Source: Bacteroidota bacterium
GTDB lineage: Bacteria; Bacteroidota; Bacteroidia; Bacteroidales; F082
Assembly (NCBI GenBank): GCA_016845105.1
Contig: JAERTF010000164.1
Span: 25,796 to 89,795 of the forward strand
Direction: 5' to 3'
Length of the DNA stretch: 64,000 nt
Numbering within the stretch: position 1 is the stretch's first letter; the number at the start of each line of letters is the position of its first letter. The notes beneath the pieces were generated by a model. It worked only from the letters and a program-made list of their open reading frames with translations. It did not search any database and was not told the origin of the DNA. Below, in pieces: positions 1-64,000 of the stretch. The position numbers were made by a program, and so were the translations under genes.

Positions 1-1
1 A

Positions 2-697
2 CATGATGTGGAAAATGGTGTAGAGAATGATACTACAGTATGGATTGTTAGAGAAAAGGACAAAATGGATAACCCAACGCCTTATCTTGATTATCCAAAC
101 CCTGATTCTAAACCTGTTACTCTATTTCTTTCAGCAGGCGCACCAGAAAGAGGAGAATTATCCCTGGAGAAATTGACCAGTAAGGCAACTGAAACTCTGA
201 TAGACAATTACTCATTCTCAGGTAGTGCATTGGCACAAGCTGAGATTACAGAGCATCGATTAATTTATGTAACACCTAAACTTACAAAAGATATTCATAT
301 TTCAGGTATTTCGTCTGTTACGGTGAAAATGGCCAGCAGTAAACCTGCTGTTAACTTGTCTGTATGGTTGGTTTCATTGCCTTGGAACGAAGGGCGCAGG
401 TCAAGAATCACCGATAATATTATTACACGTGGATGGGCAGATCCTCAGAATCAAAAATCTTTGACTAAAAGCAAGCCACTAAAACCCGGCAAATATTATG
501 ATGTTACTTTCGATTTACAACCTGATGATCAAGTAATTCCGGCTGGGCAACAGATTGGGCTACTGATTTTTGCAAGTGATCGAGAATATACACTATGGCC
601 AAGTCCTGGCACTGAACTTACTGTTGACTTACAAGGAACCTCCATAACTATCCCAATTGTAGGAGGTTCTGCGGCTTATAATAAAGCAACTGAGTAA
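2..697 (+). CDS. CocE/NonD-family hydrolase (X-Pro dipeptidyl-peptidase type), C-terminal part, truncated by window start
   Basis: Frame is open to the window edge; beta-sandwich C-terminal domain typical of X-Pro dipeptidyl-peptidases (ISSVTVKMASSKPAVNLSVWLVSL..., YYDVTFDLQPDDQVIPAGQQIGLLIFASD). Confidence 0.75.
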   Translation, partial: HDVENGVENDTTVWIVREKDKMDNPTPYLDYPNPDSKPVTLFLSAGAPERGELSLEKLTSKATETLIDNYSFSGSALAQAEITEHRLIYVTPKLTKDIHISGISSVTVKMASSKPAVNLSVWLVSLPWNEGRRSRITDNIITRGWADPQNQKSLTKSKPLKPGKYYDVTFDLQPDDQVIPAGQQIGLLIFASDREYTLWPSPGTELTVDLQGTSITIPIVGGSAAYNKATE

Positions 698-703
698 TTT
701 ACA

Positions 704-943
704 ATGAATGACGACAAAAGTATTGGTTCTCAGCAGCCAAACAATCCAATGCATGGAGTTAAGTTAATTGATATCCTTGAAGGATTGGTAGCTTATTATG
801 GATGGGATGAATTGGGCGAAATAACCAATATCAGGAGTTTTACCAATAAGCCCACCATTAAGTCTAGCCTTAAACTATTGCGAAAAACGCCATGGGCCAG
901 AGCAAAAGTAGAGGAGTTATATATGGAGATTCTTAATAAATAG
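704..943 (+). CDS. VF530-family (DUF2132-like) DNA-binding protein
   Basis: 79 aa; HGVKLIDILEGLVAYYGWDELG...INIRSFTNKPTIKSSLKLLRKTPWARAKVEELY is characteristic of the VF530 family. Confidence 0.8.
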   Translation: MNDDKSIGSQQPNNPMHGVKLIDILEGLVAYYGWDELGEITNIRSFTNKPTIKSSLKLLRKTPWARAKVEELYMEILNK

Positions 944-1098
944 AATATTATCCGTTCACTATTTGTTGATACTAAACTATATCTAATATGGTTATAATTT
1001 TTTAGCTATTTTTGGAAAAAGAGAGAATTGATTCAATTCTTGTTTTTACTCACATATCGAATTAAACATTCTATAAACCTATTAAAACCTGGTAAAGA

Positions 1099-4000
1099 AT
1101 GAAAAAGCATTTTATACTATTCCTTATATTTATCCTTGGAGGCTCATTGGCTATTGGGCAAAGTTTTAGAAATCACAATATTATTACGACCGGAAGTTCT
1201 GTTTATCGTACAGAAGTGATTGAGGTTGCTGATACTGATAATGATGGTGATTTAGATATCCTGGCAAATATGTCAGGGTCTGACAACAGGCTGTATCTAT
1301 TGGAAAATAAAGGGAATCAGGAATTTGAAGTTATCAGGGAACTTGACCTAAACTGGGGTAATATTGATCTAAATAAAATTCAGACAGGTGATATTAATAA
1401 TGATGGTTTGGTGGATATTGTATATTCAATGTTCTGGTATAATTGTAAACTAAAGTGGCTAAAAAATGTAGGCGATAATAATTTTGAATATGTTACAACC
1501 TGCTTAAATAGCTTTTCTTCTGGCTGGAATTCAGTTAATTTTTCATTGCAGGATCTAAATGGCGATAGTATACCGGATATTGTAATACAAGGAGAGAATA
1601 ACAATATTAAAATTAAAATAAACCAGGGTGATGGATCTTTTAATCCAAACTATACATTATTTGAAGGTGGTGGATGCTATCATTATGTTTGCGCTGACAT
1701 CGACAATGATAATGACATAGATATAATTTACAATGATGACGACTCATATGTAATTGGTGCTTTTTTAAATGACGGAACCGGCAGTCTCATTGAAAATATA
1801 ATTATTGATTCAAGTGAAAAAAATTTCATATATAATTTCAGTGTTTTTGATACAGATAACGACAATGATCAGGATATTCTTGGTTTTGCTGCCAATGATA
1901 CTATTGTTATTCTAGAGAATGATGGGAATAGCAATTTTAGTCCACAATTATTACAGGGTGATTCTCTATTCTACAATTATAGGTTTAATGTAGTTGACAT
2001 TGATAATGATAATGACATTGACCTTATCAATCGTAGATGGCATGTAATGGAAAACCTTGGAAATAATTCATTTGTGTTTAATAATGCCTTTGAATTACCG
2101 GTATATTATAAAGGTTTTAAAAATTGCGACTTAAACAAGAATGGTAAACAGGATATTATTTTTGGACATAGTTCCGGTGCAATAGGATATATTGAAGATG
2201 TATCTCTAGAGAACTTTCAAAACTGGAAAATGCTGACATCTCAAGTTTTATTACCTCGATTTCCGAATTATGTGGATATTGATGGCGATAGATATAATGA
2301 AATATGTTTATTGGATGTCAATTATAACCTTGTATTCTTTGAAAACAATGGATCTGGTGAATACTTTGACACTCTAAACCAAAGTCTGCTACATCGTTAT
2401 CCAAATGGAATGGGGTATTATGATATAAACCAGGATGGGCTTACAGATATAGTATCATATGGAGATGAATCATGGGCAAATGATAGTAGTAATTTTAAAA
2501 TGGCCCGAAACATTGGTAATAAAGAGTTCTTTAAATTATTTGTGGATGATTTTAACTATTTCAATAATCACTTTTCCTATTTCATTGATTATGATAATGA
2601 TGAAATATTAAATGCCGTTTTAATAGGAGATCATTATGATAATGAAACAGATTCAATACTTATATTAAATATTAATCCCGATTTTAGTATTAGCCTTCAT
2701 GATACAATAAACTTCCAAACAGGAATTAAAATTACAAACCTGAAGTTTGAAGATATTGATGGGAATGGAGAAAATGATATGATTCTTGTTGGTGATAAAT
2801 CTGCATATATAATTTACTCTACAGATCATCGATTTCCGGATTCTTTTGAACAAATAATACAATTGCCGAAAACGATTTATGATTTTGTACTAGCGAATAT
2901 TGATGAAAACCCTGAACCTGATATCATTCTTATTTCAGATGAAAAATTATATGTAATTGAGAATTACAATGGAAAATCCACAGAGCAACTTTATACAATC
3001 GAACTAGGTGACTACTTTTTAACACTTTTATCGAATGATTTAAACGAGGACGGTATAGATGAAATAGTTGCAATATCCAGAGAGAATATCAAATTGATCT
3101 TAAATGTATCACAAGACAATTATATAATTGAAGAATACGATTACGAAAACAGATCTGCGAGCTATTCTTATAGTAGAGAAAATCCCTACTTATTTGCAGA
3201 TATTGATCTTGATGGTGATTCTGACCTCTTATGTACTAACAACAGGATAGCAGACCTGTCATGGTTCGAAAACAGTTACATCCTTCAGAACTTCCCAATG
3301 GAGAATGCAGTTTGGACTGAGCAAAATGGCATGTACGAAGGAAATCCACCACAAACATGGACAAGCCTTTATGTTACAGAAACAGATACGCTGCTCAACA
3401 ACAAAAGTTATACAAACATTTATGAGTATTATCTTGATCCTGTTTCATTTGATACAGTCCGGCAGTTATATGCTTCAGTTAGACAGGATACATTGCAAAA
3501 GAAAGTTCATATTATCAGGCATTATCTGAATGAAGTAAATGAAAGATTACTACTTGATTTTAATGTTGAAGAAGGTGATACTGTGGTTTTGGGTGCCTAT
3601 TACTGGAATCTTAACCCTCAGTATACAGATAGCATATTTATTGTTGATAGCATCAAACCTACATCATTGTATAATGGTGAACCCAGCAGGATTCATTATT
3701 TATCAAATCACAATACTATGTTTCCCGCTTCATTAGAACTAATTGAGGGCATGGGAAGTTTGAGACATCCCTTTGGTCCGGTAAATGAACTGGTTACAAA
3801 TAATCGTTCTTCCGGTTCTGAACTTTGTTGCGCGGAATATCTATTATGTCTTACTGTTGATGGGAGAAAACTATATCAAATAAATGATAGTGTCTCATGT
3901 GGTGAATTGACAGTATGGACCTCAATTCACAATAATGATCCGATCCCAACCATTGAAATTTTCCCTAACCCGGCAGTAGATTTTCTCAATATTAGATTAC

Positions 4001-4191
4001 CTTCAAATACTATTTCAGATTATGTTGTAACCATTTTCAATAACCAGGGTAAAAAAGTTGATTTCGAAATAATTAACAAAAGTCATAAACAAATTCTAAT
4101 GAATATTGAAGGATTTAATTCAGGAATTTACCATTTGGTTATCAAGTTTGAAGATACGTATTTAGCTTCGAAATTTGTTGTCATAAAATAG
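1099..4191 (+). CDS. Secreted FG-GAP/VCBS-repeat protein with T9SS C-terminal sorting domain
   Basis: Signal peptide, many D.D.DGD.D repeats, C-terminal IFPNPAVDFLNIRL...GIYHLVIKF...SKFVVIK. Confidence 0.85.
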   Translation: MKKHFILFLIFILGGSLAIGQSFRNHNIITTGSSVYRTEVIEVADTDNDGDLDILANMSGSDNRLYLLENKGNQEFEVIRELDLNWGNIDLNKIQTGDINNDGLVDIVYSMFWYNCKLKWLKNVGDNNFEYVTTCLNSFSSGWNSVNFSLQDLNGDSIPDIVIQGENNNIKIKINQGDGSFNPNYTLFEGGGCYHYVCADIDNDNDIDIIYNDDDSYVIGAFLNDGTGSLIENIIIDSSEKNFIYNFSVFDTDNDNDQDILGFAANDTIVILENDGNSNFSPQLLQGDSLFYNYRFNVVDIDNDNDIDLINRRWHVMENLGNNSFVFNNAFELPVYYKGFKNCDLNKNGKQDIIFGHSSGAIGYIEDVSLENFQNWKMLTSQVLLPRFPNYVDIDGDRYNEICLLDVNYNLVFFENNGSGEYFDTLNQSLLHRYPNGMGYYDINQDGLTDIVSYGDESWANDSSNFKMARNIGNKEFFKLFVDDFNYFNNHFSYFIDYDNDEILNAVLIGDHYDNETDSILILNINPDFSISLHDTINFQTGIKITNLKFEDIDGNGENDMILVGDKSAYIIYSTDHRFPDSFEQIIQLPKTIYDFVLANIDENPEPDIILISDEKLYVIENYNGKSTEQLYTIELGDYFLTLLSNDLNEDGIDEIVAISRENIKLILNVSQDNYIIEEYDYENRSASYSYSRENPYLFADIDLDGDSDLLCTNNRIADLSWFENSYILQNFPMENAVWTEQNGMYEGNPPQTWTSLYVTETDTLLNNKSYTNIYEYYLDPVSFDTVRQLYASVRQDTLQKKVHIIRHYLNEVNERLLLDFNVEEGDTVVLGAYYWNLNPQYTDSIFIVDSIKPTSLYNGEPSRIHYLSNHNTMFPASLELIEGMGSLRHPFGPVNELVTNNRSSGSELCCAEYLLCLTVDGRKLYQINDSVSCGELTVWTSIHNNDPIPTIEIFPNPAVDFLNIRLPSNTISDYVVTIFNNQGKKVDFEIINKSHKQILMNIEGFNSGIYHLVIKFEDTYLASKFVVIK

Positions 4192-4364
4192 AGTTCTACT
4201 ATTTGAAAACGAGGAATTATAAAGACTGAGATTTCTGTGAAAAAATTAGTTTTGTGACAATTAATAAATCCATACATATCTCTTGTTTTCATGTCATTAC
4301 GGCATTGTTTTTGTGATGATTAGAATATATTTTTTCTATTGAAACGCTAATAAACATAGTATAT

Positions 4365-4712
4365 ATGATGAAAAGAATAGCCCTTGTATTTATCCTAATT
4401 CTGGCTGTAACCCTGTTTTATGGACAAAACTCTTCAAATGAAAGTAAAAAAGCTGATACTTTTAAATTACCTGATTTTTCAAAAATTGACCAAACTCCAA
4501 CATTTGTTATAAAGGTTGATTCATTGAGTTTTAAACTTGATAATTTTAAATATTATAACATTGAATCTGAGTGGATTGAAAGTGTTGACGTATTAAAAGA
4601 CAAAATATCGAAAAAGATATATGTAAACGAAAATGGTGTTGTGATTATCTATACAAAAGATGAGTATAGAGAAGAGGTAATAAAAGAAATAGGTAAACTG
4701 GAAGACAAATAG
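4365..4712 (+). CDS. Hypothetical exported protein
   Basis: 115 aa ORF with signal peptide. Confidence 0.5.
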   Translation: MMKRIALVFILILAVTLFYGQNSSNESKKADTFKLPDFSKIDQTPTFVIKVDSLSFKLDNFKYYNIESEWIESVDVLKDKISKKIYVNENGVVIIYTKDEYREEVIKEIGKLEDK

Positions 4713-4784
4713 TACTTGTTTAAAAATCAATTTTCAAATAATTAGTTAAATATTTCTTAAAATCATCTAAAAGTTATTTTAATA

Positions 4785-4815
4785 TTTGTATGTACAAACA
4801 TTATTTATATATTTG
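4785..4815 (+). promoter_or_regulatory. Putative promoter (TTG-N19-TATATTTG) overlapped by palindrome TTTGTA-TG-TACAAA, upstream of the MarR gene
   Basis: Palindrome 4785-4798; -33-like TTG 4786-4788; -7-like TATATTTG 4808-4815; ATG at 4824. Confidence 0.6.
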
Positions 4816-4823
4816 CCGCTGCA

Positions 4824-5249
4824 ATGGATAAATGTGAATCAAAATATTGTGGTTGTTTATACTATTCATCAAATGCTTTGGCAAGATTGATGACGAAGAT
4901 GGCAGACGAAGAATTTGCTCCCTTGGGCATTACTTCTTCATATGCAATATTGATTAACAGTATCAATGAAAAACCGGGTATCCATCCAAAGGAAATTAGT
5001 CAGCAAATGCAACTATCTCCTTCAACTGTTACCAGATTAATTGAGAAAATGGAAACACGGGGCTTAGTAGAAAGAAAGAGTCATGGCAGAATCACAGAAG
5101 TTTATCCTACCAAAGATGGCATTGATTTGCAGCAGAAATTAAAACTGTGCTGGACTAATTTGCATGAAAGATATACAGCTATTCTAGGCAAAGAAGAAAG
5201 TACTCATCTAACAGAAAATATAAAACAAGCTATTCAAACATTGATTTGA
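4824..5249 (+). CDS. MarR-family transcriptional regulator
   Basis: 141 aa; winged-helix ISQQMQLSPSTVTRLIEKMETRGLVERKSHGRITEVYPTKDG. Confidence 0.9.
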   Translation: MDKCESKYCGCLYYSSNALARLMTKMADEEFAPLGITSSYAILINSINEKPGIHPKEISQQMQLSPSTVTRLIEKMETRGLVERKSHGRITEVYPTKDGIDLQQKLKLCWTNLHERYTAILGKEESTHLTENIKQAIQTLI

Positions 5250-5269
5250 TATTTTTTTCATATGATATG

Positions 5270-5282
5270 TTTGTATGTACAA
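5270..5282. promoter_or_regulatory. Second copy of the MarR-type operator (TTTGTATGTACAA), upstream of the SDR gene
   Basis: Same 13-mer as at 4785-4797. Confidence 0.55.
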
Positions 5283-5321
5283 GCAATATAACTATAATTA
5301 CTAAATAATAAATAAACTAAA

Positions 5322-6185
5322 ATGACAAAAAAAGTAGTATTAATAACTGGAACCAATAGTGGGTTTGGTTACCTGGCAGCGAAAAGTTGTGCAGAAGAAG
5401 GCTATACAGTATATGCAACCATAAGAGATATTAATGGTAGAAATGCTGAAAAAGCTCAGGAGTTATCTGAAATTGAAAACATCAATGTTGTAGAATTGGA
5501 TGTTACGGATGGCAATAATGTAGTAAGTGTTGTTTCTGATGTAATTGCAAAAGAAGGACAACTGGATGTGGTTGTAAACAATGCAGGCTTTTTCGGTGGC
5601 GGACTTACAGAATCATATACAGAAGATGATATTGAAGCAATGTTCGACGTAAATCTAAAAGGAGCATGGAGAGTTACAAAAGCCAGTTTACCTCAGATGA
5701 GGAAACAGAATGAAGGTCTTATCATCAATATCTCCAGCGGATTAGGAAGATTTTCTTCACCATTTATGACTGTATATAACAGCACAAAATTTGCGCTTGA
5801 AGGACTTACAGAAGGATTACATTATGAAGTAAGGCCTCTTGGTGTTGATGCAGTATTGATTCAGCCAGGTGCATTTCCAACAGAAATATTTGGTAAAACC
5901 ACCCTTGGTTCAGATATGGAGGTGGCCAGCGGATATGGTGACCTAGCAAAAATTCCTGATCAAATTGGTGAAGGCATTGGTCAAATGTTTGAAGCAATGA
6001 AACCTCAGCCCCAAATGGTGCCTGATGCTATTATTAAACTGATCGAAACACCTAAGGGAGAACGTCCTTTAAGAACCGTTGTTGATGCCATGACCGGACA
6101 ATTTATAGAGAACGCAAATGAGAAGGTTAAGGAGGAATATAATAACTTTGTTACAGCATTTGGATTAGGAGATTTGCTCAAATAA
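5322..6185 (+). CDS. SDR-family oxidoreductase
   Basis: TGTNSGFG (TGxxxGxG), NNAG, YxxxK (YNSTK). Confidence 0.9.
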   Translation: MTKKVVLITGTNSGFGYLAAKSCAEEGYTVYATIRDINGRNAEKAQELSEIENINVVELDVTDGNNVVSVVSDVIAKEGQLDVVVNNAGFFGGGLTESYTEDDIEAMFDVNLKGAWRVTKASLPQMRKQNEGLIINISSGLGRFSSPFMTVYNSTKFALEGLTEGLHYEVRPLGVDAVLIQPGAFPTEIFGKTTLGSDMEVASGYGDLAKIPDQIGEGIGQMFEAMKPQPQMVPDAIIKLIETPKGERPLRTVVDAMTGQFIENANEKVKEEYNNFVTAFGLGDLLK

Positions 6186-6249
6186 AATTTATAAAGCATT
6201 ATTTTATTTCCAATATTCTGTTCTCAAAGAAGCTAACATTTGGGAAAAT

Positions 6250-6287
6250 AAAAACCGGGTGACATAAAACTGTCCCCGGTTTTTTTA
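6250..6287 (+). terminator. Rho-independent terminator
   Basis: AAAACCGGG-TGACATAAAACTGT-CCCCGGTTTTTTT hairpin plus T-tract, between convergent genes. Confidence 0.75.
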
Positions 6288-6304
6288 ATCTTTAAAAGTC
6301 TGTA

Positions 6305-8023
6305 CTATCTTATTACAGATGCTTTATTTGCTACAATACCCTTACTGGTTTGGAATGTGTAAAAATAATAACCTGCTTGAAGTGTTGATGCATCCCATAC
6401 TATGGTATGCGTACCAACTGAGTATTTATCATTTGCAATTACAGAAACCAATGAACCTCTGATATCATAAATATTTACAATAATATGATCACTATTTTCA
6501 AGTGTAAATTCAATGTTTGTTTTTGTGCTAAAAGGGTTTGGATAGTTTTGTAATATGGTTACGTTATTTTCAATTTCTACAATTGAAGAAGGATTACGAT
6601 TGGATTCTCCCGGAGAATAATCGGGCATCATAAACCAATTATTTGTACCATCTGTATATCGTCCATAGGATGTGTCTGCTATTTGTGGTCCATATGTAAT
6701 ACTGTCAATAAACACTTGTTCAGGACTCCATAAGCCAACCTGTTCACCACCTCCACTCAATTTAAAGCCAAGGTTAAGTACGCTTGACTCCTGTCCTTTA
6801 TTTGCATAAAACAAAATAAAACCTCCAGATTCAACAGTTACTGAATCAGGATAGGTATCAGGAATCATGAACATAGCTTCAGGATCTATAAGATCATCTG
6901 ACATGTAATAACCACCTAGCATAACAGCTTCTTCACCTGCATTATAAATTTCAATCCAATCAGGGAAATCACCCTGTGGCCCAGGGAGTGCAGCATCATT
7001 ACTTGCCATAAATTCATTTATGTAAAGTATAACATCAGATGGTCCTATATTAGGGTTTGTGTTCGACTCACCAGGTGTAAAATCACTCATGAAATACCAG
7101 TTTTCGGTTCCATTATGGTAGCGACCATAAGATGTATCAGTAATCTGTTCTTCATATGTAAGGCTATCTAAAAATACTTGTTCTTGATCCCAAAGACCTA
7201 TCTGTTCACCACCACCACTTAATTTAAAGTTAAGGTTCATAACGCTCGACTCTTGTCCTTTATTTGCATAAAAAACAATAAAATCACCAGGCTGAACTGT
7301 AACTGAATCAGGATATGTATCTGGAATCATAAATCTGGCTTCAGTATCAACAAGATCATCTGACATAAAATAACCTCCAAGCATAACAGCCTCTTCTCCT
7401 GCATTATAAATTTCTATCCAGTCGGGATAATCACCTTGAGGACCTGGGAATGCAGCATCATTGCTTGCCATAAACTCATTAATAAAAAGTTCAGGAACTG
7501 TAGGTGATGGATTTGTATTTGCAGTACCCGGAGTATAATTGTTCATAAAACCCCAAAAGCTACCACCATCAGGAAATCGTCCCATTGATACATCAGTTTC
7601 CTGATTTCCATAACTCATTGTGTCGATAACCACACTCTCAGGAGTCCATAATCCTATAGATTCTCCACCTCCACTCAATTTAAAGTTAAGGTTTAATACG
7701 CTTGACTCTTGTCCTTTATTTGCATAAAACAATATAAAGCCTCCAGCAGGTACTGTTACAGAATCTGGATAAGTATCCGGAATTTGAAACATTGCGGCTG
7801 GATCATTCAAATCATCAGACATATAATAACCTCCTAGCATTACAGCTTCACTAGTGTTATTATATATTTCAATCCAATCAGGGTGATCTCCTTGAGGACC
7901 AGGGAAAGCTGTATCATTACTTGCCATAAACTCGTTAATGTAGAGTTGGGCATTTAAACTATTGGTTACCATAAGTGACATCAGAAATGCCATCATAATA
8001 ACTGAAAAGTATTTTTTCTTCAT
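6305..8023 (-). CDS. Exported protein with three tandem lamin-tail (LTD) domains and T9SS sorting domain
   Basis: Three near-identical copies of LYINEFMASNDxAFPGPQGDxPDWIEIYN...; C-terminal NYPNPFSTKTNIEF...; start taken at MKKKYFSV (8023) rather than the ORF-track start 8146. Confidence 0.85.
   Translation of the reverse strand: MKKKYFSVIMMAFLMSLMVTNSLNAQLYINEFMASNDTAFPGPQGDHPDWIEIYNNTSEAVMLGGYYMSDDLNDPAAMFQIPDTYPDSVTVPAGGFILFYANKGQESSVLNLNFKLSGGGESIGLWTPESVVIDTMSYGNQETDVSMGRFPDGGSFWGFMNNYTPGTANTNPSPTVPELFINEFMASNDAAFPGPQGDYPDWIEIYNAGEEAVMLGGYFMSDDLVDTEARFMIPDTYPDSVTVQPGDFIVFYANKGQESSVMNLNFKLSGGGEQIGLWDQEQVFLDSLTYEEQITDTSYGRYHNGTENWYFMSDFTPGESNTNPNIGPSDVILYINEFMASNDAALPGPQGDFPDWIEIYNAGEEAVMLGGYYMSDDLIDPEAMFMIPDTYPDSVTVESGGFILFYANKGQESSVLNLGFKLSGGGEQVGLWSPEQVFIDSITYGPQIADTSYGRYTDGTNNWFMMPDYSPGESNRNPSSIVEIENNVTILQNYPNPFSTKTNIEFTLENSDHIIVNIYDIRGSLVSVIANDKYSVGTHTIVWDASTLQAGYYFYTFQTSKGIVANKASVIR
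6660..7960 (-). repeat. Three direct repeats of ~460 bp encoding the LTD domains
   Basis: Motif 'acgctTgactc(c/t)tgtcctttatttgcataaaa' recurs at about 6780, 7242 and 7699. Confidence 0.8.
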
Positions 8024-8311
8024 ATTTAATAGATTTAGTTTATAGAAATACAATTTTGATTTAAAAGTACATTTATATTTTATAAAACAAATGTATTTAA
8101 AGATATTCTCAAATATATCACAATAGACTATATTCGAACTATACATTTTAAAATTGCTTCTCCCCTAAATACCAAAACCAAATTAGGCCACCTCTACAGC
8201 GTCACACCTATACCTCTGACTATGTATATATTAACACATTTTGCATCCATACATTTACCCTCAAATACTTTACACATACACAACATGCCATCTGTAACTT
8301 TTCAATAAGCT

Positions 8312-8319
8312 TATCTTTG
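8312..8319 (+). promoter_or_regulatory. Candidate Bacteroidota -7 element TATCTTTG upstream of the DUF47-PiT operon
   Basis: Matches TAnnTTTG, 23 bp before the ATG at 8343; no convincing -33 element. Confidence 0.35.
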
Positions 8320-8342
8320 CACAGTTATTTAAAACAAATATT

Positions 8343-8993
8343 ATGTCCCTACTTTTCAAAAACGTAAAGCAACTGATATTTGATATTGATCAGTTTATCG
8401 AGACAGTGGAACAAGGTGTACTAGTTTTCAAGGAGGGTGTTGTTAATTATATTGAAGGAGAGAAAACAAGTTTTTCAGATAAAATTCAGCAAATAGATAA
8501 ACTGGAAGCGGATGCTGATAAATTGCAACGAAAAATTGATGATAAGTTTTACCGTTATTCCATATTACCTCAAAATGTTGGTGATATTGAAGAAATGTTA
8601 GATAAGCTGGATGAAATAATAGATATTTCAAAAGATAATCTATATCAGTTTGAGGCTGAATTACCGTTTATTCCCAAGGAGCTAAAAAGTGAATTTATCA
8701 GGTTAACCGAAATATCAACCGAAGCCGCTCTGGCTGTTTTCCCGGCATCCCGAAGTTTTTTCAGGGAACCCTTAAAGGTAAAAGATATGCTTTCGAAAGT
8801 TTACTTTTATGAAAGGGAAACAGATAAAATTGCAATAAATATTAAGCGTAAACTATTTCATGAAATGAATGATCTTAGATTAAGCCAGAAAATGCACTTA
8901 AGATATTTCACATTACATATCGAAACTGTTTCAGATAAAGCAGAAACTTTGGCTGATTTACTTTCTATATTAGCATTGAAAATGAGTATATGA
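8343..8993 (+). CDS. DUF47/PhoU-like phosphate transport regulator
   Basis: Helical protein of TIGR00153/DUF47 type; overlaps the start of the PiT gene by 4 nt (ATGA). Confidence 0.85.
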   Translation: MSLLFKNVKQLIFDIDQFIETVEQGVLVFKEGVVNYIEGEKTSFSDKIQQIDKLEADADKLQRKIDDKFYRYSILPQNVGDIEEMLDKLDEIIDISKDNLYQFEAELPFIPKELKSEFIRLTEISTEAALAVFPASRSFFREPLKVKDMLSKVYFYERETDKIAINIKRKLFHEMNDLRLSQKMHLRYFTLHIETVSDKAETLADLLSILALKMSI

Positions 8994-10840
8994 TAATCCT
9001 TTTTTTTCTATCCAGTGGTTTATTCCTAGGTTGGTCCTTGGGTGCCAATGATGCTTCCAATATTTTTGGAACAGCTGTAGGCTCACGTATGCTTCGTTTT
9101 AAAACTGCAGCTATTGTGGCCAGTATTTTTGTTATACTAGGAGCTGTAATACAAGGTGCAGGAGCAAATCACACATTGGGCAAATTAGGAAGTGTTAATA
9201 CTATTGCAGCAGCATTTACTGTGGCACTTTCTGCAGCACTTACAGTTTATTGGATGACAAGAATGAGTCTTCCTGTATCCACATCTCAAGCAATAGTGGG
9301 TGCAATAATTGGATGGAACTTTTACACAAACAACCCAACTGATTTAAGTGTTCTATCTAAAATTGTATCTACATGGATTAGCGGTCCGATATTGGGAGGA
9401 ATTTTTGCCGTTTTACTGTTTATGCTTGTCAGGCTAATCTTTAGAAAGTCGAGGATTCATTTACTTTTTAAAGACTCAATGGTAAGACTTGGTCTGCTGG
9501 TTGTTGGAGCATTTGGTGCCTATAGTCTTGGGGCAAATAACATAGCCAATGTAATGGGTGTTTTCACCGGTGCAATAAACTTACCACCAATTGATTTTGG
9601 TCTCTTTGTATTAGATAGCACTCAGCAACTATTTTTTGTTGGTGGTGTAGCCATAGCCATAGGTATTATTACATATTCTAGACATGTAATGGAAACCGTT
9701 GGAAATACGTTAATGCCGCTTACACCAGATGCCGCAATTGTTGTGGTTCTTGCTCAGGCACTGGTTCTATTCATATTTTCATCACAGGGATTATCAGACG
9801 CTATGCAATCAATTGGTTTGCCAGGAATTCCTCTAGTTCCTGTGTCCAGCTCGCAAATTGTTATTGGTTCTATTATCGGCATAGGTCTATATAAAGGAGG
9901 TAAAGAGATAAAATATAATATACTAGGAAGTATTAGTCTTGGTTGGATTGCAACACCAATGGTTGCAGGTGTACTAACGTTCTTTATGTTATTTTTTGTC
10001 AATAATGTTTTTAAACAAGATGTTGGAGGTGACAGGTCCCTAGTGGTAGTAGATGATTTAAAGATTGAAATGGGGAAAAGTGATAATCTGCAAAATAATA
10101 ATGCAGATATTATAATTGAAACGAGGCCCATTACGATTGACACATTAAATAGTTCAATAATTGTAGGTAGTACAGGTAATCCTATATACGAAAACAACTC
10201 AATTAAAACAGAATTGGTAATACTTGTTTTAATCCTAATTATATCACTTATAGTATTATCATACTTTCTATACTCGTATCTTAAGAAAGATAAAAACAAA
10301 CTTCTGCATATTAAAGAGTTAGAGGATAAATATCATCATAAAGTTAAAATACTTGAAGAAAGTCTAGCCAACAGAATAATTGAACAAGATGATCTTGATA
10401 AAGAACTAAAATTTCGTCAAAGTGAAATGATTACAATGGCTATGAGTATTATTCGCAAGAATGAATTTCTTGATAATCTAAAAAATGAAGTCATTAAGAT
10501 CAAGACAGGAATTATAGATCAGGAAATCAGATTAAAGTTGAATAAACTATCATTAATGATAACTCAGGATCTTTCAATCGACAGAGATCGAGAAAAATTT
10601 CAGATGCATATCAATGAGCAAAACAGTAATTTTATTCATCAGCTTGAAGAATCTTTTCCCTCAATGACAGATAATGAAAAACGATTGGCTTCAATGCTTA
10701 GGCTAAATCTATCCTCCAAGGAAATTGCATCAATATTAAATATATCTCCTAAAAGCGTTGAGATGAATCGATACAGACTACGTAAAAAATTAAAAGTAGA
10801 TCCGAAAGTAAATTTAACAGATTTTATCAGAGATTTCTAG
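8990..10840 (+). CDS. Inorganic phosphate transporter (PiT family) fused to a C-terminal coiled coil and LuxR-type HTH domain
   Basis: Both PiT signatures (GANDASNIFGTAVGSR; GANNIANVMGVF), an extra TM (TELVILVLILIISLIVLSYFLYSYLKK), then FPSMTDNEKRLASMLRLNLSSKEIASILNISPKSVEMNRYRLRKKL; one continuous ORF. Confidence 0.9.
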   Translation: MIILFFLSSGLFLGWSLGANDASNIFGTAVGSRMLRFKTAAIVASIFVILGAVIQGAGANHTLGKLGSVNTIAAAFTVALSAALTVYWMTRMSLPVSTSQAIVGAIIGWNFYTNNPTDLSVLSKIVSTWISGPILGGIFAVLLFMLVRLIFRKSRIHLLFKDSMVRLGLLVVGAFGAYSLGANNIANVMGVFTGAINLPPIDFGLFVLDSTQQLFFVGGVAIAIGIITYSRHVMETVGNTLMPLTPDAAIVVVLAQALVLFIFSSQGLSDAMQSIGLPGIPLVPVSSSQIVIGSIIGIGLYKGGKEIKYNILGSISLGWIATPMVAGVLTFFMLFFVNNVFKQDVGGDRSLVVVDDLKIEMGKSDNLQNNNADIIIETRPITIDTLNSSIIVGSTGNPIYENNSIKTELVILVLILIISLIVLSYFLYSYLKKDKNKLLHIKELEDKYHHKVKILEESLANRIIEQDDLDKELKFRQSEMITMAMSIIRKNEFLDNLKNEVIKIKTGIIDQEIRLKLNKLSLMITQDLSIDRDREKFQMHINEQNSNFIHQLEESFPSMTDNEKRLASMLRLNLSSKEIASILNISPKSVEMNRYRLRKKLKVDPKVNLTDFIRDF

Positions 10841-11091
10841 TTGTTATTTGCCCTGAGAATTCATTTTCCTAAAACTATACATTAATAATTAACCACCATG
10901 TTTAAAGCCTCTAAAAATCACTCTTACCATATTAAATTACTGTTTAACTGTGTATTAATGGTGTTTGAGTGTTTGTGTTTACTAAATGTAGGGTATATGT
11001 AGAGGCATTATTAATGTCTCAAATTTGTTATTGATGTTATTTAGCAATTGGAAATTATAAATGATTCGTTTAATAATCAAAAGCAATTAAT

Positions 11092-12714
11092 ATGAAGAAA
11101 AGTTATTACTGTAAGCTTACACTATTGGGATTAATTATGTTATTTCTGTTTAGTGGAAATGCTTATTCGCAAGTAGAAAATACTGTAACAGGAAAAGTTT
11201 TTCCGGCCGGTATGCAAACACCAATGAGAGATGTTAGTGTAGGAATTCAAGGTGACCCTTCATCCATGGTTCTTACCGATGGAAATGGGTTTTTCAGCTT
11301 AACCGTAAAGGAATTTCCTGTTGACATTATTTTCATTAAAGACACATATGAAAAGCAAGTTGTAAATGTTAAAAAAGCCAGTGACATTACTGTTTATATG
11401 TCAGTAGCGGGAAAAGCAGTAAATGACTATGGACAAGAAGTTGGAATTAGAGTTAAGCTAAATCCTGAATCCAGAGATGGTATTCTGATGTTCTCATCAA
11501 CTGATAACAGGTTTAGATATTGGTTTGATAATCGTGTGTATTTTGATGGTGCTGTATATTTAGGAGATAATACATACCAAGGTGTTGAACACAAAATTGG
11601 AAATGGCGTAAATATTCGCCGTATGAGATTTGCCATGAAAGCTATTATATATGGTAACTGGGGTGGTGAAATTGATTTTGATTTTGGAAATAACGAAGTA
11701 GATATTAAAGATGCGTATATCAGATATATCGGTAAAAACTGGCAACTTAAAGCTGGTAACTTCAGAGAGCCAATGTCAATGGAAACAATGACAACATCAA
11801 GGTACATTACGTTTTTGGAAAGACCCATGGCTACTGAACAAGCTCCTTCACGTCATCTTGGTATAGCGTACAAAACATTTACTAATCATTTGTTTTTTGA
11901 AGTTGGAGTTTTTTCTAGTAAAATTGCCAATGATTTGATCAGAGATCAGAACAAAAGTAACGGAACTAATGCTGGTTGGTCTGTAACAGGTCGTTTAGCA
12001 TATGCACCTATTAAAAAAGATAGAATGGTGCTTCACTTTGGAGTATCAGGATCTTATAGAACACCCAAAATTCAAGAACTTGGTGACCCAATAAACAGCT
12101 TTAGATATGGTGAAAATGCTGAAACAGAAATCAATCGTAAGAAATATATTGATACCGACTGGGTACCATATTGTAAAACAAAAACTATTTATGGTTTAGA
12201 ATTTGCTTACGCAGTAAAAAACTTCCGTGTCCAAAGTGAATATCTTAGAACTGATATCACAAGAGATGCCGATAAAGTACCAACTGGTGAAGATAAGTTT
12301 TCAATGGGAGGATTCTATGTTATGGGTGCATGGTTAATTAATAATGCTGACTATTATTATAATATGGCAGATGCTGAGTTTTCACAAATTGATTTTCAAG
12401 ATAACAAGAAAGGCGCTTTTGAGTTTGCATTAAGATACTCCTTTATGGATGCAAATACTTTTAAGGATGGTGTAGATATACCATATATGCCAGGTGGTTC
12501 AGGTGAAAGTTACACAGTAGGAGTTAGTTATTACTTCAACTACAATGTGAAGTTTATGCTAAACTACGCATACCTAAATCACGATCGTTGGGCTGACGGA
12601 AAAGGTAAGTACAAAACCTATGATATAGATGATAATGGAAATGATATAACTCCTGCGGGAAAAGGAGGAATTGATTTTAGCACTATCCAGGCGCGACTTT
12701 TAATTGCATTTTAA
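11092..12714 (+). CDS. OprO/OprP-like porin with N-terminal carboxypeptidase-regulatory-like domain
   Basis: VNIRRMRFAMKAIIYGNWGGEIDFDF...AYIRYIGKNWQLKAGNFREPMSMETMTTSRYITFLERPM; N-terminal VTGKVFPAGMQTPMRDVSVGIQGDPSSMVLTDGNGFFSLTV. Confidence 0.8.
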   Translation: MKKSYYCKLTLLGLIMLFLFSGNAYSQVENTVTGKVFPAGMQTPMRDVSVGIQGDPSSMVLTDGNGFFSLTVKEFPVDIIFIKDTYEKQVVNVKKASDITVYMSVAGKAVNDYGQEVGIRVKLNPESRDGILMFSSTDNRFRYWFDNRVYFDGAVYLGDNTYQGVEHKIGNGVNIRRMRFAMKAIIYGNWGGEIDFDFGNNEVDIKDAYIRYIGKNWQLKAGNFREPMSMETMTTSRYITFLERPMATEQAPSRHLGIAYKTFTNHLFFEVGVFSSKIANDLIRDQNKSNGTNAGWSVTGRLAYAPIKKDRMVLHFGVSGSYRTPKIQELGDPINSFRYGENAETEINRKKYIDTDWVPYCKTKTIYGLEFAYAVKNFRVQSEYLRTDITRDADKVPTGEDKFSMGGFYVMGAWLINNADYYYNMADAEFSQIDFQDNKKGAFEFALRYSFMDANTFKDGVDIPYMPGGSGESYTVGVSYYFNYNVKFMLNYAYLNHDRWADGKGKYKTYDIDDNGNDITPAGKGGIDFSTIQARLLIAF

Positions 12715-12745
12715 TTTAGATGAGTAAACCATAAAAAATAGAAAA

Positions 12746-13831
12746 ATGAAAAAATATATTTTAATAAGCATAATTGCTGCTCTGTTTTTCTCAGGTTGTG
12801 TAAAGGATGAACAACCTGCACCGCTTCCACCACCTGCAGAAGAATATGAGAGTATTGTTATAAATGAGCTAATCACAAAAGATCTAAGTGATCCGTATTT
12901 TGTTGACGGATTAGGTGAAGGTGCCGATTGGATCGAATTATATAACAAAGGAACAAAAGCTGTAAATGTTGCAGGAATGTGGGTTACAGATAACCCTGGA
13001 GTAGAAGATGATTATAATCGTATTCCTGATTCGGATGCTAATTTCACAACCATCCCACCTAAGGGTTTTTTGGTAATGATTTGTGGTGCAAAAGATTCTG
13101 AAGGCAATAAGATTGAAACAGGTATTGCAGATGGAAAAGTATTTATTGAAATGGGGTTAAGTTCATCTGGTGATCATTATGCTGCAATATACACCCCTGA
13201 AAAAGTGGAAATTGATAAGACTGATGATTTCAATGGTCTTGAAGATGGAAAATCATTTGGGCGCACTGTAGATGCAGGAGATACTTGGTCAACTTTAACA
13301 AATAAAACACCTGGAGAACCAAATGACGGTACTGTTCCTGTAGCCGGTTCACTTGTAATTAATGAATTTATGTGTAGTAATGATACCACATACATTCCTG
13401 ATGGTGGTCCTGATGATTATCCAGATTGGATCGAAATCTACAACACAGGAGATACTCCTCTTGATATTGGTGGCTGGTATGTTACTGATGATATGGCCGA
13501 TCCTATTCAATACCAGATACCATCAAATATTCCAGATCAAACTGTAATACCAGCACATGGTTACCTAATACTAAAATGCAACGGAGTAGGTGAAGGATTA
13601 AACACAAACTTTAAACTAGGTAGTGGTGGTGATGATATAGGTCTTTCCAAAGATGGTGTAACATTTGACGATTCAGTTTCATATGGATCAGCCACAGGTG
13701 GCGGCACTGAAGTTCCAAATCCAGAGACTGATATGTCAACAGGAAGAGATATTGATGGTAGTTTTGTTTGGGTGGTATTTGATCCAAATACAGAGTTTCC
13801 ACCAACTCCAGGAACATCAAACGGAAATTAG
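12746..13831 (+). CDS. Lamin-tail-domain lipoprotein (two LTD domains)
   Basis: Lipobox FFSGC; IVINELITKDLSDPYFVDGLGEGADWIELYN and LVINEFMCSNDTTYIPDGGPDDYPDWIEIYN. Confidence 0.85.
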   Translation: MKKYILISIIAALFFSGCVKDEQPAPLPPPAEEYESIVINELITKDLSDPYFVDGLGEGADWIELYNKGTKAVNVAGMWVTDNPGVEDDYNRIPDSDANFTTIPPKGFLVMICGAKDSEGNKIETGIADGKVFIEMGLSSSGDHYAAIYTPEKVEIDKTDDFNGLEDGKSFGRTVDAGDTWSTLTNKTPGEPNDGTVPVAGSLVINEFMCSNDTTYIPDGGPDDYPDWIEIYNTGDTPLDIGGWYVTDDMADPIQYQIPSNIPDQTVIPAHGYLILKCNGVGEGLNTNFKLGSGGDDIGLSKDGVTFDDSVSYGSATGGGTEVPNPETDMSTGRDIDGSFVWVVFDPNTEFPPTPGTSNGN

Positions 13832-13860
13832 AAATAAGTTATTCAAAATAGAAGTTAACA

Positions 13861-14622
13861 ATGAAAAGGTTCTCATTCATCACATTTGTTTTATTACTTA
13901 CATTTTCATGTAGTAAGGATACAACCACAGTGCCGGTGAATGAGAACCTAATCGGAGCTCTTGAATTAATCAATACTAATAAGGTTGACGTTCCAGAGCC
14001 ATCCGGTCTTACATTTGGGCCTGATAAAAAAACATTACTTACTGTTAGTGATCATACAAATCAGATTTATGAGCTAACGTTGCAGGGTGAAGTAATTCGA
14101 ATATTGGATTATGTTGGTAAAGATTTGGAAGGCATTTCATATAACCCATATGAGCACCTAATCGTAGTTGCAGAAGAAGCAGACCGGGATATTACACTTG
14201 TTGATTACGAAACAGGTAACAAAATTGAAACATATAATATTGAAATTCCATTTGGCTCTCCTAATAGTGGACTGGAAGGTGTTTCATACAATAACAATAG
14301 CCGATTATACTATATTTTGAACGAAACTAACCCTGATCTAATGGTGATCTGGAGTCCTGAATATGGAATAATCAGTGAAATTAAGTTAAATTTTGCTTCT
14401 GACTATTCGGGAATCTACATTGATGATAAACGATCTGCTATTTGGATGGTTAGTGATCAGTCAAAAGGTTTATACAAATGTAATTACAATGCTGAAGTTC
14501 AAATCACATATTATCTGGATGAATTAAAATATGAAGGTATTGTTGTGGTTGATGATATTATCTATTTGATTAATGATGCAACCGGAAGATTAAATATTTA
14601 CAAAATAAAGAAAGAAATATAG
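13861..14622 (+). CDS. SdiA-regulated/phytase-like beta-propeller lipoprotein
   Basis: Lipobox TFSC; PEPSGLTFGPDKKTLLTVSDHTNQIYEL...DLEGISYNPYEHLIVVAEE pattern. Confidence 0.75.
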   Translation: MKRFSFITFVLLLTFSCSKDTTTVPVNENLIGALELINTNKVDVPEPSGLTFGPDKKTLLTVSDHTNQIYELTLQGEVIRILDYVGKDLEGISYNPYEHLIVVAEEADRDITLVDYETGNKIETYNIEIPFGSPNSGLEGVSYNNNSRLYYILNETNPDLMVIWSPEYGIISEIKLNFASDYSGIYIDDKRSAIWMVSDQSKGLYKCNYNAEVQITYYLDELKYEGIVVVDDIIYLINDATGRLNIYKIKKEI

Positions 14623-14624
14623 CC

Positions 14625-15254
14625 ATGGTAACTACAATAATTCCAAGATATGAATTCAGGATTTTTGGAAATAATCTTGACCCTGTTATTCAGAATATAA
14701 CAAAGCTCTCTAGAAAAGAGATGACACGGAAAATGGATTCTGTTTATTTACTTACACCATGGAAAAGAAGGAATAATATTAAGATTAGAGAAGGAGTAAT
14801 GGATATTAAAGTTCTTGAGCAGGAGTTTGAGAAACTACAACAATGGAGCCCTTTTCTGGTGGGTGAATTCCCAATGAAATCTGAAGTAATTAAAACCACA
14901 GTATTTCCTGCACTAGGTGTTGAAAGCCCGGTATTTGAAAGAAAAGAATATACTTTAAAAGAATTCATCGATGAAGTGGTTTCCATTGATCCTGACTTGT
15001 CTGTTGCATATGTTTGGAAAACCAGACATGCCTACACCATCGCTGATTGTATTACAGAAATTGCAGAAATAAAAGTAAATGGAACTAGTGTAAAAACAAT
15101 TTGTATTGAGTCGGAGGATCCAAATAATGTTATTGAAGCAAAAAAAATACTAGGCATTGCCGAATCAACTGAAAATGTAAACTATCCACTGGCGCTCAAG
15201 CGTTTTATGGGTTTGACAAAATTACCAGATCATTGGAATACTATAAATTTTTAA
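14625..15254 (+). CDS. CYTH-like domain protein (paralogue A)
   Basis: RYEFRIFG...KIREGVMDIKVL...ITEIAEIKVNGTSVKTICIESEDPNNV; starts 2 nt after the upstream stop; similar to 15273-15914. Confidence 0.55.
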   Translation: MVTTIIPRYEFRIFGNNLDPVIQNITKLSRKEMTRKMDSVYLLTPWKRRNNIKIREGVMDIKVLEQEFEKLQQWSPFLVGEFPMKSEVIKTTVFPALGVESPVFERKEYTLKEFIDEVVSIDPDLSVAYVWKTRHAYTIADCITEIAEIKVNGTSVKTICIESEDPNNVIEAKKILGIAESTENVNYPLALKRFMGLTKLPDHWNTINF

Positions 15255-15272
15255 AAAGAAAGAAACAACTAG

Positions 15273-15914
15273 ATGACTAAAGATAAAATGAAAATTGGAG
15301 AAATTTCCAAGCCCAGATTCGAATTTAGAACCTTTGGGAGGGATTTCACAGATGTTGCATATTTAATGACAAGACTATCTGTTCCGGTACCAGAAAAAGT
15401 ATGGGAAAGAACCTCAGAAGAAACATATATCATTTCTAAAACAAATAATGTTAATAATACTAAAATCCGTGATGGTAAAATGGATATTAAAACATTCGTT
15501 CAGGAAGTAGATGGGCTTGAACAATGGAATCCTCTTATGAAAGGTGAATTTCCAATTAAGGCTGAGGTATTGGAGAAAGAAGTATTTCCTGCATTTATGG
15601 TTGACATGCCATCCCTTAATAAAGAAACTTATACACTTGAAGAGTTTATGGATATGGTTAAATCAAATCCTAATTTACAAGCCATTACAATTGAAAAAGA
15701 AAGGTTTGGATATATGATAAACAATACCATTTGTGAATATGCCAATGTATGGATAAATGGAGCAATGGTAGTTACTGTAAATTCCGAATCCACCGAATTA
15801 GATGATATAAAAAAGACTATAACTGACCTTGGTTTAATTGGTGTTGAGAATATCAACTACCTTCAAGCTGCCAAGAGAGTTACGGGTATGATTGATAAAA
15901 AACTAGCTAATTAA
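15273..15914 (+). CDS. CYTH-like domain protein (paralogue B)
   Basis: RFEFRTFG...KIRDGKMDIKTF..EVDGLEQWNPLMKGEFPIKAEV aligns with paralogue A (FEKLQQWSPFLVGEFPMKSEV). Confidence 0.55.
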   Translation: MTKDKMKIGEISKPRFEFRTFGRDFTDVAYLMTRLSVPVPEKVWERTSEETYIISKTNNVNNTKIRDGKMDIKTFVQEVDGLEQWNPLMKGEFPIKAEVLEKEVFPAFMVDMPSLNKETYTLEEFMDMVKSNPNLQAITIEKERFGYMINNTICEYANVWINGAMVVTVNSESTELDDIKKTITDLGLIGVENINYLQAAKRVTGMIDKKLAN

Positions 15915-16016
15915 TAATGTTGAAATGACTAACTGCTGATATGATTAAATATAAGATTAAAAATCCATTCAGCCATTTCAGTATTTTAACATTGTAGCAT
16001 TTAATCATTAAAAGAT

Positions 16017-16487
16017 ATGGCACAAGAAATTGAAAAGAAGTTTTTGGTATCCGGCAACTTTAAAACCCAGATAACCAGAGAAACAAGAATAACACAAGGA
16101 TATCTATCATCAATACCTGAAAGAACAGTTAGGGCACGTATAAAAGGTGATAAGGGCTTTTTAACCATAAAGGGTATTGGAAACGCATCAGGTGCAAGCC
16201 GTTATGAATGGGAAAGAGAAATTCCTGTTACTGAAGCAAAAGAACTATTGGAAATCTGTGAACCGGGCGTTATCGACAAAACAAGATTTATTGTACCTGA
16301 AGCCTCAGGTTTGAAGTTTGAAGTTGATGAATTTTATGGTGATAACGAGGGTTTAACAGTGGCAGAAATTGAGCTTCCTACTGAAGACCACCCTTTTAAT
16401 AAACCCAATTGGTTGGGTGAGGAGGTAACAGGAGATAGTAGGTTCTACAATTCGATGCTAATGAAAAATCCATTTAAAAACTGGTAG
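16017..16487 (+). CDS. CYTH domain protein (class IV adenylate cyclase/inorganic triphosphatase-type)
   Basis: N-terminal EIEKKFLV (ExExK), RTVRARIKGDKGFLTIKG, KFEVDEF, VAEIELP. Confidence 0.92.
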   Translation: MAQEIEKKFLVSGNFKTQITRETRITQGYLSSIPERTVRARIKGDKGFLTIKGIGNASGASRYEWEREIPVTEAKELLEICEPGVIDKTRFIVPEASGLKFEVDEFYGDNEGLTVAEIELPTEDHPFNKPNWLGEEVTGDSRFYNSMLMKNPFKNW

Positions 16488-16494
16488 CCGAATA

Positions 16495-17997
16495 ATGAAA
16501 GTGAAGAACTATATTGCCGGGTTTGTTGTGATTTCCTATTTAGTATTATTGGGATACTTATATTTAGGAATAGGTCAAGGAACACAATATCCAGCAAAAC
16601 CAATTACCATAGTAATTCATTCGAAACCCGGATCAGCCATTGATTACATGGCTCGAAAGGTATCAGAAATAGCTCGAAATTATAGTGATGTTCCGTTTGT
16701 GGTGGAAAACCGTTCAGGCACTCAAGGTTTAGTAGCCATGCAACATGTGCTTGATAAAAAACCAGATGGCTATACTCTGCTAGGTGTAACAAAGTCTTTC
16801 TTATCAACAGTAATGGTTAATAAGAGCAAAGTAAAGCTCGATGACTTTCTTTTTATTGCAAATATGGTTGATGACCCTGAAGCAATAATATCAAATCAGG
16901 ACAGGGGCTTCAGTACAGTTCAAGATGTTATTCATAATTCCAAATTAGATAAAAAACAAGTATGGATTGGCCCGGGAACAGGTGGACGTGATCATTTAAT
17001 GGCATTGAAATCTTGGGAAGTATTGGGTATTAATGCAAACTGGATTGACTACAAAAGTGGTCCTCAGTCAATTTTGGCTTTATTAAGAGATGAGGCTGCA
17101 ATTTATGTTGGTAACCCTTCGGATATTAAAGGCAAAAGCGGACTTGATGTTGTATCAATAGCTAGTGAAAGTAGATTATCATCACTACCTGATGTTCCAA
17201 CTTTCAAAGAGCAGGGATACGATCTTTATGAATCCATGTGGAGGGGATTTGCATTCAAAAAAGGTGTTCCAGATGAGGCAACTGAATATGTTACTAAAAT
17301 ACTTCAAGAGGTGGTTAATGATCAAGAGTGGAAAAACTATTGTAATGAGACATATGTTTTTTCAAATTTTGAAAAACATGTAGAATTCACTCAACGAATT
17401 GAGCAGGAAGTAGAGGAAACCAACAATTACCTTAATAAGGCTGGATTATTAGCTGCATATCAGGCTCAAAGTAAAATTCCATTAATATATATACTACTAA
17501 TAATTGTTGGTGTTACCTTAACATTACTTTTGGCATTTAATAAATTCAGATTTAGAAGAATTAGCTATGATCAATTTATTGCCGGTGGGCTCATCATTGT
17601 ATCTCTATTCTTTTATTACCAAACCACATTATTTTTAACACCAGAAAATGCTGATGTTACAAATCCTGCCCTAATTCCAAGAATCTGGATAATAGTGCTT
17701 TTAATACTCAGCGTTATTTTAATTGTTAAATCAAGAAATAAGATAATTGAAACAAGCCATTCAAAACCCGGAACAGTACTTATCATTATTGTTCTGCTTA
17801 TACTATATCTATTATCAATGCAATGGGTTGGATATTTTTTCACAACACCTATTTTCATTTTGATAACAATGTATTTGTTAATGTATCGGAAACCTGCTTT
17901 TATGACAATTAATGCTTTTGGTTTTGTGATATTCAGTTATTTCATTTTTAATAAATTACTACATATTGACTTGCCATTGGGCTGGTTATTAATATAA
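16495..17997 (+). CDS. Tripartite tricarboxylate transporter: TctC substrate-binding domain fused to TctB-like membrane domain
   Basis: N-terminal YPAKPITIVIHSKPGSAIDYMARKVSEIA... (Bug/TctC); C-terminal multi-TM TctB-like region, single ORF. Confidence 0.85.
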   Translation: MKVKNYIAGFVVISYLVLLGYLYLGIGQGTQYPAKPITIVIHSKPGSAIDYMARKVSEIARNYSDVPFVVENRSGTQGLVAMQHVLDKKPDGYTLLGVTKSFLSTVMVNKSKVKLDDFLFIANMVDDPEAIISNQDRGFSTVQDVIHNSKLDKKQVWIGPGTGGRDHLMALKSWEVLGINANWIDYKSGPQSILALLRDEAAIYVGNPSDIKGKSGLDVVSIASESRLSSLPDVPTFKEQGYDLYESMWRGFAFKKGVPDEATEYVTKILQEVVNDQEWKNYCNETYVFSNFEKHVEFTQRIEQEVEETNNYLNKAGLLAAYQAQSKIPLIYILLIIVGVTLTLLLAFNKFRFRRISYDQFIAGGLIIVSLFFYYQTTLFLTPENADVTNPALIPRIWIIVLLILSVILIVKSRNKIIETSHSKPGTVLIIIVLLILYLLSMQWVGYFFTTPIFILITMYLLMYRKPAFMTINAFGFVIFSYFIFNKLLHIDLPLGWLLI

Positions 17998-18015
17998 AGA
18001 CACCTAGAATTAATT

Positions 18016-19500
18016 ATGGGAATTTTTGAAAATCTTTGGTTAGGGTTACAGGAATTTGGGCATTTTCTACCCATTTTGATGATGTTCATTGGAGTTATCG
18101 TTGGTATTATGGTAGGTGTTCTTCCCGGACTATCACCTTCCATTGGTGTGGCACTTATGCTACCTGTAACATTTGGCCTAGATCCAATTAGCGCCCTTGT
18201 TTTACTTGTGTCTGTTTATTTATCATCCAATTACGGAGGTTCAATTACAGCCATTGCAATTAATACACCGGGTACACCTGGTGCTGTGGCAACAACATTT
18301 GATGGCTATGAGCTGACCAAACAAGGTAAACCATTGCACGCACTTGTAACATCATTAACAGCCTCAACTATAGGCGGATTGGTTGGTACTATTATTCTTA
18401 TTCTGTTCTCTGTACCACTTGCATCACTTGCGCTATCCTTCGAATCTTACGAGTATTTCGCTCTTGGAGTATTTGGTTTAACAATAATTTCATCCTTGGC
18501 AGGGAAAAGTCCTTTAAAAGGATTTATTTCTTCAGGCATTGGATTATTGCTTATCACCGTGGGGTTTGATACACAATTACCCTTTTCACGTTTTTCGATG
18601 GATATACCTGATCTTGCTGATGGAATAGAATTTATTCCTGCATTAATTGGACTATTTGCTTTAGGAGAGATCTTTTTTAGTATTGAAAAAGGTGATAATC
18701 AGAAAGTAGAGAAAACTACAGCTGTTGATCTATCAAATACCTTGCCCGTTAAGAAACTTCTTAAATTAAAATCATTGGTGTTAAAGTCATCAATTATAGG
18801 AACACTTGTTGGTTGTATTCCTGGAGCTGGTGGTACAATTGCAACATTTATTGCCTATGATAATGCAAAGAATGCAAGTAAACACCCCGAAGAATTTGGT
18901 AAGGGATCATTGGAAGGTGTTGCTGCTCCAGAAGCTGCTAATAATGGTTCCGTTGGTGGTGCATTAGTACCTTTGCTTACATTAGGAATACCGGGAAGTG
19001 CTTCCACTGCTGTTTTGATTGGAGCTCTAATGATTCACAAACTAAACCCTGGACCTGAGCTTTTTAGCAAAGAACCTGGATTAGTCTATGGTATATTTAT
19101 CAGCCTATTTTTTGCAAATATCTTTATGTTTTTTGTTGGATTGATGGGAAATAAACTATGGATTAAAATTATTGCCGCACCAAAATCACTATTATATCCA
19201 ATAATCCTTGCTCTATCATTTATAGGTAGTTATTTTATACAAAACTCTGTTTTTGATGTGGGTATTTGTATTGCATTTGGAGTACTTGGTTGGTTACTGA
19301 AACGTGGTGACTTTCCAACAGCACCAGTTATCCTGGGATTAATCCTTGGGAAAATGATTGAAGAAAACCTACGACTATCACTTATAAAAGGAGAATGGCT
19401 TGACTTCTTTACCCGCCCCGGAAGTTTAATTATTATTCTACTTGCTCTTGTTTCATTCTTTTTACCACATATCAAAAGAAAATTAAAGAAAATCAATTAG
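18016..19500 (+). CDS. Tripartite tricarboxylate transporter large permease (TctA family)
   Basis: VGVLPGLSPSIGVALMLPVTFGLDPISALVLLVSVYLSSNYGGSITAIAINTPGTPGAVATTFDGYELTKQGKP; second GxxPGxGG motif (GCIPGAGGTIATFIAYDNAK). Confidence 0.95.
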   Translation: MGIFENLWLGLQEFGHFLPILMMFIGVIVGIMVGVLPGLSPSIGVALMLPVTFGLDPISALVLLVSVYLSSNYGGSITAIAINTPGTPGAVATTFDGYELTKQGKPLHALVTSLTASTIGGLVGTIILILFSVPLASLALSFESYEYFALGVFGLTIISSLAGKSPLKGFISSGIGLLLITVGFDTQLPFSRFSMDIPDLADGIEFIPALIGLFALGEIFFSIEKGDNQKVEKTTAVDLSNTLPVKKLLKLKSLVLKSSIIGTLVGCIPGAGGTIATFIAYDNAKNASKHPEEFGKGSLEGVAAPEAANNGSVGGALVPLLTLGIPGSASTAVLIGALMIHKLNPGPELFSKEPGLVYGIFISLFFANIFMFFVGLMGNKLWIKIIAAPKSLLYPIILALSFIGSYFIQNSVFDVGICIAFGVLGWLLKRGDFPTAPVILGLILGKMIEENLRLSLIKGEWLDFFTRPGSLIIILLALVSFFLPHIKRKLKKIN

Positions 19501-19501
19501 T

Positions 19502-21217
19502 ATGTTATTATTATCAAGTATAGGGAACACTACTACTGTTTCCTGGTTTTTTGTATTGATGGGACTTCTAGGTGGCCTGGTTCTATTCCTTTATGGAATG
19601 GAAAAAATGAGTGAGGGGTTGAAAAAGTCAGCCGGTAAAAGAATGAGAAATATTCTATCGGCGCTAACTAATAACCGATTAGTTGGATTAGCTGTTGGTG
19701 CATTTGTAACCATGGTTATACAAAGCAGCAGTGCAACAACTGTAATGCTGGTAAGTTTTGCTCAGGCACAATTACTAACGTTTGGACAAACTTTGGCAGT
19801 GATACTTGGCGCAAATATTGGAACAACTGTAACGGCTCAGTTAATAGCATTTAAGCTAACAGATTATGCATTTTTAATGATAATAATCGGTTTTGCACTG
19901 ACCATTTTTTCAAAAAAAGATGGGTACAAATATCTTGGAGAATCATTACTCGGTTTTGGTATCCTATTTCTAGGAATGAAAGTAATGTCTGATTCAATGC
20001 ATCCTCTAAGGGATTATGAGCCTTTTATTAATATAATGAAAGATCTTGAGAATCCAGTTTATGGACTTATAATTGGTGCAATATTTACTGCGCTCATCCA
20101 AAGTAGTAGTGCATTTACGGGCATAGTTATTGTTTTAGCACAACAAGGTTTGCTAAGTTTAGGGGCAGGAGTACCGTTATTGCTTGGTGCAAATATTGGA
20201 ACTTGTATTACAGCCGGATTAGCCAGTTTAGGAGCAACCAGAGAGGCAAAACGTGTTGCTCTGGCACATGTTATTTTCAACACTGCAGGTGCGTTGATCT
20301 TTCTTTTTTGGATACCATATTTTGTAGAACTTGTTAGGTGGATATCTCCAGTTTCGGATGCTACTGGTATGCAAAAATTAGCAGCAGAAACCCCAAGGCA
20401 AATAGCTAATGCACACACATTATTTAATGTAAGTGTTGCGCTGTTGTTTTTACCATTCACTTCGCTGCTCTCAAAAACTGTATTGAAGATTCTTCCTGTT
20501 AAAGAAAACGAAAAAGCTTTGGAAGTAGTAACATGGCACCTTGATGACAAAGCTCTGTCTACACCTGCATTAGCCATCGATTTAAGTCATTCAGAAGTTG
20601 GCAGGATGGCTAAGATCTTACGAAGAATGCTAAGAGCAATAATTTACCCCATCCTACATGATGATGAAGGAGTTGATAGTACACATAAACATCTCACAGC
20701 AATTGAAGGCATTGAGATGAGGGAGGGTAAAATTGACTTTCTGGATGAGAAAATCACAAATTATCTACTAAAAATTGGAAAGGAAGAATTATCAGAAGAT
20801 CAAAGTGCAGAAGTATTTAACCTCATCTCCATTGTAAGATATATGGAAGCCATTGGAGATATTATCAATAGAAATATGTTTCCATTGATAGCAAAGAAAA
20901 ACGCTCTTAAGGATAACTTTTCCAAGGAGGGTCAGGAAGAAATTGCGTTATATCATGCAAAGATTTATAAGCAATTGGAACGACTCGAAACTATTTTCTC
21001 TGAAAATAAATTAAAGAAAGCTAAAAAAATTATCCAAAAGGATTTAAAGTATGCTGATCTGGAAGCTGAATTTAAGATACATCATCTTGAGAGACTGCAA
21101 AACAGAAGGAAAGAATCAATTATTACCCATGAACTTCATATGGACATAATGGATAATCTTAAACAGATAAGTGTATATATCACAGAAATAGCTCGTTCTA
21201 CAATTGGTGTTAGGTAA
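19502..21217 (+). CDS. Na/Pi cotransporter family protein (NptA-type) with PhoU-like C-terminal domain
   Basis: GGLVLFLYGMEKMSEGLKKSAGKRMRNILSALTNNRLVGLAVGAFVTMVIQSSSATTVM...LIQSSSAFTGI; helical PhoU-like tail. Confidence 0.92.
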   Translation: MLLLSSIGNTTTVSWFFVLMGLLGGLVLFLYGMEKMSEGLKKSAGKRMRNILSALTNNRLVGLAVGAFVTMVIQSSSATTVMLVSFAQAQLLTFGQTLAVILGANIGTTVTAQLIAFKLTDYAFLMIIIGFALTIFSKKDGYKYLGESLLGFGILFLGMKVMSDSMHPLRDYEPFINIMKDLENPVYGLIIGAIFTALIQSSSAFTGIVIVLAQQGLLSLGAGVPLLLGANIGTCITAGLASLGATREAKRVALAHVIFNTAGALIFLFWIPYFVELVRWISPVSDATGMQKLAAETPRQIANAHTLFNVSVALLFLPFTSLLSKTVLKILPVKENEKALEVVTWHLDDKALSTPALAIDLSHSEVGRMAKILRRMLRAIIYPILHDDEGVDSTHKHLTAIEGIEMREGKIDFLDEKITNYLLKIGKEELSEDQSAEVFNLISIVRYMEAIGDIINRNMFPLIAKKNALKDNFSKEGQEEIALYHAKIYKQLERLETIFSENKLKKAKKIIQKDLKYADLEAEFKIHHLERLQNRRKESIITHELHMDIMDNLKQISVYITEIARSTIGVR

Positions 21218-21428
21218 TTGTATTTAGTACTATTTGTTCTTTTTTTCTCCAAATACTCTGTCAAAAAACTTAAAAAGAATTCTTTAATCCGCAATCAAAA
21301 TATATAAAAGCATATCACATTTATAGTATTATTAGTCAATGAAAGAGTTTCATTTAGATTAAACAGTAGGGTTATTTTTTTAATTATTTTCGTGTGTAAA
21401 TTAGATCATAATGCTAACCCTTTAATTC

Positions 21429-24134
21429 ATGAAAAAGCGACTATTCCAATTATTGATAATACTAATATCTTCACAAATAGCAAATGCTCAATTCGGACCT
21501 GAAATAGTGCTCTCTGAACAATCCAACATCTACAACATTCAACTTGTGGATATGGATAATGATAATTTAGAAGATGTGGTCATATCCAAATACTCGGATG
21601 ATGAGTTGGTATGGTTAAAAAATCTCGGAAACGGTTTATTCGGTGAAGAAAAAATTATCCAATCTGTTTTTAGACCATTAGATATTTATTTTGAAGATTT
21701 TGACGGAGACAATGATCTTGACTTTACAGTAAAAGAATTGATCATAGAGTTTCAAAATAATCATTACAAAGTTAATATGTACAAGAATACTCCAACTGGC
21801 TATGAACCATACGGAGTTATACATATGGATTTAACGGAAAATATACCATCTGATATTGATAATGATGGGGACACAGATTTCGTAGGTTTTGTTGACAATT
21901 TAATTATCATAAGAAGAAATGATGGGCCATTTATGAATTTCGTAAGGGTACATGTTGATGAATATGCCCACAACATAACAGATATTGACTTGACCGATAT
22001 CAACGGAGATGGCTTAACTGATATTGTGGCTTCTCTGAACGGATATTTATCAATAGTTTGGTATGAGAACCTGGGAAATTGCAATTTTTCCCAGAAAAAA
22101 ACAATTGGGTCCAATACCCTATACTACCATGGACCATTGCATTGTGTTGATTACGACAAGGATAACGATAATGATGTCCTATGTATTGGGCCAAGTTTTG
22201 CTCCGCTGTCTTACTATAAAAATGATGGGGCTGATTCAAATTTCGTAGAAATACCAATCATCCATGAAGGAGTATCACAAAACATGGGATGTAATGTGAT
22301 TGCAGAAGATTTTGACAATGATGGTGATATGGACATTGTTTATGGAAATAAAACTTATTCTGAAGAATATCATCAGATATTATACTACAATAACCTTGGA
22401 AACAATACTTTATCTACGCCCATTGTGCTTTCAGAGTATCCAAAGGTTGGCACTCTCCAGGAATTTGATTTTGTTGCGAAAGATTTTGACAAGGATGGTG
22501 ATAAAGATTTGTTTTGCATACTAAGCAGAAATATTAGTGTTGTGTGCTATTTTGAAAATTTACTACACGAGCCATACCGTGCAAATGGAAATGTATTTTT
22601 TGATGAAAATATGAATGGAGAAAAGGATTCATCCGAATATGGTCTTCCCAATATCAAGGTACAAGCAAATAGCAATAGTACTTACACATATAACCATGGA
22701 AATTATAGTATGGCTCTCGAGCCGGGAATACATACGATTAAATTATCTGAACTGGATGACTGGGCTCTTACCTCACAACCCGAATCATATACCATATCAA
22801 TAACGGAAATCAACCAAAATGTGAGTGGGTTAAACTTTGGGCTTTTTCCTGCAAATAATAGCACTCACTTACAAGCTGATATTTCATATGGTTTCTCAAG
22901 ATGTGATGACCTTGTAAATATGTGGTTGAGCATTAAAAACAATGGTACATCTACTCCCAATGGTTTGATTGAACTAATATTGGATGATTCCATCAGTTTT
23001 ATTGGAGCAGATATAGTTCCAGACTCTATTTTAGGCCAGGCTATATATTGGCATTTTGATAGTCTGTTTTATTGGGAACGAGAGGTGATAAATGCGGAAA
23101 TACTTATGCCCGACTTCAATAGCATTGGCGATACTTTGGTGTCCATTATTAATTGTTATGAAATCGATAAAAACAGTAATTTAACTCTGATGGATGCAGA
23201 CACATTGTCGAGAGTGCTTTTGTGTTCATACGACCCCAATGACAAAGTTGTTTTTCCTAAATCAAAAGGATCCGACGGTATCATCTCTGCTAATCAGGAA
23301 TTATCATATACTATTCGATTTCAAAATACTGGAAATGATACTGCATTCAATATACATGTAATAGATACAATGGATTCGGGTCTTGATATAAATACATTTG
23401 AATTTGTTTTTGCTTCACATCCGGTAGTGGTAAATCACAAACCAAATAATGTAAGTAGTTTCTATTTTGAAAATATCTTATTACCTGACAGTAATACAAA
23501 TGAAATGGGAAGTCATGGATTGATAAAATTCAAGATAAAGCCATCACAGGAAGTGATTCCAAATCAACAAATAGAGAATACTGCTTTTATTTATTTCGAC
23601 AACAACCCTCCTGTTTCAACTAACACCACCACTAATATCATTGAGTGTCCAAACAGGCCACAACCTACTATTACATACGATTGGCCGTACTTATATTGTG
23701 ATTTGTCTTGTAATTGTAATGTTTACTGGTATTTAAATGATACGGTTTTGGTAGATACCGTTAGTGAAGTTTTTTACCCAACTATAAATGGTGCCTATTC
23801 ACTAACATTAATTGATACTAACTATTGTAGCATTACATCTAATCAATATGTTTTTAACTCAGCCAATATCAATGATCATTATAATATAAAAGCTAAGATT
23901 TTTCCAAATCCGTCTACATCAGAGGTAAATTTCTTGTTTAACACACAGTTATCAATGCGCGACAAAATCACCATTTATAGTATTACCGGAGCAAAGATTC
24001 TGACTCTTGGAAACCTAATGGGAAACAGCTTTCGGGTTGAAAATAATAACCTAGGAAAAGGTATTTTTATAGCATATTTAGAGAATGATTATAGTAGTAC
24101 AAAAATATTTTTAGGAAAGCTGGTAGTGGAATAA
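21429..24134 (+). CDS. Secreted FG-GAP/VCBS-repeat protein with DUF11-like domain and T9SS sorting domain
   Basis: D.DNDGD.D repeats, SYDPNDKVVFPKSKG...LSYTIRFQNTGNDTAFNIHVIDTMD, C-terminal IFPNPSTSEVNF. Confidence 0.85.
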   Translation: MKKRLFQLLIILISSQIANAQFGPEIVLSEQSNIYNIQLVDMDNDNLEDVVISKYSDDELVWLKNLGNGLFGEEKIIQSVFRPLDIYFEDFDGDNDLDFTVKELIIEFQNNHYKVNMYKNTPTGYEPYGVIHMDLTENIPSDIDNDGDTDFVGFVDNLIIIRRNDGPFMNFVRVHVDEYAHNITDIDLTDINGDGLTDIVASLNGYLSIVWYENLGNCNFSQKKTIGSNTLYYHGPLHCVDYDKDNDNDVLCIGPSFAPLSYYKNDGADSNFVEIPIIHEGVSQNMGCNVIAEDFDNDGDMDIVYGNKTYSEEYHQILYYNNLGNNTLSTPIVLSEYPKVGTLQEFDFVAKDFDKDGDKDLFCILSRNISVVCYFENLLHEPYRANGNVFFDENMNGEKDSSEYGLPNIKVQANSNSTYTYNHGNYSMALEPGIHTIKLSELDDWALTSQPESYTISITEINQNVSGLNFGLFPANNSTHLQADISYGFSRCDDLVNMWLSIKNNGTSTPNGLIELILDDSISFIGADIVPDSILGQAIYWHFDSLFYWEREVINAEILMPDFNSIGDTLVSIINCYEIDKNSNLTLMDADTLSRVLLCSYDPNDKVVFPKSKGSDGIISANQELSYTIRFQNTGNDTAFNIHVIDTMDSGLDINTFEFVFASHPVVVNHKPNNVSSFYFENILLPDSNTNEMGSHGLIKFKIKPSQEVIPNQQIENTAFIYFDNNPPVSTNTTTNIIECPNRPQPTITYDWPYLYCDLSCNCNVYWYLNDTVLVDTVSEVFYPTINGAYSLTLIDTNYCSITSNQYVFNSANINDHYNIKAKIFPNPSTSEVNFLFNTQLSMRDKITIYSITGAKILTLGNLMGNSFRVENNNLGKGIFIAYLENDYSSTKIFLGKLVVE

Positions 24135-24204
24135 CCTTTTTAACTGTACAATGAATAACACATGCCTTTACTTCATGTTTGATTAAATAAATTTTGTTGA
24201 AAAT

Positions 24205-24675
24205 ATGGCAATTGAGATCGAGAAGAAATTTTTAGTAGTAGGTAATTATAAGGATTTTGCATTGAGCGAAACACGAATTATACAGGGATATATTTCATTA
24301 AATCCCGAACGAACCGTAAGAGTCCGAATAAGAGGAAAAAAGGGATATCTAACTATAAAAGGAGCTGGAAATAAATCGGGGGCAAGCCGGTTTGAATGGG
24401 AGAAAGAAATACCATTAAATGAAGCTAAAGAGCTTATTGAAATTTGCGAAAAAGGAATTATTGATAAAACACGCACAATTGTTCCTGAAAAGTCAGGCCT
24501 AATTTTTGAAGTTGATGAATTTCATGGAGACAATCTTGGATTAACCGTTGCAGAAATTGAACTTCCATCAGAAGATCATTTTTTTGAAAAACCCATATGG
24601 CTTGGTGATGAAGTTACAAATGATTCTAAATATTACAACTCCATGCTTATTAATAATCCATTTAAAAAGTGGTGA
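24205..24675 (+). CDS. CYTH domain protein, close paralogue of 16017-16487
   Basis: Same length (156 aa) and extended identity (EIEKKFLV..GN, NPERTVRVRIRG, IFEVDEFHGDNLGLTVAEIELPSEDH). Confidence 0.92.
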   Translation: MAIEIEKKFLVVGNYKDFALSETRIIQGYISLNPERTVRVRIRGKKGYLTIKGAGNKSGASRFEWEKEIPLNEAKELIEICEKGIIDKTRTIVPEKSGLIFEVDEFHGDNLGLTVAEIELPSEDHFFEKPIWLGDEVTNDSKYYNSMLINNPFKKW

Positions 24676-24681
24676 GCAGTT

Positions 24682-26943
24682 TTACTTTTTCTTTTTCCCT
24701 TTAAAGATTTTATCAAAGAACCTTCTTATTCCGCTTTTCTTTTTGGGTTGTTCATCTTTTTTCTTACTCTCAACTTCATGATTCTTTTCAACATCCATAT
24801 CAGTTACCCTGTTTATAAAGCCCTTTAATCCTTTTTCAAAGAAAGGATCGCAATGGATTAGCTCTTCTTTAATATAAATATGAGAAAAATCACTTATATA
24901 TTTCTTTGATAAACCCGGGCTCTCTTCAATATCCGATAAGATATGTCCGACAATAGGAAGAGCCAGAGCTGAACCACTACCCAAACCACCCCTAAAATGA
25001 ACCTCTGGTGACATAGCTCCAACCCATGTTCCAATAACAATATTAGACGTATAAGCCATAAACCAAGCATCACTATAATTTTGAGCTGTTCCTGTTTTTC
25101 CGGCTAGATCTGAAACTATACCAAACCTATTCCTAAGCTGCTTTGCTGTTCCTTCATTAACAGCTTCTTCAAGTATCACTGTAATCTGATCAGCAATTTT
25201 TGTATCAATGATCTGGTTTGGCAACTCAACGGAGCATTCATAAATAATATTATCATCAGAATCGAGAATTCTATCAATCATTATAAGATCATCAGAAATA
25301 AAACCATCATTAGCAAATGCACTATATGCCTTTACCATATCATACAGTGAAGCATCCATAGCTCCCAATGCAATTGAAGGTGTTTCATAAATTGGGGCAT
25401 CTAATCCAAACCTACGAAGCATATCACCAACCTCATCATGACCAGTTTGAAAATACAAGTCCATTGTGGGCAAATTCATCGAGTTTGCAAGTGCATACCA
25501 TAAAGCTACAAGGGTATCCTTACTACTACTGTTATCGTAATTTCGCGGGGTCCAACCATCATAATCTTTATATTCAACAACTTCATTACTCAAGTAATCA
25601 CATGGAACAAAACTTTTTTCCAGTCCGGAAGCATAAATAAGAGGCTTTATTGTTGAAGCAACCTGACGTTTCGAAAGCACCAAATCATAAGGTAAATACC
25701 TGTAATTATTGCCACCCACCCAGGATAATACCCTACCTGATTGTGGTTGTGTAATCAGAACTGCAGCATTTAACATAGAGTAATAATGCCAAAGACTATC
25801 TGAAAAACTCATAGGGTTGTTATTGTCCGAATTCCAAGAAAAAACATCACGATTTTTTGTTTCACCAAGTCTTTTTTCACCATATTTATCCCTAACCGAA
25901 CTATACCAATCTTTCTTAATCCTGCTATTTTTCAATTCTTTGTTAAGGAGCTTCTGCATTTTCACCAATTGCTTCTTCACAGAATTTTGTGAAGACTTCT
26001 GAAGAGAAAAATCAAGTGTGGTATAAATTTTCAACCCATCTTTTTCTATATCAACGGTTTCTGGATTTTGATAATTTAGATCATCGATAATTTGCTGTGC
26101 TCTTTTTTTTACATGATAAACAAAGTAACCTGAAGGAGCTTCCTTTTGATAATTTGAGTATGATAATATCAAATCAGAATCCAATAGAGTTTTCATATTC
26201 TCTTGTGATAGATATCCTTCATTAAACATCAATTTGAGAACCTGATTTCGTCGTCGCTTGGCATTTTTAGGATTTAATCGTGGGTTATAGTATGTATTTG
26301 CCTTTAGCAAACCCACCAGTACTGCTGATTCTTGAATGTTTAAATCTTTACAATGTTTCCCAAAGAATCGTAGTGATGCAGCTTCTACTCCAAATACTTC
26401 TTCTCCAAAGGGAACCGAGTTTAAATATAATAATAGTATTTGTTGTTTTGAGAGAACATTTTCCATGCGAACAGCAATAATTGCTTCTTTTAGCTTATTC
26501 ACAGGCATTGATAAAAAGCTGTGATCATTTCTGCCATATAGATTTTTAACAAGCTGTTGAGTTAGCGTGCTTCCTCCTCCTGAACTCTTATCGCCCAAGA
26601 TAATTGATTTGAATAGAACCCTTAAATAACTGCGTCCATCGTAACCTTCATGTAGGTAAAACCTCTTGTCTTCAGTTGCAACAAGCGCGTTAATCAGATG
26701 TTCTGGAATCTCACTCCAATTTATGTTGGTTCTGTTTTCAGCGAAATATTTTCCAATAATCTCACCATCAATAGCAAATACCAGTGAGGCTTCCTCATTT
26801 TGGATAGATGATAGTTCTTCTGTAGTTGGAAATGGTCCGAATACCCCGTAGTATACTGCCACAACAAACCCAGCAAAAATAAGTATCCCTGCCAATAACA
26901 ATAGAGTCAGCCACTTAAAACACTTCTTGATAAATTTCTTCAT
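24682..26943 (-). CDS. Penicillin-binding protein 1A-type transglycosylase/transpeptidase
   Basis: GT51 motifs (ALVATEDKRFYLHEGYDGRS, GGSTLTQQLVKNLY) and transpeptidase SxxK (STIKPL), SMN, KTGTAQ; start set at MKKFIKK. Confidence 0.92.
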   Translation of the reverse strand: MKKFIKKCFKWLTLLLLAGILIFAGFVVAVYYGVFGPFPTTEELSSIQNEEASLVFAIDGEIIGKYFAENRTNINWSEIPEHLINALVATEDKRFYLHEGYDGRSYLRVLFKSIILGDKSSGGGSTLTQQLVKNLYGRNDHSFLSMPVNKLKEAIIAVRMENVLSKQQILLLYLNSVPFGEEVFGVEAASLRFFGKHCKDLNIQESAVLVGLLKANTYYNPRLNPKNAKRRRNQVLKLMFNEGYLSQENMKTLLDSDLILSYSNYQKEAPSGYFVYHVKKRAQQIIDDLNYQNPETVDIEKDGLKIYTTLDFSLQKSSQNSVKKQLVKMQKLLNKELKNSRIKKDWYSSVRDKYGEKRLGETKNRDVFSWNSDNNNPMSFSDSLWHYYSMLNAAVLITQPQSGRVLSWVGGNNYRYLPYDLVLSKRQVASTIKPLIYASGLEKSFVPCDYLSNEVVEYKDYDGWTPRNYDNSSSKDTLVALWYALANSMNLPTMDLYFQTGHDEVGDMLRRFGLDAPIYETPSIALGAMDASLYDMVKAYSAFANDGFISDDLIMIDRILDSDDNIIYECSVELPNQIIDTKIADQITVILEEAVNEGTAKQLRNRFGIVSDLAGKTGTAQNYSDAWFMAYTSNIVIGTWVGAMSPEVHFRGGLGSGSALALPIVGHILSDIEESPGLSKKYISDFSHIYIKEELIHCDPFFEKGLKGFINRVTDMDVEKNHEVESKKKDEQPKKKSGIRRFFDKIFKGKKKK

Positions 26944-27080
26944 AGTATTTATTAACACATTCCAAACGCTATTTTTATAACTGATAGTATAATATTAAAG
27001 GATTATTGTTTTGATTAATTATTCGTTACTTTGTACCTCAATTGAATTAATCTAAGCAAAACTAACTAAACACATCTATC

Positions 27081-28328
27081 ATGATACTACTTCATAAAAA
27101 AACATCAACTTATTCACTTGTAATTTTGATGGCCCTTTCAATTTTTATTATTCCATCCTGTACAAAAGATAATAATGATGACCCTATCGTTTATAGTACA
27201 TATGTTAGTCATGAATTATTAGTTACTTATTCAAGCGACGGCATTAAGACTCTTTTCCAACAGGTTCAGTTACTTCATCCTGAGGTGGAGGTTCTTATTC
27301 AACAACTACAATATGATGTAGGTGTTTATAACGTAACATACAATACACCTTTTAATGGTGAAGAAATAGAAGCATCGGGGCTCGTTTGTATTCCTGTAAC
27401 TGATAATGAGGCTTTTCCAATGATTAGTTTTCAAAATGGAACAAATACAGCTCATGCAGAAGCACCCACAGTTGATTATGCAAATACACTATTTAAATAC
27501 CTTGAGTCATCTGCATCAATGGGATATATAATGTTAATTCCTGATTATATTGGGTTTGGAAAGTCGGAACAGTTTGTTCATCCATACTTGCATACCGAAA
27601 GTACTGTTTCAACGGTAGAAAACTTAATCATAGCCACAAAGGAAATGCTAAACTCTGGCATTGTTAATACAAAATGGAATAATGATGTTTACCTAATGGG
27701 ATATTCGCAAGGAGGATGGGCTACTTTGGCAAGTCATCGTTATCTAACTAACAAAACTGATCTTTCATTTTCTGTTGCAGCTTCATCATGTGGTGCAGGT
27801 CCGTATAATCTATCAACAGTTCAAAATTTTATGTTTGAAGGCGATACTTATCCACAGCCTGTTTACATGGCATATACAGGTGTTTCATATAGTTCGTTGG
27901 GATTAATTACAAATCCTTTGACAGATTATTTTAAAGAACCTTATGCAACTCCTTTACCCTCCTATTTTGATGGCACACTTAGTAATGGAGAAATAAATCA
28001 ATTGCTCAATGATACTGTATCGGTATTGGTTACAGATTCATTTTTAACGGGAATTAATACCGACCCTTTATATCAAAATTTTAGAAGCGCAATGAGTATG
28101 AATAGCGTTTCAGGATGGAACTCTGAGCAGCCCATCCATCTTTATCATGGAACAGCTGATAATTATGTTCCTCCTACAACTACTGAAGATGTGTTTCAAG
28201 AATTTGTTGATGCAGGAGCATCTGAAAAAGTATCATATTTCCCTCTACAAAATATGAACCACACAACGGCCGCTATTCCTATGGTTGTAAACTCTTTAAT
28301 TTGGTTTAACGAATTGGAAAATAAATAA
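27081..28328 (+). CDS. Secreted alpha/beta-hydrolase (secretory lipase/prolyl-oligopeptidase-like) lipoprotein
   Basis: Lipobox IIPSC; GYSQGGW nucleophile elbow; late LYHGTADNYVP and NMNHTT. Confidence 0.85.
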   Translation: MILLHKKTSTYSLVILMALSIFIIPSCTKDNNDDPIVYSTYVSHELLVTYSSDGIKTLFQQVQLLHPEVEVLIQQLQYDVGVYNVTYNTPFNGEEIEASGLVCIPVTDNEAFPMISFQNGTNTAHAEAPTVDYANTLFKYLESSASMGYIMLIPDYIGFGKSEQFVHPYLHTESTVSTVENLIIATKEMLNSGIVNTKWNNDVYLMGYSQGGWATLASHRYLTNKTDLSFSVAASSCGAGPYNLSTVQNFMFEGDTYPQPVYMAYTGVSYSSLGLITNPLTDYFKEPYATPLPSYFDGTLSNGEINQLLNDTVSVLVTDSFLTGINTDPLYQNFRSAMSMNSVSGWNSEQPIHLYHGTADNYVPPTTTEDVFQEFVDAGASEKVSYFPLQNMNHTTAAIPMVVNSLIWFNELENK

Positions 28329-28433
28329 TAACTTTTTTCATTTGTAATGTAACAACAATTCTAAACTGAATCAAAACTCATTCTTACATTCTGATTGAAA
28401 TTTTGTGCTATTTTTGTTTTCTTACAAAAAAGC

Positions 28434-28943
28434 ATGGCCTACTTTTTAAAGATAATAAATGTATTTTTTCTGTCAATGATAAAATACTTTTATACACCTA
28501 TTTACGCACATCTTATTGGTCTTGACCTAATATCTACATTGATTTCTATGATAACCGGGGGGGTGATTGGCTTTATGGTTTATTACCACTTTAGCAAACT
28601 GGTAATAATAGCTACTGCAAATGTTAAACCCATTGCCAGAAAAGTTGTTCCAAATTATTTTCAAGATAAGTATAGAGTTCATCGTGAAAAAAGAACCATC
28701 AGACGTAAAAACAGAAAACGATTTTCATGGAAAAACAGAATGCTAGTAAAAATGGGTAAAAATTATGGTATGTATAGTATTATTATTCTAACACCCATTT
28801 TAGTTTCTTTGGTATTGGGAGCATTTTTACTTAGAAAATATTATAGTCATCGACCCGAAGCAATTCCACTTATGATTATATCTATTATTGTTGAAGGCGC
28901 AATTTTAATTTGTGGATACTGGTATATGGTTGGTGCCCTTTAA
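28434..28943 (+). CDS. Hypothetical membrane protein
   Basis: TM segments and basic central region; start moved to 28434 because a TAnnTTTG-like box (28409-28416) lies downstream of the ORF-track start. Confidence 0.55.
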   Translation: MAYFLKIINVFFLSMIKYFYTPIYAHLIGLDLISTLISMITGGVIGFMVYYHFSKLVIIATANVKPIARKVVPNYFQDKYRVHREKRTIRRKNRKRFSWKNRMLVKMGKNYGMYSIIILTPILVSLVLGAFLLRKYYSHRPEAIPLMIISIIVEGAILICGYWYMVGAL

Positions 28944-28997
28944 GTCGATATTTAAAGGATACCAAATTATCAACTTTTACCCAATTATATAAATAAA

Positions 28998-29069
28998 TTG
29001 TCATTCTGAACGCAGTAAAAAATCTCATTAAGTGAAGATTTAGATTCTTCACGGCGTTCAGAACGACAA
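28998..29069. repeat. 72-bp palindromic intergenic element (possible bidirectional terminator or REP-like)
   Basis: Arms TTGTCATTCTGAACGC (28998-29013) and GCGTTCAGAACGACAA (29054-29069), 15/16 complementary, between convergent genes. Confidence 0.8.
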
Positions 29070-29086
29070 AGCAACTAGAGTCTAGT

Positions 29087-32000
29087 CTAAAACTTTGGCA
29101 CTCGACCTGGGGTATGTGGAGCTTTCATATTATCGAGTTTGTGTTCCACGCCCGAAAGCTTATTTCCTATTGCCTCAAGTTCGTTAAGAACCTTGGGTAG
29201 CTCTTCCATAACAATGTTATAATTCTCTTTCATATTTGCTGTAGGCGTGGATGAAGATCCCCAGGAGGTCCAAACTATTGCATTTAACCTATCTCCCAAT
29301 GGCATTGCTTCGGGAGGAACTTCCTCTGAACTTGCTTTTGCTGGAGTTCCATCAAATAAAAATTCGATGTCTTTAAGCTCTTGTGCAATAGCAATCATAT
29401 TTTCCTTCAACTCGTGTGGAGCATTTACAACTGAGTGCAATGCTTGTTGTATATAAGCAGTTTGTTCAGCAAGCTCATCACGATATGTTATAGCCCCAGA
29501 CATAACCCTGTACAAATCAGAAACCTTAGCATAAAACTCCTGAGTTTCAATTGGTTGTTGGTCGGGAAGTGTTGTGTTATTCAATACCTTGGTATTGAAC
29601 TTCGTTGGAGCAACAAGTTCTTTAATTTCACCATTATGATACATCGACAATTCTACTGTGTATATCCCCGGCAATGCACGCATACTTGTTCTATCTTTTT
29701 TAAGTGGATCAAATTTATCGTTTTTTAGCCTTACCGGAGCTATGCTGTTATACCTGAAATCCCAATTAGTTCTGCTGATTCCTTTTGATGGTTTTTTGTA
29801 AATATTTCTCACAATATTTCCTTCACCATCTTTAATAGTAAATATTAAATAAGGACCTGTTTCATTTGCCTCAGCATCAAGAATATCTTTTGTTGGTTGA
29901 GGAATTGGAGATCCCTCTTTAAATAATTTTTTCTCTTGTTTTAAGCGTTTCGATTTTAACGATTTTGGTACATCTTTAATATAATATGTGAAAATTGCTC
30001 CAAAATCAGGATTGCTTGCCTGATAATAACCAGCACCTGTTCCATATCTTCCGTTACCTGATTTATTATACATTAATGCATCTTTTACAGGAAAAATTAT
30101 AGCCTCATTGTTTTCAAGGGTTTCTTCTGTTATTTCACGCAATGGTGAATAATCATCAACGATATAAAAACCACGACCAAATGTTGCAATAACAAGGTCT
30201 TTTTCTCTTTCCTGAATTACGATATCCCTAACAGCGATATCTGGTAAACCTGAACCCAATTTAATCCAATGATTTCCGCCATCAACGGAAAAATAAAATC
30301 CCATCTCTGTTCCAGTAAATAATAAGTTTTCCTTTATCGGGTCTTGTGTAATAGTATGTACAACTTCATCCTCTGGTAAATCGGCTGCTATTGAAACCCA
30401 GGTTTTTCCTTTGTCGATACTTTTCAATAAATATGGTTTAAAGTCATCACTTTTAATATTATTGAAAGATGCAAAAACAATATTTTCGTCATATAATGAA
30501 GGAAAGATATCACTCACATATGTGTATTCGGGAACACCTGGAAAACTTGAAATTTTAGTCCAGTTTTTGCCATCATCTTCGGTAACCTGTATTATGCCGT
30601 CATCTGTACCAACATAAATTAATCCTTCTTTTAATGTAGATTCTGCCAATGCAACAGCTGTGCCCCATTGTGAGGTAGAAACATCTTTTGCTACAGCACT
30701 TGCTGGCCAGTATTTACCCATTACCGGGAATTGGTTTCTGTCTTCATTACGAGTAATATCTTCACTTATAACTTCCCATGTATTTCCTCTATCAGTACTT
30801 TTAAACACTTTGTTTGCAGCAATATAGAGAGTAGTTCCTGAGTGTGGGCTCAAGAAAAATGGTGTATCCCAATTCCAACGATAAGTAAGTTCATTTTTAC
30901 GGGGAGTTGGTTTAACTTTAATTCTTTCTCCTGATTTTTTATCATATCGATAAATATTACCATACTGATATGCTGAATAAACTATATCGGGGTTATCAGG
31001 ATCAATTGCCTGCCAAAAACCATCTCCACCGAGGGTAACAACCCATTCGTCACTGGTAACACCTCCGTACTTAGTATTCTGTGAAGGTCCTCCCATACTA
31101 GCATTATCTTGTGTGCCACCATATACCCAGTAAAAAGGTTCTGTATTGTCTACATTAACTCTATAATATTGAGTTACAGGAAGTGTTGTTTTATGAATAT
31201 AGGTGCGGCCATCATCCCAACTTTCATAAATTCCACCATCGCCACCTATCATAAAGTGTTTAGTATTATTTGGATCAATCCACATGGCATGATCATCAAC
31301 ATGACGTTTACTTAATCCAACTCCTTTCCAATTCTTACCACCATCAACACTAACCCTGGATCTTGTATCCATAGAATATAACTTATTGGCATCAATGGGA
31401 TCAACCACAAGTTCACTATAATACTGACCGCTACTATTATAGCTATTTTGCTTTTTGAATGAAGCTCCTCGATTTGTGGATCTATAAACGCCACCTTTGC
31501 CATTTGATGCTTCAAACATTGCATAAACAATATTGGGATCAGTTGCACTAACAACTATCTCCATTCCACCTTTATCAACGCCAGGTATCCCTTTTTCCAG
31601 TTTATTCCAAGTAAGTCCAGCATCTGTAGTTTTATAGAAAGCCGACTCTGGGCCTCCACCAATTTTACTAAATTGACGACGACGACGCTGTTCTGCGCCA
31701 GCATAAATAACGTCTGGATTACCTGGCTCGAAACATAAGTTTGCAACTCCTGTATTTTCACTAATGAACAATACTTTCTCCCAAGTAACTCCACCATCTG
31801 TGGTTTTATAAACTCCTCTTTCTTCGTTGGGACCCCAAGCAGATCCTTCTGCTGCAACATAAACAACATCTGAATTTCTTGGATCCACAAGTATTTCACC
31901 TATGTGCCTCGAGTCTTTTAAACCCATATTTTTCCATGAACTACCTCCATCGATGGTTTTATAAATTCCATTACCATATCCCAATGCACGCTGATGATTA

Positions 32001-32359
32001 TTTTCTCCTGTTCCGGCCCAAACAACATTGCTATTATTCGGGTCCATTGCGAGTGAACCAATAGAATAAACACCATAATTATCAAAAATTGGCTTGAAGG
32101 TTATGCCATTATTTGTTGTTTTCCAAATATGACCTGATGCAACTGCTACATAATATGTACTAAAATTATCAGGGTCAACTGCAAAGTCAGCGATTCTTCC
32201 TGAAACAAAAGCAGGACCAATGCTTCTCCATTTAATTCCACTAAAAGTTGAGGAGGATAAACCTGATTTCTCTTTCTCGTCGGTTTTCTTTTTCTTTTTT
32301 GCTTCAACGGGAATAACACCTATTAGAAGTATAAGAATTGCAAGTATTGTATTTCTCAT
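29087..32359 (-). CDS. Exported sortilin/VPS10-type BNR-repeat beta-propeller protein
   Basis: SGIKWRSIGPAFVSGRIADFAVDPDN...; repeated DGGxxW (KTTDGGVTWEKV, STDRGNTWEVI). Confidence 0.85.
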   Translation of the reverse strand: MRNTILAILILLIGVIPVEAKKKKKTDEKEKSGLSSSTFSGIKWRSIGPAFVSGRIADFAVDPDNFSTYYVAVASGHIWKTTNNGITFKPIFDNYGVYSIGSLAMDPNNSNVVWAGTGENNHQRALGYGNGIYKTIDGGSSWKNMGLKDSRHIGEILVDPRNSDVVYVAAEGSAWGPNEERGVYKTTDGGVTWEKVLFISENTGVANLCFEPGNPDVIYAGAEQRRRRQFSKIGGGPESAFYKTTDAGLTWNKLEKGIPGVDKGGMEIVVSATDPNIVYAMFEASNGKGGVYRSTNRGASFKKQNSYNSSGQYYSELVVDPIDANKLYSMDTRSRVSVDGGKNWKGVGLSKRHVDDHAMWIDPNNTKHFMIGGDGGIYESWDDGRTYIHKTTLPVTQYYRVNVDNTEPFYWVYGGTQDNASMGGPSQNTKYGGVTSDEWVVTLGGDGFWQAIDPDNPDIVYSAYQYGNIYRYDKKSGERIKVKPTPRKNELTYRWNWDTPFFLSPHSGTTLYIAANKVFKSTDRGNTWEVISEDITRNEDRNQFPVMGKYWPASAVAKDVSTSQWGTAVALAESTLKEGLIYVGTDDGIIQVTEDDGKNWTKISSFPGVPEYTYVSDIFPSLYDENIVFASFNNIKSDDFKPYLLKSIDKGKTWVSIAADLPEDEVVHTITQDPIKENLLFTGTEMGFYFSVDGGNHWIKLGSGLPDIAVRDIVIQEREKDLVIATFGRGFYIVDDYSPLREITEETLENNEAIIFPVKDALMYNKSGNGRYGTGAGYYQASNPDFGAIFTYYIKDVPKSLKSKRLKQEKKLFKEGSPIPQPTKDILDAEANETGPYLIFTIKDGEGNIVRNIYKKPSKGISRTNWDFRYNSIAPVRLKNDKFDPLKKDRTSMRALPGIYTVELSMYHNGEIKELVAPTKFNTKVLNNTTLPDQQPIETQEFYAKVSDLYRVMSGAITYRDELAEQTAYIQQALHSVVNAPHELKENMIAIAQELKDIEFLFDGTPAKASSEEVPPEAMPLGDRLNAIVWTSWGSSSTPTANMKENYNIVMEELPKVLNELEAIGNKLSGVEHKLDNMKAPHTPGRVPKF

Positions 32360-32472
32360 AATGGTTTGATTTTATTGAAAATGTAATTTTTGATAAAAGT
32401 ATAAAAACTTATGATAATATTTTGAGCAAGGAGGATAAGTATGTGAAAAAGAAACCATCTGGCCTCTTGTTT

Positions 32473-33312
32473 TTAACCACTAATAATCAGGCCATTATAC
32501 ATTGTCATTATCACTATAACAGATATAAGTATAAATAATATTAATAGTATTATGTCGATGTAGCTATGTCTAACTGTGGGTAAGTATTTAAAATCCGTAT
32601 TTTCTGGTTTAGATGCTGTTAGAAATGGAATTAGCAATATAAGTACCGGCAGGTTTTTCATAAGTTCAGATGTGGACTCTGTTTGCCCCCCTGTTAGGAA
32701 AGTATATACTAAAACCAAAAACAATGGAATTAAAAATATAGCAATAAAAAATATAATGCGGGGTCGTGTATTGCACAAATCCTGATGTGGAAAGGACATA
32801 ATTATTAACCTGGCATTCATCATTCCAATTTTGAAAAGAATAAAAGCAAGCAATATGGATATGGCGACAAGCAGTACATTATGAATATTCATTGCCATAG
32901 CAACCTCATAGGTACCGGAGTGGGCAACAGCATCATCAATTAATATCCCAAATGCAGTATCAAAAGCAAATATATTTAACCAAAACAATACTAATATGAT
33001 CGAAATAGGTTTTTTCGTTCCAATCATAAGTATTATTAGAGAAATAATACCTACAATTACAGCTGCAATTGGTTTTGATAATAAGATAGTTACCAAGGCA
33101 TCTCGTGATATGGCATCAGCATCAATAATTGTTTGAAAATTTATCCCCCTGAGATTAACAAAAGCAGGAATATCAAAATCATATGCGAAATATAGCGGTG
33201 CAAAATTTGTATAAATAAAAACTAGTAAATATGCACATAATGCAGAAACAACAGATATCACAAATGATTTAGACAAGCTTTTGTAATCAATGCTATTACT
33301 CTGTATTTCCAT
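32473..33312 (-). CDS. Multi-pass membrane protein, function unknown
   Basis: Several hydrophobic helices. Confidence 0.6.
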   Translation of the reverse strand: MEIQSNSIDYKSLSKSFVISVVSALCAYLLVFIYTNFAPLYFAYDFDIPAFVNLRGINFQTIIDADAISRDALVTILLSKPIAAVIVGIISLIILMIGTKKPISIILVLFWLNIFAFDTAFGILIDDAVAHSGTYEVAMAMNIHNVLLVAISILLAFILFKIGMMNARLIIMSFPHQDLCNTRPRIIFFIAIFLIPLFLVLVYTFLTGGQTESTSELMKNLPVLILLIPFLTASKPENTDFKYLPTVRHSYIDIILLILFILISVIVIMTMYNGLIISG

Positions 33313-33368
33313 TAATCAGTTTATTGATATTATTAACAAATATAGTGCTCTAAAATCAATTAGCTAAT

Positions 33369-33932
33369 TTACTCATACCTAAAACAATCAACAACATGGT
33401 CATCAACCATACCTGTGGCCTGCATAAAAGCATAACAAATGGTTGTGCCAACGAACTTAAAACCTCTATTTTTAAGGTCTTTACTCATGGCATCCGATTC
33501 ATTTGTGCTTGATGGGATGTCTTGAATGGTTTTTGGATTATTTTTTATGGTAACTCCTCCGGTAAATTGCCAAATATAGTTGTTAAAACTACCGTATTCA
33601 TTTTGTATATCAAGGAAAATATTTGCATTTGAAATTGCTGATTTAATCTTTAGTTTATTCCTTATTATTCCTTCATTCTTTAACAACAACTCAATTTTTT
33701 TATCATCATAATTTGCAACTATGGATGGGTTAAAGTTATCAAAAGCTTTCCGAAAATTTTCTCTTTTTTTTAATATTGTAGACCAGCTTAATCCTGCTTG
33801 AAACGACTCCAATAATAAAAATTCAAATAGCTTTTGATCATCATGGACGGGTACCCCCCATTCTTCATCATGATACTTGATATCCTGTAAACGATTACCT
33901 GCCCATGAACACCTTACCTTTTCCTCTTTCAT
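33369..33932 (-). CDS. tag: DNA-3-methyladenine glycosylase I
   Basis: RCSWAG...YHDEEWGVPVHDDQKLFEFLLLESFQAGLSWSTILKKRENFRKAF...GFKFVGTTICYAFMQATGMVDDH. Confidence 0.95.
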   Translation of the reverse strand: MKEEKVRCSWAGNRLQDIKYHDEEWGVPVHDDQKLFEFLLLESFQAGLSWSTILKKRENFRKAFDNFNPSIVANYDDKKIELLLKNEGIIRNKLKIKSAISNANIFLDIQNEYGSFNNYIWQFTGGVTIKNNPKTIQDIPSSTNESDAMSKDLKNRGFKFVGTTICYAFMQATGMVDDHVVDCFRYE

Positions 33933-33965
33933 ATTTGTGATTAATTTATCGATTATACAAAATTA

Positions 33966-33990
33966 AAAAATCCCGGCATAACCGGGATTT
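33966..33990 (-). terminator. Rho-independent terminator for the minus-strand gene at 34073-34402
   Basis: On minus strand: AAATCCCGG-TTATG-CCGGGATTTTTT. Confidence 0.75.
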
Positions 33991-34072
33991 ATATGGCTCA
34001 TTACTAACTTACTAACATGATAAACAAAAATTACAATTTTGCTGGCATAATTTTTCTATTTCTTAGTACCGT

Positions 34073-34402
34073 TTAAAGAACCGTTTTTTGAGTATTGAAT
34101 GGAATATCATCAATATATGACTCTTCCTCAAGCTCAAAATCTACTGCTACTGCTTTTTGATATTCCAATTCAACAGAAGAAAAGCTACTGTCAAAAGGTA
34201 TATCGTTTATATATTCTTCTTCATCAAAATTGAAATTTATTGAAACTGCCTTCTCATAAATTGAATTTGTGTTTTTAACTGCTATGGCATTTCCTTTAGT
34301 ATTTCCAATACTTGATATATATTTTGCTGATGCTCCAAAGTATGCTGTAATTACAATTGCTATTGTGAGGGCCAGTGTGAATTTTGTTGTTATAGTTTTC
34401 AT
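34073..34402 (-). CDS. Small exported acidic protein with duplicated EEEYIDDIPF motif
   Basis: KAVSINFNFDEEEYINDIPFDS and KAVAVDFELEEESYIDDIPFNT; N-terminal signal; terminator downstream. Confidence 0.65.
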   Translation of the reverse strand: MKTITTKFTLALTIAIVITAYFGASAKYISSIGNTKGNAIAVKNTNSIYEKAVSINFNFDEEEYINDIPFDSSFSSVELEYQKAVAVDFELEEESYIDDIPFNTQKTVL

Positions 34403-34799
34403 GTTATTTGTAATTTTTAGTTATTCTTACAACACCTTATCCAATTGCGTGCCAAAATTTATATCTTTCTGTTTTAGTGCTTTTTATACTTCTGCACCTT
34501 ATGGGTGTTACTCTATGTGTTTGCAATTATGCGAACATTTTATGTTCATAAGCGAACACATGTTTTAGCATTTAAAAAGTATCATGTATAAATAGATTAT
34601 CCTGGATTATGCATTGGAGCTTCGATATGAGAACTACAAGTATTATAAAATATAACGTTTTGAAATGAAAGTATGGCACCATTGTGAGGTTTCAAAACTT
34701 AACAAAGTAGTATATTTTGCTGCAATTGCATTTCGGAATAGATTCTCCAATTCATATTCCAGGTTTAACAGTAAAGATGAATTTACTTTGTTTAGAACA

Positions 34800-35933
34800 C
34801 TAGAGGTTCAGCGCCTCACTATCGATCATTGTAACCCATTTTCCCATCTTTTTTTGAATTACTCTGAAATGGTTTTTATCTTCAGGTGTAATGAATGAGA
34901 TTGCTTCTCCTTGTGCATGTGCACGGCCTGTTCTACCTATACGATGTATATAGTCTTTTGGTGAGCGGGGTAATTCATAATTTATTACATAAGGTAAAAA
35001 CTCTATATCAATACCTCGAGACAATAAATCTGTTGCTACCAGTACAACTATCTTCCCTTTTTTAAATTTATCCAACGCAGTAGTTCTTGCATTCTGACTT
35101 CTTTTACTGTGAATGGCCAGAGCAGAGATTCCGTTTTTCTTAAGTTTATCTACTACATTATCTGCCTTATAAACCGAAGAAGTAAATACAAGTACCTGTT
35201 TCATCACTTTGCTTTTTATCAAATACCTCAAAAGAGGGCCCCTCTTTTCCTCTGCAACAAAATATGCTACTTGGTTAATAAGATCAATGCTAGTATCATC
35301 TTCCTCAATTTTTACAATGAGTGGGTTTTTCAACAATAATTGATGAACATTTATTACATCCTTACTTAATGTAGCCGAAAACAACAGGTTTTGACGTTTA
35401 CTTGGTAAGAGGTTAAAAATTTGGTTCATCTCATCTTTAAACCCAAGATTTAACATTTTATCAGCCTCGTCAAGTACCAATGTATCTATTTGTGATAAGT
35501 GCACTGCATTCGCACCAACTAATTCCAGCAACCTGCCAGGGGTAGCCACTAGTATATTTACACCTTGCAAAGCTTTCATCTGAGGGTTTTTTGAGACACC
35601 TCCGTAAACAGCCATCGAATTAATTCGCTTTGGCAGCTCCGACCCAAATTCTTTGAATACCCCCTCTAATTGTTGCGCTAATTCACGAGTTGGAACCAAT
35701 ACCAACACAACTATATGCCTGTTTTTTGAAACGTTTTTTCCCATACTATTCATTAATATGGGCAGTACATAACTTGCTGTTTTTCCAGATCCTGTTTTTG
35801 CAATACCTAGTACATCTTTACCCTGTAGTATGGCAGGTATTGCCTCTTGCTGAATTGGATATGGGTTAATATAGCCCTGATTATCAATCGCTCGTAATAA
35901 AGATGGGGCAAGGCCCAATGAGGTAAATGACAT
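34800..35933 (-). CDS. DEAD-box RNA helicase
   Basis: AKTGSGKT, PTRELAQQ, DEAD, SAT, HRIGRTGRA. Confidence 0.95.
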   Translation of the reverse strand: MSFTSLGLAPSLLRAIDNQGYINPYPIQQEAIPAILQGKDVLGIAKTGSGKTASYVLPILMNSMGKNVSKNRHIVVLVLVPTRELAQQLEGVFKEFGSELPKRINSMAVYGGVSKNPQMKALQGVNILVATPGRLLELVGANAVHLSQIDTLVLDEADKMLNLGFKDEMNQIFNLLPSKRQNLLFSATLSKDVINVHQLLLKNPLIVKIEEDDTSIDLINQVAYFVAEEKRGPLLRYLIKSKVMKQVLVFTSSVYKADNVVDKLKKNGISALAIHSKRSQNARTTALDKFKKGKIVVLVATDLLSRGIDIEFLPYVINYELPRSPKDYIHRIGRTGRAHAQGEAISFITPEDKNHFRVIQKKMGKWVTMIDSEALNL

Positions 35934-35982
35934 AATATTTAATTAGGTAATATTAGTTGATTTGTCAATCTGCTTGAAAGAA

Positions 35983-36876
35983 CTATTTCTTTATTTCTAT
36001 TGGTTTATCAAACAAATTTACGCCGCCCTTAACTCCAAAGTCCAATGTTTGAACAGGATATGCAATGTTAATTCCTTCTAATTCAAATCGCTTTTTAATT
36101 CGCATAATTGCTTCGCTTTGCGCAGACAAAAAGTCGGTTTGAGTTGTAAATTTAATCCAAAAACGAACCTCAAAATTATATGCATAATCCCCAATATCTA
36201 TAAAATAAAAATCAGGTTCAAGAGTAGTTAGGTTAAGGGGTATTTTACTTATTTCGTCGAGAGCTACGCTTTTAACCTTTTCGAGGTCGGTGTCGTGTGA
36301 AACACCACTTTTTACAATTATCCTTCTTTGTTGAAAAGCAGAAAAGTTTTTAAACGAATTATTATAGATTAATTGGTTTGGGATATAAATTTCCTGGCCG
36401 CTAATTGACTTAATTGATGTTGTAATCCAACCTGTTTTTAGTATTGTTCCAAAATTTCCATCAATAATTACCCAATCGTTATAATTGAATGGTTTTTGAA
36501 TATTAACCAATAAACCAGCAAACATGTTCGATGCAATATCTTTAAATGCAAATCCGGCAATAATTCCTACAATACCCGCGCCTGCCAGTACTTTTGTTAG
36601 CACACTTTCAAGACCCAGAATTTCGAGTGCCAAAAATATACCTGAGAAAACCAGTACAATATAAATAACCAATGAAACAAATTTCGCTATATCGGCTTGT
36701 TTTGTTGAAGTGCTCTTGCGCAAATATCCCTTTAATGAATATTTTCTAATAATTTTAGCAAGAAAATAAAATAAGAGTAAAACTAAAAGTGCAAGAAAAA
36801 CCTTCGGTAAATATTGAAACACTGAATGATCCCATTTTTCAAAAATCGGGAAAATACTATCTAGACTTTCATGCAT
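35983..36876 (-). CDS. MscS-family mechanosensitive channel
   Basis: LAGAGIVGIIAGFAFKDIASNMFAGLLVNIQKPFNYNDWVIIDGNFGTILKTGWITTSIKS. Confidence 0.92.
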   Translation of the reverse strand: MHESLDSIFPIFEKWDHSVFQYLPKVFLALLVLLLFYFLAKIIRKYSLKGYLRKSTSTKQADIAKFVSLVIYIVLVFSGIFLALEILGLESVLTKVLAGAGIVGIIAGFAFKDIASNMFAGLLVNIQKPFNYNDWVIIDGNFGTILKTGWITTSIKSISGQEIYIPNQLIYNNSFKNFSAFQQRRIIVKSGVSHDTDLEKVKSVALDEISKIPLNLTTLEPDFYFIDIGDYAYNFEVRFWIKFTTQTDFLSAQSEAIMRIKKRFELEGINIAYPVQTLDFGVKGGVNLFDKPIEIKK

Positions 36877-37029
36877 GATTATAATATTGTTACTTAGTAT
36901 TTGAGATATGTAAATATATATAAAATGCAGCTATTGGTATGTGAAATAATGTTGCCAAAATAACTATTTGTTGGTTTTTGCCAAAACAGCAACACAAATT
37001 TTCAAGGGATCGATGAGCATAATATGTGA

Positions 37030-37701
37030 TTATTTAGCTTGTCCTACCACTAGTACAATTTCTCCTTTAAGAGTATTATTGGTGTAATATTCTATTACTT
37101 CTTTAATTGTGCCCCTTTTGGTTTCTTCGTGAAGTTTCGTCAACTCCCGTGATACAGATACTTGCCTGTCATCACCAAAAAACTCTCCAATTTGACTGAG
37201 GGTTTTAATAAGTCTATGTGGTGATTCGTAAAAAACTATTGTATAGGGCAATTGAGCAAGAAATTTTAATCTGGTTTGGCGCCCCTTTTTATGCGGTAAA
37301 AAGCCTTCGAAAAAAAACTTATCGGAAGGTAAGCCAGAATTCACCAGAGAAGGAACAAATGCTGTAGGGCCAGGCAAGCACTCAACATCAACATCTCTTG
37401 CAATACATTCCCTAACCAACAAATAACCAGGGTCGGATATGGCAGGAGTCCCAGCATCGGTAATCAAAGCCATTGTTTCACCATTTGATATGCGCTGGAC
37501 AATACCCTCCACTATTTTATGTTCGTTGTGCATATGATATGAATTCATTTTAGTTTCGACTCCAAAGTGCTTCAATAGTTTTCCGCTGTTTCGGGTATCT
37601 TCCGCAAGAATGATATCAACCTCTTTAAGCACACTAATGGCTCGCAAAGTAATATCTTCTAAATTTCCGATTGGAGTTGGAACAACAAACAATTTCGACA
37701 T
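37030..37701 (-). CDS. rsmI: 16S rRNA (cytidine(1402)-2'-O)-methyltransferase
   Basis: FVVPTPIGNLEDITLRAISVLKEVDIILAEDTRNSGKLLKHF; ALITDAGTPAISDPGYLLVREC. Confidence 0.96.
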   Translation of the reverse strand: MSKLFVVPTPIGNLEDITLRAISVLKEVDIILAEDTRNSGKLLKHFGVETKMNSYHMHNEHKIVEGIVQRISNGETMALITDAGTPAISDPGYLLVRECIARDVDVECLPGPTAFVPSLVNSGLPSDKFFFEGFLPHKKGRQTRLKFLAQLPYTIVFYESPHRLIKTLSQIGEFFGDDRQVSVSRELTKLHEETKRGTIKEVIEYYTNNTLKGEIVLVVGQAK

Positions 37702-37836
37702 AATAATATCATTTTACGTTGTTGCAAAATTATATATTCTGTGGAACTTGCCTAAAGTATTTAGTAGTTCATGGCATAGTATTTGTTTCTTTCGCAAGCA
37801 TATTCTATAAACATTATTAATCTAAAAATCATTAAA

Positions 37837-38439
37837 ATGAACAAAACATTATTGGTAGTATTACTAATTACCTTTTCGGTAGTTTCAATGGCGCAAGAAA
37901 AAACAAAACAAAAAGAGGTTGGATTAGTTTTTAACAGTTTAAACAGCTTTGGATTAACCTACAAAACGGGCACTGAGAAATCCCTTTGGAGATTTAGCAC
38001 TTTAATTATTTCCAGCAACAATCAAGAAGAAGTATCGGACAGTTCAGCTTTAAAGCAAAGTAATGCTGGTTTTGGTCTTAGGTTTGGTAAAGAGTATCGC
38101 AAAGTAATTGTTGAGAACCTTGAGTTTAGATATGGTGCTGATTTAGCATTTACTTATTCCCACACAAAACTTGACTACAATGATAAGTCGGTTGGTGATA
38201 ATGATAGAATAAATGAACAAACAATTTATGCGCCTGGAATAAATCTGGTGCTGGGATTAAACTATGTGTTTAAAGACAGTTTTGTGCTTGGTGCTGAATT
38301 GCTCCCATATTTCACCTATCGCACAGGTACTTCCAAAGGTGATTACCGTAACGATTATGAAATTAGCAGCGATATAACTGGGTTTTCATATGGGCTTAAT
38401 AACACATCTGCCATGATATCATTGGCATATAGGTTTTAG
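37837..38439 (+). CDS. Outer-membrane beta-barrel-like exported protein
   Basis: Signal peptide (MNKTLLVVLLITFSVVSMAQ), alternating beta pattern, C-terminal YRF; start trimmed to 37837. Confidence 0.65.
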   Translation: MNKTLLVVLLITFSVVSMAQEKTKQKEVGLVFNSLNSFGLTYKTGTEKSLWRFSTLIISSNNQEEVSDSSALKQSNAGFGLRFGKEYRKVIVENLEFRYGADLAFTYSHTKLDYNDKSVGDNDRINEQTIYAPGINLVLGLNYVFKDSFVLGAELLPYFTYRTGTSKGDYRNDYEISSDITGFSYGLNNTSAMISLAYRF

Positions 38440-38477
38440 TGTTGATAAAAACAACCTGCATAGTTAGATAAAACCTG

Positions 38478-39071
38478 ATGTTTATGATTTTAGCCAGATT
38501 TATATTCACCCTCTTAGTAACATCTATTTACGGTATTTGTAATGGTCAGAGCTATGGTGATAGTCTGAGTACTATTGCCATAGGACTAACAAGTCAAAAC
38601 GTTAGTTATGATCCGGGTTATTATGCAATTGAATATCCCGGCGGGGATATTCCGGAAGGCAAAGGTGTATGCACTGATGTGATAATTAGGGCCTACAGGA
38701 AAATGGGTGTTGATCTACAGAAGGAAGTTCATGAAGATATGAAATCTAGTTTCAATTCATATCCAAAAAAATGGGGACTAAAGACGACAGATAAAAACAT
38801 CGACCACAGAAGAGTTCTGAATCTTATGACGTATTTTAGAAGGAAGGGTGCTGAAAAACCAATATCAAGAAAGCCAATGGACTACCTTCCAGGCGATATT
38901 GTAACTTGGGATCTTGGAGAAGGAATAACTCATATTGGGATTGTAGCTAATAAGAAGTCCAATGATGGAAGTAGAAATATGATAGTGCACAATATTGGAC
39001 AGGGACAAGTATTGGAAGATTGTCTGTTTGATTTTAAAATTATTGGACATTATAGATACATTGCCCATTAA
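38478..39071 (+). CDS. DUF1287-family protein (NlpC/P60-like)
   Basis: GVCTDVIIRAYRKMGVDLQKEVHEDM...YPKKWGLKTTDKNIDHRRVLNL...DYLPGDIVTWDLGEGITHIGIV. Confidence 0.88.
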   Translation: MFMILARFIFTLLVTSIYGICNGQSYGDSLSTIAIGLTSQNVSYDPGYYAIEYPGGDIPEGKGVCTDVIIRAYRKMGVDLQKEVHEDMKSSFNSYPKKWGLKTTDKNIDHRRVLNLMTYFRRKGAEKPISRKPMDYLPGDIVTWDLGEGITHIGIVANKKSNDGSRNMIVHNIGQGQVLEDCLFDFKIIGHYRYIAH

Positions 39072-39076
39072 TTAAC

Positions 39077-40126
39077 TTAAACTTCCTTATTAAAATACTT
39101 GGTTTTCATCTTAAGCGAAACATTAACCAGCAATATAAGTACTGGAACTTCAATTAATGGTCCAATAACTGCAGCGAAAGCCTCACCTGAGTTTATACCA
39201 AAAACTGCAATAGCAACTGCAATGGCTAGTTCAAAATTATTGCTAGCCGCTGTGAAAGATAGGGTTGCTGTTTTTTTATAATCGGTTCCCATTTTTCTAC
39301 TTATGTAAAACGAAACAAAAAACATAACCACAAAATAAATGATTAACGGAATGGCTATTCTAATTACATCAAGCGGAAGTTTCACAATGAAATCACCCTT
39401 AAGAGAAAACATAACATAAATAGTAAAAAGCAGAGCAACTAGTGTGAGTGGACTAATTTTCGGAATAAAACTTTGCTGATACCAGTTTTTACTTTTAAGC
39501 TTTATTAATGAATATCGAGTAATTATTCCTGCCAAAAATGGAATTCCCAAATAAATCAACACACTTTCGGCAATTTGACCTATTGTAATGTCAACTTCTG
39601 AACCCTGTAATCCAAATTTTTCAGGAAGAATTGTAATAAAAAAATAAGCGTACACTGAAAAAAATAGTACCTGAAAAATACTATTAAAAGCTACTAATCC
39701 GGCGGCATACTCTGTGTCGCCCTTTGCCAAATCATTCCAAACAATAACCATAGCAATACAACGTGCCAACCCAATTAGTATCAACCCAACCATGTAGTGT
39801 GGGTAATCATGTAAGAAAATCACAGCCAGTGCAAACATAAGCACAGGGCCGATAATCCAATTTTGGACCAATGATAGTAGTAATACTTTTCGGTTTAGAA
39901 ATACATCCTTTAAATCTTCGTATTTCACTTTTGCCAATGGAGGAAACATCATTACAATTAAGCCAATCGCTATTGGAATATTTGTGGTTCCTTTTGTAAA
40001 ACTATTCCAGAAAGTGGCAATGTCAGGAAACACATATCCGGATCCAACTCCAATGATCATTGCAATAAAAATCCATAAAGTAAGATATCTGTCAAGAAAT
40101 GATAATCGCTTTGTTGATGGTGTCAT
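39077..40126 (-). CDS. ACR3-family arsenite efflux transporter
   Basis: [66 protein letters not shown]. Confidence 0.95.
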
Positions 40127-40551
40127 TAAAGTTGAGGTTTAAGTTGATTAATGTAAAATTTGTGAAAATCCCTTTTTATTTCATCTCTGATTCGAATAAA
40201 TTCGCCATAAATATGCTCATCTGACCCCATAGCTTCAGCAGGATCGTCAAAACCAATATGTATTCTATTTTTAACATTTCCCATGAAAACAGGACAGCTT
40301 TCTTTGGCACCGCCACAAACAGTTATCACATAATCAAAGTCATTATTCTGAAATTCCATAACACTTTTGGGTATGTTATCCCGAATATCAATATTCATCT
40401 CTTGCATTACTTTAATGGCAATGGGATGCACTTCTGAACTGGGTTCTGTTCCTGCAGAAACAACTTCCAACATTGGGTTAAAACTCTTTAATAAGCTCTC
40501 AGCCATTTGACTTCTGCAACTATTTCCGGTACAAAGAATAAGTATTTTCAT
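40126..40551 (-). CDS. arsC: Arsenate reductase, LMW-phosphatase (thioredoxin) type
   Basis: [17 protein letters not shown] (CX5R-type loop); [12 protein letters not shown]; overlaps the ACR3 start by 1 nt. Confidence 0.92.
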
Positions 40552-40614
40552 TTTCCTACGTTAGAATATCAGGCCATAAAAATAGTACACTGACGGTAAT
40601 TAAATGTTAAATAA

Positions 40615-40645
40615 TTGATAACTTATGCTGCTATTATTAACTTTG
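40615..40645 (+). promoter_or_regulatory. Putative Bacteroidota promoter TTG-N20-TAACTTTG
   Basis: TTG 40615-40617, TAACTTTG 40638-40645, ATG at 40688. Confidence 0.55.
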
Positions 40646-40687
40646 CTGCTTGTCTAAAAAAAATAATCATACTAAATAACTAATATT

Positions 40688-41800
40688 ATGCACAAGGTTC
40701 TTTTCTTCTTTCTAATTGTTTCTGTTTCCTTTGGGATGATCACATCATGTGAAAATAAGTCAGAAAATAATTTCAAAATAACTTTAAATGTCTCTAATGG
40801 TGAAGATAATACTATTTTATTAAGTAAGCGCGAAGGTGGCGAAATGGTTAACTATGATTCGGTTACATTAGTAAATGGCAAAGGAATTATTAAAGGTAAT
40901 ATTGATATGCCCGAATTTTATTATCTCAATTTTAAAAACTCTCGAGACTATATTTCTGTATTTGTTGAAAAGGGTGATATAGTTATTGATGTTGATATGG
41001 AAGCAATTGATAAACCGTTGATTTCAGGATCAATGACACATGAGAAGTTTATGGCTTTTAATGATTCAGTAAGTGTTTTTGACCAGCAGGCATCCTTATT
41101 GGGAAAACAATACGGAGAAGCTCGCCAAAATAACGACACCGCACTTATGCAAAATATTGAAGATCAATACATGGCCGTTGACGGCAAAAAAACAGATTTT
41201 CTTATTGAGTATGCGAAAACTAATAATGATAATGTTGTATCTGCTTTTCTTGTATTAAACAATTCATATAAATTTGAGCTGGAGGGGCTTGATGAAGTTG
41301 TAAATAATTTCGATCATTCAATTGATTCAAGCATTTATGTTAAAGGCTTAAAAAAATATGTTAATACACTAAAAAAATCAGCAATTGGCCAACCATATAT
41401 TGATTTTGCTTTGAACAATCCCGAAGGAACTCCTGTGCCTCTTTCAACACTGTTAAAAGGAAACTATGTCCTTGTTGATTTTTGGGCATCCTGGTGCACA
41501 CCGTGTAGGGCTGAAAACCCAAATGTTGTTTTAGCATATAATACTTTTCACGATAAAGGATTTGATGTTGTGGGTGTTTCTTTTGATAAGGACCATGATA
41601 AATGGGTTGAGGCTATCGCAGCAGATAACTTAACATGGCCACATGTGAGCGATCTAAAATATTGGAATTGTGAGGCTGGTAAACTTTATGGCATACAAAG
41701 TATTCCTCAGAACATTCTTATTGATCCCAACGGAATTATTATAGAAAAAAACCTTCGTGGTCAAGCCCTTCAAGATAAATTGGCAGAATTACTCAATTAA
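40688..41800 (+). CDS. TlpA-like thiol:disulfide oxidoreductase lipoprotein with N-terminal DUF4369-like domain
   Basis: Lipobox ITSC; VDFWASWCTPCRAENPNVV. Confidence 0.9.
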   Translation: MHKVLFFFLIVSVSFGMITSCENKSENNFKITLNVSNGEDNTILLSKREGGEMVNYDSVTLVNGKGIIKGNIDMPEFYYLNFKNSRDYISVFVEKGDIVIDVDMEAIDKPLISGSMTHEKFMAFNDSVSVFDQQASLLGKQYGEARQNNDTALMQNIEDQYMAVDGKKTDFLIEYAKTNNDNVVSAFLVLNNSYKFELEGLDEVVNNFDHSIDSSIYVKGLKKYVNTLKKSAIGQPYIDFALNNPEGTPVPLSTLLKGNYVLVDFWASWCTPCRAENPNVVLAYNTFHDKGFDVVGVSFDKDHDKWVEAIAADNLTWPHVSDLKYWNCEAGKLYGIQSIPQNILIDPNGIIIEKNLRGQALQDKLAELLN

Positions 41801-41902
41801 GGAATAGTTATATTATAATAGCTGTTTTCTAGCATTTCTACCGATTGAATTTAATCATCGACATCATTAATTTTTCATTTATTACATTTGTAACTCAATA
41901 TT

Positions 41903-42463
41903 ATGATTATGAATAAAGCTCTTATTATAATTGATGTACAAAATGATTATTTTAAGGGTGGAGCAATGGAGCTTTTTGAAGCTGAAAAAGCCGGCATTGA
42001 GGCAGGTGTTATAATCACCAAATTCAGAGAAAAGAAACTGCCGGTAATTTTTGTACAACACATCGCCAACTATTTTGGTGCTACATTCTTTCTTCCTGAC
42101 ACAAATGGTGCAGAAATTCATAAAAGTGTTATCCCACTTGATAATGAGAAAGTATTCACAAAGCATTACCCAAATAGTTTTAGAGATACAGGGCTGGATG
42201 GATACCTTAAACAACAAAATATAACAGATTTGGTATTGTGCGGAATGATGACTCATATGTGTGTTGACACTACAGTTAGAGCAGCTTTTGATCTAGGCTA
42301 TAGTGTCACATTAATTGGTAATGCTTGTGCCACGAAGACTCTTGAATACGATTCATTTGCTATAGTTGCAGAAAATGTTCAAAAATCATTTCTGGCAGCA
42401 ATTGACGGAACATTTGCCAATGTTGTTAAGGCAAACGAATACATAACAAGTATGATGAAATAA
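41903..42463 (+). CDS. Cysteine hydrolase (isochorismatase family)
   Basis: ALIIIDVQNDYF...LVLCGMMTHMCVDTTVRAAFDLGYSVTLIGNACAT. Confidence 0.93.
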   Translation: MIMNKALIIIDVQNDYFKGGAMELFEAEKAGIEAGVIITKFREKKLPVIFVQHIANYFGATFFLPDTNGAEIHKSVIPLDNEKVFTKHYPNSFRDTGLDGYLKQQNITDLVLCGMMTHMCVDTTVRAAFDLGYSVTLIGNACATKTLEYDSFAIVAENVQKSFLAAIDGTFANVVKANEYITSMMK

Positions 42464-42479
42464 CTATACGTTTGTAATC

Positions 42480-42668
42480 ATGAAAAATAGGATCATTGAT
42501 ATTATACTCTATGTTTTGGCTTTCCTTATTCCCTTTTATTTTGTGTTTTATGCACCATTATATGAAAATCCCAATGCACGTAAGAGCAAAATTATTTGGA
42601 TTTCTATTATCGCGGGATTGGTCACATATACTCTTGCAGGATTAGCTTATTATTTCTACAAGTATTAA
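42480..42668 (+). CDS. Small membrane protein
   Basis: 62 aa, two hydrophobic segments, tightly spaced between flanking co-directional genes. Confidence 0.5.
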   Translation: MKNRIIDIILYVLAFLIPFYFVFYAPLYENPNARKSKIIWISIIAGLVTYTLAGLAYYFYKY

Positions 42669-42675
42669 ACTTTAG

Positions 42676-43317
42676 TTGCAAATGAAAAGTGGTGATTCGA
42701 AAACATATTGGAATCAGATTTATAGTGATAAAGAAGTTGATAAACTTGGGTGGCATGAAGAAAACCCCGAACCATCCATAAGTTTAATTAAAAAATGTAA
42801 CATTAATAAGAACAGCACAATACTAAATGTTGGTGCAGGAGCAACAACCTTGGTTGATGAATTATTGAAAATTGGATATAAAAACCTAATAGCTGCTGAC
42901 ATAAGCCCAATATCCTTGGATAAACTAAAAAAAAGAATTAACAAACCAGATAGCAAAAAAGTTACTTGGATTATTGATGATTTAACTAATTCACAAGAAT
43001 TGATAAAGCTAAGCCCTGTAGATCTTTGGCATGACAGGGCGGTTCTGCACTTTTTCACAAAAAAAGAAGATATAAAAGCATATTTTAATTTGCTCAAAAA
43101 ACTAGTTAAAAAAGGGGGTTACTTAATTATTGCCGTTTTTAATCTAGATGGTGCTAGTACATGCAGTGGGCTACCTGTATGTAGATACAACGACTCAATG
43201 TTAGAAGAGATGCTTGGAGATGATTTCAAACTTATTGAAGCATTTGATTATAATTATACTATGCCCTCGGGAGATACAAGAAAATACATATATACTCTAT
43301 TTAAAAGTTCTAAATAA
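42676..43317 (+). CDS. Class I SAM-dependent methyltransferase
   Basis: YWNQIYSDKEVDKLGWHEENPEPSISLI; ILNVGAGATTLVDELL; LWHDRAVLHFF. Confidence 0.88.
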   Translation: MQMKSGDSKTYWNQIYSDKEVDKLGWHEENPEPSISLIKKCNINKNSTILNVGAGATTLVDELLKIGYKNLIAADISPISLDKLKKRINKPDSKKVTWIIDDLTNSQELIKLSPVDLWHDRAVLHFFTKKEDIKAYFNLLKKLVKKGGYLIIAVFNLDGASTCSGLPVCRYNDSMLEEMLGDDFKLIEAFDYNYTMPSGDTRKYIYTLFKSSK

Positions 43318-43333
43318 TTAAAAAATAAAGGCT

Positions 43334-43858
43334 ATGAAAAACATTTATCTCCTTATGCTAGTGGTAATGCTTTTTTCTTTTCAAAAAGTTAACAGTCAGG
43401 ATTTTGTGGAACTTAAAAATGGTGAGTCGGCCCATATAGATGGAATGATGGTTAGCTATACCGCCGTTAAAAAAGGCAATAAAAAAGGAAGCGACAAATA
43501 TTTGTTAACGGCTTCTATAACCAATCAAGGGGCTGATTATATTCGAATATTTAATGAATCAACTGAGCAATTTATAAAAGAACCTCACAATGCTCTTGCC
43601 TACTTCCAATTTACCAATGCAAATGGAAAAGCTTTGTCGGCCACAAGCGCTCATTTTTATCCTGATCCAAAATATATAAAGGTTTCCTATAAATGTAAGA
43701 AATGCCCTCCCATTAAGAAAGATGAAGACCCTTATAATCATAATAGTAAATCGGTAATTATTGGCACCCAGTTTTACTCCGGATCTACTAAAAGCAAATC
43801 ATTTCATATACGTGTCCCTGAAGGTGAAGTTCCGAAAGTTAGAGTGTTGGTAAATTAA
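43334..43858 (+). CDS. Hypothetical exported protein
   Basis: Signal peptide; 174 aa; CKKCPP motif. Confidence 0.6.
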   Translation: MKNIYLLMLVVMLFSFQKVNSQDFVELKNGESAHIDGMMVSYTAVKKGNKKGSDKYLLTASITNQGADYIRIFNESTEQFIKEPHNALAYFQFTNANGKALSATSAHFYPDPKYIKVSYKCKKCPPIKKDEDPYNHNSKSVIIGTQFYSGSTKSKSFHIRVPEGEVPKVRVLVN

Positions 43859-44008
43859 CTTACATAATAAAGTTATCTTAGTAAGAAAATAACTATTCTT
43901 TCGTTCAATATGAAAAATAGCTAAAGACTTATACGATTGGCACAAAAATTGTTATGTGTATTGCTCTTTTGTAATAAATAAAATTCAAAATAATTAAATA
44001 CAATTCCT

Positions 44009-44875
44009 ATGAAAAAATTATCCATTTTTTTAATTGCATCTCTTTCTGTTATAATGATTATTTCATCTTGTAAAAAAGATGATGAAAATTATGGCCCTCC
44101 AACATTAAATTTTATTGGTGGTGAAGGTTATGTTGATTCGGATGCTACAGTTGCTGAGAACACTTATTTTAAGGTAGGTATTTCTGCAGTTGCAAATATT
44201 GAATCCAACGAGAAGTTATCAACCCTTCAATTAACTCGTACAATGTTTGGCATTGTATATACCGACACAACACTAACAATTAATGAAAACACCTATGCCA
44301 TTGATTTCGAATTCAACGCACAAGCAAAGGGTGTTGTTGAAACAATTGCCTTCAAAGTAACAGACAAGGCTGGTAAAACTGCAGAAAAAAGTTTGGTTAT
44401 TACTTATGAGGCAACAGCCGAATCTGTAGCAAAAACCACAGGAATAAATATGGGATCTTTTAATGATGATTTTGGTAGTTTTTATTCAACAACTACTAAT
44501 CAGGTTTATAATATAACTACAGCAAGTGAAAATCAATCCAAAATAGATTTCTTGTTTTATAAAGGTAGTGCCAATGGTCCAACAATAGCCTCGCCGGCCG
44601 ATATTCAGGCAAATACAGTTTATGCCATTGAAAACTGGACTACAAAAAATGCCACAATGTTTATGGAAACCAGTATCAGTGCATCTGATTTTGATGCAAT
44701 AGGAGATGAATATACATTTCCAACCTTTGAAAATTCATCTTCAGATATTAATCAAATTGAAGCAAATGATGTAATTATGTTTCAAACAGTTGATAACAGA
44801 CTAGGGTTAATAAAATTAAACTCAATAAATTCAAGAGGTGATTACGCAATAATTGATGTTATTGTTTCACAGTAG
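44009..44875 (+). CDS. Hypothetical lipoprotein with Ig-like region
   Basis: Lipobox IISSC; beta-rich sequence. Confidence 0.65.
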   Translation: MKKLSIFLIASLSVIMIISSCKKDDENYGPPTLNFIGGEGYVDSDATVAENTYFKVGISAVANIESNEKLSTLQLTRTMFGIVYTDTTLTINENTYAIDFEFNAQAKGVVETIAFKVTDKAGKTAEKSLVITYEATAESVAKTTGINMGSFNDDFGSFYSTTTNQVYNITTASENQSKIDFLFYKGSANGPTIASPADIQANTVYAIENWTTKNATMFMETSISASDFDAIGDEYTFPTFENSSSDINQIEANDVIMFQTVDNRLGLIKLNSINSRGDYAIIDVIVSQ

Positions 44876-44899
44876 AGAATTAAAATATTATATATTGGA

Positions 44900-44933
44900 A
44901 ACGCCTTCCCGGTTTGGGAAGGCGTTTTTTTTT
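44900..44933 (+). terminator. Rho-independent terminator
   Basis: AACGCCTTCCC-GGTTT-GGGAAGGCGTTTTTTTTT. Confidence 0.9.
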
Positions 44934-45108
44934 ATCTAATAGTAATTGAAATAATTACTAAAGACTGGTCAAATTTAAGATCCTTAAACCCGGCTAACCT
45001 TATAGCAAACAAAGGGATGCCTCTAAAATAATTGTAAATCGAATTCTAATTTGCATACAGACATTAACCTTTGGGTTGGTAAATAAGCTCATTTTTCGGT
45101 TACCGTTA

Positions 45109-46464
45109 TTATCTTAATACAATATAAAGTATAGAAAATGAATCTTCTATTTCCAGATATCCCACTGGCAGCATATTGTTTTCGATTGTCCTATCAATTG
45201 TTTTTTGAACCTCTTGTGTTTGATCGATTGAATAAGATGGTATTGAATAGTTTTTGGCTGAAAAAGCATCTGTTTTGACCATCAATGTGTAGAAAAGATT
45301 CTGCATAATAGATATCCCTACTGGCGAATATCCTTTGTCCATTAATGTTTGTATCTCAATAGACGAATCTTCAAACCCAATATCTGATTTAACAAGTTGC
45401 CAATCGACGCAACTACTTAATGTTTGAGCAAAGAGAAAATGGAAATCACTTCTTGAAAGAGACATGCCCAGAGGAGTATAACCTGCTTCCAGCATTTTTG
45501 ATAATCCTTTTTCAACTTGCTCTTCACTGTTGTATACCCTATAAACCCAATTACTTGTGAGGAAAGGAGGGTTGTTAATTAATAGTGACTTTAGCCTGGT
45601 GTTACTCAATTGAATTCCAACAGGCATTGAGTTCTTTTGTGAAATGTAGTTGAAATAATCTTCAATGAATGCCGTTTGAAAGTTACAAATATTAATTTCC
45701 CAATAGCTTCCATTAATCACATCTTCCATTTTATTTTGGGGAGCAGTACCCGGATTCCACTGAAACTCTTCTTCTAATGGAATATCTACTTCAGGTTTTT
45801 CAGAATCACTTTCGGAATCAAAACCCAACTGACAATCCTTGTGCTTTTCCTTGAATTTATTAATTTGATCTTGGCTAACTCTTGTTGATTGTAATTCAAC
45901 AATACTTAGTAAGGGAAGCTCCATTAATGGCTGAATTGAGTTTACATCTGTATTAGAAAAAACCACTACCTGAAGTTTATCTTTTCCCATTAATGGTGAT
46001 AAATCTGTAACCAAAGTTTGTTGTATGTAAACAGATTCTAGGTTTTCATGATCCTGGAGGGCGTCTATATCTGTTATTGAAGTTGCCGCAAAATTTACAA
46101 ACTCAAGGCTATCCAAATCACGTAAAGCATCAATACTATTAATGTGTGTTGATCCTGCTGAAATAGATTTAAGCCTTTTCAATTTGCGAAGTGGATCTAG
46201 GTTTGCTTCACCAACAGGAAAGTGGTCACAGCTAACACTTTGCAGGTTTATGATCTCAACTAAATCCTCTTCGGTTGGTTTTTTGTCAAGCTTGTCTATT
46301 TCACGTAGAAATACTATTTGCCATGTTTCGTTCAAATTATTCCACCAAACACGATTATCACTTAACTTACTACCATTGTTTTTGTCGTTATCCTTTATTA
46401 ATGAACACGATGTAAACACACAAAAAGTTGTAATTATTATTGATAAAAAAACTATTAGTCTCAT
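45109..46464 (-). CDS. Lipoprotein with LRR-like region and C-terminal four-repeat module
   Basis: Lipobox FTSC; LRRs (LDPLRKLKRLKSISAGSTHINSIDALRDLDSLEFVNF...); C-terminal repeats GYTPLGMS..., GYSPVGIS..., NMLPVGYL...LYIVLR related to the next three proteins. Confidence 0.75.
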   Translation of the reverse strand: MRLIVFLSIIITTFCVFTSCSLIKDNDKNNGSKLSDNRVWWNNLNETWQIVFLREIDKLDKKPTEEDLVEIINLQSVSCDHFPVGEANLDPLRKLKRLKSISAGSTHINSIDALRDLDSLEFVNFAATSITDIDALQDHENLESVYIQQTLVTDLSPLMGKDKLQVVVFSNTDVNSIQPLMELPLLSIVELQSTRVSQDQINKFKEKHKDCQLGFDSESDSEKPEVDIPLEEEFQWNPGTAPQNKMEDVINGSYWEINICNFQTAFIEDYFNYISQKNSMPVGIQLSNTRLKSLLINNPPFLTSNWVYRVYNSEEQVEKGLSKMLEAGYTPLGMSLSRSDFHFLFAQTLSSCVDWQLVKSDIGFEDSSIEIQTLMDKGYSPVGISIMQNLFYTLMVKTDAFSAKNYSIPSYSIDQTQEVQKTIDRTIENNMLPVGYLEIEDSFSILYIVLR

Positions 46465-46994
46465 TGTATCTGTTTTTGTTTTTTTCTTAAAAATATAAAT
46501 ATCCCAACAACGAAAATGAAAATAAAAAGAGGTGGTTTAAGGGCTACACTTTGTGGTAAATCTTCATGAACTTCCAAATCAACATAATCACCAACAACAA
46601 TATTCATATCAACGGTAAGGTACATATCCTTCGGTGGACTATAATAAAAGTAAAATCCGCTTTGAGCTCTTTCAATTCCTCCATTAGTAGATGTTGAACT
46701 ACCAACTGAGAAGGCTGTATCCAAAAGAGTATTATTGTTTTTATCAACAATTTTGAACTCTCCGGAAAATTCCGCAAAACCATGTTCCGATTCAAATTTT
46801 TCGTCAACTCCCCAAAAGTAAAACTGGTAATCATGAGTTACTTTTGTGAAAATTTCCGCTTGGTGCATTTTCTCTCCTGAAAAACGCTCTACAAATATTT
46901 CATATTCACTTTTTGTATTATTTGATGCAATAAAACCAATTACTCCAATTAGCATTATTAATAATCCTATTACTTTTCTTTTTGTAAATATCAT
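46461..46994 (-). CDS. Hypothetical protein with TM helix at each end
   Basis: N- and C-terminal TM flanking a beta-rich domain; 4-nt overlap with the downstream gene. Confidence 0.65.
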   Translation of the reverse strand: MIFTKRKVIGLLIMLIGVIGFIASNNTKSEYEIFVERFSGEKMHQAEIFTKVTHDYQFYFWGVDEKFESEHGFAEFSGEFKIVDKNNNTLLDTAFSVGSSTSTNGGIERAQSGFYFYYSPPKDMYLTVDMNIVVGDYVDLEVHEDLPQSVALKPPLFIFIFVVGIFIFLRKKQKQIQ

Positions 46995-47069
46995 GATTGT
47001 GTGTTTTGTCTATCAGAATTTTACCGGTGGGTTTGATTATTCCTCATGCCTATCTGGATGAATTAATTT

Positions 47070-50018
47070 CTAAAATCCAACATATAATATATTAGCAACA
47101 CCACCGCTTTTTAGCATTCCCCATGGCATAATGGCTTCAAGAATTTTCGAATTAACACCTTTGGCTATTTCTGTTGGATTGTCTTTATAGCCTTGTATCT
47201 GCCAACTGCTGGCAATGGGTTCGGATGTTTGCACCAGGAGTGTATAATATTCGTCGCCAAAAATTGTAATCCCAAAAGGCATATAGTTCTGTTCTATAAA
47301 TGGTTGAATTGCTTTAGATACTTCATTAAGGTCAAGTGCAGCAGGAACAATTTGCCATGCTTTGCCTGTAATATTTGTTTTAATATAAAATACATAATAT
47401 GACTCTCCGCTCCATGAAAACCCTGTGGGCAAATATCCATCATTCATATTCCGGTTTATACCCTCTTGCAGTGTATTAGCATCATTATACCACTCCATAT
47501 TCCAGGACGAAATATTTAAAAAATTACCACCAAGAAAAAGGATCTCATATTGTGATCCTACACAATTCAAACCAACAGGAACAAAACCATTATTCGCTTT
47601 TGTTGTAACCTGGTCCTTAAGTATCTGCATATTATTGCTAAACTTTTGTGTGTGCCATATGTTAGCTGTTGTATTTTGCTTGGCACCGGTTTTATCTGTT
47701 TTTGGTTTATCAACTTTTGGCTCTTGATGTTGATCATGAGGGTTGGCCGTATTTTCGTTTGTTTTCGAGTTATTCGACCAGGTATCCCATTCGCCTTTTA
47801 AAACTTTTGCTCGATATTGATTAAAAAGGTTTTCATCTTTAAACTGATAAATTTGTTTTGTTGTGGTTACCCAACCAAGATACGGTCCGTTAAAGTGCAA
47901 ACTTGTAAATGTGCCCGTTTCATTAATCGGCACTTTTTTCCATGATTTTCCGCCATCAACAGTATGCATAATAAGACCTTTTTCACCACAAATCCAACCA
48001 TTCCACGGATCTGTAAATTGAATGTCATAAAGTGCTAATCCTCCTTGCTGTGCTTTTTGGTAATAGTCCCATGAAACACCACCATCTTTGGTAAACATAA
48101 TTAAATTGTTTTCACCAACAATCCATCCATTATTTCTATCAATAAACCACATTGCATTTATATCCATTCGAGAGTTTGTTAAACCTGCAGCTACCTCTGT
48201 TGCTTGCCAGGTATTACCACCATCAGTTGTACAGTAAATAAGGGGCATCTCTGACGGGTAATAAGTTCCGTTACAAAGTATCCAACCATTATTTTTATCC
48301 ACAAACTGAACCCCTACAAGGTGTTTTCTAATAAAGCCTGTTTTTTGATTCCAGGTATTTCCACCATTTTTTGTATATAGTACAGTTCCATTATTTCCAA
48401 CGCACCACCCGTTTTGCTCATCAATAAAATAAATATCATTTAAATCTAGAGTAGTCCCTGAATTCTGTTTTTTCCAGTAGGCTTCCATAGCTCCGGCTTC
48501 ATTAAAAGCAATACCTCCCCTCTTTCCACAAATCCATATATGTTTACGGTCGAGAGAATAAATGCTGTTTGCATCACTGCCCATACCATGTGATTCACGA
48601 GATTTTTGTTGATAATGTATTCTGTGTACATTGGGAGTATATTGCGATGAACTAATGCTACCTGTTACAAAAACCACCTCCTCTTTACCTGATGAAGACA
48701 TAGCTGTAGTATAATAACCATCAATGGTGTTTTGTTTAACCCAACTAGCATTGGGAAGAGTGTATGGGATCTTTCCGGTTATTGGTTTAGGGGATTTTTT
48801 GTTTTCAATTTTTCTTTTTACTATTGGAGCAGTTTTAGAGCCTATTTCAACCTGTTCATTTGGTGAAAGCATTATTGAATACTTTTCGTTAAATATACTT
48901 ACCGAGCCTTCATACAGTTTAATTTTTGTTGCACCATTAAAATACCCTATATCAAACTGTGTTCCTCTAACACCTACTGCACATGTTGGTGTGATTACAA
49001 GAAACTCTTTTCCTCTCTTTTTCACACTAACCTGAACCCCTTTTCGCTCTATAAACAAACCATCATCGCCATATATTTTAATTTTTGCACCCGGCAATAA
49101 GTTTAAAACAGATCCATCACCATATCTTAATTCAGCTTTTGTTCCGGGTTTTTTTGGCACCACAATTCGCTGATTATCTTCATTGTAATATGTTTTTCCA
49201 GACTTGACAACCAATACTGGTCTGGCAGGGCGCCGGATCGACTTCATACCAGACTTATAAACTGTATAGCCCTTATTGATCATTTTCATGTCATCAGTTT
49301 CTATATCAGCAGAATACAAATTATCTTCCATGAAATTTGATAGTATCTTAATCGCTTTGGACTCTTCTTCATTTGGTTGAACCTGATAACTACCAGGGAA
49401 TTCTTGTGAATTAGTTGATGATGATTCATCTGGATCTTTTGTTGAAGATGTATTATCTTGCTGACTCTGCGATACCTGGCAACCCATTAGGTCAACTCCA
49501 CCATTGTTTATTGTTAAGCCTCTGGGTGTATTTGGGCATTTATCATATTCATTTGAAACTCTATCCTGATCATTATCATTTTGTATACTTCTTTTATAAT
49601 TTCGAAGTGATAACTTTACTGTTTTAAGGTTTACGAAATTGCCATTTGTAGAATATTTACATTCCATTGTATAGCCATCATTCAATAGTCTAAATTCATA
49701 ATAAGTTGCAGAAGTCCCAAAATTTTCAATAACCTTGGTTCCAAAAACAATCAGAACTCCGTTTTCTATTTGTCCTTGGAACTTTTCCCCATCTTTTCTC
49801 TCTACTTCAACCTTAGACCCATTTTGCTTAAGTTTGAAAACAGCCTCATAATAATCATCATAGTCTCCCACCCATGTACCATGAAAATATACATTCTGAA
49901 TTCGTTTGCCTGGAGGATTAACCTGCGATTTTGTAGTTATAAAGCAAAGTGTTAAACAAATAGTTAACAATAATGTGGTTGCCTTTTCTGTCCCAACACC
50001 AATCATATATTTTATCAT
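47070..50018 (-). CDS. Exported multidomain protein: lipocalin-like region, TSP3-like segment, FecR domain, YCF48/BNR repeats, C-terminal four-repeat module
   Basis: GTWVGDYDDYYEAVFKL...; DQDRVSNEYDKCPNTP; ITPTCAVGVRGTQFDIGYFNGATKIKLYEGSVSI; DIYFIDEQNGWCVGNNGTVLYTKNGGNTW; ...LYVGF. Confidence 0.8.
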   Translation of the reverse strand: MIKYMIGVGTEKATTLLLTICLTLCFITTKSQVNPPGKRIQNVYFHGTWVGDYDDYYEAVFKLKQNGSKVEVERKDGEKFQGQIENGVLIVFGTKVIENFGTSATYYEFRLLNDGYTMECKYSTNGNFVNLKTVKLSLRNYKRSIQNDNDQDRVSNEYDKCPNTPRGLTINNGGVDLMGCQVSQSQQDNTSSTKDPDESSSTNSQEFPGSYQVQPNEEESKAIKILSNFMEDNLYSADIETDDMKMINKGYTVYKSGMKSIRRPARPVLVVKSGKTYYNEDNQRIVVPKKPGTKAELRYGDGSVLNLLPGAKIKIYGDDGLFIERKGVQVSVKKRGKEFLVITPTCAVGVRGTQFDIGYFNGATKIKLYEGSVSIFNEKYSIMLSPNEQVEIGSKTAPIVKRKIENKKSPKPITGKIPYTLPNASWVKQNTIDGYYTTAMSSSGKEEVVFVTGSISSSQYTPNVHRIHYQQKSRESHGMGSDANSIYSLDRKHIWICGKRGGIAFNEAGAMEAYWKKQNSGTTLDLNDIYFIDEQNGWCVGNNGTVLYTKNGGNTWNQKTGFIRKHLVGVQFVDKNNGWILCNGTYYPSEMPLIYCTTDGGNTWQATEVAAGLTNSRMDINAMWFIDRNNGWIVGENNLIMFTKDGGVSWDYYQKAQQGGLALYDIQFTDPWNGWICGEKGLIMHTVDGGKSWKKVPINETGTFTSLHFNGPYLGWVTTTKQIYQFKDENLFNQYRAKVLKGEWDTWSNNSKTNENTANPHDQHQEPKVDKPKTDKTGAKQNTTANIWHTQKFSNNMQILKDQVTTKANNGFVPVGLNCVGSQYEILFLGGNFLNISSWNMEWYNDANTLQEGINRNMNDGYLPTGFSWSGESYYVFYIKTNITGKAWQIVPAALDLNEVSKAIQPFIEQNYMPFGITIFGDEYYTLLVQTSEPIASSWQIQGYKDNPTEIAKGVNSKILEAIMPWGMLKSGGVANILYVGF

Positions 50019-50157
50019 AGTTTTTATTTTACAATTGTTCGTTTCAAAAGGATTTTACATTCCAGTGAAAAATATATAAGTAACTACCCCACTTTTCAAG
50101 ATACCCAAAGGACAATTGCTTCATGAAGTTTTTTGTTAATATTATTGGTAATTATTA

Positions 50158-51894
50158 TTAAAACCCCACATACAATACATTCACAACCCCATCTTCCTTT
50201 AAATAGCCAAAAGGAAGTAAACCGGAGTTTATATTTGTATTTACATTTTGTTTTATTTCATTATTGTTGTTCTGATAACCTTCTATTGTCCAGCCCGTTA
50301 CCTCAGTGCCAGGAACTTGAACCAATAAGGTATAATACATTCCACTATAAACTGTTATGCCAACCGGAATATATTGCTGATTAAGCCATGGTTGTATATT
50401 GGTACTTACCTCATTTAAGTCAAGTTCCGATTCAGCTAATTGCCATCCAGTTCCTACAACTTGTGATTTTATATATAGTACGTAAAGATTTCCCTGTTCG
50501 GTAAATGAAATTCCCATTGGGAAATATCCCCGCTCAATATTTGAGGTAATTCCATTTTGCAGATTTGTAGCGTCAGAATAACTTTCAAGATTCCATTCAG
50601 TCATATTAAGCGGGTTCCCTTCAATATAGTAAACCTCTGTTTCTGAACCATCACTTATATAAATTCCGGCAGGTGTACTACCTGCATTAATTGCATTGGA
50701 AATATCATTTTGTATGGAAGTTGGATTGCTTTTGATTTTTTGAGCAGCCCAACCGTCACCAGAAATGTAATAATTCAAAGTATTTGTATAATTATTAGGA
50801 ACATTATTGGAGTTGTTATTATTAATTGGCCTGGAAACTAATTTTTCATTCATGCTTGATGTACTAATCATTTCACCACCATGTATAACCACAACTGAAA
50901 CATTATTGCTTACAGTTACTTGTCCTTTATAAACAGATATTTCTGTTGCATTTCCAGAAACAACTACATCAACCTCTATTTCATCATTCATTGGTTCTAA
51001 TGGTGGTGCCTGATGGCCATGAAAGCCTTCTCTACTAAAGCAACCAGCAATCGCGGATGGTGTTTTTATTAAAAACTTTCCACCTTTTTTATTAACTCTA
51101 AACGCCAAGTCACCTTTATTAACAAATAGTGACATATTACTCTCAAAAGTTACACGTGAGTTTTCTTTAAGGTTAAATTTTACGTTATCAGAATTATACA
51201 CAATATGTGCACTTGAGCCGGCCGGCACCTCAATTTGTTTAGTATTCTCGTTATAAAAAACATCCCCATTATCAACTATTATTGTTCCAATGTTTCCTTC
51301 AATTAGTATATCTTCACCCTTTGACAATATTCTTCTACCTTGATCATCATATTTATCAGCAACACTATATTGTATAGTATTACAATTGCATAATTCGAGT
51401 TTCCTTTTATAAAGTGGTATCAGCTTATATTTATATGGCCATAACTTGTTTACCCAACCGATATAATTATTCATTTTGTCAAAAGTTGAGCAGTCATAAC
51501 AGGGTCTCTGTCCATCTAGTTGTCTCTCATTTTTGTAAAACTCATCAAGTTTTTGCTGAGTTCTCTTTCTATATTGTTCACATTCTTCCCTGGAACTAAA
51601 TACAGGTGGCTTTGCCTGAACATCATAATTACAATGTTGCGCTATAACCTTATACGCTTCACCTTGCTTTTTGGCAAACTCAGCTGATTGTTTCCAATAC
51701 TGATCATGTAGATCCGACCCCCTATTTCTTAATGCTTCTTGTTCATATGCACTTTTCTTAACTCCGTTTATCTCGTAATCCAACTGAGCCTTAAGATAAG
51801 TGTCAGGGTCGACTTGAGCATTTGTTGTTAAGGGTAAGAGCAAGGTTACAATAATGATTGAACTGTGTTTTAAAAAAATATAAGCCTTATTCAT
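50158..51894 (-). CDS. Exported FecR-domain-like protein with C-terminal four-repeat module
   Basis: IIVDNGDVFYNENTKQIEVPAGSSAHIVYNSDNVKFNLKENSRVTF...ISVYKGQVTVSN; C-terminus GDGWAAQKI...VLYVGF. Confidence 0.75.
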   Translation of the reverse strand: MNKAYIFLKHSSIIIVTLLLPLTTNAQVDPDTYLKAQLDYEINGVKKSAYEQEALRNRGSDLHDQYWKQSAEFAKKQGEAYKVIAQHCNYDVQAKPPVFSSREECEQYRKRTQQKLDEFYKNERQLDGQRPCYDCSTFDKMNNYIGWVNKLWPYKYKLIPLYKRKLELCNCNTIQYSVADKYDDQGRRILSKGEDILIEGNIGTIIVDNGDVFYNENTKQIEVPAGSSAHIVYNSDNVKFNLKENSRVTFESNMSLFVNKGDLAFRVNKKGGKFLIKTPSAIAGCFSREGFHGHQAPPLEPMNDEIEVDVVVSGNATEISVYKGQVTVSNNVSVVVIHGGEMISTSSMNEKLVSRPINNNNSNNVPNNYTNTLNYYISGDGWAAQKIKSNPTSIQNDISNAINAGSTPAGIYISDGSETEVYYIEGNPLNMTEWNLESYSDATNLQNGITSNIERGYFPMGISFTEQGNLYVLYIKSQVVGTGWQLAESELDLNEVSTNIQPWLNQQYIPVGITVYSGMYYTLLVQVPGTEVTGWTIEGYQNNNNEIKQNVNTNINSGLLPFGYLKEDGVVNVLYVGF

Positions 51895-51968
51895 TTGTGT
51901 TTAATTTATTGATTATCTATAGCTTAACGTTAGCCTATCGTGATTCGATAGTTAAAACGAGGAAAAAT

Positions 51969-54392
51969 TCAAAACCCCACATATAATATATTTTCCACTT
52001 TTCCTTCCTTCAAATAGCCAAAAGGAATTAAACCTGAATTTATCTTTGTATTTACACTTTGTATTATTCCATTACTATTATCATGATACCCTTCTATGGA
52101 CCAATTTGTTATTTTAGTATCTGTTACTTGTGCCAACAAAGTATAGTACATGCCATTATAAACTGTAATACCAACAGGAACATATTGCTGATCGAGCCAT
52201 GGTTGAATATTTGTTCCTACATCATCCAGGTCAAGCTCTGATTCAACTAATTGCCACCCTGTGGCTACAACTTGCGATTTAATAAACATGACATAGAGAT
52301 TGTCCTGTTCAGTAAATGAAATACCCATTGGAAAATATCCCTGCTCGATATTGGATGAAATTCCATTTTGCAGATTTGTAGCGTCAGAATAACTTTCAAG
52401 ATTCCATTCGGTCATACCAAGCGGGTTCCCTTCGATATAGTAAACCTCTATTTCTAAACCATCACTTATATATATACCTGCTGGTGTTTTTCCAGAATTA
52501 ATTGCATTATTAATATCGTTTTGTATGGAAGTAGGATTGTTTTGAATTTTTTGTGCCGACCAGCCATTACCCGAAATGATACTTCCTGATTTACTACCGC
52601 CTCCAATAGAATTTGTTTCTTCATGAGGGTCATGATATGGTGGGTATTCAACATACTCAAAATCAACTTCGGAATCATATTCCCAAACTGGTGGTTTGTT
52701 TGGGTCAACATCCTGATCTTCCACACCAGGAACTACCTGATTACTTATAATTTTTATGTCTTCTGGATAGTTGTTATTTTCCTTATCACAATATTGAATA
52801 TAATACTCAGAAAGTCTTGATGTTTCATCATCAAAATAATCACCGTTTTCTTGATTGGTGCTCAGTTGTGCATTAATTTGAGTTTTATCAGCACCCGAGT
52901 TTTTTAATTTTTCTTCAATGACATAGTAATCTGTGTTTGCCAGGTTAACGGCTATTTGAAGAGTTTTTATAAAATCTTCACAGTAGATATATTCATTTTT
53001 GAGATCTTCACCAGCTTCTTTTATCATTGCGAGAAAATCTTCACCATCCCAGTCGTAAAGACCTGTTCCCCATATTGTAATTTTATCACCCTTTATGGAT
53101 TTATTATCTATGTCTATTCGCCTTATTCTATCGTTCAGGCAATCAATGGAACTTGAATGTGAATCAATATATGCACGATATCGATCGAATTGTTCCAACA
53201 GGTTTTTACTGCGTACTTTTAGCTGTTCTGCTGTTTCCCTGTTTGCTAATATTAGACCATTTTGCGCATTATTTTCATTAACCAGATCAATTACTTGTTT
53301 ATATCCGGTTACAGCCGATAACAAGCCGCCTGCAACTCCAATATAGCTTTTCCAATCCTTAACATCTTCACCAGCTTTTAGTGCTTCTACTGATGCTGTT
53401 TGAAATAACTGTACTGCATTATCCTGATATCCATAACTATTCCTAACCTCATCAATTGATCCCCAAAGTTGACCATCGAAAAGACTTTTAAAATTGGTAA
53501 CTAAATCATAGGTAGCTTTTGTAAAGCGAAATGGAATTTCAACATTTGCACTATAGGTTTGTATTCCTTCGTTCCAAACAAGCCCTGAATATGCTTCTGT
53601 AGCTTTTCGATATGCAATATTAGCTCGCTTTCTTAATTTCTCCCAATACTCAGGTGTTACCTGATTTGCCAATGGTGTTATTGAAAAACTAAACCCAGGA
53701 TTCTCTTTCCTGATTTTTTTTAGAGTTGTACTAAAATATTGACTCCCCTGGTATTTGCTAAGTTTATCGCATAATTGTTGTGCTTTTGCAAATGATATAA
53801 TAATCTGTCGGTTTAAGGCCAGGTTGTTAATTTCTGCAATATCAGCATTTATTTTTGATATTTCAGAGAGGAATTCTGCCTCATCATTATTGTTATTCTC
53901 CTTGGGAGTCGGAGAATTGTGTTCTTTACCAATCCGGATATGTTTTTGAAGTTGACCCAACCTAATTATTTTTACATATTCTTCGAAAGCAGAAAAATAT
54001 TGACCACAATAGTTACAAGAGGAGCTTTTTGGATTATCGCGGTAAGCCTTTATTTTTTCTTTTTGCAGAACCGTGATCTTATTAATTTTAGCAACTATTG
54101 CACCAGTTAATGCCTCTTTAGCCTCTTTGCTGGGAACCCAAATTGTAGATAATCCGGAATCCCACCAACCTTCATTAATTTGGCCATGGGCAGTTTTCAT
54201 TCCTTCGATATCCTTTGGATTCTGACTTGCACACTGTTGATACTGCCGCCATAATTCTTTGTTTCGGATAAATTCCGGATCATTCCAGTTAGCATACTTA
54301 TTTATATCACTGGCAAAGTTTTGAGCTATAGTATAGTTGTTTATTGCAAAAATACCAGCTAAGAGAAAGATACCTATGTTTAATGTTTTCAT
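51969..54392 (-). CDS. Exported helical protein with C-terminal four-repeat module
   Basis: Helix-rich N-terminal part; C-terminus GNGWSAQKIQNNPTSIQNDINNAIN...NILYVGF nearly identical to the neighbour. Confidence 0.75.
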   Translation of the reverse strand: MKTLNIGIFLLAGIFAINNYTIAQNFASDINKYANWNDPEFIRNKELWRQYQQCASQNPKDIEGMKTAHGQINEGWWDSGLSTIWVPSKEAKEALTGAIVAKINKITVLQKEKIKAYRDNPKSSSCNYCGQYFSAFEEYVKIIRLGQLQKHIRIGKEHNSPTPKENNNNDEAEFLSEISKINADIAEINNLALNRQIIISFAKAQQLCDKLSKYQGSQYFSTTLKKIRKENPGFSFSITPLANQVTPEYWEKLRKRANIAYRKATEAYSGLVWNEGIQTYSANVEIPFRFTKATYDLVTNFKSLFDGQLWGSIDEVRNSYGYQDNAVQLFQTASVEALKAGEDVKDWKSYIGVAGGLLSAVTGYKQVIDLVNENNAQNGLILANRETAEQLKVRSKNLLEQFDRYRAYIDSHSSSIDCLNDRIRRIDIDNKSIKGDKITIWGTGLYDWDGEDFLAMIKEAGEDLKNEYIYCEDFIKTLQIAVNLANTDYYVIEEKLKNSGADKTQINAQLSTNQENGDYFDDETSRLSEYYIQYCDKENNNYPEDIKIISNQVVPGVEDQDVDPNKPPVWEYDSEVDFEYVEYPPYHDPHEETNSIGGGSKSGSIISGNGWSAQKIQNNPTSIQNDINNAINSGKTPAGIYISDGLEIEVYYIEGNPLGMTEWNLESYSDATNLQNGISSNIEQGYFPMGISFTEQDNLYVMFIKSQVVATGWQLVESELDLDDVGTNIQPWLDQQYVPVGITVYNGMYYTLLAQVTDTKITNWSIEGYHDNSNGIIQSVNTKINSGLIPFGYLKEGKVENILYVGF

Positions 54393-54453
54393 AAGAATTA
54401 TTCGAATTTATTAAAAGTAGTTACTGTCTCCTTATCAGATGTATTGACAAGTT

Positions 54454-55686
54454 CTATTTCTTCTTATAGATAGATACTACACCTTGTTTATCTGTATGTT
54501 TAAGTGTGTTTCCATTTATTTCATATGAATAAGTACCCCAGTCAAATTGTATTTCCAACATATTTCCTTTTACCTTCCATAATCCAATATGTTCACCGAT
54601 ATAGTTTCCTGAGTTTTTGGGTTGGTGTTTTTCTACCATAGTACCATCATTGTTGAAGATGAAATAAAGAAAGTTATAGCCATTATTATTATCCGATCTG
54701 CTTATGAGATCATACCTCCCTGATATACTACCAGATGTGCCAGTACTACCACTTATTCCACCAAGACCTGAGGATTTTTGAGCAACTGTAAACGATAGTT
54801 CTTTAATTAAACTACCGCCCATTCTAAATTCAACAGAATAATTCCCGGTAGGCCAGCCATTATTTGGTTTAGTGATACTAACAATTGCGTTTCCTCCATT
54901 TTTGCTGGTAAAGTTGTATAAATCGGTAGATATATTTCTATTACTATTTTTATAGATCCAGCTAGCACTTATATCTTTATTCGTACCACCTTGATACTTC
55001 ATTACAACAAATATCTCCCTAGTTTGTGGGTTAAATTTATTTGTAGGGTTGATAGCATTATCATTGGCATCAACCCGGTCGGTAAGTATAAAATCGGTAA
55101 TTTTAAAACTTGTTGAGTTTGAAGAAGAGGTAGTTCCCCCCGTTAATCCACCGAGCCCTGTACTTCCTCCGGAATTTGAAGATGATGATAAAGAAAAGCT
55201 TTCTGTTACAAATTTTACTTCTTTTGATTTTTCCTGAAGCATACTTTTCGGAATCATGGCGCTAATTATATAACCATTTCCATTTTGGATTGCATAAAAA
55301 ACACCCATGGCCACTTGTATCCCGTTGTAATTAAAGCCGTAGGTACCCAGTTTACCAGGTATTCCGGTTTTTGAAACATGGTTTTGAACACTTTCTTTTA
55401 TTGCTCCTGCAGGAAGCATTTGCTCTTCAAACACATTAACCAACAGGTCAAGAGTCAAACCATTTGGTGCTTCGAAAGCTCTTAGTTGAACTGCAGCGTT
55501 CTCATCCGGACTCATAAAATCATAAACCTTATCGGTACCATCCATATATGAGTTTTTGCTCCATTTCTGTGGGACATTTATAGTAAACCCATATTTGGAA
55601 TCTCGTTGCAACTGTGCTGATAAACTACTACTAATTAGTATCAAAAAGGCACTAATTATTAAAATACTTAGGGTTTTTGTTTTCAT
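54454..55686 (-). CDS. Exported PsbP/Mog1-like N-terminal domain + Ig-like region + C-terminal lipocalin-like domain
   Basis: RDSKYGFTINVPQKWSKNSYMDGTDKVYDFMSPDENAAVQLRAFEA; KPNNGWPTGNYSVEFRMG; ISGRYDLISRSDNNNGYN. Confidence 0.75.
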   Translation of the reverse strand: MKTKTLSILIISAFLILISSSLSAQLQRDSKYGFTINVPQKWSKNSYMDGTDKVYDFMSPDENAAVQLRAFEAPNGLTLDLLVNVFEEQMLPAGAIKESVQNHVSKTGIPGKLGTYGFNYNGIQVAMGVFYAIQNGNGYIISAMIPKSMLQEKSKEVKFVTESFSLSSSSNSGGSTGLGGLTGGTTSSSNSTSFKITDFILTDRVDANDNAINPTNKFNPQTREIFVVMKYQGGTNKDISASWIYKNSNRNISTDLYNFTSKNGGNAIVSITKPNNGWPTGNYSVEFRMGGSLIKELSFTVAQKSSGLGGISGSTGTSGSISGRYDLISRSDNNNGYNFLYFIFNNDGTMVEKHQPKNSGNYIGEHIGLWKVKGNMLEIQFDWGTYSYEINGNTLKHTDKQGVVSIYKKK

Positions 55687-55704
55687 TATAATCTTATTTT
55701 AATG

Positions 55705-57015
55705 TTAATTTTTTACACACCTTACTGATAATCCATGGTTTTCACCAGTTAGATTACGTGATGAATTCCCTTGATAATTAAAACTTCTGGAAAAGGACAG
55801 AAAACCTCCATTAGGTGTTGATGTCCAAAAATGCCCCCACATTTCGTTACCACCCATACTACTAGGTCGGTGAGTACCATAGCTTGAGCTTTTGCCAGCC
55901 GCTAATATTGCGAACCCATAATTATCATTTCCATTGTTATTTTTACCATCTTTATATTCTATCCAACCCGATTTGCTTCTTAATGCTTTTCCAATATCAG
56001 AACCCCTGTTACCATCTTTTTTATCCCACTCAGGATCGCCAACACCATATTTACCATCAACTGTTCCTTCCAGAATTTTCCATTCATTATCAGTTGGCAA
56101 ATGCCAGCCCGGTGGACAAATTCCTTGAGTTATAACAGCGCCGTTTGGATCAAAATTTAAATCTTCATACTGCATCATTTCCTTAAACTGATAAAACCCA
56201 CCAAATTTTTTACAGTTTTCTGGATCATCAAACAAACAGTATTTCTCAACTACCCCATTGTCGCTTGGATACTTATCCTTTGTAATCATTGTACCAACAT
56301 TCAAATTCTCAGCCATCCAAACCTGATTTCCAATTTTAACTGTTCGATATGTTTGTCCTTGATAGACTAGGTTCCCTGAAACAAACGTTGGGTTAGTTTG
56401 TATGTCATTATTTGTATTATTATTTTGTGAATTGTTATTTGTTGAACCTCCCATTAAACCACTTAAACCAGAGTGTTTTTCTTCTTTAATATTATTGGCT
56501 GTAGCAGAATAACCTTCAATCAAAAATGATTGCACTACTCTTTTTAATTCATCGCCCTTTTTTTGAATCATACTGCTCGGGATAAGTGATGTGAGAACAT
56601 AACCTTTATTATTCTCAACAAAGTATAAAGCCGACATACCTATCTCATTACCGTTGTAGCTGAATAGATATACTCCTTTTTTACAAGGTATTCCGTTTGA
56701 GGTTGTATGATTGTTAAGACTAAGTGTTTGTGTTCCGGAAGGGAGCATGTTTTGTTCGTATACCTGTGCAAGAAGAGCGGTTGTAAAGCCTGAATTTGCA
56801 TCAAATGCACGAAGTTGAACTGCCAAATTTTCATCGGGGCTCATATAATCATAAACTTTATCGGTTCCATCCATATATGAATTTTTGCTCCAGTTGGGTG
56901 GAATGTTAATTTTAAATCCAAAATTAGAGTCGTGTTGCCATTGGGCATGCAAACTGATATTTATCATAACCGTTGATGAAATAACTAGTGTGATAATTAA
57001 TGATCTGATTTTCAT
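55705..57015 (-). CDS. Exported PsbP/Mog1-like N-terminal domain + FISUMP domain
   Basis: HDSNFGFKINIPPNWSKNSYMDGTDKVYDYMSPDENLAVQLRAFDA; YRTVKIGNQVWMAENLNVG...CPPGWHLPTDNEWKILE...GLSVRCVKN; start set at MKIRSLI. Confidence 0.82.
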   Translation of the reverse strand: MKIRSLIITLVISSTVMINISLHAQWQHDSNFGFKINIPPNWSKNSYMDGTDKVYDYMSPDENLAVQLRAFDANSGFTTALLAQVYEQNMLPSGTQTLSLNNHTTSNGIPCKKGVYLFSYNGNEIGMSALYFVENNKGYVLTSLIPSSMIQKKGDELKRVVQSFLIEGYSATANNIKEEKHSGLSGLMGGSTNNNSQNNNTNNDIQTNPTFVSGNLVYQGQTYRTVKIGNQVWMAENLNVGTMITKDKYPSDNGVVEKYCLFDDPENCKKFGGFYQFKEMMQYEDLNFDPNGAVITQGICPPGWHLPTDNEWKILEGTVDGKYGVGDPEWDKKDGNRGSDIGKALRSKSGWIEYKDGKNNNGNDNYGFAILAAGKSSSYGTHRPSSMGGNEMWGHFWTSTPNGGFLSFSRSFNYQGNSSRNLTGENHGLSVRCVKN

Positions 57016-57127
57016 GTTTATATGCTTTAAATGATGTCCTATATTTATATTATTAATTTTCACAGATTCTTTTTTGGGGTTTCATTATCCAAATATGTAG
57101 TAGTACAATCTAACTCAGATATAAAGT

Positions 57128-58060
57128 TTATTTCCTAAAAAGAAATGTAATCCCACCCGATTCTCTCTTTAGTTCATTTCCATTGATAGTATAATAATCT
57201 TTTGTGCTACCAAACTTATGTTGAAATGTAAGTTTATTTCCATTCAGAGTCCATGTACCCTCATGCCCACCTTCATAGGCTCCAGAGTTTTTAGGGTTGT
57301 ATTTTTCAATGTAAGTGCCATTACTATTAATGGTTATGTAATGATAATTTGTTCTTGAGGGTCCATCAGAACGACTGATAAATGTGTATCGGCCACTAAT
57401 ATCACCTGGCACCGACGCTGACCCGCTTGATGACTGATTTGTGCTGCCACCCATTGTAGTTCCTCCCATTATACCGCCCAAACCTGCTGGTTTTTTGTTT
57501 GGTTTTCCGGCTCCTCCTCCAGAAATCGAATTAGTATTTTGTGATGATTGAAAGCCTTTGAGTGAAAATGAACGTGTTATCTCCTTAACCTCTTCACCTT
57601 TTTGTTCAATCATACTAGTTGGTATAATTACTGTGAGAACATAGCCATTATTGTTTTGAACAGTATAAAATGCACTCAGATAAACTTCATTTCCATTATA
57701 ATTCATTACATACACACCTTGTTTCCCTGGAATTCCGTTTACATTGGTATGGTCGTTCAGGCTCTCTCTTTTGGTTCCTTCTGGCAACATGCTTTCTTCA
57801 TAAACCTGTGCAAGAATATCAGTTGTTACGCCACTACCTGCCTCAAAAACACGGAGCTGAATAGCTGCATTCTGATCTGGGCTATAGTAATCATAAACCT
57901 TATCGTTACCATCCATGAAAGAGTTTTTACTCCAATTATTAGGTAGTTTTATTTTGAATCCGTATTTACTATCTTCCTGCCATTGTGCAAAAGCGTTTAT
58001 ACTCATAAACATCAGAAACAATCCGATTACCATTACAGCTGCTTTTCTTACTCTTTTCAT
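57128..58060 (-). CDS. Exported PsbP/Mog1-like N-terminal domain + lipocalin-like C-terminal domain
   Basis: EDSKYGFKIKLPNNWSKNSFMDGNDKVYDYYSPDQNAAIQLRVFEA; ISGRYTFISRSDGPSRTN...GTWTLNGNKLTFQ. Confidence 0.77.
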   Translation of the reverse strand: MKRVRKAAVMVIGLFLMFMSINAFAQWQEDSKYGFKIKLPNNWSKNSFMDGNDKVYDYYSPDQNAAIQLRVFEAGSGVTTDILAQVYEESMLPEGTKRESLNDHTNVNGIPGKQGVYVMNYNGNEVYLSAFYTVQNNNGYVLTVIIPTSMIEQKGEEVKEITRSFSLKGFQSSQNTNSISGGGAGKPNKKPAGLGGIMGGTTMGGSTNQSSSGSASVPGDISGRYTFISRSDGPSRTNYHYITINSNGTYIEKYNPKNSGAYEGGHEGTWTLNGNKLTFQHKFGSTKDYYTINGNELKRESGGITFLFRK

Positions 58061-58154
58061 TTTATTTTTTTATTTATTAAGTTTCTTTAATTTGTCTTAA
58101 TGTAAACATGTCATAATTACCCACTTATACTTTAGGGCGACTACTATATCTAAG

Positions 58155-59102
58155 CTAATCATCAATTTTTTTACAAGTAAGGCTTGTTGGTCCCATTGGC
58201 CCATAGACCTTAAAATGCAAATACTCTTCTTGTCTTTGTGGTACTGAAATCTTCAAAGTCCAGGTATCATCTATTTTCACAGTTCCATCATATATACAGT
58301 AGCCTGAATTACATCTAAACTCAAAATCAATTGAAGCGTCGCCTTTGGACAAATGATATTTTCTATTATTTGTATACCCTCCTGTCCAGGATACGTGATT
58401 ATCACTTATATCAATCTGTCCTACGATCTGAAAACATTGATAGCTATTACCAGCAGGCCAAACATCGCCATTGAAAGTATATCCTTCAGGAGCAATTTTA
58501 CTTAGCTTACTATTGTTATTAGATATGGACGCTGGAGTTTTTTGCGTGGAGCCACTTAGACTATTTTCTGTTTCAACAGTATGTGGAGTGGTCCGTTCTG
58601 GTTTAAATACAGTAAAAGTATTTAGAACAGCATCTGTTTCTTGAACTTTCTGATTAAATTTATCTGATGGTACAACAACAATAATAAGATAACCTATACT
58701 GTTTTTTACAACCGAAAATGTTACAAGTATCATTTCTTTATTGCTGTAGTTATTACTATAGACGCCTAATTTCCCAGGTATTCCATTTAATTGGTCATAG
58801 TCAAGGCTAATCCTCTTTGCTCCCTGAGAAACAAATTCTTCATCAAATACTTCTGCTATAATATCTGTTGTCAGATCAATTTCTGCATCAAATGCCCTTA
58901 GTTGGATAGCTATTTCTTTGTCAGAACTGGTAAAATCATATACCATATCCTCCCCGTCAGCATAACTGTCAGTTGACCAATTGATTGGAACATCAATTTT
59001 AAATCCAAATCGGGAATCTACATGCCACTTTGCAAATACAATCTTTGTGATTAACAAAAGGAAAATACAAACAAATAGGGCCTTTCTTATAATAAAATAC
59101 AT
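58155..59102 (-). CDS. Exported PsbP/Mog1-like N-terminal domain + distinct beta-rich C-terminal domain
   Basis: VDSRFGFKIDVPINWSTDSYADGEDMVYDFTSSDKEIAIQLRAFDA shared with the three neighbours; unrelated C-terminus. Confidence 0.75.
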   Translation of the reverse strand: MYFIIRKALFVCIFLLLITKIVFAKWHVDSRFGFKIDVPINWSTDSYADGEDMVYDFTSSDKEIAIQLRAFDAEIDLTTDIIAEVFDEEFVSQGAKRISLDYDQLNGIPGKLGVYSNNYSNKEMILVTFSVVKNSIGYLIIVVVPSDKFNQKVQETDAVLNTFTVFKPERTTPHTVETENSLSGSTQKTPASISNNNSKLSKIAPEGYTFNGDVWPAGNSYQCFQIVGQIDISDNHVSWTGGYTNNRKYHLSKGDASIDFEFRCNSGYCIYDGTVKIDDTWTLKISVPQRQEEYLHFKVYGPMGPTSLTCKKIDD

Positions 59103-59142
59103 TATCGTATAATTTTTGGATAGTAGTTATTTGCAACTATAA

Positions 59143-59565
59143 TTATCTGACTTCAAAACTCTTGATCTTTGGAGAGGAATCATTATCACCAATGTGAATT
59201 TCTACCTGATATTTACCTATGGGCCAACCATTATTGGGCCTGCTAAGACTAGAATTAAGATCAAGGTTTGTTCCATGATCAGCAGAATTTAATGTTACTT
59301 CGTCAATAATAATAAGATCTGCTTCTACATATTGCCATACGAAAGTTACTAATGTGTTCGCGGGTGCATTTTTCAATTTGCAACTAACACATATCTGAGG
59401 GTCAGTTGTGGAAAACACTGGGTTGTCCTGAGCGCAAACATCACCTGAAAGCTGAAGGCACGCTTTTATGTCATTAATATTCGCAGTTGTTACTTCGAAG
59501 TCACATCCTGTAACTAATAGACTAATCATTATAACTACAGTAGCTATTATTGATACTTTTTTCAT
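59143..59565 (-). CDS. Small lipoprotein related to the central Ig-like region of 54454-55686
   Basis: Lipobox LVTGC; RPNNGWPIGKYQVEIHIGD versus KPNNGWPTGNYSVEFRMGG; start set at MKKVSII. Confidence 0.7.
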   Translation of the reverse strand: MKKVSIIATVVIMISLLVTGCDFEVTTANINDIKACLQLSGDVCAQDNPVFSTTDPQICVSCKLKNAPANTLVTFVWQYVEADLIIIDEVTLNSADHGTNLDLNSSLSRPNNGWPIGKYQVEIHIGDNDSSPKIKSFEVR

Positions 59566-59746
59566 AAATAGTGATTTTAATAAAAGTTTATAAATATGTG
59601 TTTGTTTATAAAGCATTGTATTTCATATGCTAGAAGTACTTAAATAAGTTATAAAACAAATATATGATGGTATTAAGGCAAAAGCTAGTGGACAGCTATT
59701 AGTGCGAGGGCATAATTATTATTCGCAATGTATTTCTTATTATTCG

Positions 59747-60499
59747 TTAAACGAAATTTTGGAGAGCTTTGAGAAAACTTTCTTTTTTTCTGGTTGAAAC
59801 AACTACGTTTTCTCCGGTTTTTAAGAGAATATTATTGTTGCTTTTGTCGAAAGTCTCAACGTAGTTTAAATTAATTAAGTGTGATTGATGAGTGCGGAAG
59901 AATCCATATCCTGAAAGCATTTCCTCAAATTCTTTTAGTGTTTTTGCCATCATAATCTTTTCTTTTCCGTCCACAATGATGAGAGTGTAATTTTCGCTTG
60001 CCTCGCACCTAACCAATTTTTCTAACTCAACAACAAAGACGCTGTCGCTGGTATTAAGGATTATCTTTTTTTGCTGATTATTTTCTTTAACATTTTCAAC
60101 GCAGGTCTCTAATTGCAGATTAATTTGTTCTTTATTTTCAAGAGCTTTTTGTACTTTAATAATTGCGGAATTTAATTCTTTGGGGCTAACAGGTTTTAAT
60201 ATATAATCGAGAGCACTAAGCTTTATTGCTTTAAGAGCATATTCGTTATGGGCGGTTACAAAAACCAGGTTGAAATCAAGATCTGCAACTTTTTTAATCA
60301 GGTCAAACCCTGTTCCATCGGGAAGATGAACATCTAAAAATAATAGATCAGGGAGTTCTTTCTTTATTAATTTCACTCCATCGGCAACATTTCCGGCCGT
60401 TCCAACAATTTCAATACTGCTAAAATAAAAATCCAGCATGTTTTCCATTGCTTTTCGGGCATTAACTTCATCCTCTACAATTATAGTTCTGATTTTCAT
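59747..60499 (-). CDS. LytTR-family response regulator
   Basis: Receiver (IIVEDE, LLFLDVHLPDGTGFDLI, ALDYILKPV) and LytTR domain (YTLIIVDGKEKIMMAKTLKEFEEML..GFFRTHQSHLINL). Confidence 0.95.
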   Translation of the reverse strand: MKIRTIIVEDEVNARKAMENMLDFYFSSIEIVGTAGNVADGVKLIKKELPDLLFLDVHLPDGTGFDLIKKVADLDFNLVFVTAHNEYALKAIKLSALDYILKPVSPKELNSAIIKVQKALENKEQINLQLETCVENVKENNQQKKIILNTSDSVFVVELEKLVRCEASENYTLIIVDGKEKIMMAKTLKEFEEMLSGYGFFRTHQSHLINLNYVETFDKSNNNILLKTGENVVVSTRKKESFLKALQNFV

Positions 60500-60506
60500 G
60501 ATAACA

Positions 60507-63500
60507 CTAATTAATATTAAAAGGGATATTAAACATTACCTTGGTACCAAACACAATTCCATCTTCATTTTTCATTTCATTAATTGCAAAACTAATTTTT
60601 GGCATTCCTTTTTTTCTAAGAATCTCAAGTCGCTTTTTACAGATTGAAATGGCAAGAGATTCATGACTTTTCTTTTTCACTTTGTTGACTTTTTTGGATG
60701 CTGTAAGACCAATGCCGTTATCAAAAACCATAAATGATATCGAATTACCAATTAGTTGATAGCTTACTTGTATTTCACCCTCGTAGTCGATGTTTTTTAA
60801 TCCATGTTCGATGGCATTTTCGAGAAATGGTTGAGCAAGCATTGGGGGTATTTGATATTCACTATCTTCAAGTTCAAGGTCAACATCAATCTTATAACTA
60901 AAGCTATCATTAAACCTTAGCTGTTGCATTTTTAAATAAAGCTCAATACACTCTATTTCTTTTTCCATGCTTATAAATTCATGCCTGCTATTATCAAGTA
61001 TCAAACGTATTAGGCTGGCAAAATCCGAAAGATAGTTTCCGGCCAAATGTGTTTGATTTGAGTATATGTAGTTTTGAATAGCAAACAATGAATTGAAAAT
61101 AAAATGCGGATTCATTTGTAGACGTAATAACTTTTGATTTAACTCGATGTTTGTTAGCGACATACGCATTCGCTTATAACGAGAACGCCAGAGAAATAAA
61201 ACAAAAGAAAAGACAGCAAAAATTACGAAGCTTATAAACCACCATCGCATCCAAAATGGAGGTGTAATTGATAACCGACATGCCAAAAACTCATCAATTT
61301 TCTCACCCTGATCATCAACAACCCTTAGTTGGAAATCGTACTTGCCTGGTGGAACATTTGTAAACCTCGCAGTGAGTTCGTTTCCTTTTATTTGATTCCA
61401 CCTTTGATCAAAGCCATCAAGTTTATAGTAAAATTTATATGGGATATCTGTACCCCATACATCTGAACCAATATTAATCGAAAAGAAATTCTCATTATAA
61501 GCTAATACAACATCTTTTTTTCCATAAAAACTAGGGATCTTAACTTTATCAAAAACAGAAAGTGAAGACAGATATACCATTGGTTTTTTGACATTAGTCC
61601 TTAATTCATCAAGTTTAATTATAGCTATTCCATTTTCACCACCAAACATTATTCTCTTATCTGCAAGTTCAATGGCACAAGCATTGCTCTCATTAAAAGT
61701 TATGTTAATGATATTCGAATAATCATAGAACCTTTCCCACTGCAAGCTGTAACGAATTACGCCGTAACTTGTTGCCAACCAAACATCTTTTTCGCCAATT
61801 GGGAGTATTGCAAAAACTTCATGTTTCATCCCCAGCTGATCGAACGAAACCTCATTGATTGTTTTTTCCCCTGAAATATTGTAAAAAAGTCCCTTCGCCC
61901 CAATCCATATATTACCATTGCTACTTTCTTCAATATCATAAATCTTCTTCTGATCAATTCCTTCTTGAGGATTTACTTTTGTATAATAACATATTGATGT
62001 GTCTTTTTCAGGTAAATATAAGTGTAATCCTGTTTGGGTTGTGCCCATCCATAATCTATTTTGACTGTCAAAATGCAAACAAGTAATTAAACGCGACATA
62101 TTTGTCAACCGAAATTTATCTTTTAATCCCGTTGCGAAAGCACCTCTTGCAGTATCAAAAAGAGTTAGTCCTGGACCTCCCCAGAAACCCAGATAAAGTC
62201 TTCCTGTTTTATCAAAAGCCATATCATTATACCAGTCGAAATGTGTGCTTTTCGAATTATAAGTATAAAGTGAAAAATGATTTCTTTCTGGAAAAAGCCT
62301 TCCAAAACCAAGTCCAGCCCACAATCCACAGTAAATTGATCCATCTTTGGCCATTTCAATGCATTTTATTTTATTGGAAGGTAATCCCTGCGTATTTTTC
62401 GTATTAAAATGTTTAATAGAATTACTAACAGGATCATATTTATCAATACCCTTTTGGGTGGTACTAATCCATACTATTCCATCTTCACCTTCACATAAAT
62501 CAGTAATTGAGGATGATGCAAGAGTGTTATTTGTACCTGGAACGTGAAAAAGATATTCTACACCCACACTTTCCGGTTTATAAATTGCAACACCCTGGGA
62601 GGTAGATATCCACATTTGACCATATCGATCTTCATAAATTTTATGGATATTATTACCGGGCAATGAACCAATATCTTCTTCGTTGTGTATATTGTAGGTT
62701 ACTTCCCAGTTATTCTGGTTAACTCGGGCTAATCCATTGCCAGTACCAAACCACAGGTCGCCTTGACTGCTTTCGGTCATTGCCCAAGATGATGATTTAA
62801 TAACTTGGTGAAAGGATGTGTCCTGTTTGTTAAAGAGATAAGCCCCATCTAACCCTCCCACCCAAAAACTACCATTAGAGTCAGTATAATAATAGGCCAC
62901 ATCATACTCTCTTTTCATTCCTGGAATAAAACTGTGATTTGAACAAGGAATAGTTACAACTAATCCTTTTTCTTCATCTAAAAATGATGGTCCAATACCC
63001 CTTCCTCCGATCCACAATGTATTATCATTGTCTCTATAAATAGTGTGATAATGATAATATGGCTGGTCGGTTCTTTTATGATGAAATTGATTTAGTACAG
63101 TGAAGCTTTGCAAATCAATTTTCCAAAGTAATCCATTTAATGTTTCCATCCATAATAAACTATCGCCATCTGGTAATAAAGCTTGCACATATAGCGAATC
63201 ATTGTTCACACTTGCAGTATCTATTTCAAAAATTGGAGTAAACTTATCTGTACTATAATCATATAAACAAACACCTTTTGATGTTCCAACTAATAGTCTT
63301 CCGCTTTTATCTGCTGCAATACAAGTTACATGGGATGAAGTTAGAGACCCGGGGGTCCAGTCGTTAATGTACTTGCGCACATTGTTGCCATCAAATCTTG
63401 CCAGGCAGCTTGTTCCCGCTAACCAAATATAACCATGACGATCTTGAAAAATATCAACAATGGTTCCACATTCATCTCCAATATATTGAGTAAATGAGGT

Positions 63501-63617
63501 AAAACGAGTATATGGATCGTTACGATAGTTCTGTACTTCAATCCCACCATTTCCTAGTATAGTACCACAAACAGGCATCAATAAAATCAGAAGTAAGATC
63601 CTATGTATTTTCATCAT
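60507..63617 (-). CDS. Two-component sensor: beta-propeller + Y_Y_Y domain + LytS-like histidine kinase
   Basis: Repeated WIST/GLARVN propeller motifs; YKFYYKLDGFDQRWNQIKG...FTNVPPGKYDFQLRV; LQMNPHFIFNSLFAIQNYIYSNQTHLAGNYLSDFASLIR...QPFLENAIEHGL. Confidence 0.95.
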   Translation of the reverse strand: MMKIHRILLLILLMPVCGTILGNGGIEVQNYRNDPYTRFTSFTQYIGDECGTIVDIFQDRHGYIWLAGTSCLARFDGNNVRKYINDWTPGSLTSSHVTCIAADKSGRLLVGTSKGVCLYDYSTDKFTPIFEIDTASVNNDSLYVQALLPDGDSLLWMETLNGLLWKIDLQSFTVLNQFHHKRTDQPYYHYHTIYRDNDNTLWIGGRGIGPSFLDEEKGLVVTIPCSNHSFIPGMKREYDVAYYYTDSNGSFWVGGLDGAYLFNKQDTSFHQVIKSSSWAMTESSQGDLWFGTGNGLARVNQNNWEVTYNIHNEEDIGSLPGNNIHKIYEDRYGQMWISTSQGVAIYKPESVGVEYLFHVPGTNNTLASSSITDLCEGEDGIVWISTTQKGIDKYDPVSNSIKHFNTKNTQGLPSNKIKCIEMAKDGSIYCGLWAGLGFGRLFPERNHFSLYTYNSKSTHFDWYNDMAFDKTGRLYLGFWGGPGLTLFDTARGAFATGLKDKFRLTNMSRLITCLHFDSQNRLWMGTTQTGLHLYLPEKDTSICYYTKVNPQEGIDQKKIYDIEESSNGNIWIGAKGLFYNISGEKTINEVSFDQLGMKHEVFAILPIGEKDVWLATSYGVIRYSLQWERFYDYSNIINITFNESNACAIELADKRIMFGGENGIAIIKLDELRTNVKKPMVYLSSLSVFDKVKIPSFYGKKDVVLAYNENFFSINIGSDVWGTDIPYKFYYKLDGFDQRWNQIKGNELTARFTNVPPGKYDFQLRVVDDQGEKIDEFLACRLSITPPFWMRWWFISFVIFAVFSFVLFLWRSRYKRMRMSLTNIELNQKLLRLQMNPHFIFNSLFAIQNYIYSNQTHLAGNYLSDFASLIRLILDNSRHEFISMEKEIECIELYLKMQQLRFNDSFSYKIDVDLELEDSEYQIPPMLAQPFLENAIEHGLKNIDYEGEIQVSYQLIGNSISFMVFDNGIGLTASKKVNKVKKKSHESLAISICKKRLEILRKKGMPKISFAINEMKNEDGIVFGTKVMFNIPFNIN

Positions 63618-63918
63618 AGATTATTAATTTCGCATATAAAAGTATGTGATTTTTTATTATCCTGAGCTTTTTTCGAAGTACATTATCAACACCTTTTTTC
63701 GAAATAAACTAGGAACAATACACTGTATGCTCACTGTAGCTATCAATATATCTAACTCTGGTCTCTTACTCAATATTTGTACTACAAATATTAGCAACAA
63801 TATGAAATAGGATAAACGTGTTTCTATAGAAAGTATTAGAATAATGCCCCTATTAATATGAAATAAACCACTATGGACTGAAAGTACCATAGTTTTCTCC
63901 AAGACTGAAAGTCTTGCG

Positions 63919-64000
63919 CTATTCGATGATAAAATTTGAATCGTCATTATCAGTTGGTTTCCTATGATGCTCCAAATATTCATTTACCATATCATCTGTG
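63919..64000 (-). CDS. Possible C-terminal tail of a protein continuing beyond the window
   Basis: Minus-strand frame open from the window edge: ...TDDMVNEYLEHHRKPTDNDDSNFIIE*; too short to identify. Confidence 0.25.
   Translation of the reverse strand, partial: TDDMVNEYLEHHRKPTDNDDSNFIIE

Follow-up and report, generated by a model that had tools for sequence, protein, structure and literature searches.

Which substrate would bring a TTT transporter and CYTH-type proteins into one operon with phosphate-linked transporters and a porin? The question is raised by a locus of a Bacteroidota genome, located at 8343-21217 of the 64,000-nucleotide stretch of contig JAERTF010000164.1 that was analysed as a whole (hereafter the window). 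An earlier note had read this locus as one integrated system for the acquisition of phosphate or phosphorylated compounds, and no description of such a cassette was found in the literature consulted.

Gene content and order of the locus

Eleven intact ORFs, all on the + strand, follow each other in the order previously read, and their Pfam domains agree with that reading. The series opens with DUF47/PhoU_div, a Pit accessory protein (8343..8993; PF01865 4.7e-21), whose gene overlaps by 4 nt that of a PiT transporter extended by a C-terminal coiled coil and a LuxR-type HTH (PiT-HTH, 8990..10840; PHO4 9.6e-60 at 18-329, GerE 3.7e-8 at 558-611); the PHO4 domain and the DUF47 partner are thus both present for the PiT assignment. 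After a gap of 251 nt, which makes two transcripts possible, come an OprO/P-like outer-membrane porin with an N-terminal carboxypeptidase-regulatory-like domain (11092..12714; PF07396 2.9e-45), an LTD lipoprotein that is probably surface-exposed (12746..13831; PF00932 4.3e-24) and an SdiA-regulated/phytase-like beta-propeller lipoprotein (13861..14622; PF06977 2.5e-21, PF13449 7e-7), whose nearest solved chain is YjiK (3qqz). The porin carries the Porin_O_P domain, a family name that alone is no proof of phosphate selectivity in Bacteroidota.

The second half of the series comprises two copies of a family new here, CYTHl1 (14625..15254) and CYTHl2 (15273..15914, 39% identical to CYTHl1), followed by a CYTH gene (16017..16487; PF01928 3.2e-12). 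All three TTT components are then present, as a TctC-TctB fusion joining the binding protein to the small membrane subunit (16495..17997; TctC 5.3e-25, TctB 3.6e-16) and as TctA, the large membrane subunit (18016..19500; PF01970 2.7e-154). The last gene encodes an NptA-like Na/Pi cotransporter with Na_Pi_cotrans repeats and a PhoU domain (19502..21217; PF02690 1.7e-68, PF01895 3.1e-10). Intergenic gaps within 13861-21217 measured 2, 18, 102, 7, 18 and 1 nt, matching the spacing reported before (mostly 0-20 nt, one of ~100 nt).

An Rfam search of 5000-27000 returned no match, and the Bacteroidota promoter pattern TTTG-N18-22-TAnnTTTG, with fewer matches than expected by chance, had none near the operon. 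A single TATCTTTG at about 8312, upstream of DUF47, is not significant. Further along the + strand, a second CYTH paralogue (24205..24675, 74% identity to the CYTH of 16017-16487), overlooked by the earlier note, occupies by synteny the place of the DASS gene before PBP1 in a relative (L024), and possibly belongs to the system.

The tunnel proteins CYTHl and CYTH, and Ppx in place of CYTH

The earlier description of the ORFs at 14625 and 15273 as CYTH-like holds for the fold and fails at the sequence level. Neither CYTHl protein matched Pfam or NCBIfam, and the comparison of CYTHl and CYTH profiles (hhalign) gave a probability of 0.1%, with no sequence-level link. By contrast, the AF2 model of a relative about 40% identical to both window copies (pLDDT 92.7) had triphosphate-tunnel enzymes only among its top 29 PDB matches (Foldseek; TM about 0.5, E 6e-6), and CYTHl1 and CYTHl2 are predicted from this model to have the triphosphate-tunnel fold. 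Their aligned motif is RxExR, in which the first Glu of ExExK is replaced by Arg; combined with the missing Pfam match and the hhalign result, this makes CYTHl a separate family of the same fold, and given this Arg it may be non-enzymatic. The family has >500 genomic matches, CYTHl2 being the copy present in most Bacteroidota cassettes.

The protein encoded at 16017 contains a CYTH domain and retains ExExK as well as the catalytic Tyr/Lys dyad, with Y29 and K52 aligning to the dyad positions named for NeuTTM (PMC3440374). Its closest solved relative is NE1496/NeuTTM itself (2fbl, 5e-17), a specific tripolyphosphatase (PMC3440374), and we consider it a candidate inorganic tripolyphosphatase.

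Among the CYTHl loci analysed (the best 80 of 507, mostly on MAG contigs, with counts over 79 loci), CYTH adjoins CYTHl in 74/79, and the five loci without CYTH all have a Ppx/GppA gene adjoining or fused to CYTHl (p 4e-8, without kinship correction). The Ppx/GppA-CYTHl fusion was seen once, the nearest solved chains of cassette Ppx proteins are exopolyphosphatases, and one locus (L051) holds a Ppx/CYTHl pair without a nearby transporter.

A recurrent cassette, its transporter slot and its proposed sensors

Genome searches recovered the cassette in bacteria of >10 phyla as a set of CYTHl, CYTH, an anion transporter, DUF47, PiT or NptA, and an OprO/P porin, often with LTD and SdiA-regulated proteins. 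The porin is found in 55, DUF47 in 48 and the SdiA-regulated propeller in 31 of the 79 CYTHl loci (best 80 of 507), and LTD proteins are recurrent. Since the same set recurs across phyla, its gene order is far from chance, and the cassette is well supported as a real gene set. Within 61 relatives, six of the seven TctA-type genomes also carry CYTHl, the contig of the seventh ending inside the CYTH gene; the neighbourhood is thus conserved in related genomes, a point on which the earlier note had made its reading depend. NptA either alternates with PiT or accompanies it, and its presence in place of PiT in one locus (L064) indicates that this slot carries Pi. A frequent cassette protein of ~487 aa, absent from the window genome, had no Pfam and no significant fold match (AF2 pLDDT 84); clusters of unassigned cassette ORFs were mostly antisense shadow ORFs, the genuine ones being Ppx and this protein.

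DASS/SLC13 and TTT transporters are nearly exclusive alternatives in one slot, with DASS in 57 loci, TctA in 10 and both in none (79 CYTHl loci, best 80 of 507), and on the CYTHl tree this slot changed type about 4-5 times. DASS is missing from the window genome, and no DASS remnant was found in the window. What stands of the integrated system first suggested is therefore the conserved neighbourhood, the dedicated TctA clade, the tunnel proteins and the phosphate-linked partners, but neither TTT nor NptA belongs to the core: in most genomes DASS fills the transporter slot, with TTT as an alternative filling, and NptA replaces or supplements PiT.

Both transporter types are distinct from their relatives. 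Cassette TctAs form one clade (support 97/99) apart from other TctAs, including those of the same genomes, and cassette DASS proteins form one isolated clade with a long stem. SAT and SKT stand in place of the carboxylate-binding SNT motifs in 63/63 cassette DASS, and the Lys position of SKT is N in 10/11 other DASS. For TctC, whose ligand pocket was mapped by sequence alignment only, lysines distinguish cassette members from other TctC at K100 (15/16 vs 0/20), K172 (15/16 vs 2/20) and K255 (16/16 vs 1/20); the window protein has the cassette-specific K55, K100, K172 and K255, and the binding-loop signature is KPGxxxD instead of PFxAGGxxD. Characterised TctC pockets are without positive charges (PMC8556258, PMC5812351), and the added basic residues would be compatible with any strongly charged anion.

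The PiT-HTH fusion proposed as sensor is real (PHO4 plus GerE), but it is the form of Bacteroidales and Chitinophagales: an HTH-only query placed HTH domains on 20/53 cassette PiTs (79 loci, best 80 of 507), and many other lineages have a PhnD-like protein, a histidine kinase and an NtrC-type regulator instead. This PhnD-like module is absent from the window genome and occurs with many cassettes. Its binding protein is nearest to PtxB and to ArrX, which binds arsenate and phosphate (PMC5908839), and its sequence suggests a phosphate/arsenate-type oxyanion sensor. The count of PiT-HTH against PhnD was 0/13 vs 16/29, a comparison confounded by taxonomy.

Proposed function and known systems

The oxyanion sensor, the porin, PiT/NptA and the Ppx swaps point to phosphate. 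We infer that the cassette serves the envelope-spanning uptake and use of condensed inorganic phosphate, in the form of tripolyphosphate or perhaps of pyrophosphate or short polyphosphate, a reading whose chances we regard as evenly balanced. Its specific form, namely secondary transport of intact condensed phosphate with tunnel-fold hydrolases and with TTT and DASS independently specialised, we hold slightly less firmly, just short of even. The LTD and propeller lipoproteins and the OprO/P-type porin would collect the anion, and the lysine-bearing TctC-TctB-TctA would move it intact across the inner membrane, a step that a dedicated DASS with the SKT lysine would perform in most relatives. 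The NeuTTM-like CYTH, and Ppx in some relatives, would hydrolyse it in the cytosol, with CYTHl as a putative binding/presenting or regulatory partner of the hydrolase. DUF47 with PiT, and NptA, would handle the Pi side; PiT-HTH would link Pi transport to transcription, a coupling that may be ensured in other lineages by the PhnD-like sensor, kinase and NtrC-type regulator.

Alternatively, the cassette could be a phosphate-homeostasis module. DASS/TTT would then move Pi, either alone or in exchange for an organic anion, and CYTH, CYTHl and Ppx would sense or remobilise endogenous polyphosphate or triphosphates. The Pi link of PiT, NptA, DUF47, the PhoU domains and the ArrX-like sensor would fit, as would yeast Pho90, a DASS Na+/Pi transporter (PMC13394699), and the transporter-less Ppx/CYTHl pairs, which imply that CYTHl could serve internal polyphosphate. 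We nevertheless find this unlikely: PiT/NptA already fill the Pi slot of the same operon, DASS and TTT replace each other regardless of how that slot is filled, Pi transport is not known for TTT systems, and a PDB search with cassette DASS did not match Pho90 at E 0.01.

Import of an organic phosphate, a phosphonate or an ordinary carboxylate (e.g. citrate, mobilising mineral phosphate or as metal chelate), the compound being a P source or P chelator, appears quite improbable. Every cassette DASS has lost the SNT motifs and gained Lys, TctC has gained lysines, and the conserved enzymes are phosphoanhydride hydrolases; the cassette has no conserved genes for C-P lyase, phosphonatase, phosphomonoesterase or carboxylate breakdown. 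In favour of such import, characterised TTT ligands are all carboxylates or sulfonates (PMC5812351), DASS proteins carry dicarboxylates and sulfate, and the propeller is phytase-like and the sensor PhnD/PtxB-like. A chance placement of the TTT and CYTH genes next to a phosphate locus is barely credible: MAG contigs can be misassembled, and TctA and CYTHl lie on separate contigs in three genomes (G319, G326, G327), but the association recurs across phyla with one TctA clade and co-occurrence extends to the genome level even when unlinked. Two further candidates were rejected, a sulfate system, given the PiT match to the CysP model and DASS (NCBIfam CysP score 81 vs a cut-off of 400), and arsenate detoxification, for which the cassette lacks conserved arsenic enzymes.

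Specific inorganic tripolyphosphatases (NeuTTM) became known in about 2011 but have had no physiological role assigned to them (PMC3440374), and the usual view of microbial polyphosphate metabolism is one of internal cycling only (PMC13318637). In many phyla, the cassette pairs an enzyme of the NeuTTM type with a dedicated transporter, and its carriers include cultured Shewanella and Crenobacter, which makes the role directly testable. If condensed phosphate is indeed imported, inorganic tripolyphosphatase would gain a testable job and the TTT and DASS families would extend to inorganic polyanions; CYTHl would add a tunnel-fold family to the phosphorus cycling map.

The locus shares with known TTT systems (TctCBA, SlcHFG, TphC/TpiBA) the same three components, and the TctC fold matches solved TTT binding proteins, but TctC and TctB are fused here, TctC bears cassette-specific lysines, and the cassette TctA forms its own clade, associated with tunnel proteins and PiT. 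The transporter of most relatives belongs to the same family as VcINDY, NaS1, NaCT and yeast Pho90 (DASS/SLC13), from which it differs by SAT and SKT for the SNT motifs and by its isolated, long-stemmed clade. NeuTTM and CYTH inorganic tripolyphosphatases are the closest solved relatives of the window CYTH, which keeps their catalytic residues, whereas it lies in a transport operon and adjoins a second tunnel family. AioXSR/ArrXSR have the same PhnD-like binding protein, kinase and NtrC-type regulator, divergent from their targets, but the cassette module would control transport and tunnel-enzyme genes rather than an arsenic enzyme. In yeast, the DASS proteins Pho87/90/91, the PiT protein Pho89 and the VTC tunnel polymerase show that these three superfamilies serve phosphate. 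The cassette shares all three with this set; unlike it, the cassette is devoid of SPX domains, contains bacterial envelope parts and has tunnel proteins of the hydrolase rather than the polymerase type.

Organisation of the window operon and its tunnel proteins

The eleven ORFs that the earlier note had placed in one phosphate-linked run, from DUF47 to NptA, were all recovered intact and in the order described, and the family assignments named for them were backed by Pfam. The DUF47 and PiT ORFs overlap, and 251 nt separate PiT-HTH (PiT bearing a coiled coil and a LuxR HTH) from the OprO/P porin, after which the intergenic gaps are operon-like (31, 29, 2, 18, 102, 7, 18 and 1 nt). TctC and TctB are encoded by a single ORF and, together with TctA, form the TTT transporter, this TctA being the only one in the genome (4.5 Mb assembly, 210 contigs, 94.9% complete).

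The CYTH protein (16017..16487) matches NeuTTM (2fbl, 5e-17) and retains ExExK and the Tyr/Lys dyad (PMC3440374). The two CYTH-like proteins (14625..15254 and 15273..15914), hereafter CYTHl, matched no family by sequence, while the top matches of the AF2 model of a relative were mouse thiamine triphosphatase, AtTTM3 and bacterial CYTH structures (E 6e-6, TM about 0.5). Their motif is RxExR, with K50, R52, D57, K59, K129, R131, E142 and E159 invariant (numbering of the relative L026).

A second CYTH gene (24205-24675; 74% identity to the first) adjoins an FG-GAP/type IX-secreted protein, and the matching stretch of the related locus L024 is occupied by a gene of the DASS transporter family. A type IX-secreted protein (6305-8146) lies divergent from the operon and is syntenic in L024; it has three LTD domains and may belong with the LTD proteins of the cassette.

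Distribution and composition of the cassette

Searching 297 Bacteroidota genomes with CYTHl retrieved 11 carriers, the window's own among them. CYTH directly follows CYTHl in nine of the ten others (52-77% identity to the window CYTH), followed by DASS (Na_sulph_symp), usually DUF47 and PiT, plus an OprO/P porin, and often by LTD and SdiA-regulated proteins. In the one remaining genome, CYTH is replaced by a Ppx/GppA gene. A scan of genome contigs confirmed 507 CYTHl relatives, and 79 loci, retained for counts, spanned Ignavibacteriota, Bacteroidota, KSB1, Calditrichota, Acidobacteriota, Cloacimonadota, Riflebacteria, Aminicenantes, Marinimicrobia, SAR324, Desulfobacterota/Myxococcota and Alpha-, Beta- and Gammaproteobacteria. 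These loci included CYTH (74/79), DASS (57), OprO (55), DUF47 (48), PiT (42), SdiA-regulated (31), PhnD-like (21), TctA (10) and Ppx (5) genes. No description of this gene set was found in a literature search that was thin on subscription journals.

Many DASS-type runs are flanked by a divergent PhnD-like binding protein, histidine kinase and NtrC-type regulator. The PhnD-like protein has its nearest matches in ArrX (2e-15), which binds arsenate (1 uM) and phosphate (150 uM) (PMC5908839), and in PtxB (5e-15). It never shares a locus with PiT-HTH (0/13 versus 16/29), a split that follows taxonomy, and no PF12974 protein was found in the window genome, whose PiT is of the HTH-bearing form.

Several further genes were observed within cassettes: a conserved ~487-aa protein beside DASS in 16 loci (e.g. 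L079:11730-13193), with no known family and an AF2 model without fold match; in Shewanella waksmanii, a CYTH-like protein, apparently exported, encoded between the porin and DUF47 genes (L093:14111-14935) and a dCache chemoreceptor directly after PiT (L093:16794-18725); and, in a Desulfobacteraceae cassette, a calcineurin-like phosphoesterase downstream of PiT (L073:16027-17163).

Exchange of transporters and hydrolases

DASS and TctA never co-occurred in the 79 loci (p 4e-7, kinship ignored), and 12 loci, mostly on short contigs, had neither. The transporter state changed at least five times on the CYTHl tree, one of these being a double count that stems from the two CYTHl copies of the window. 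The window combines TTT with NptA, and no DASS ortholog was found across its whole assembly (best match 24-27%); both DASS and TctA are present in two relatives from the window's genus (L021, L024). Likewise, Ppx/GppA adjoins CYTHl in all five loci lacking CYTH and in none of the 74 having it (p 4e-8, kinship ignored), with at least two origins on the tree. In Gammaproteobacteria bacterium 28-57-27, CYTHl and Ppx-GppA form a single ORF (L056:9986-11521), which another CYTH-like protein follows. NptA holds the PiT position in locus L064.

Among 61 relatives, 17 carry CYTHl and seven a TctA of the cassette clade; six of these seven also carry CYTHl, and the contig of the seventh stops inside CYTH. 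Since TTT and the CYTHl cassette lie on separate contigs in three genomes (G319, G326, G327), their link goes beyond adjacency. In G326, a TPR-membrane-LuxR HTH regulator lies ahead of TctCB-TctA (L025:4649-5839), its tail being similar to that of PiT-HTH. Other Bacteroidota TctAs occur in 5/297 genomes, all outside the CYTHl genomes, with only 34-37% identity.

Dedicated transporters and their candidate substrate

The cassette TctAs, which come from Bacteroidota, KSB1, Desulfobacterota/Myxococcota, SAR324 and Alphaproteobacteria, formed one group (support 97/99) against 22 others, many from the same genomes. Across phyla, members of the group share 50-60% identity with the window TctA, against 33-44% for TctAs that fall outside it. 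Cassette DASS proteins likewise grouped together (support 100/100, stem 3.7), apart from the 11 non-cassette DASS proteins of the same genomes.

One slot of the cassette is assigned to Pi (PiT or NptA), another holds a predicted phosphoanhydride hydrolase (CYTH or Ppx), and the transporter slot is filled by two unrelated families, each with gained positive charge. Condensed inorganic phosphate would be the simplest substrate common to these slots. The rival readings are that the substrate is Pi itself, for which Pho90 offers a precedent, or an organic anion.

In VcINDY, two SNT motifs bind substrate and Na+. The first is SAT in cassette DASS (n=63; S replaced in 3) and the second SK(T/N), with Lys in 63/63 where the 11 other DASS proteins have N or H. 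Lysines also distinguish cassette TctCs from others, at K100 (15/16 vs 0/20), K255 (16/16 vs 1/20), K172 (15/16 vs 2/20) and K55 (14/16 vs 1/16). Motif counting would put K44 in the ligand loop and K100 close to P86 of TphC. The pockets of characterised TctCs contain no positive residues (PMC8556258), and the signature of cassette TctCs is xxKPG(G/S)xxD, in contrast to the PFxAGGxxD usual in other TctCs (PMC5812351).
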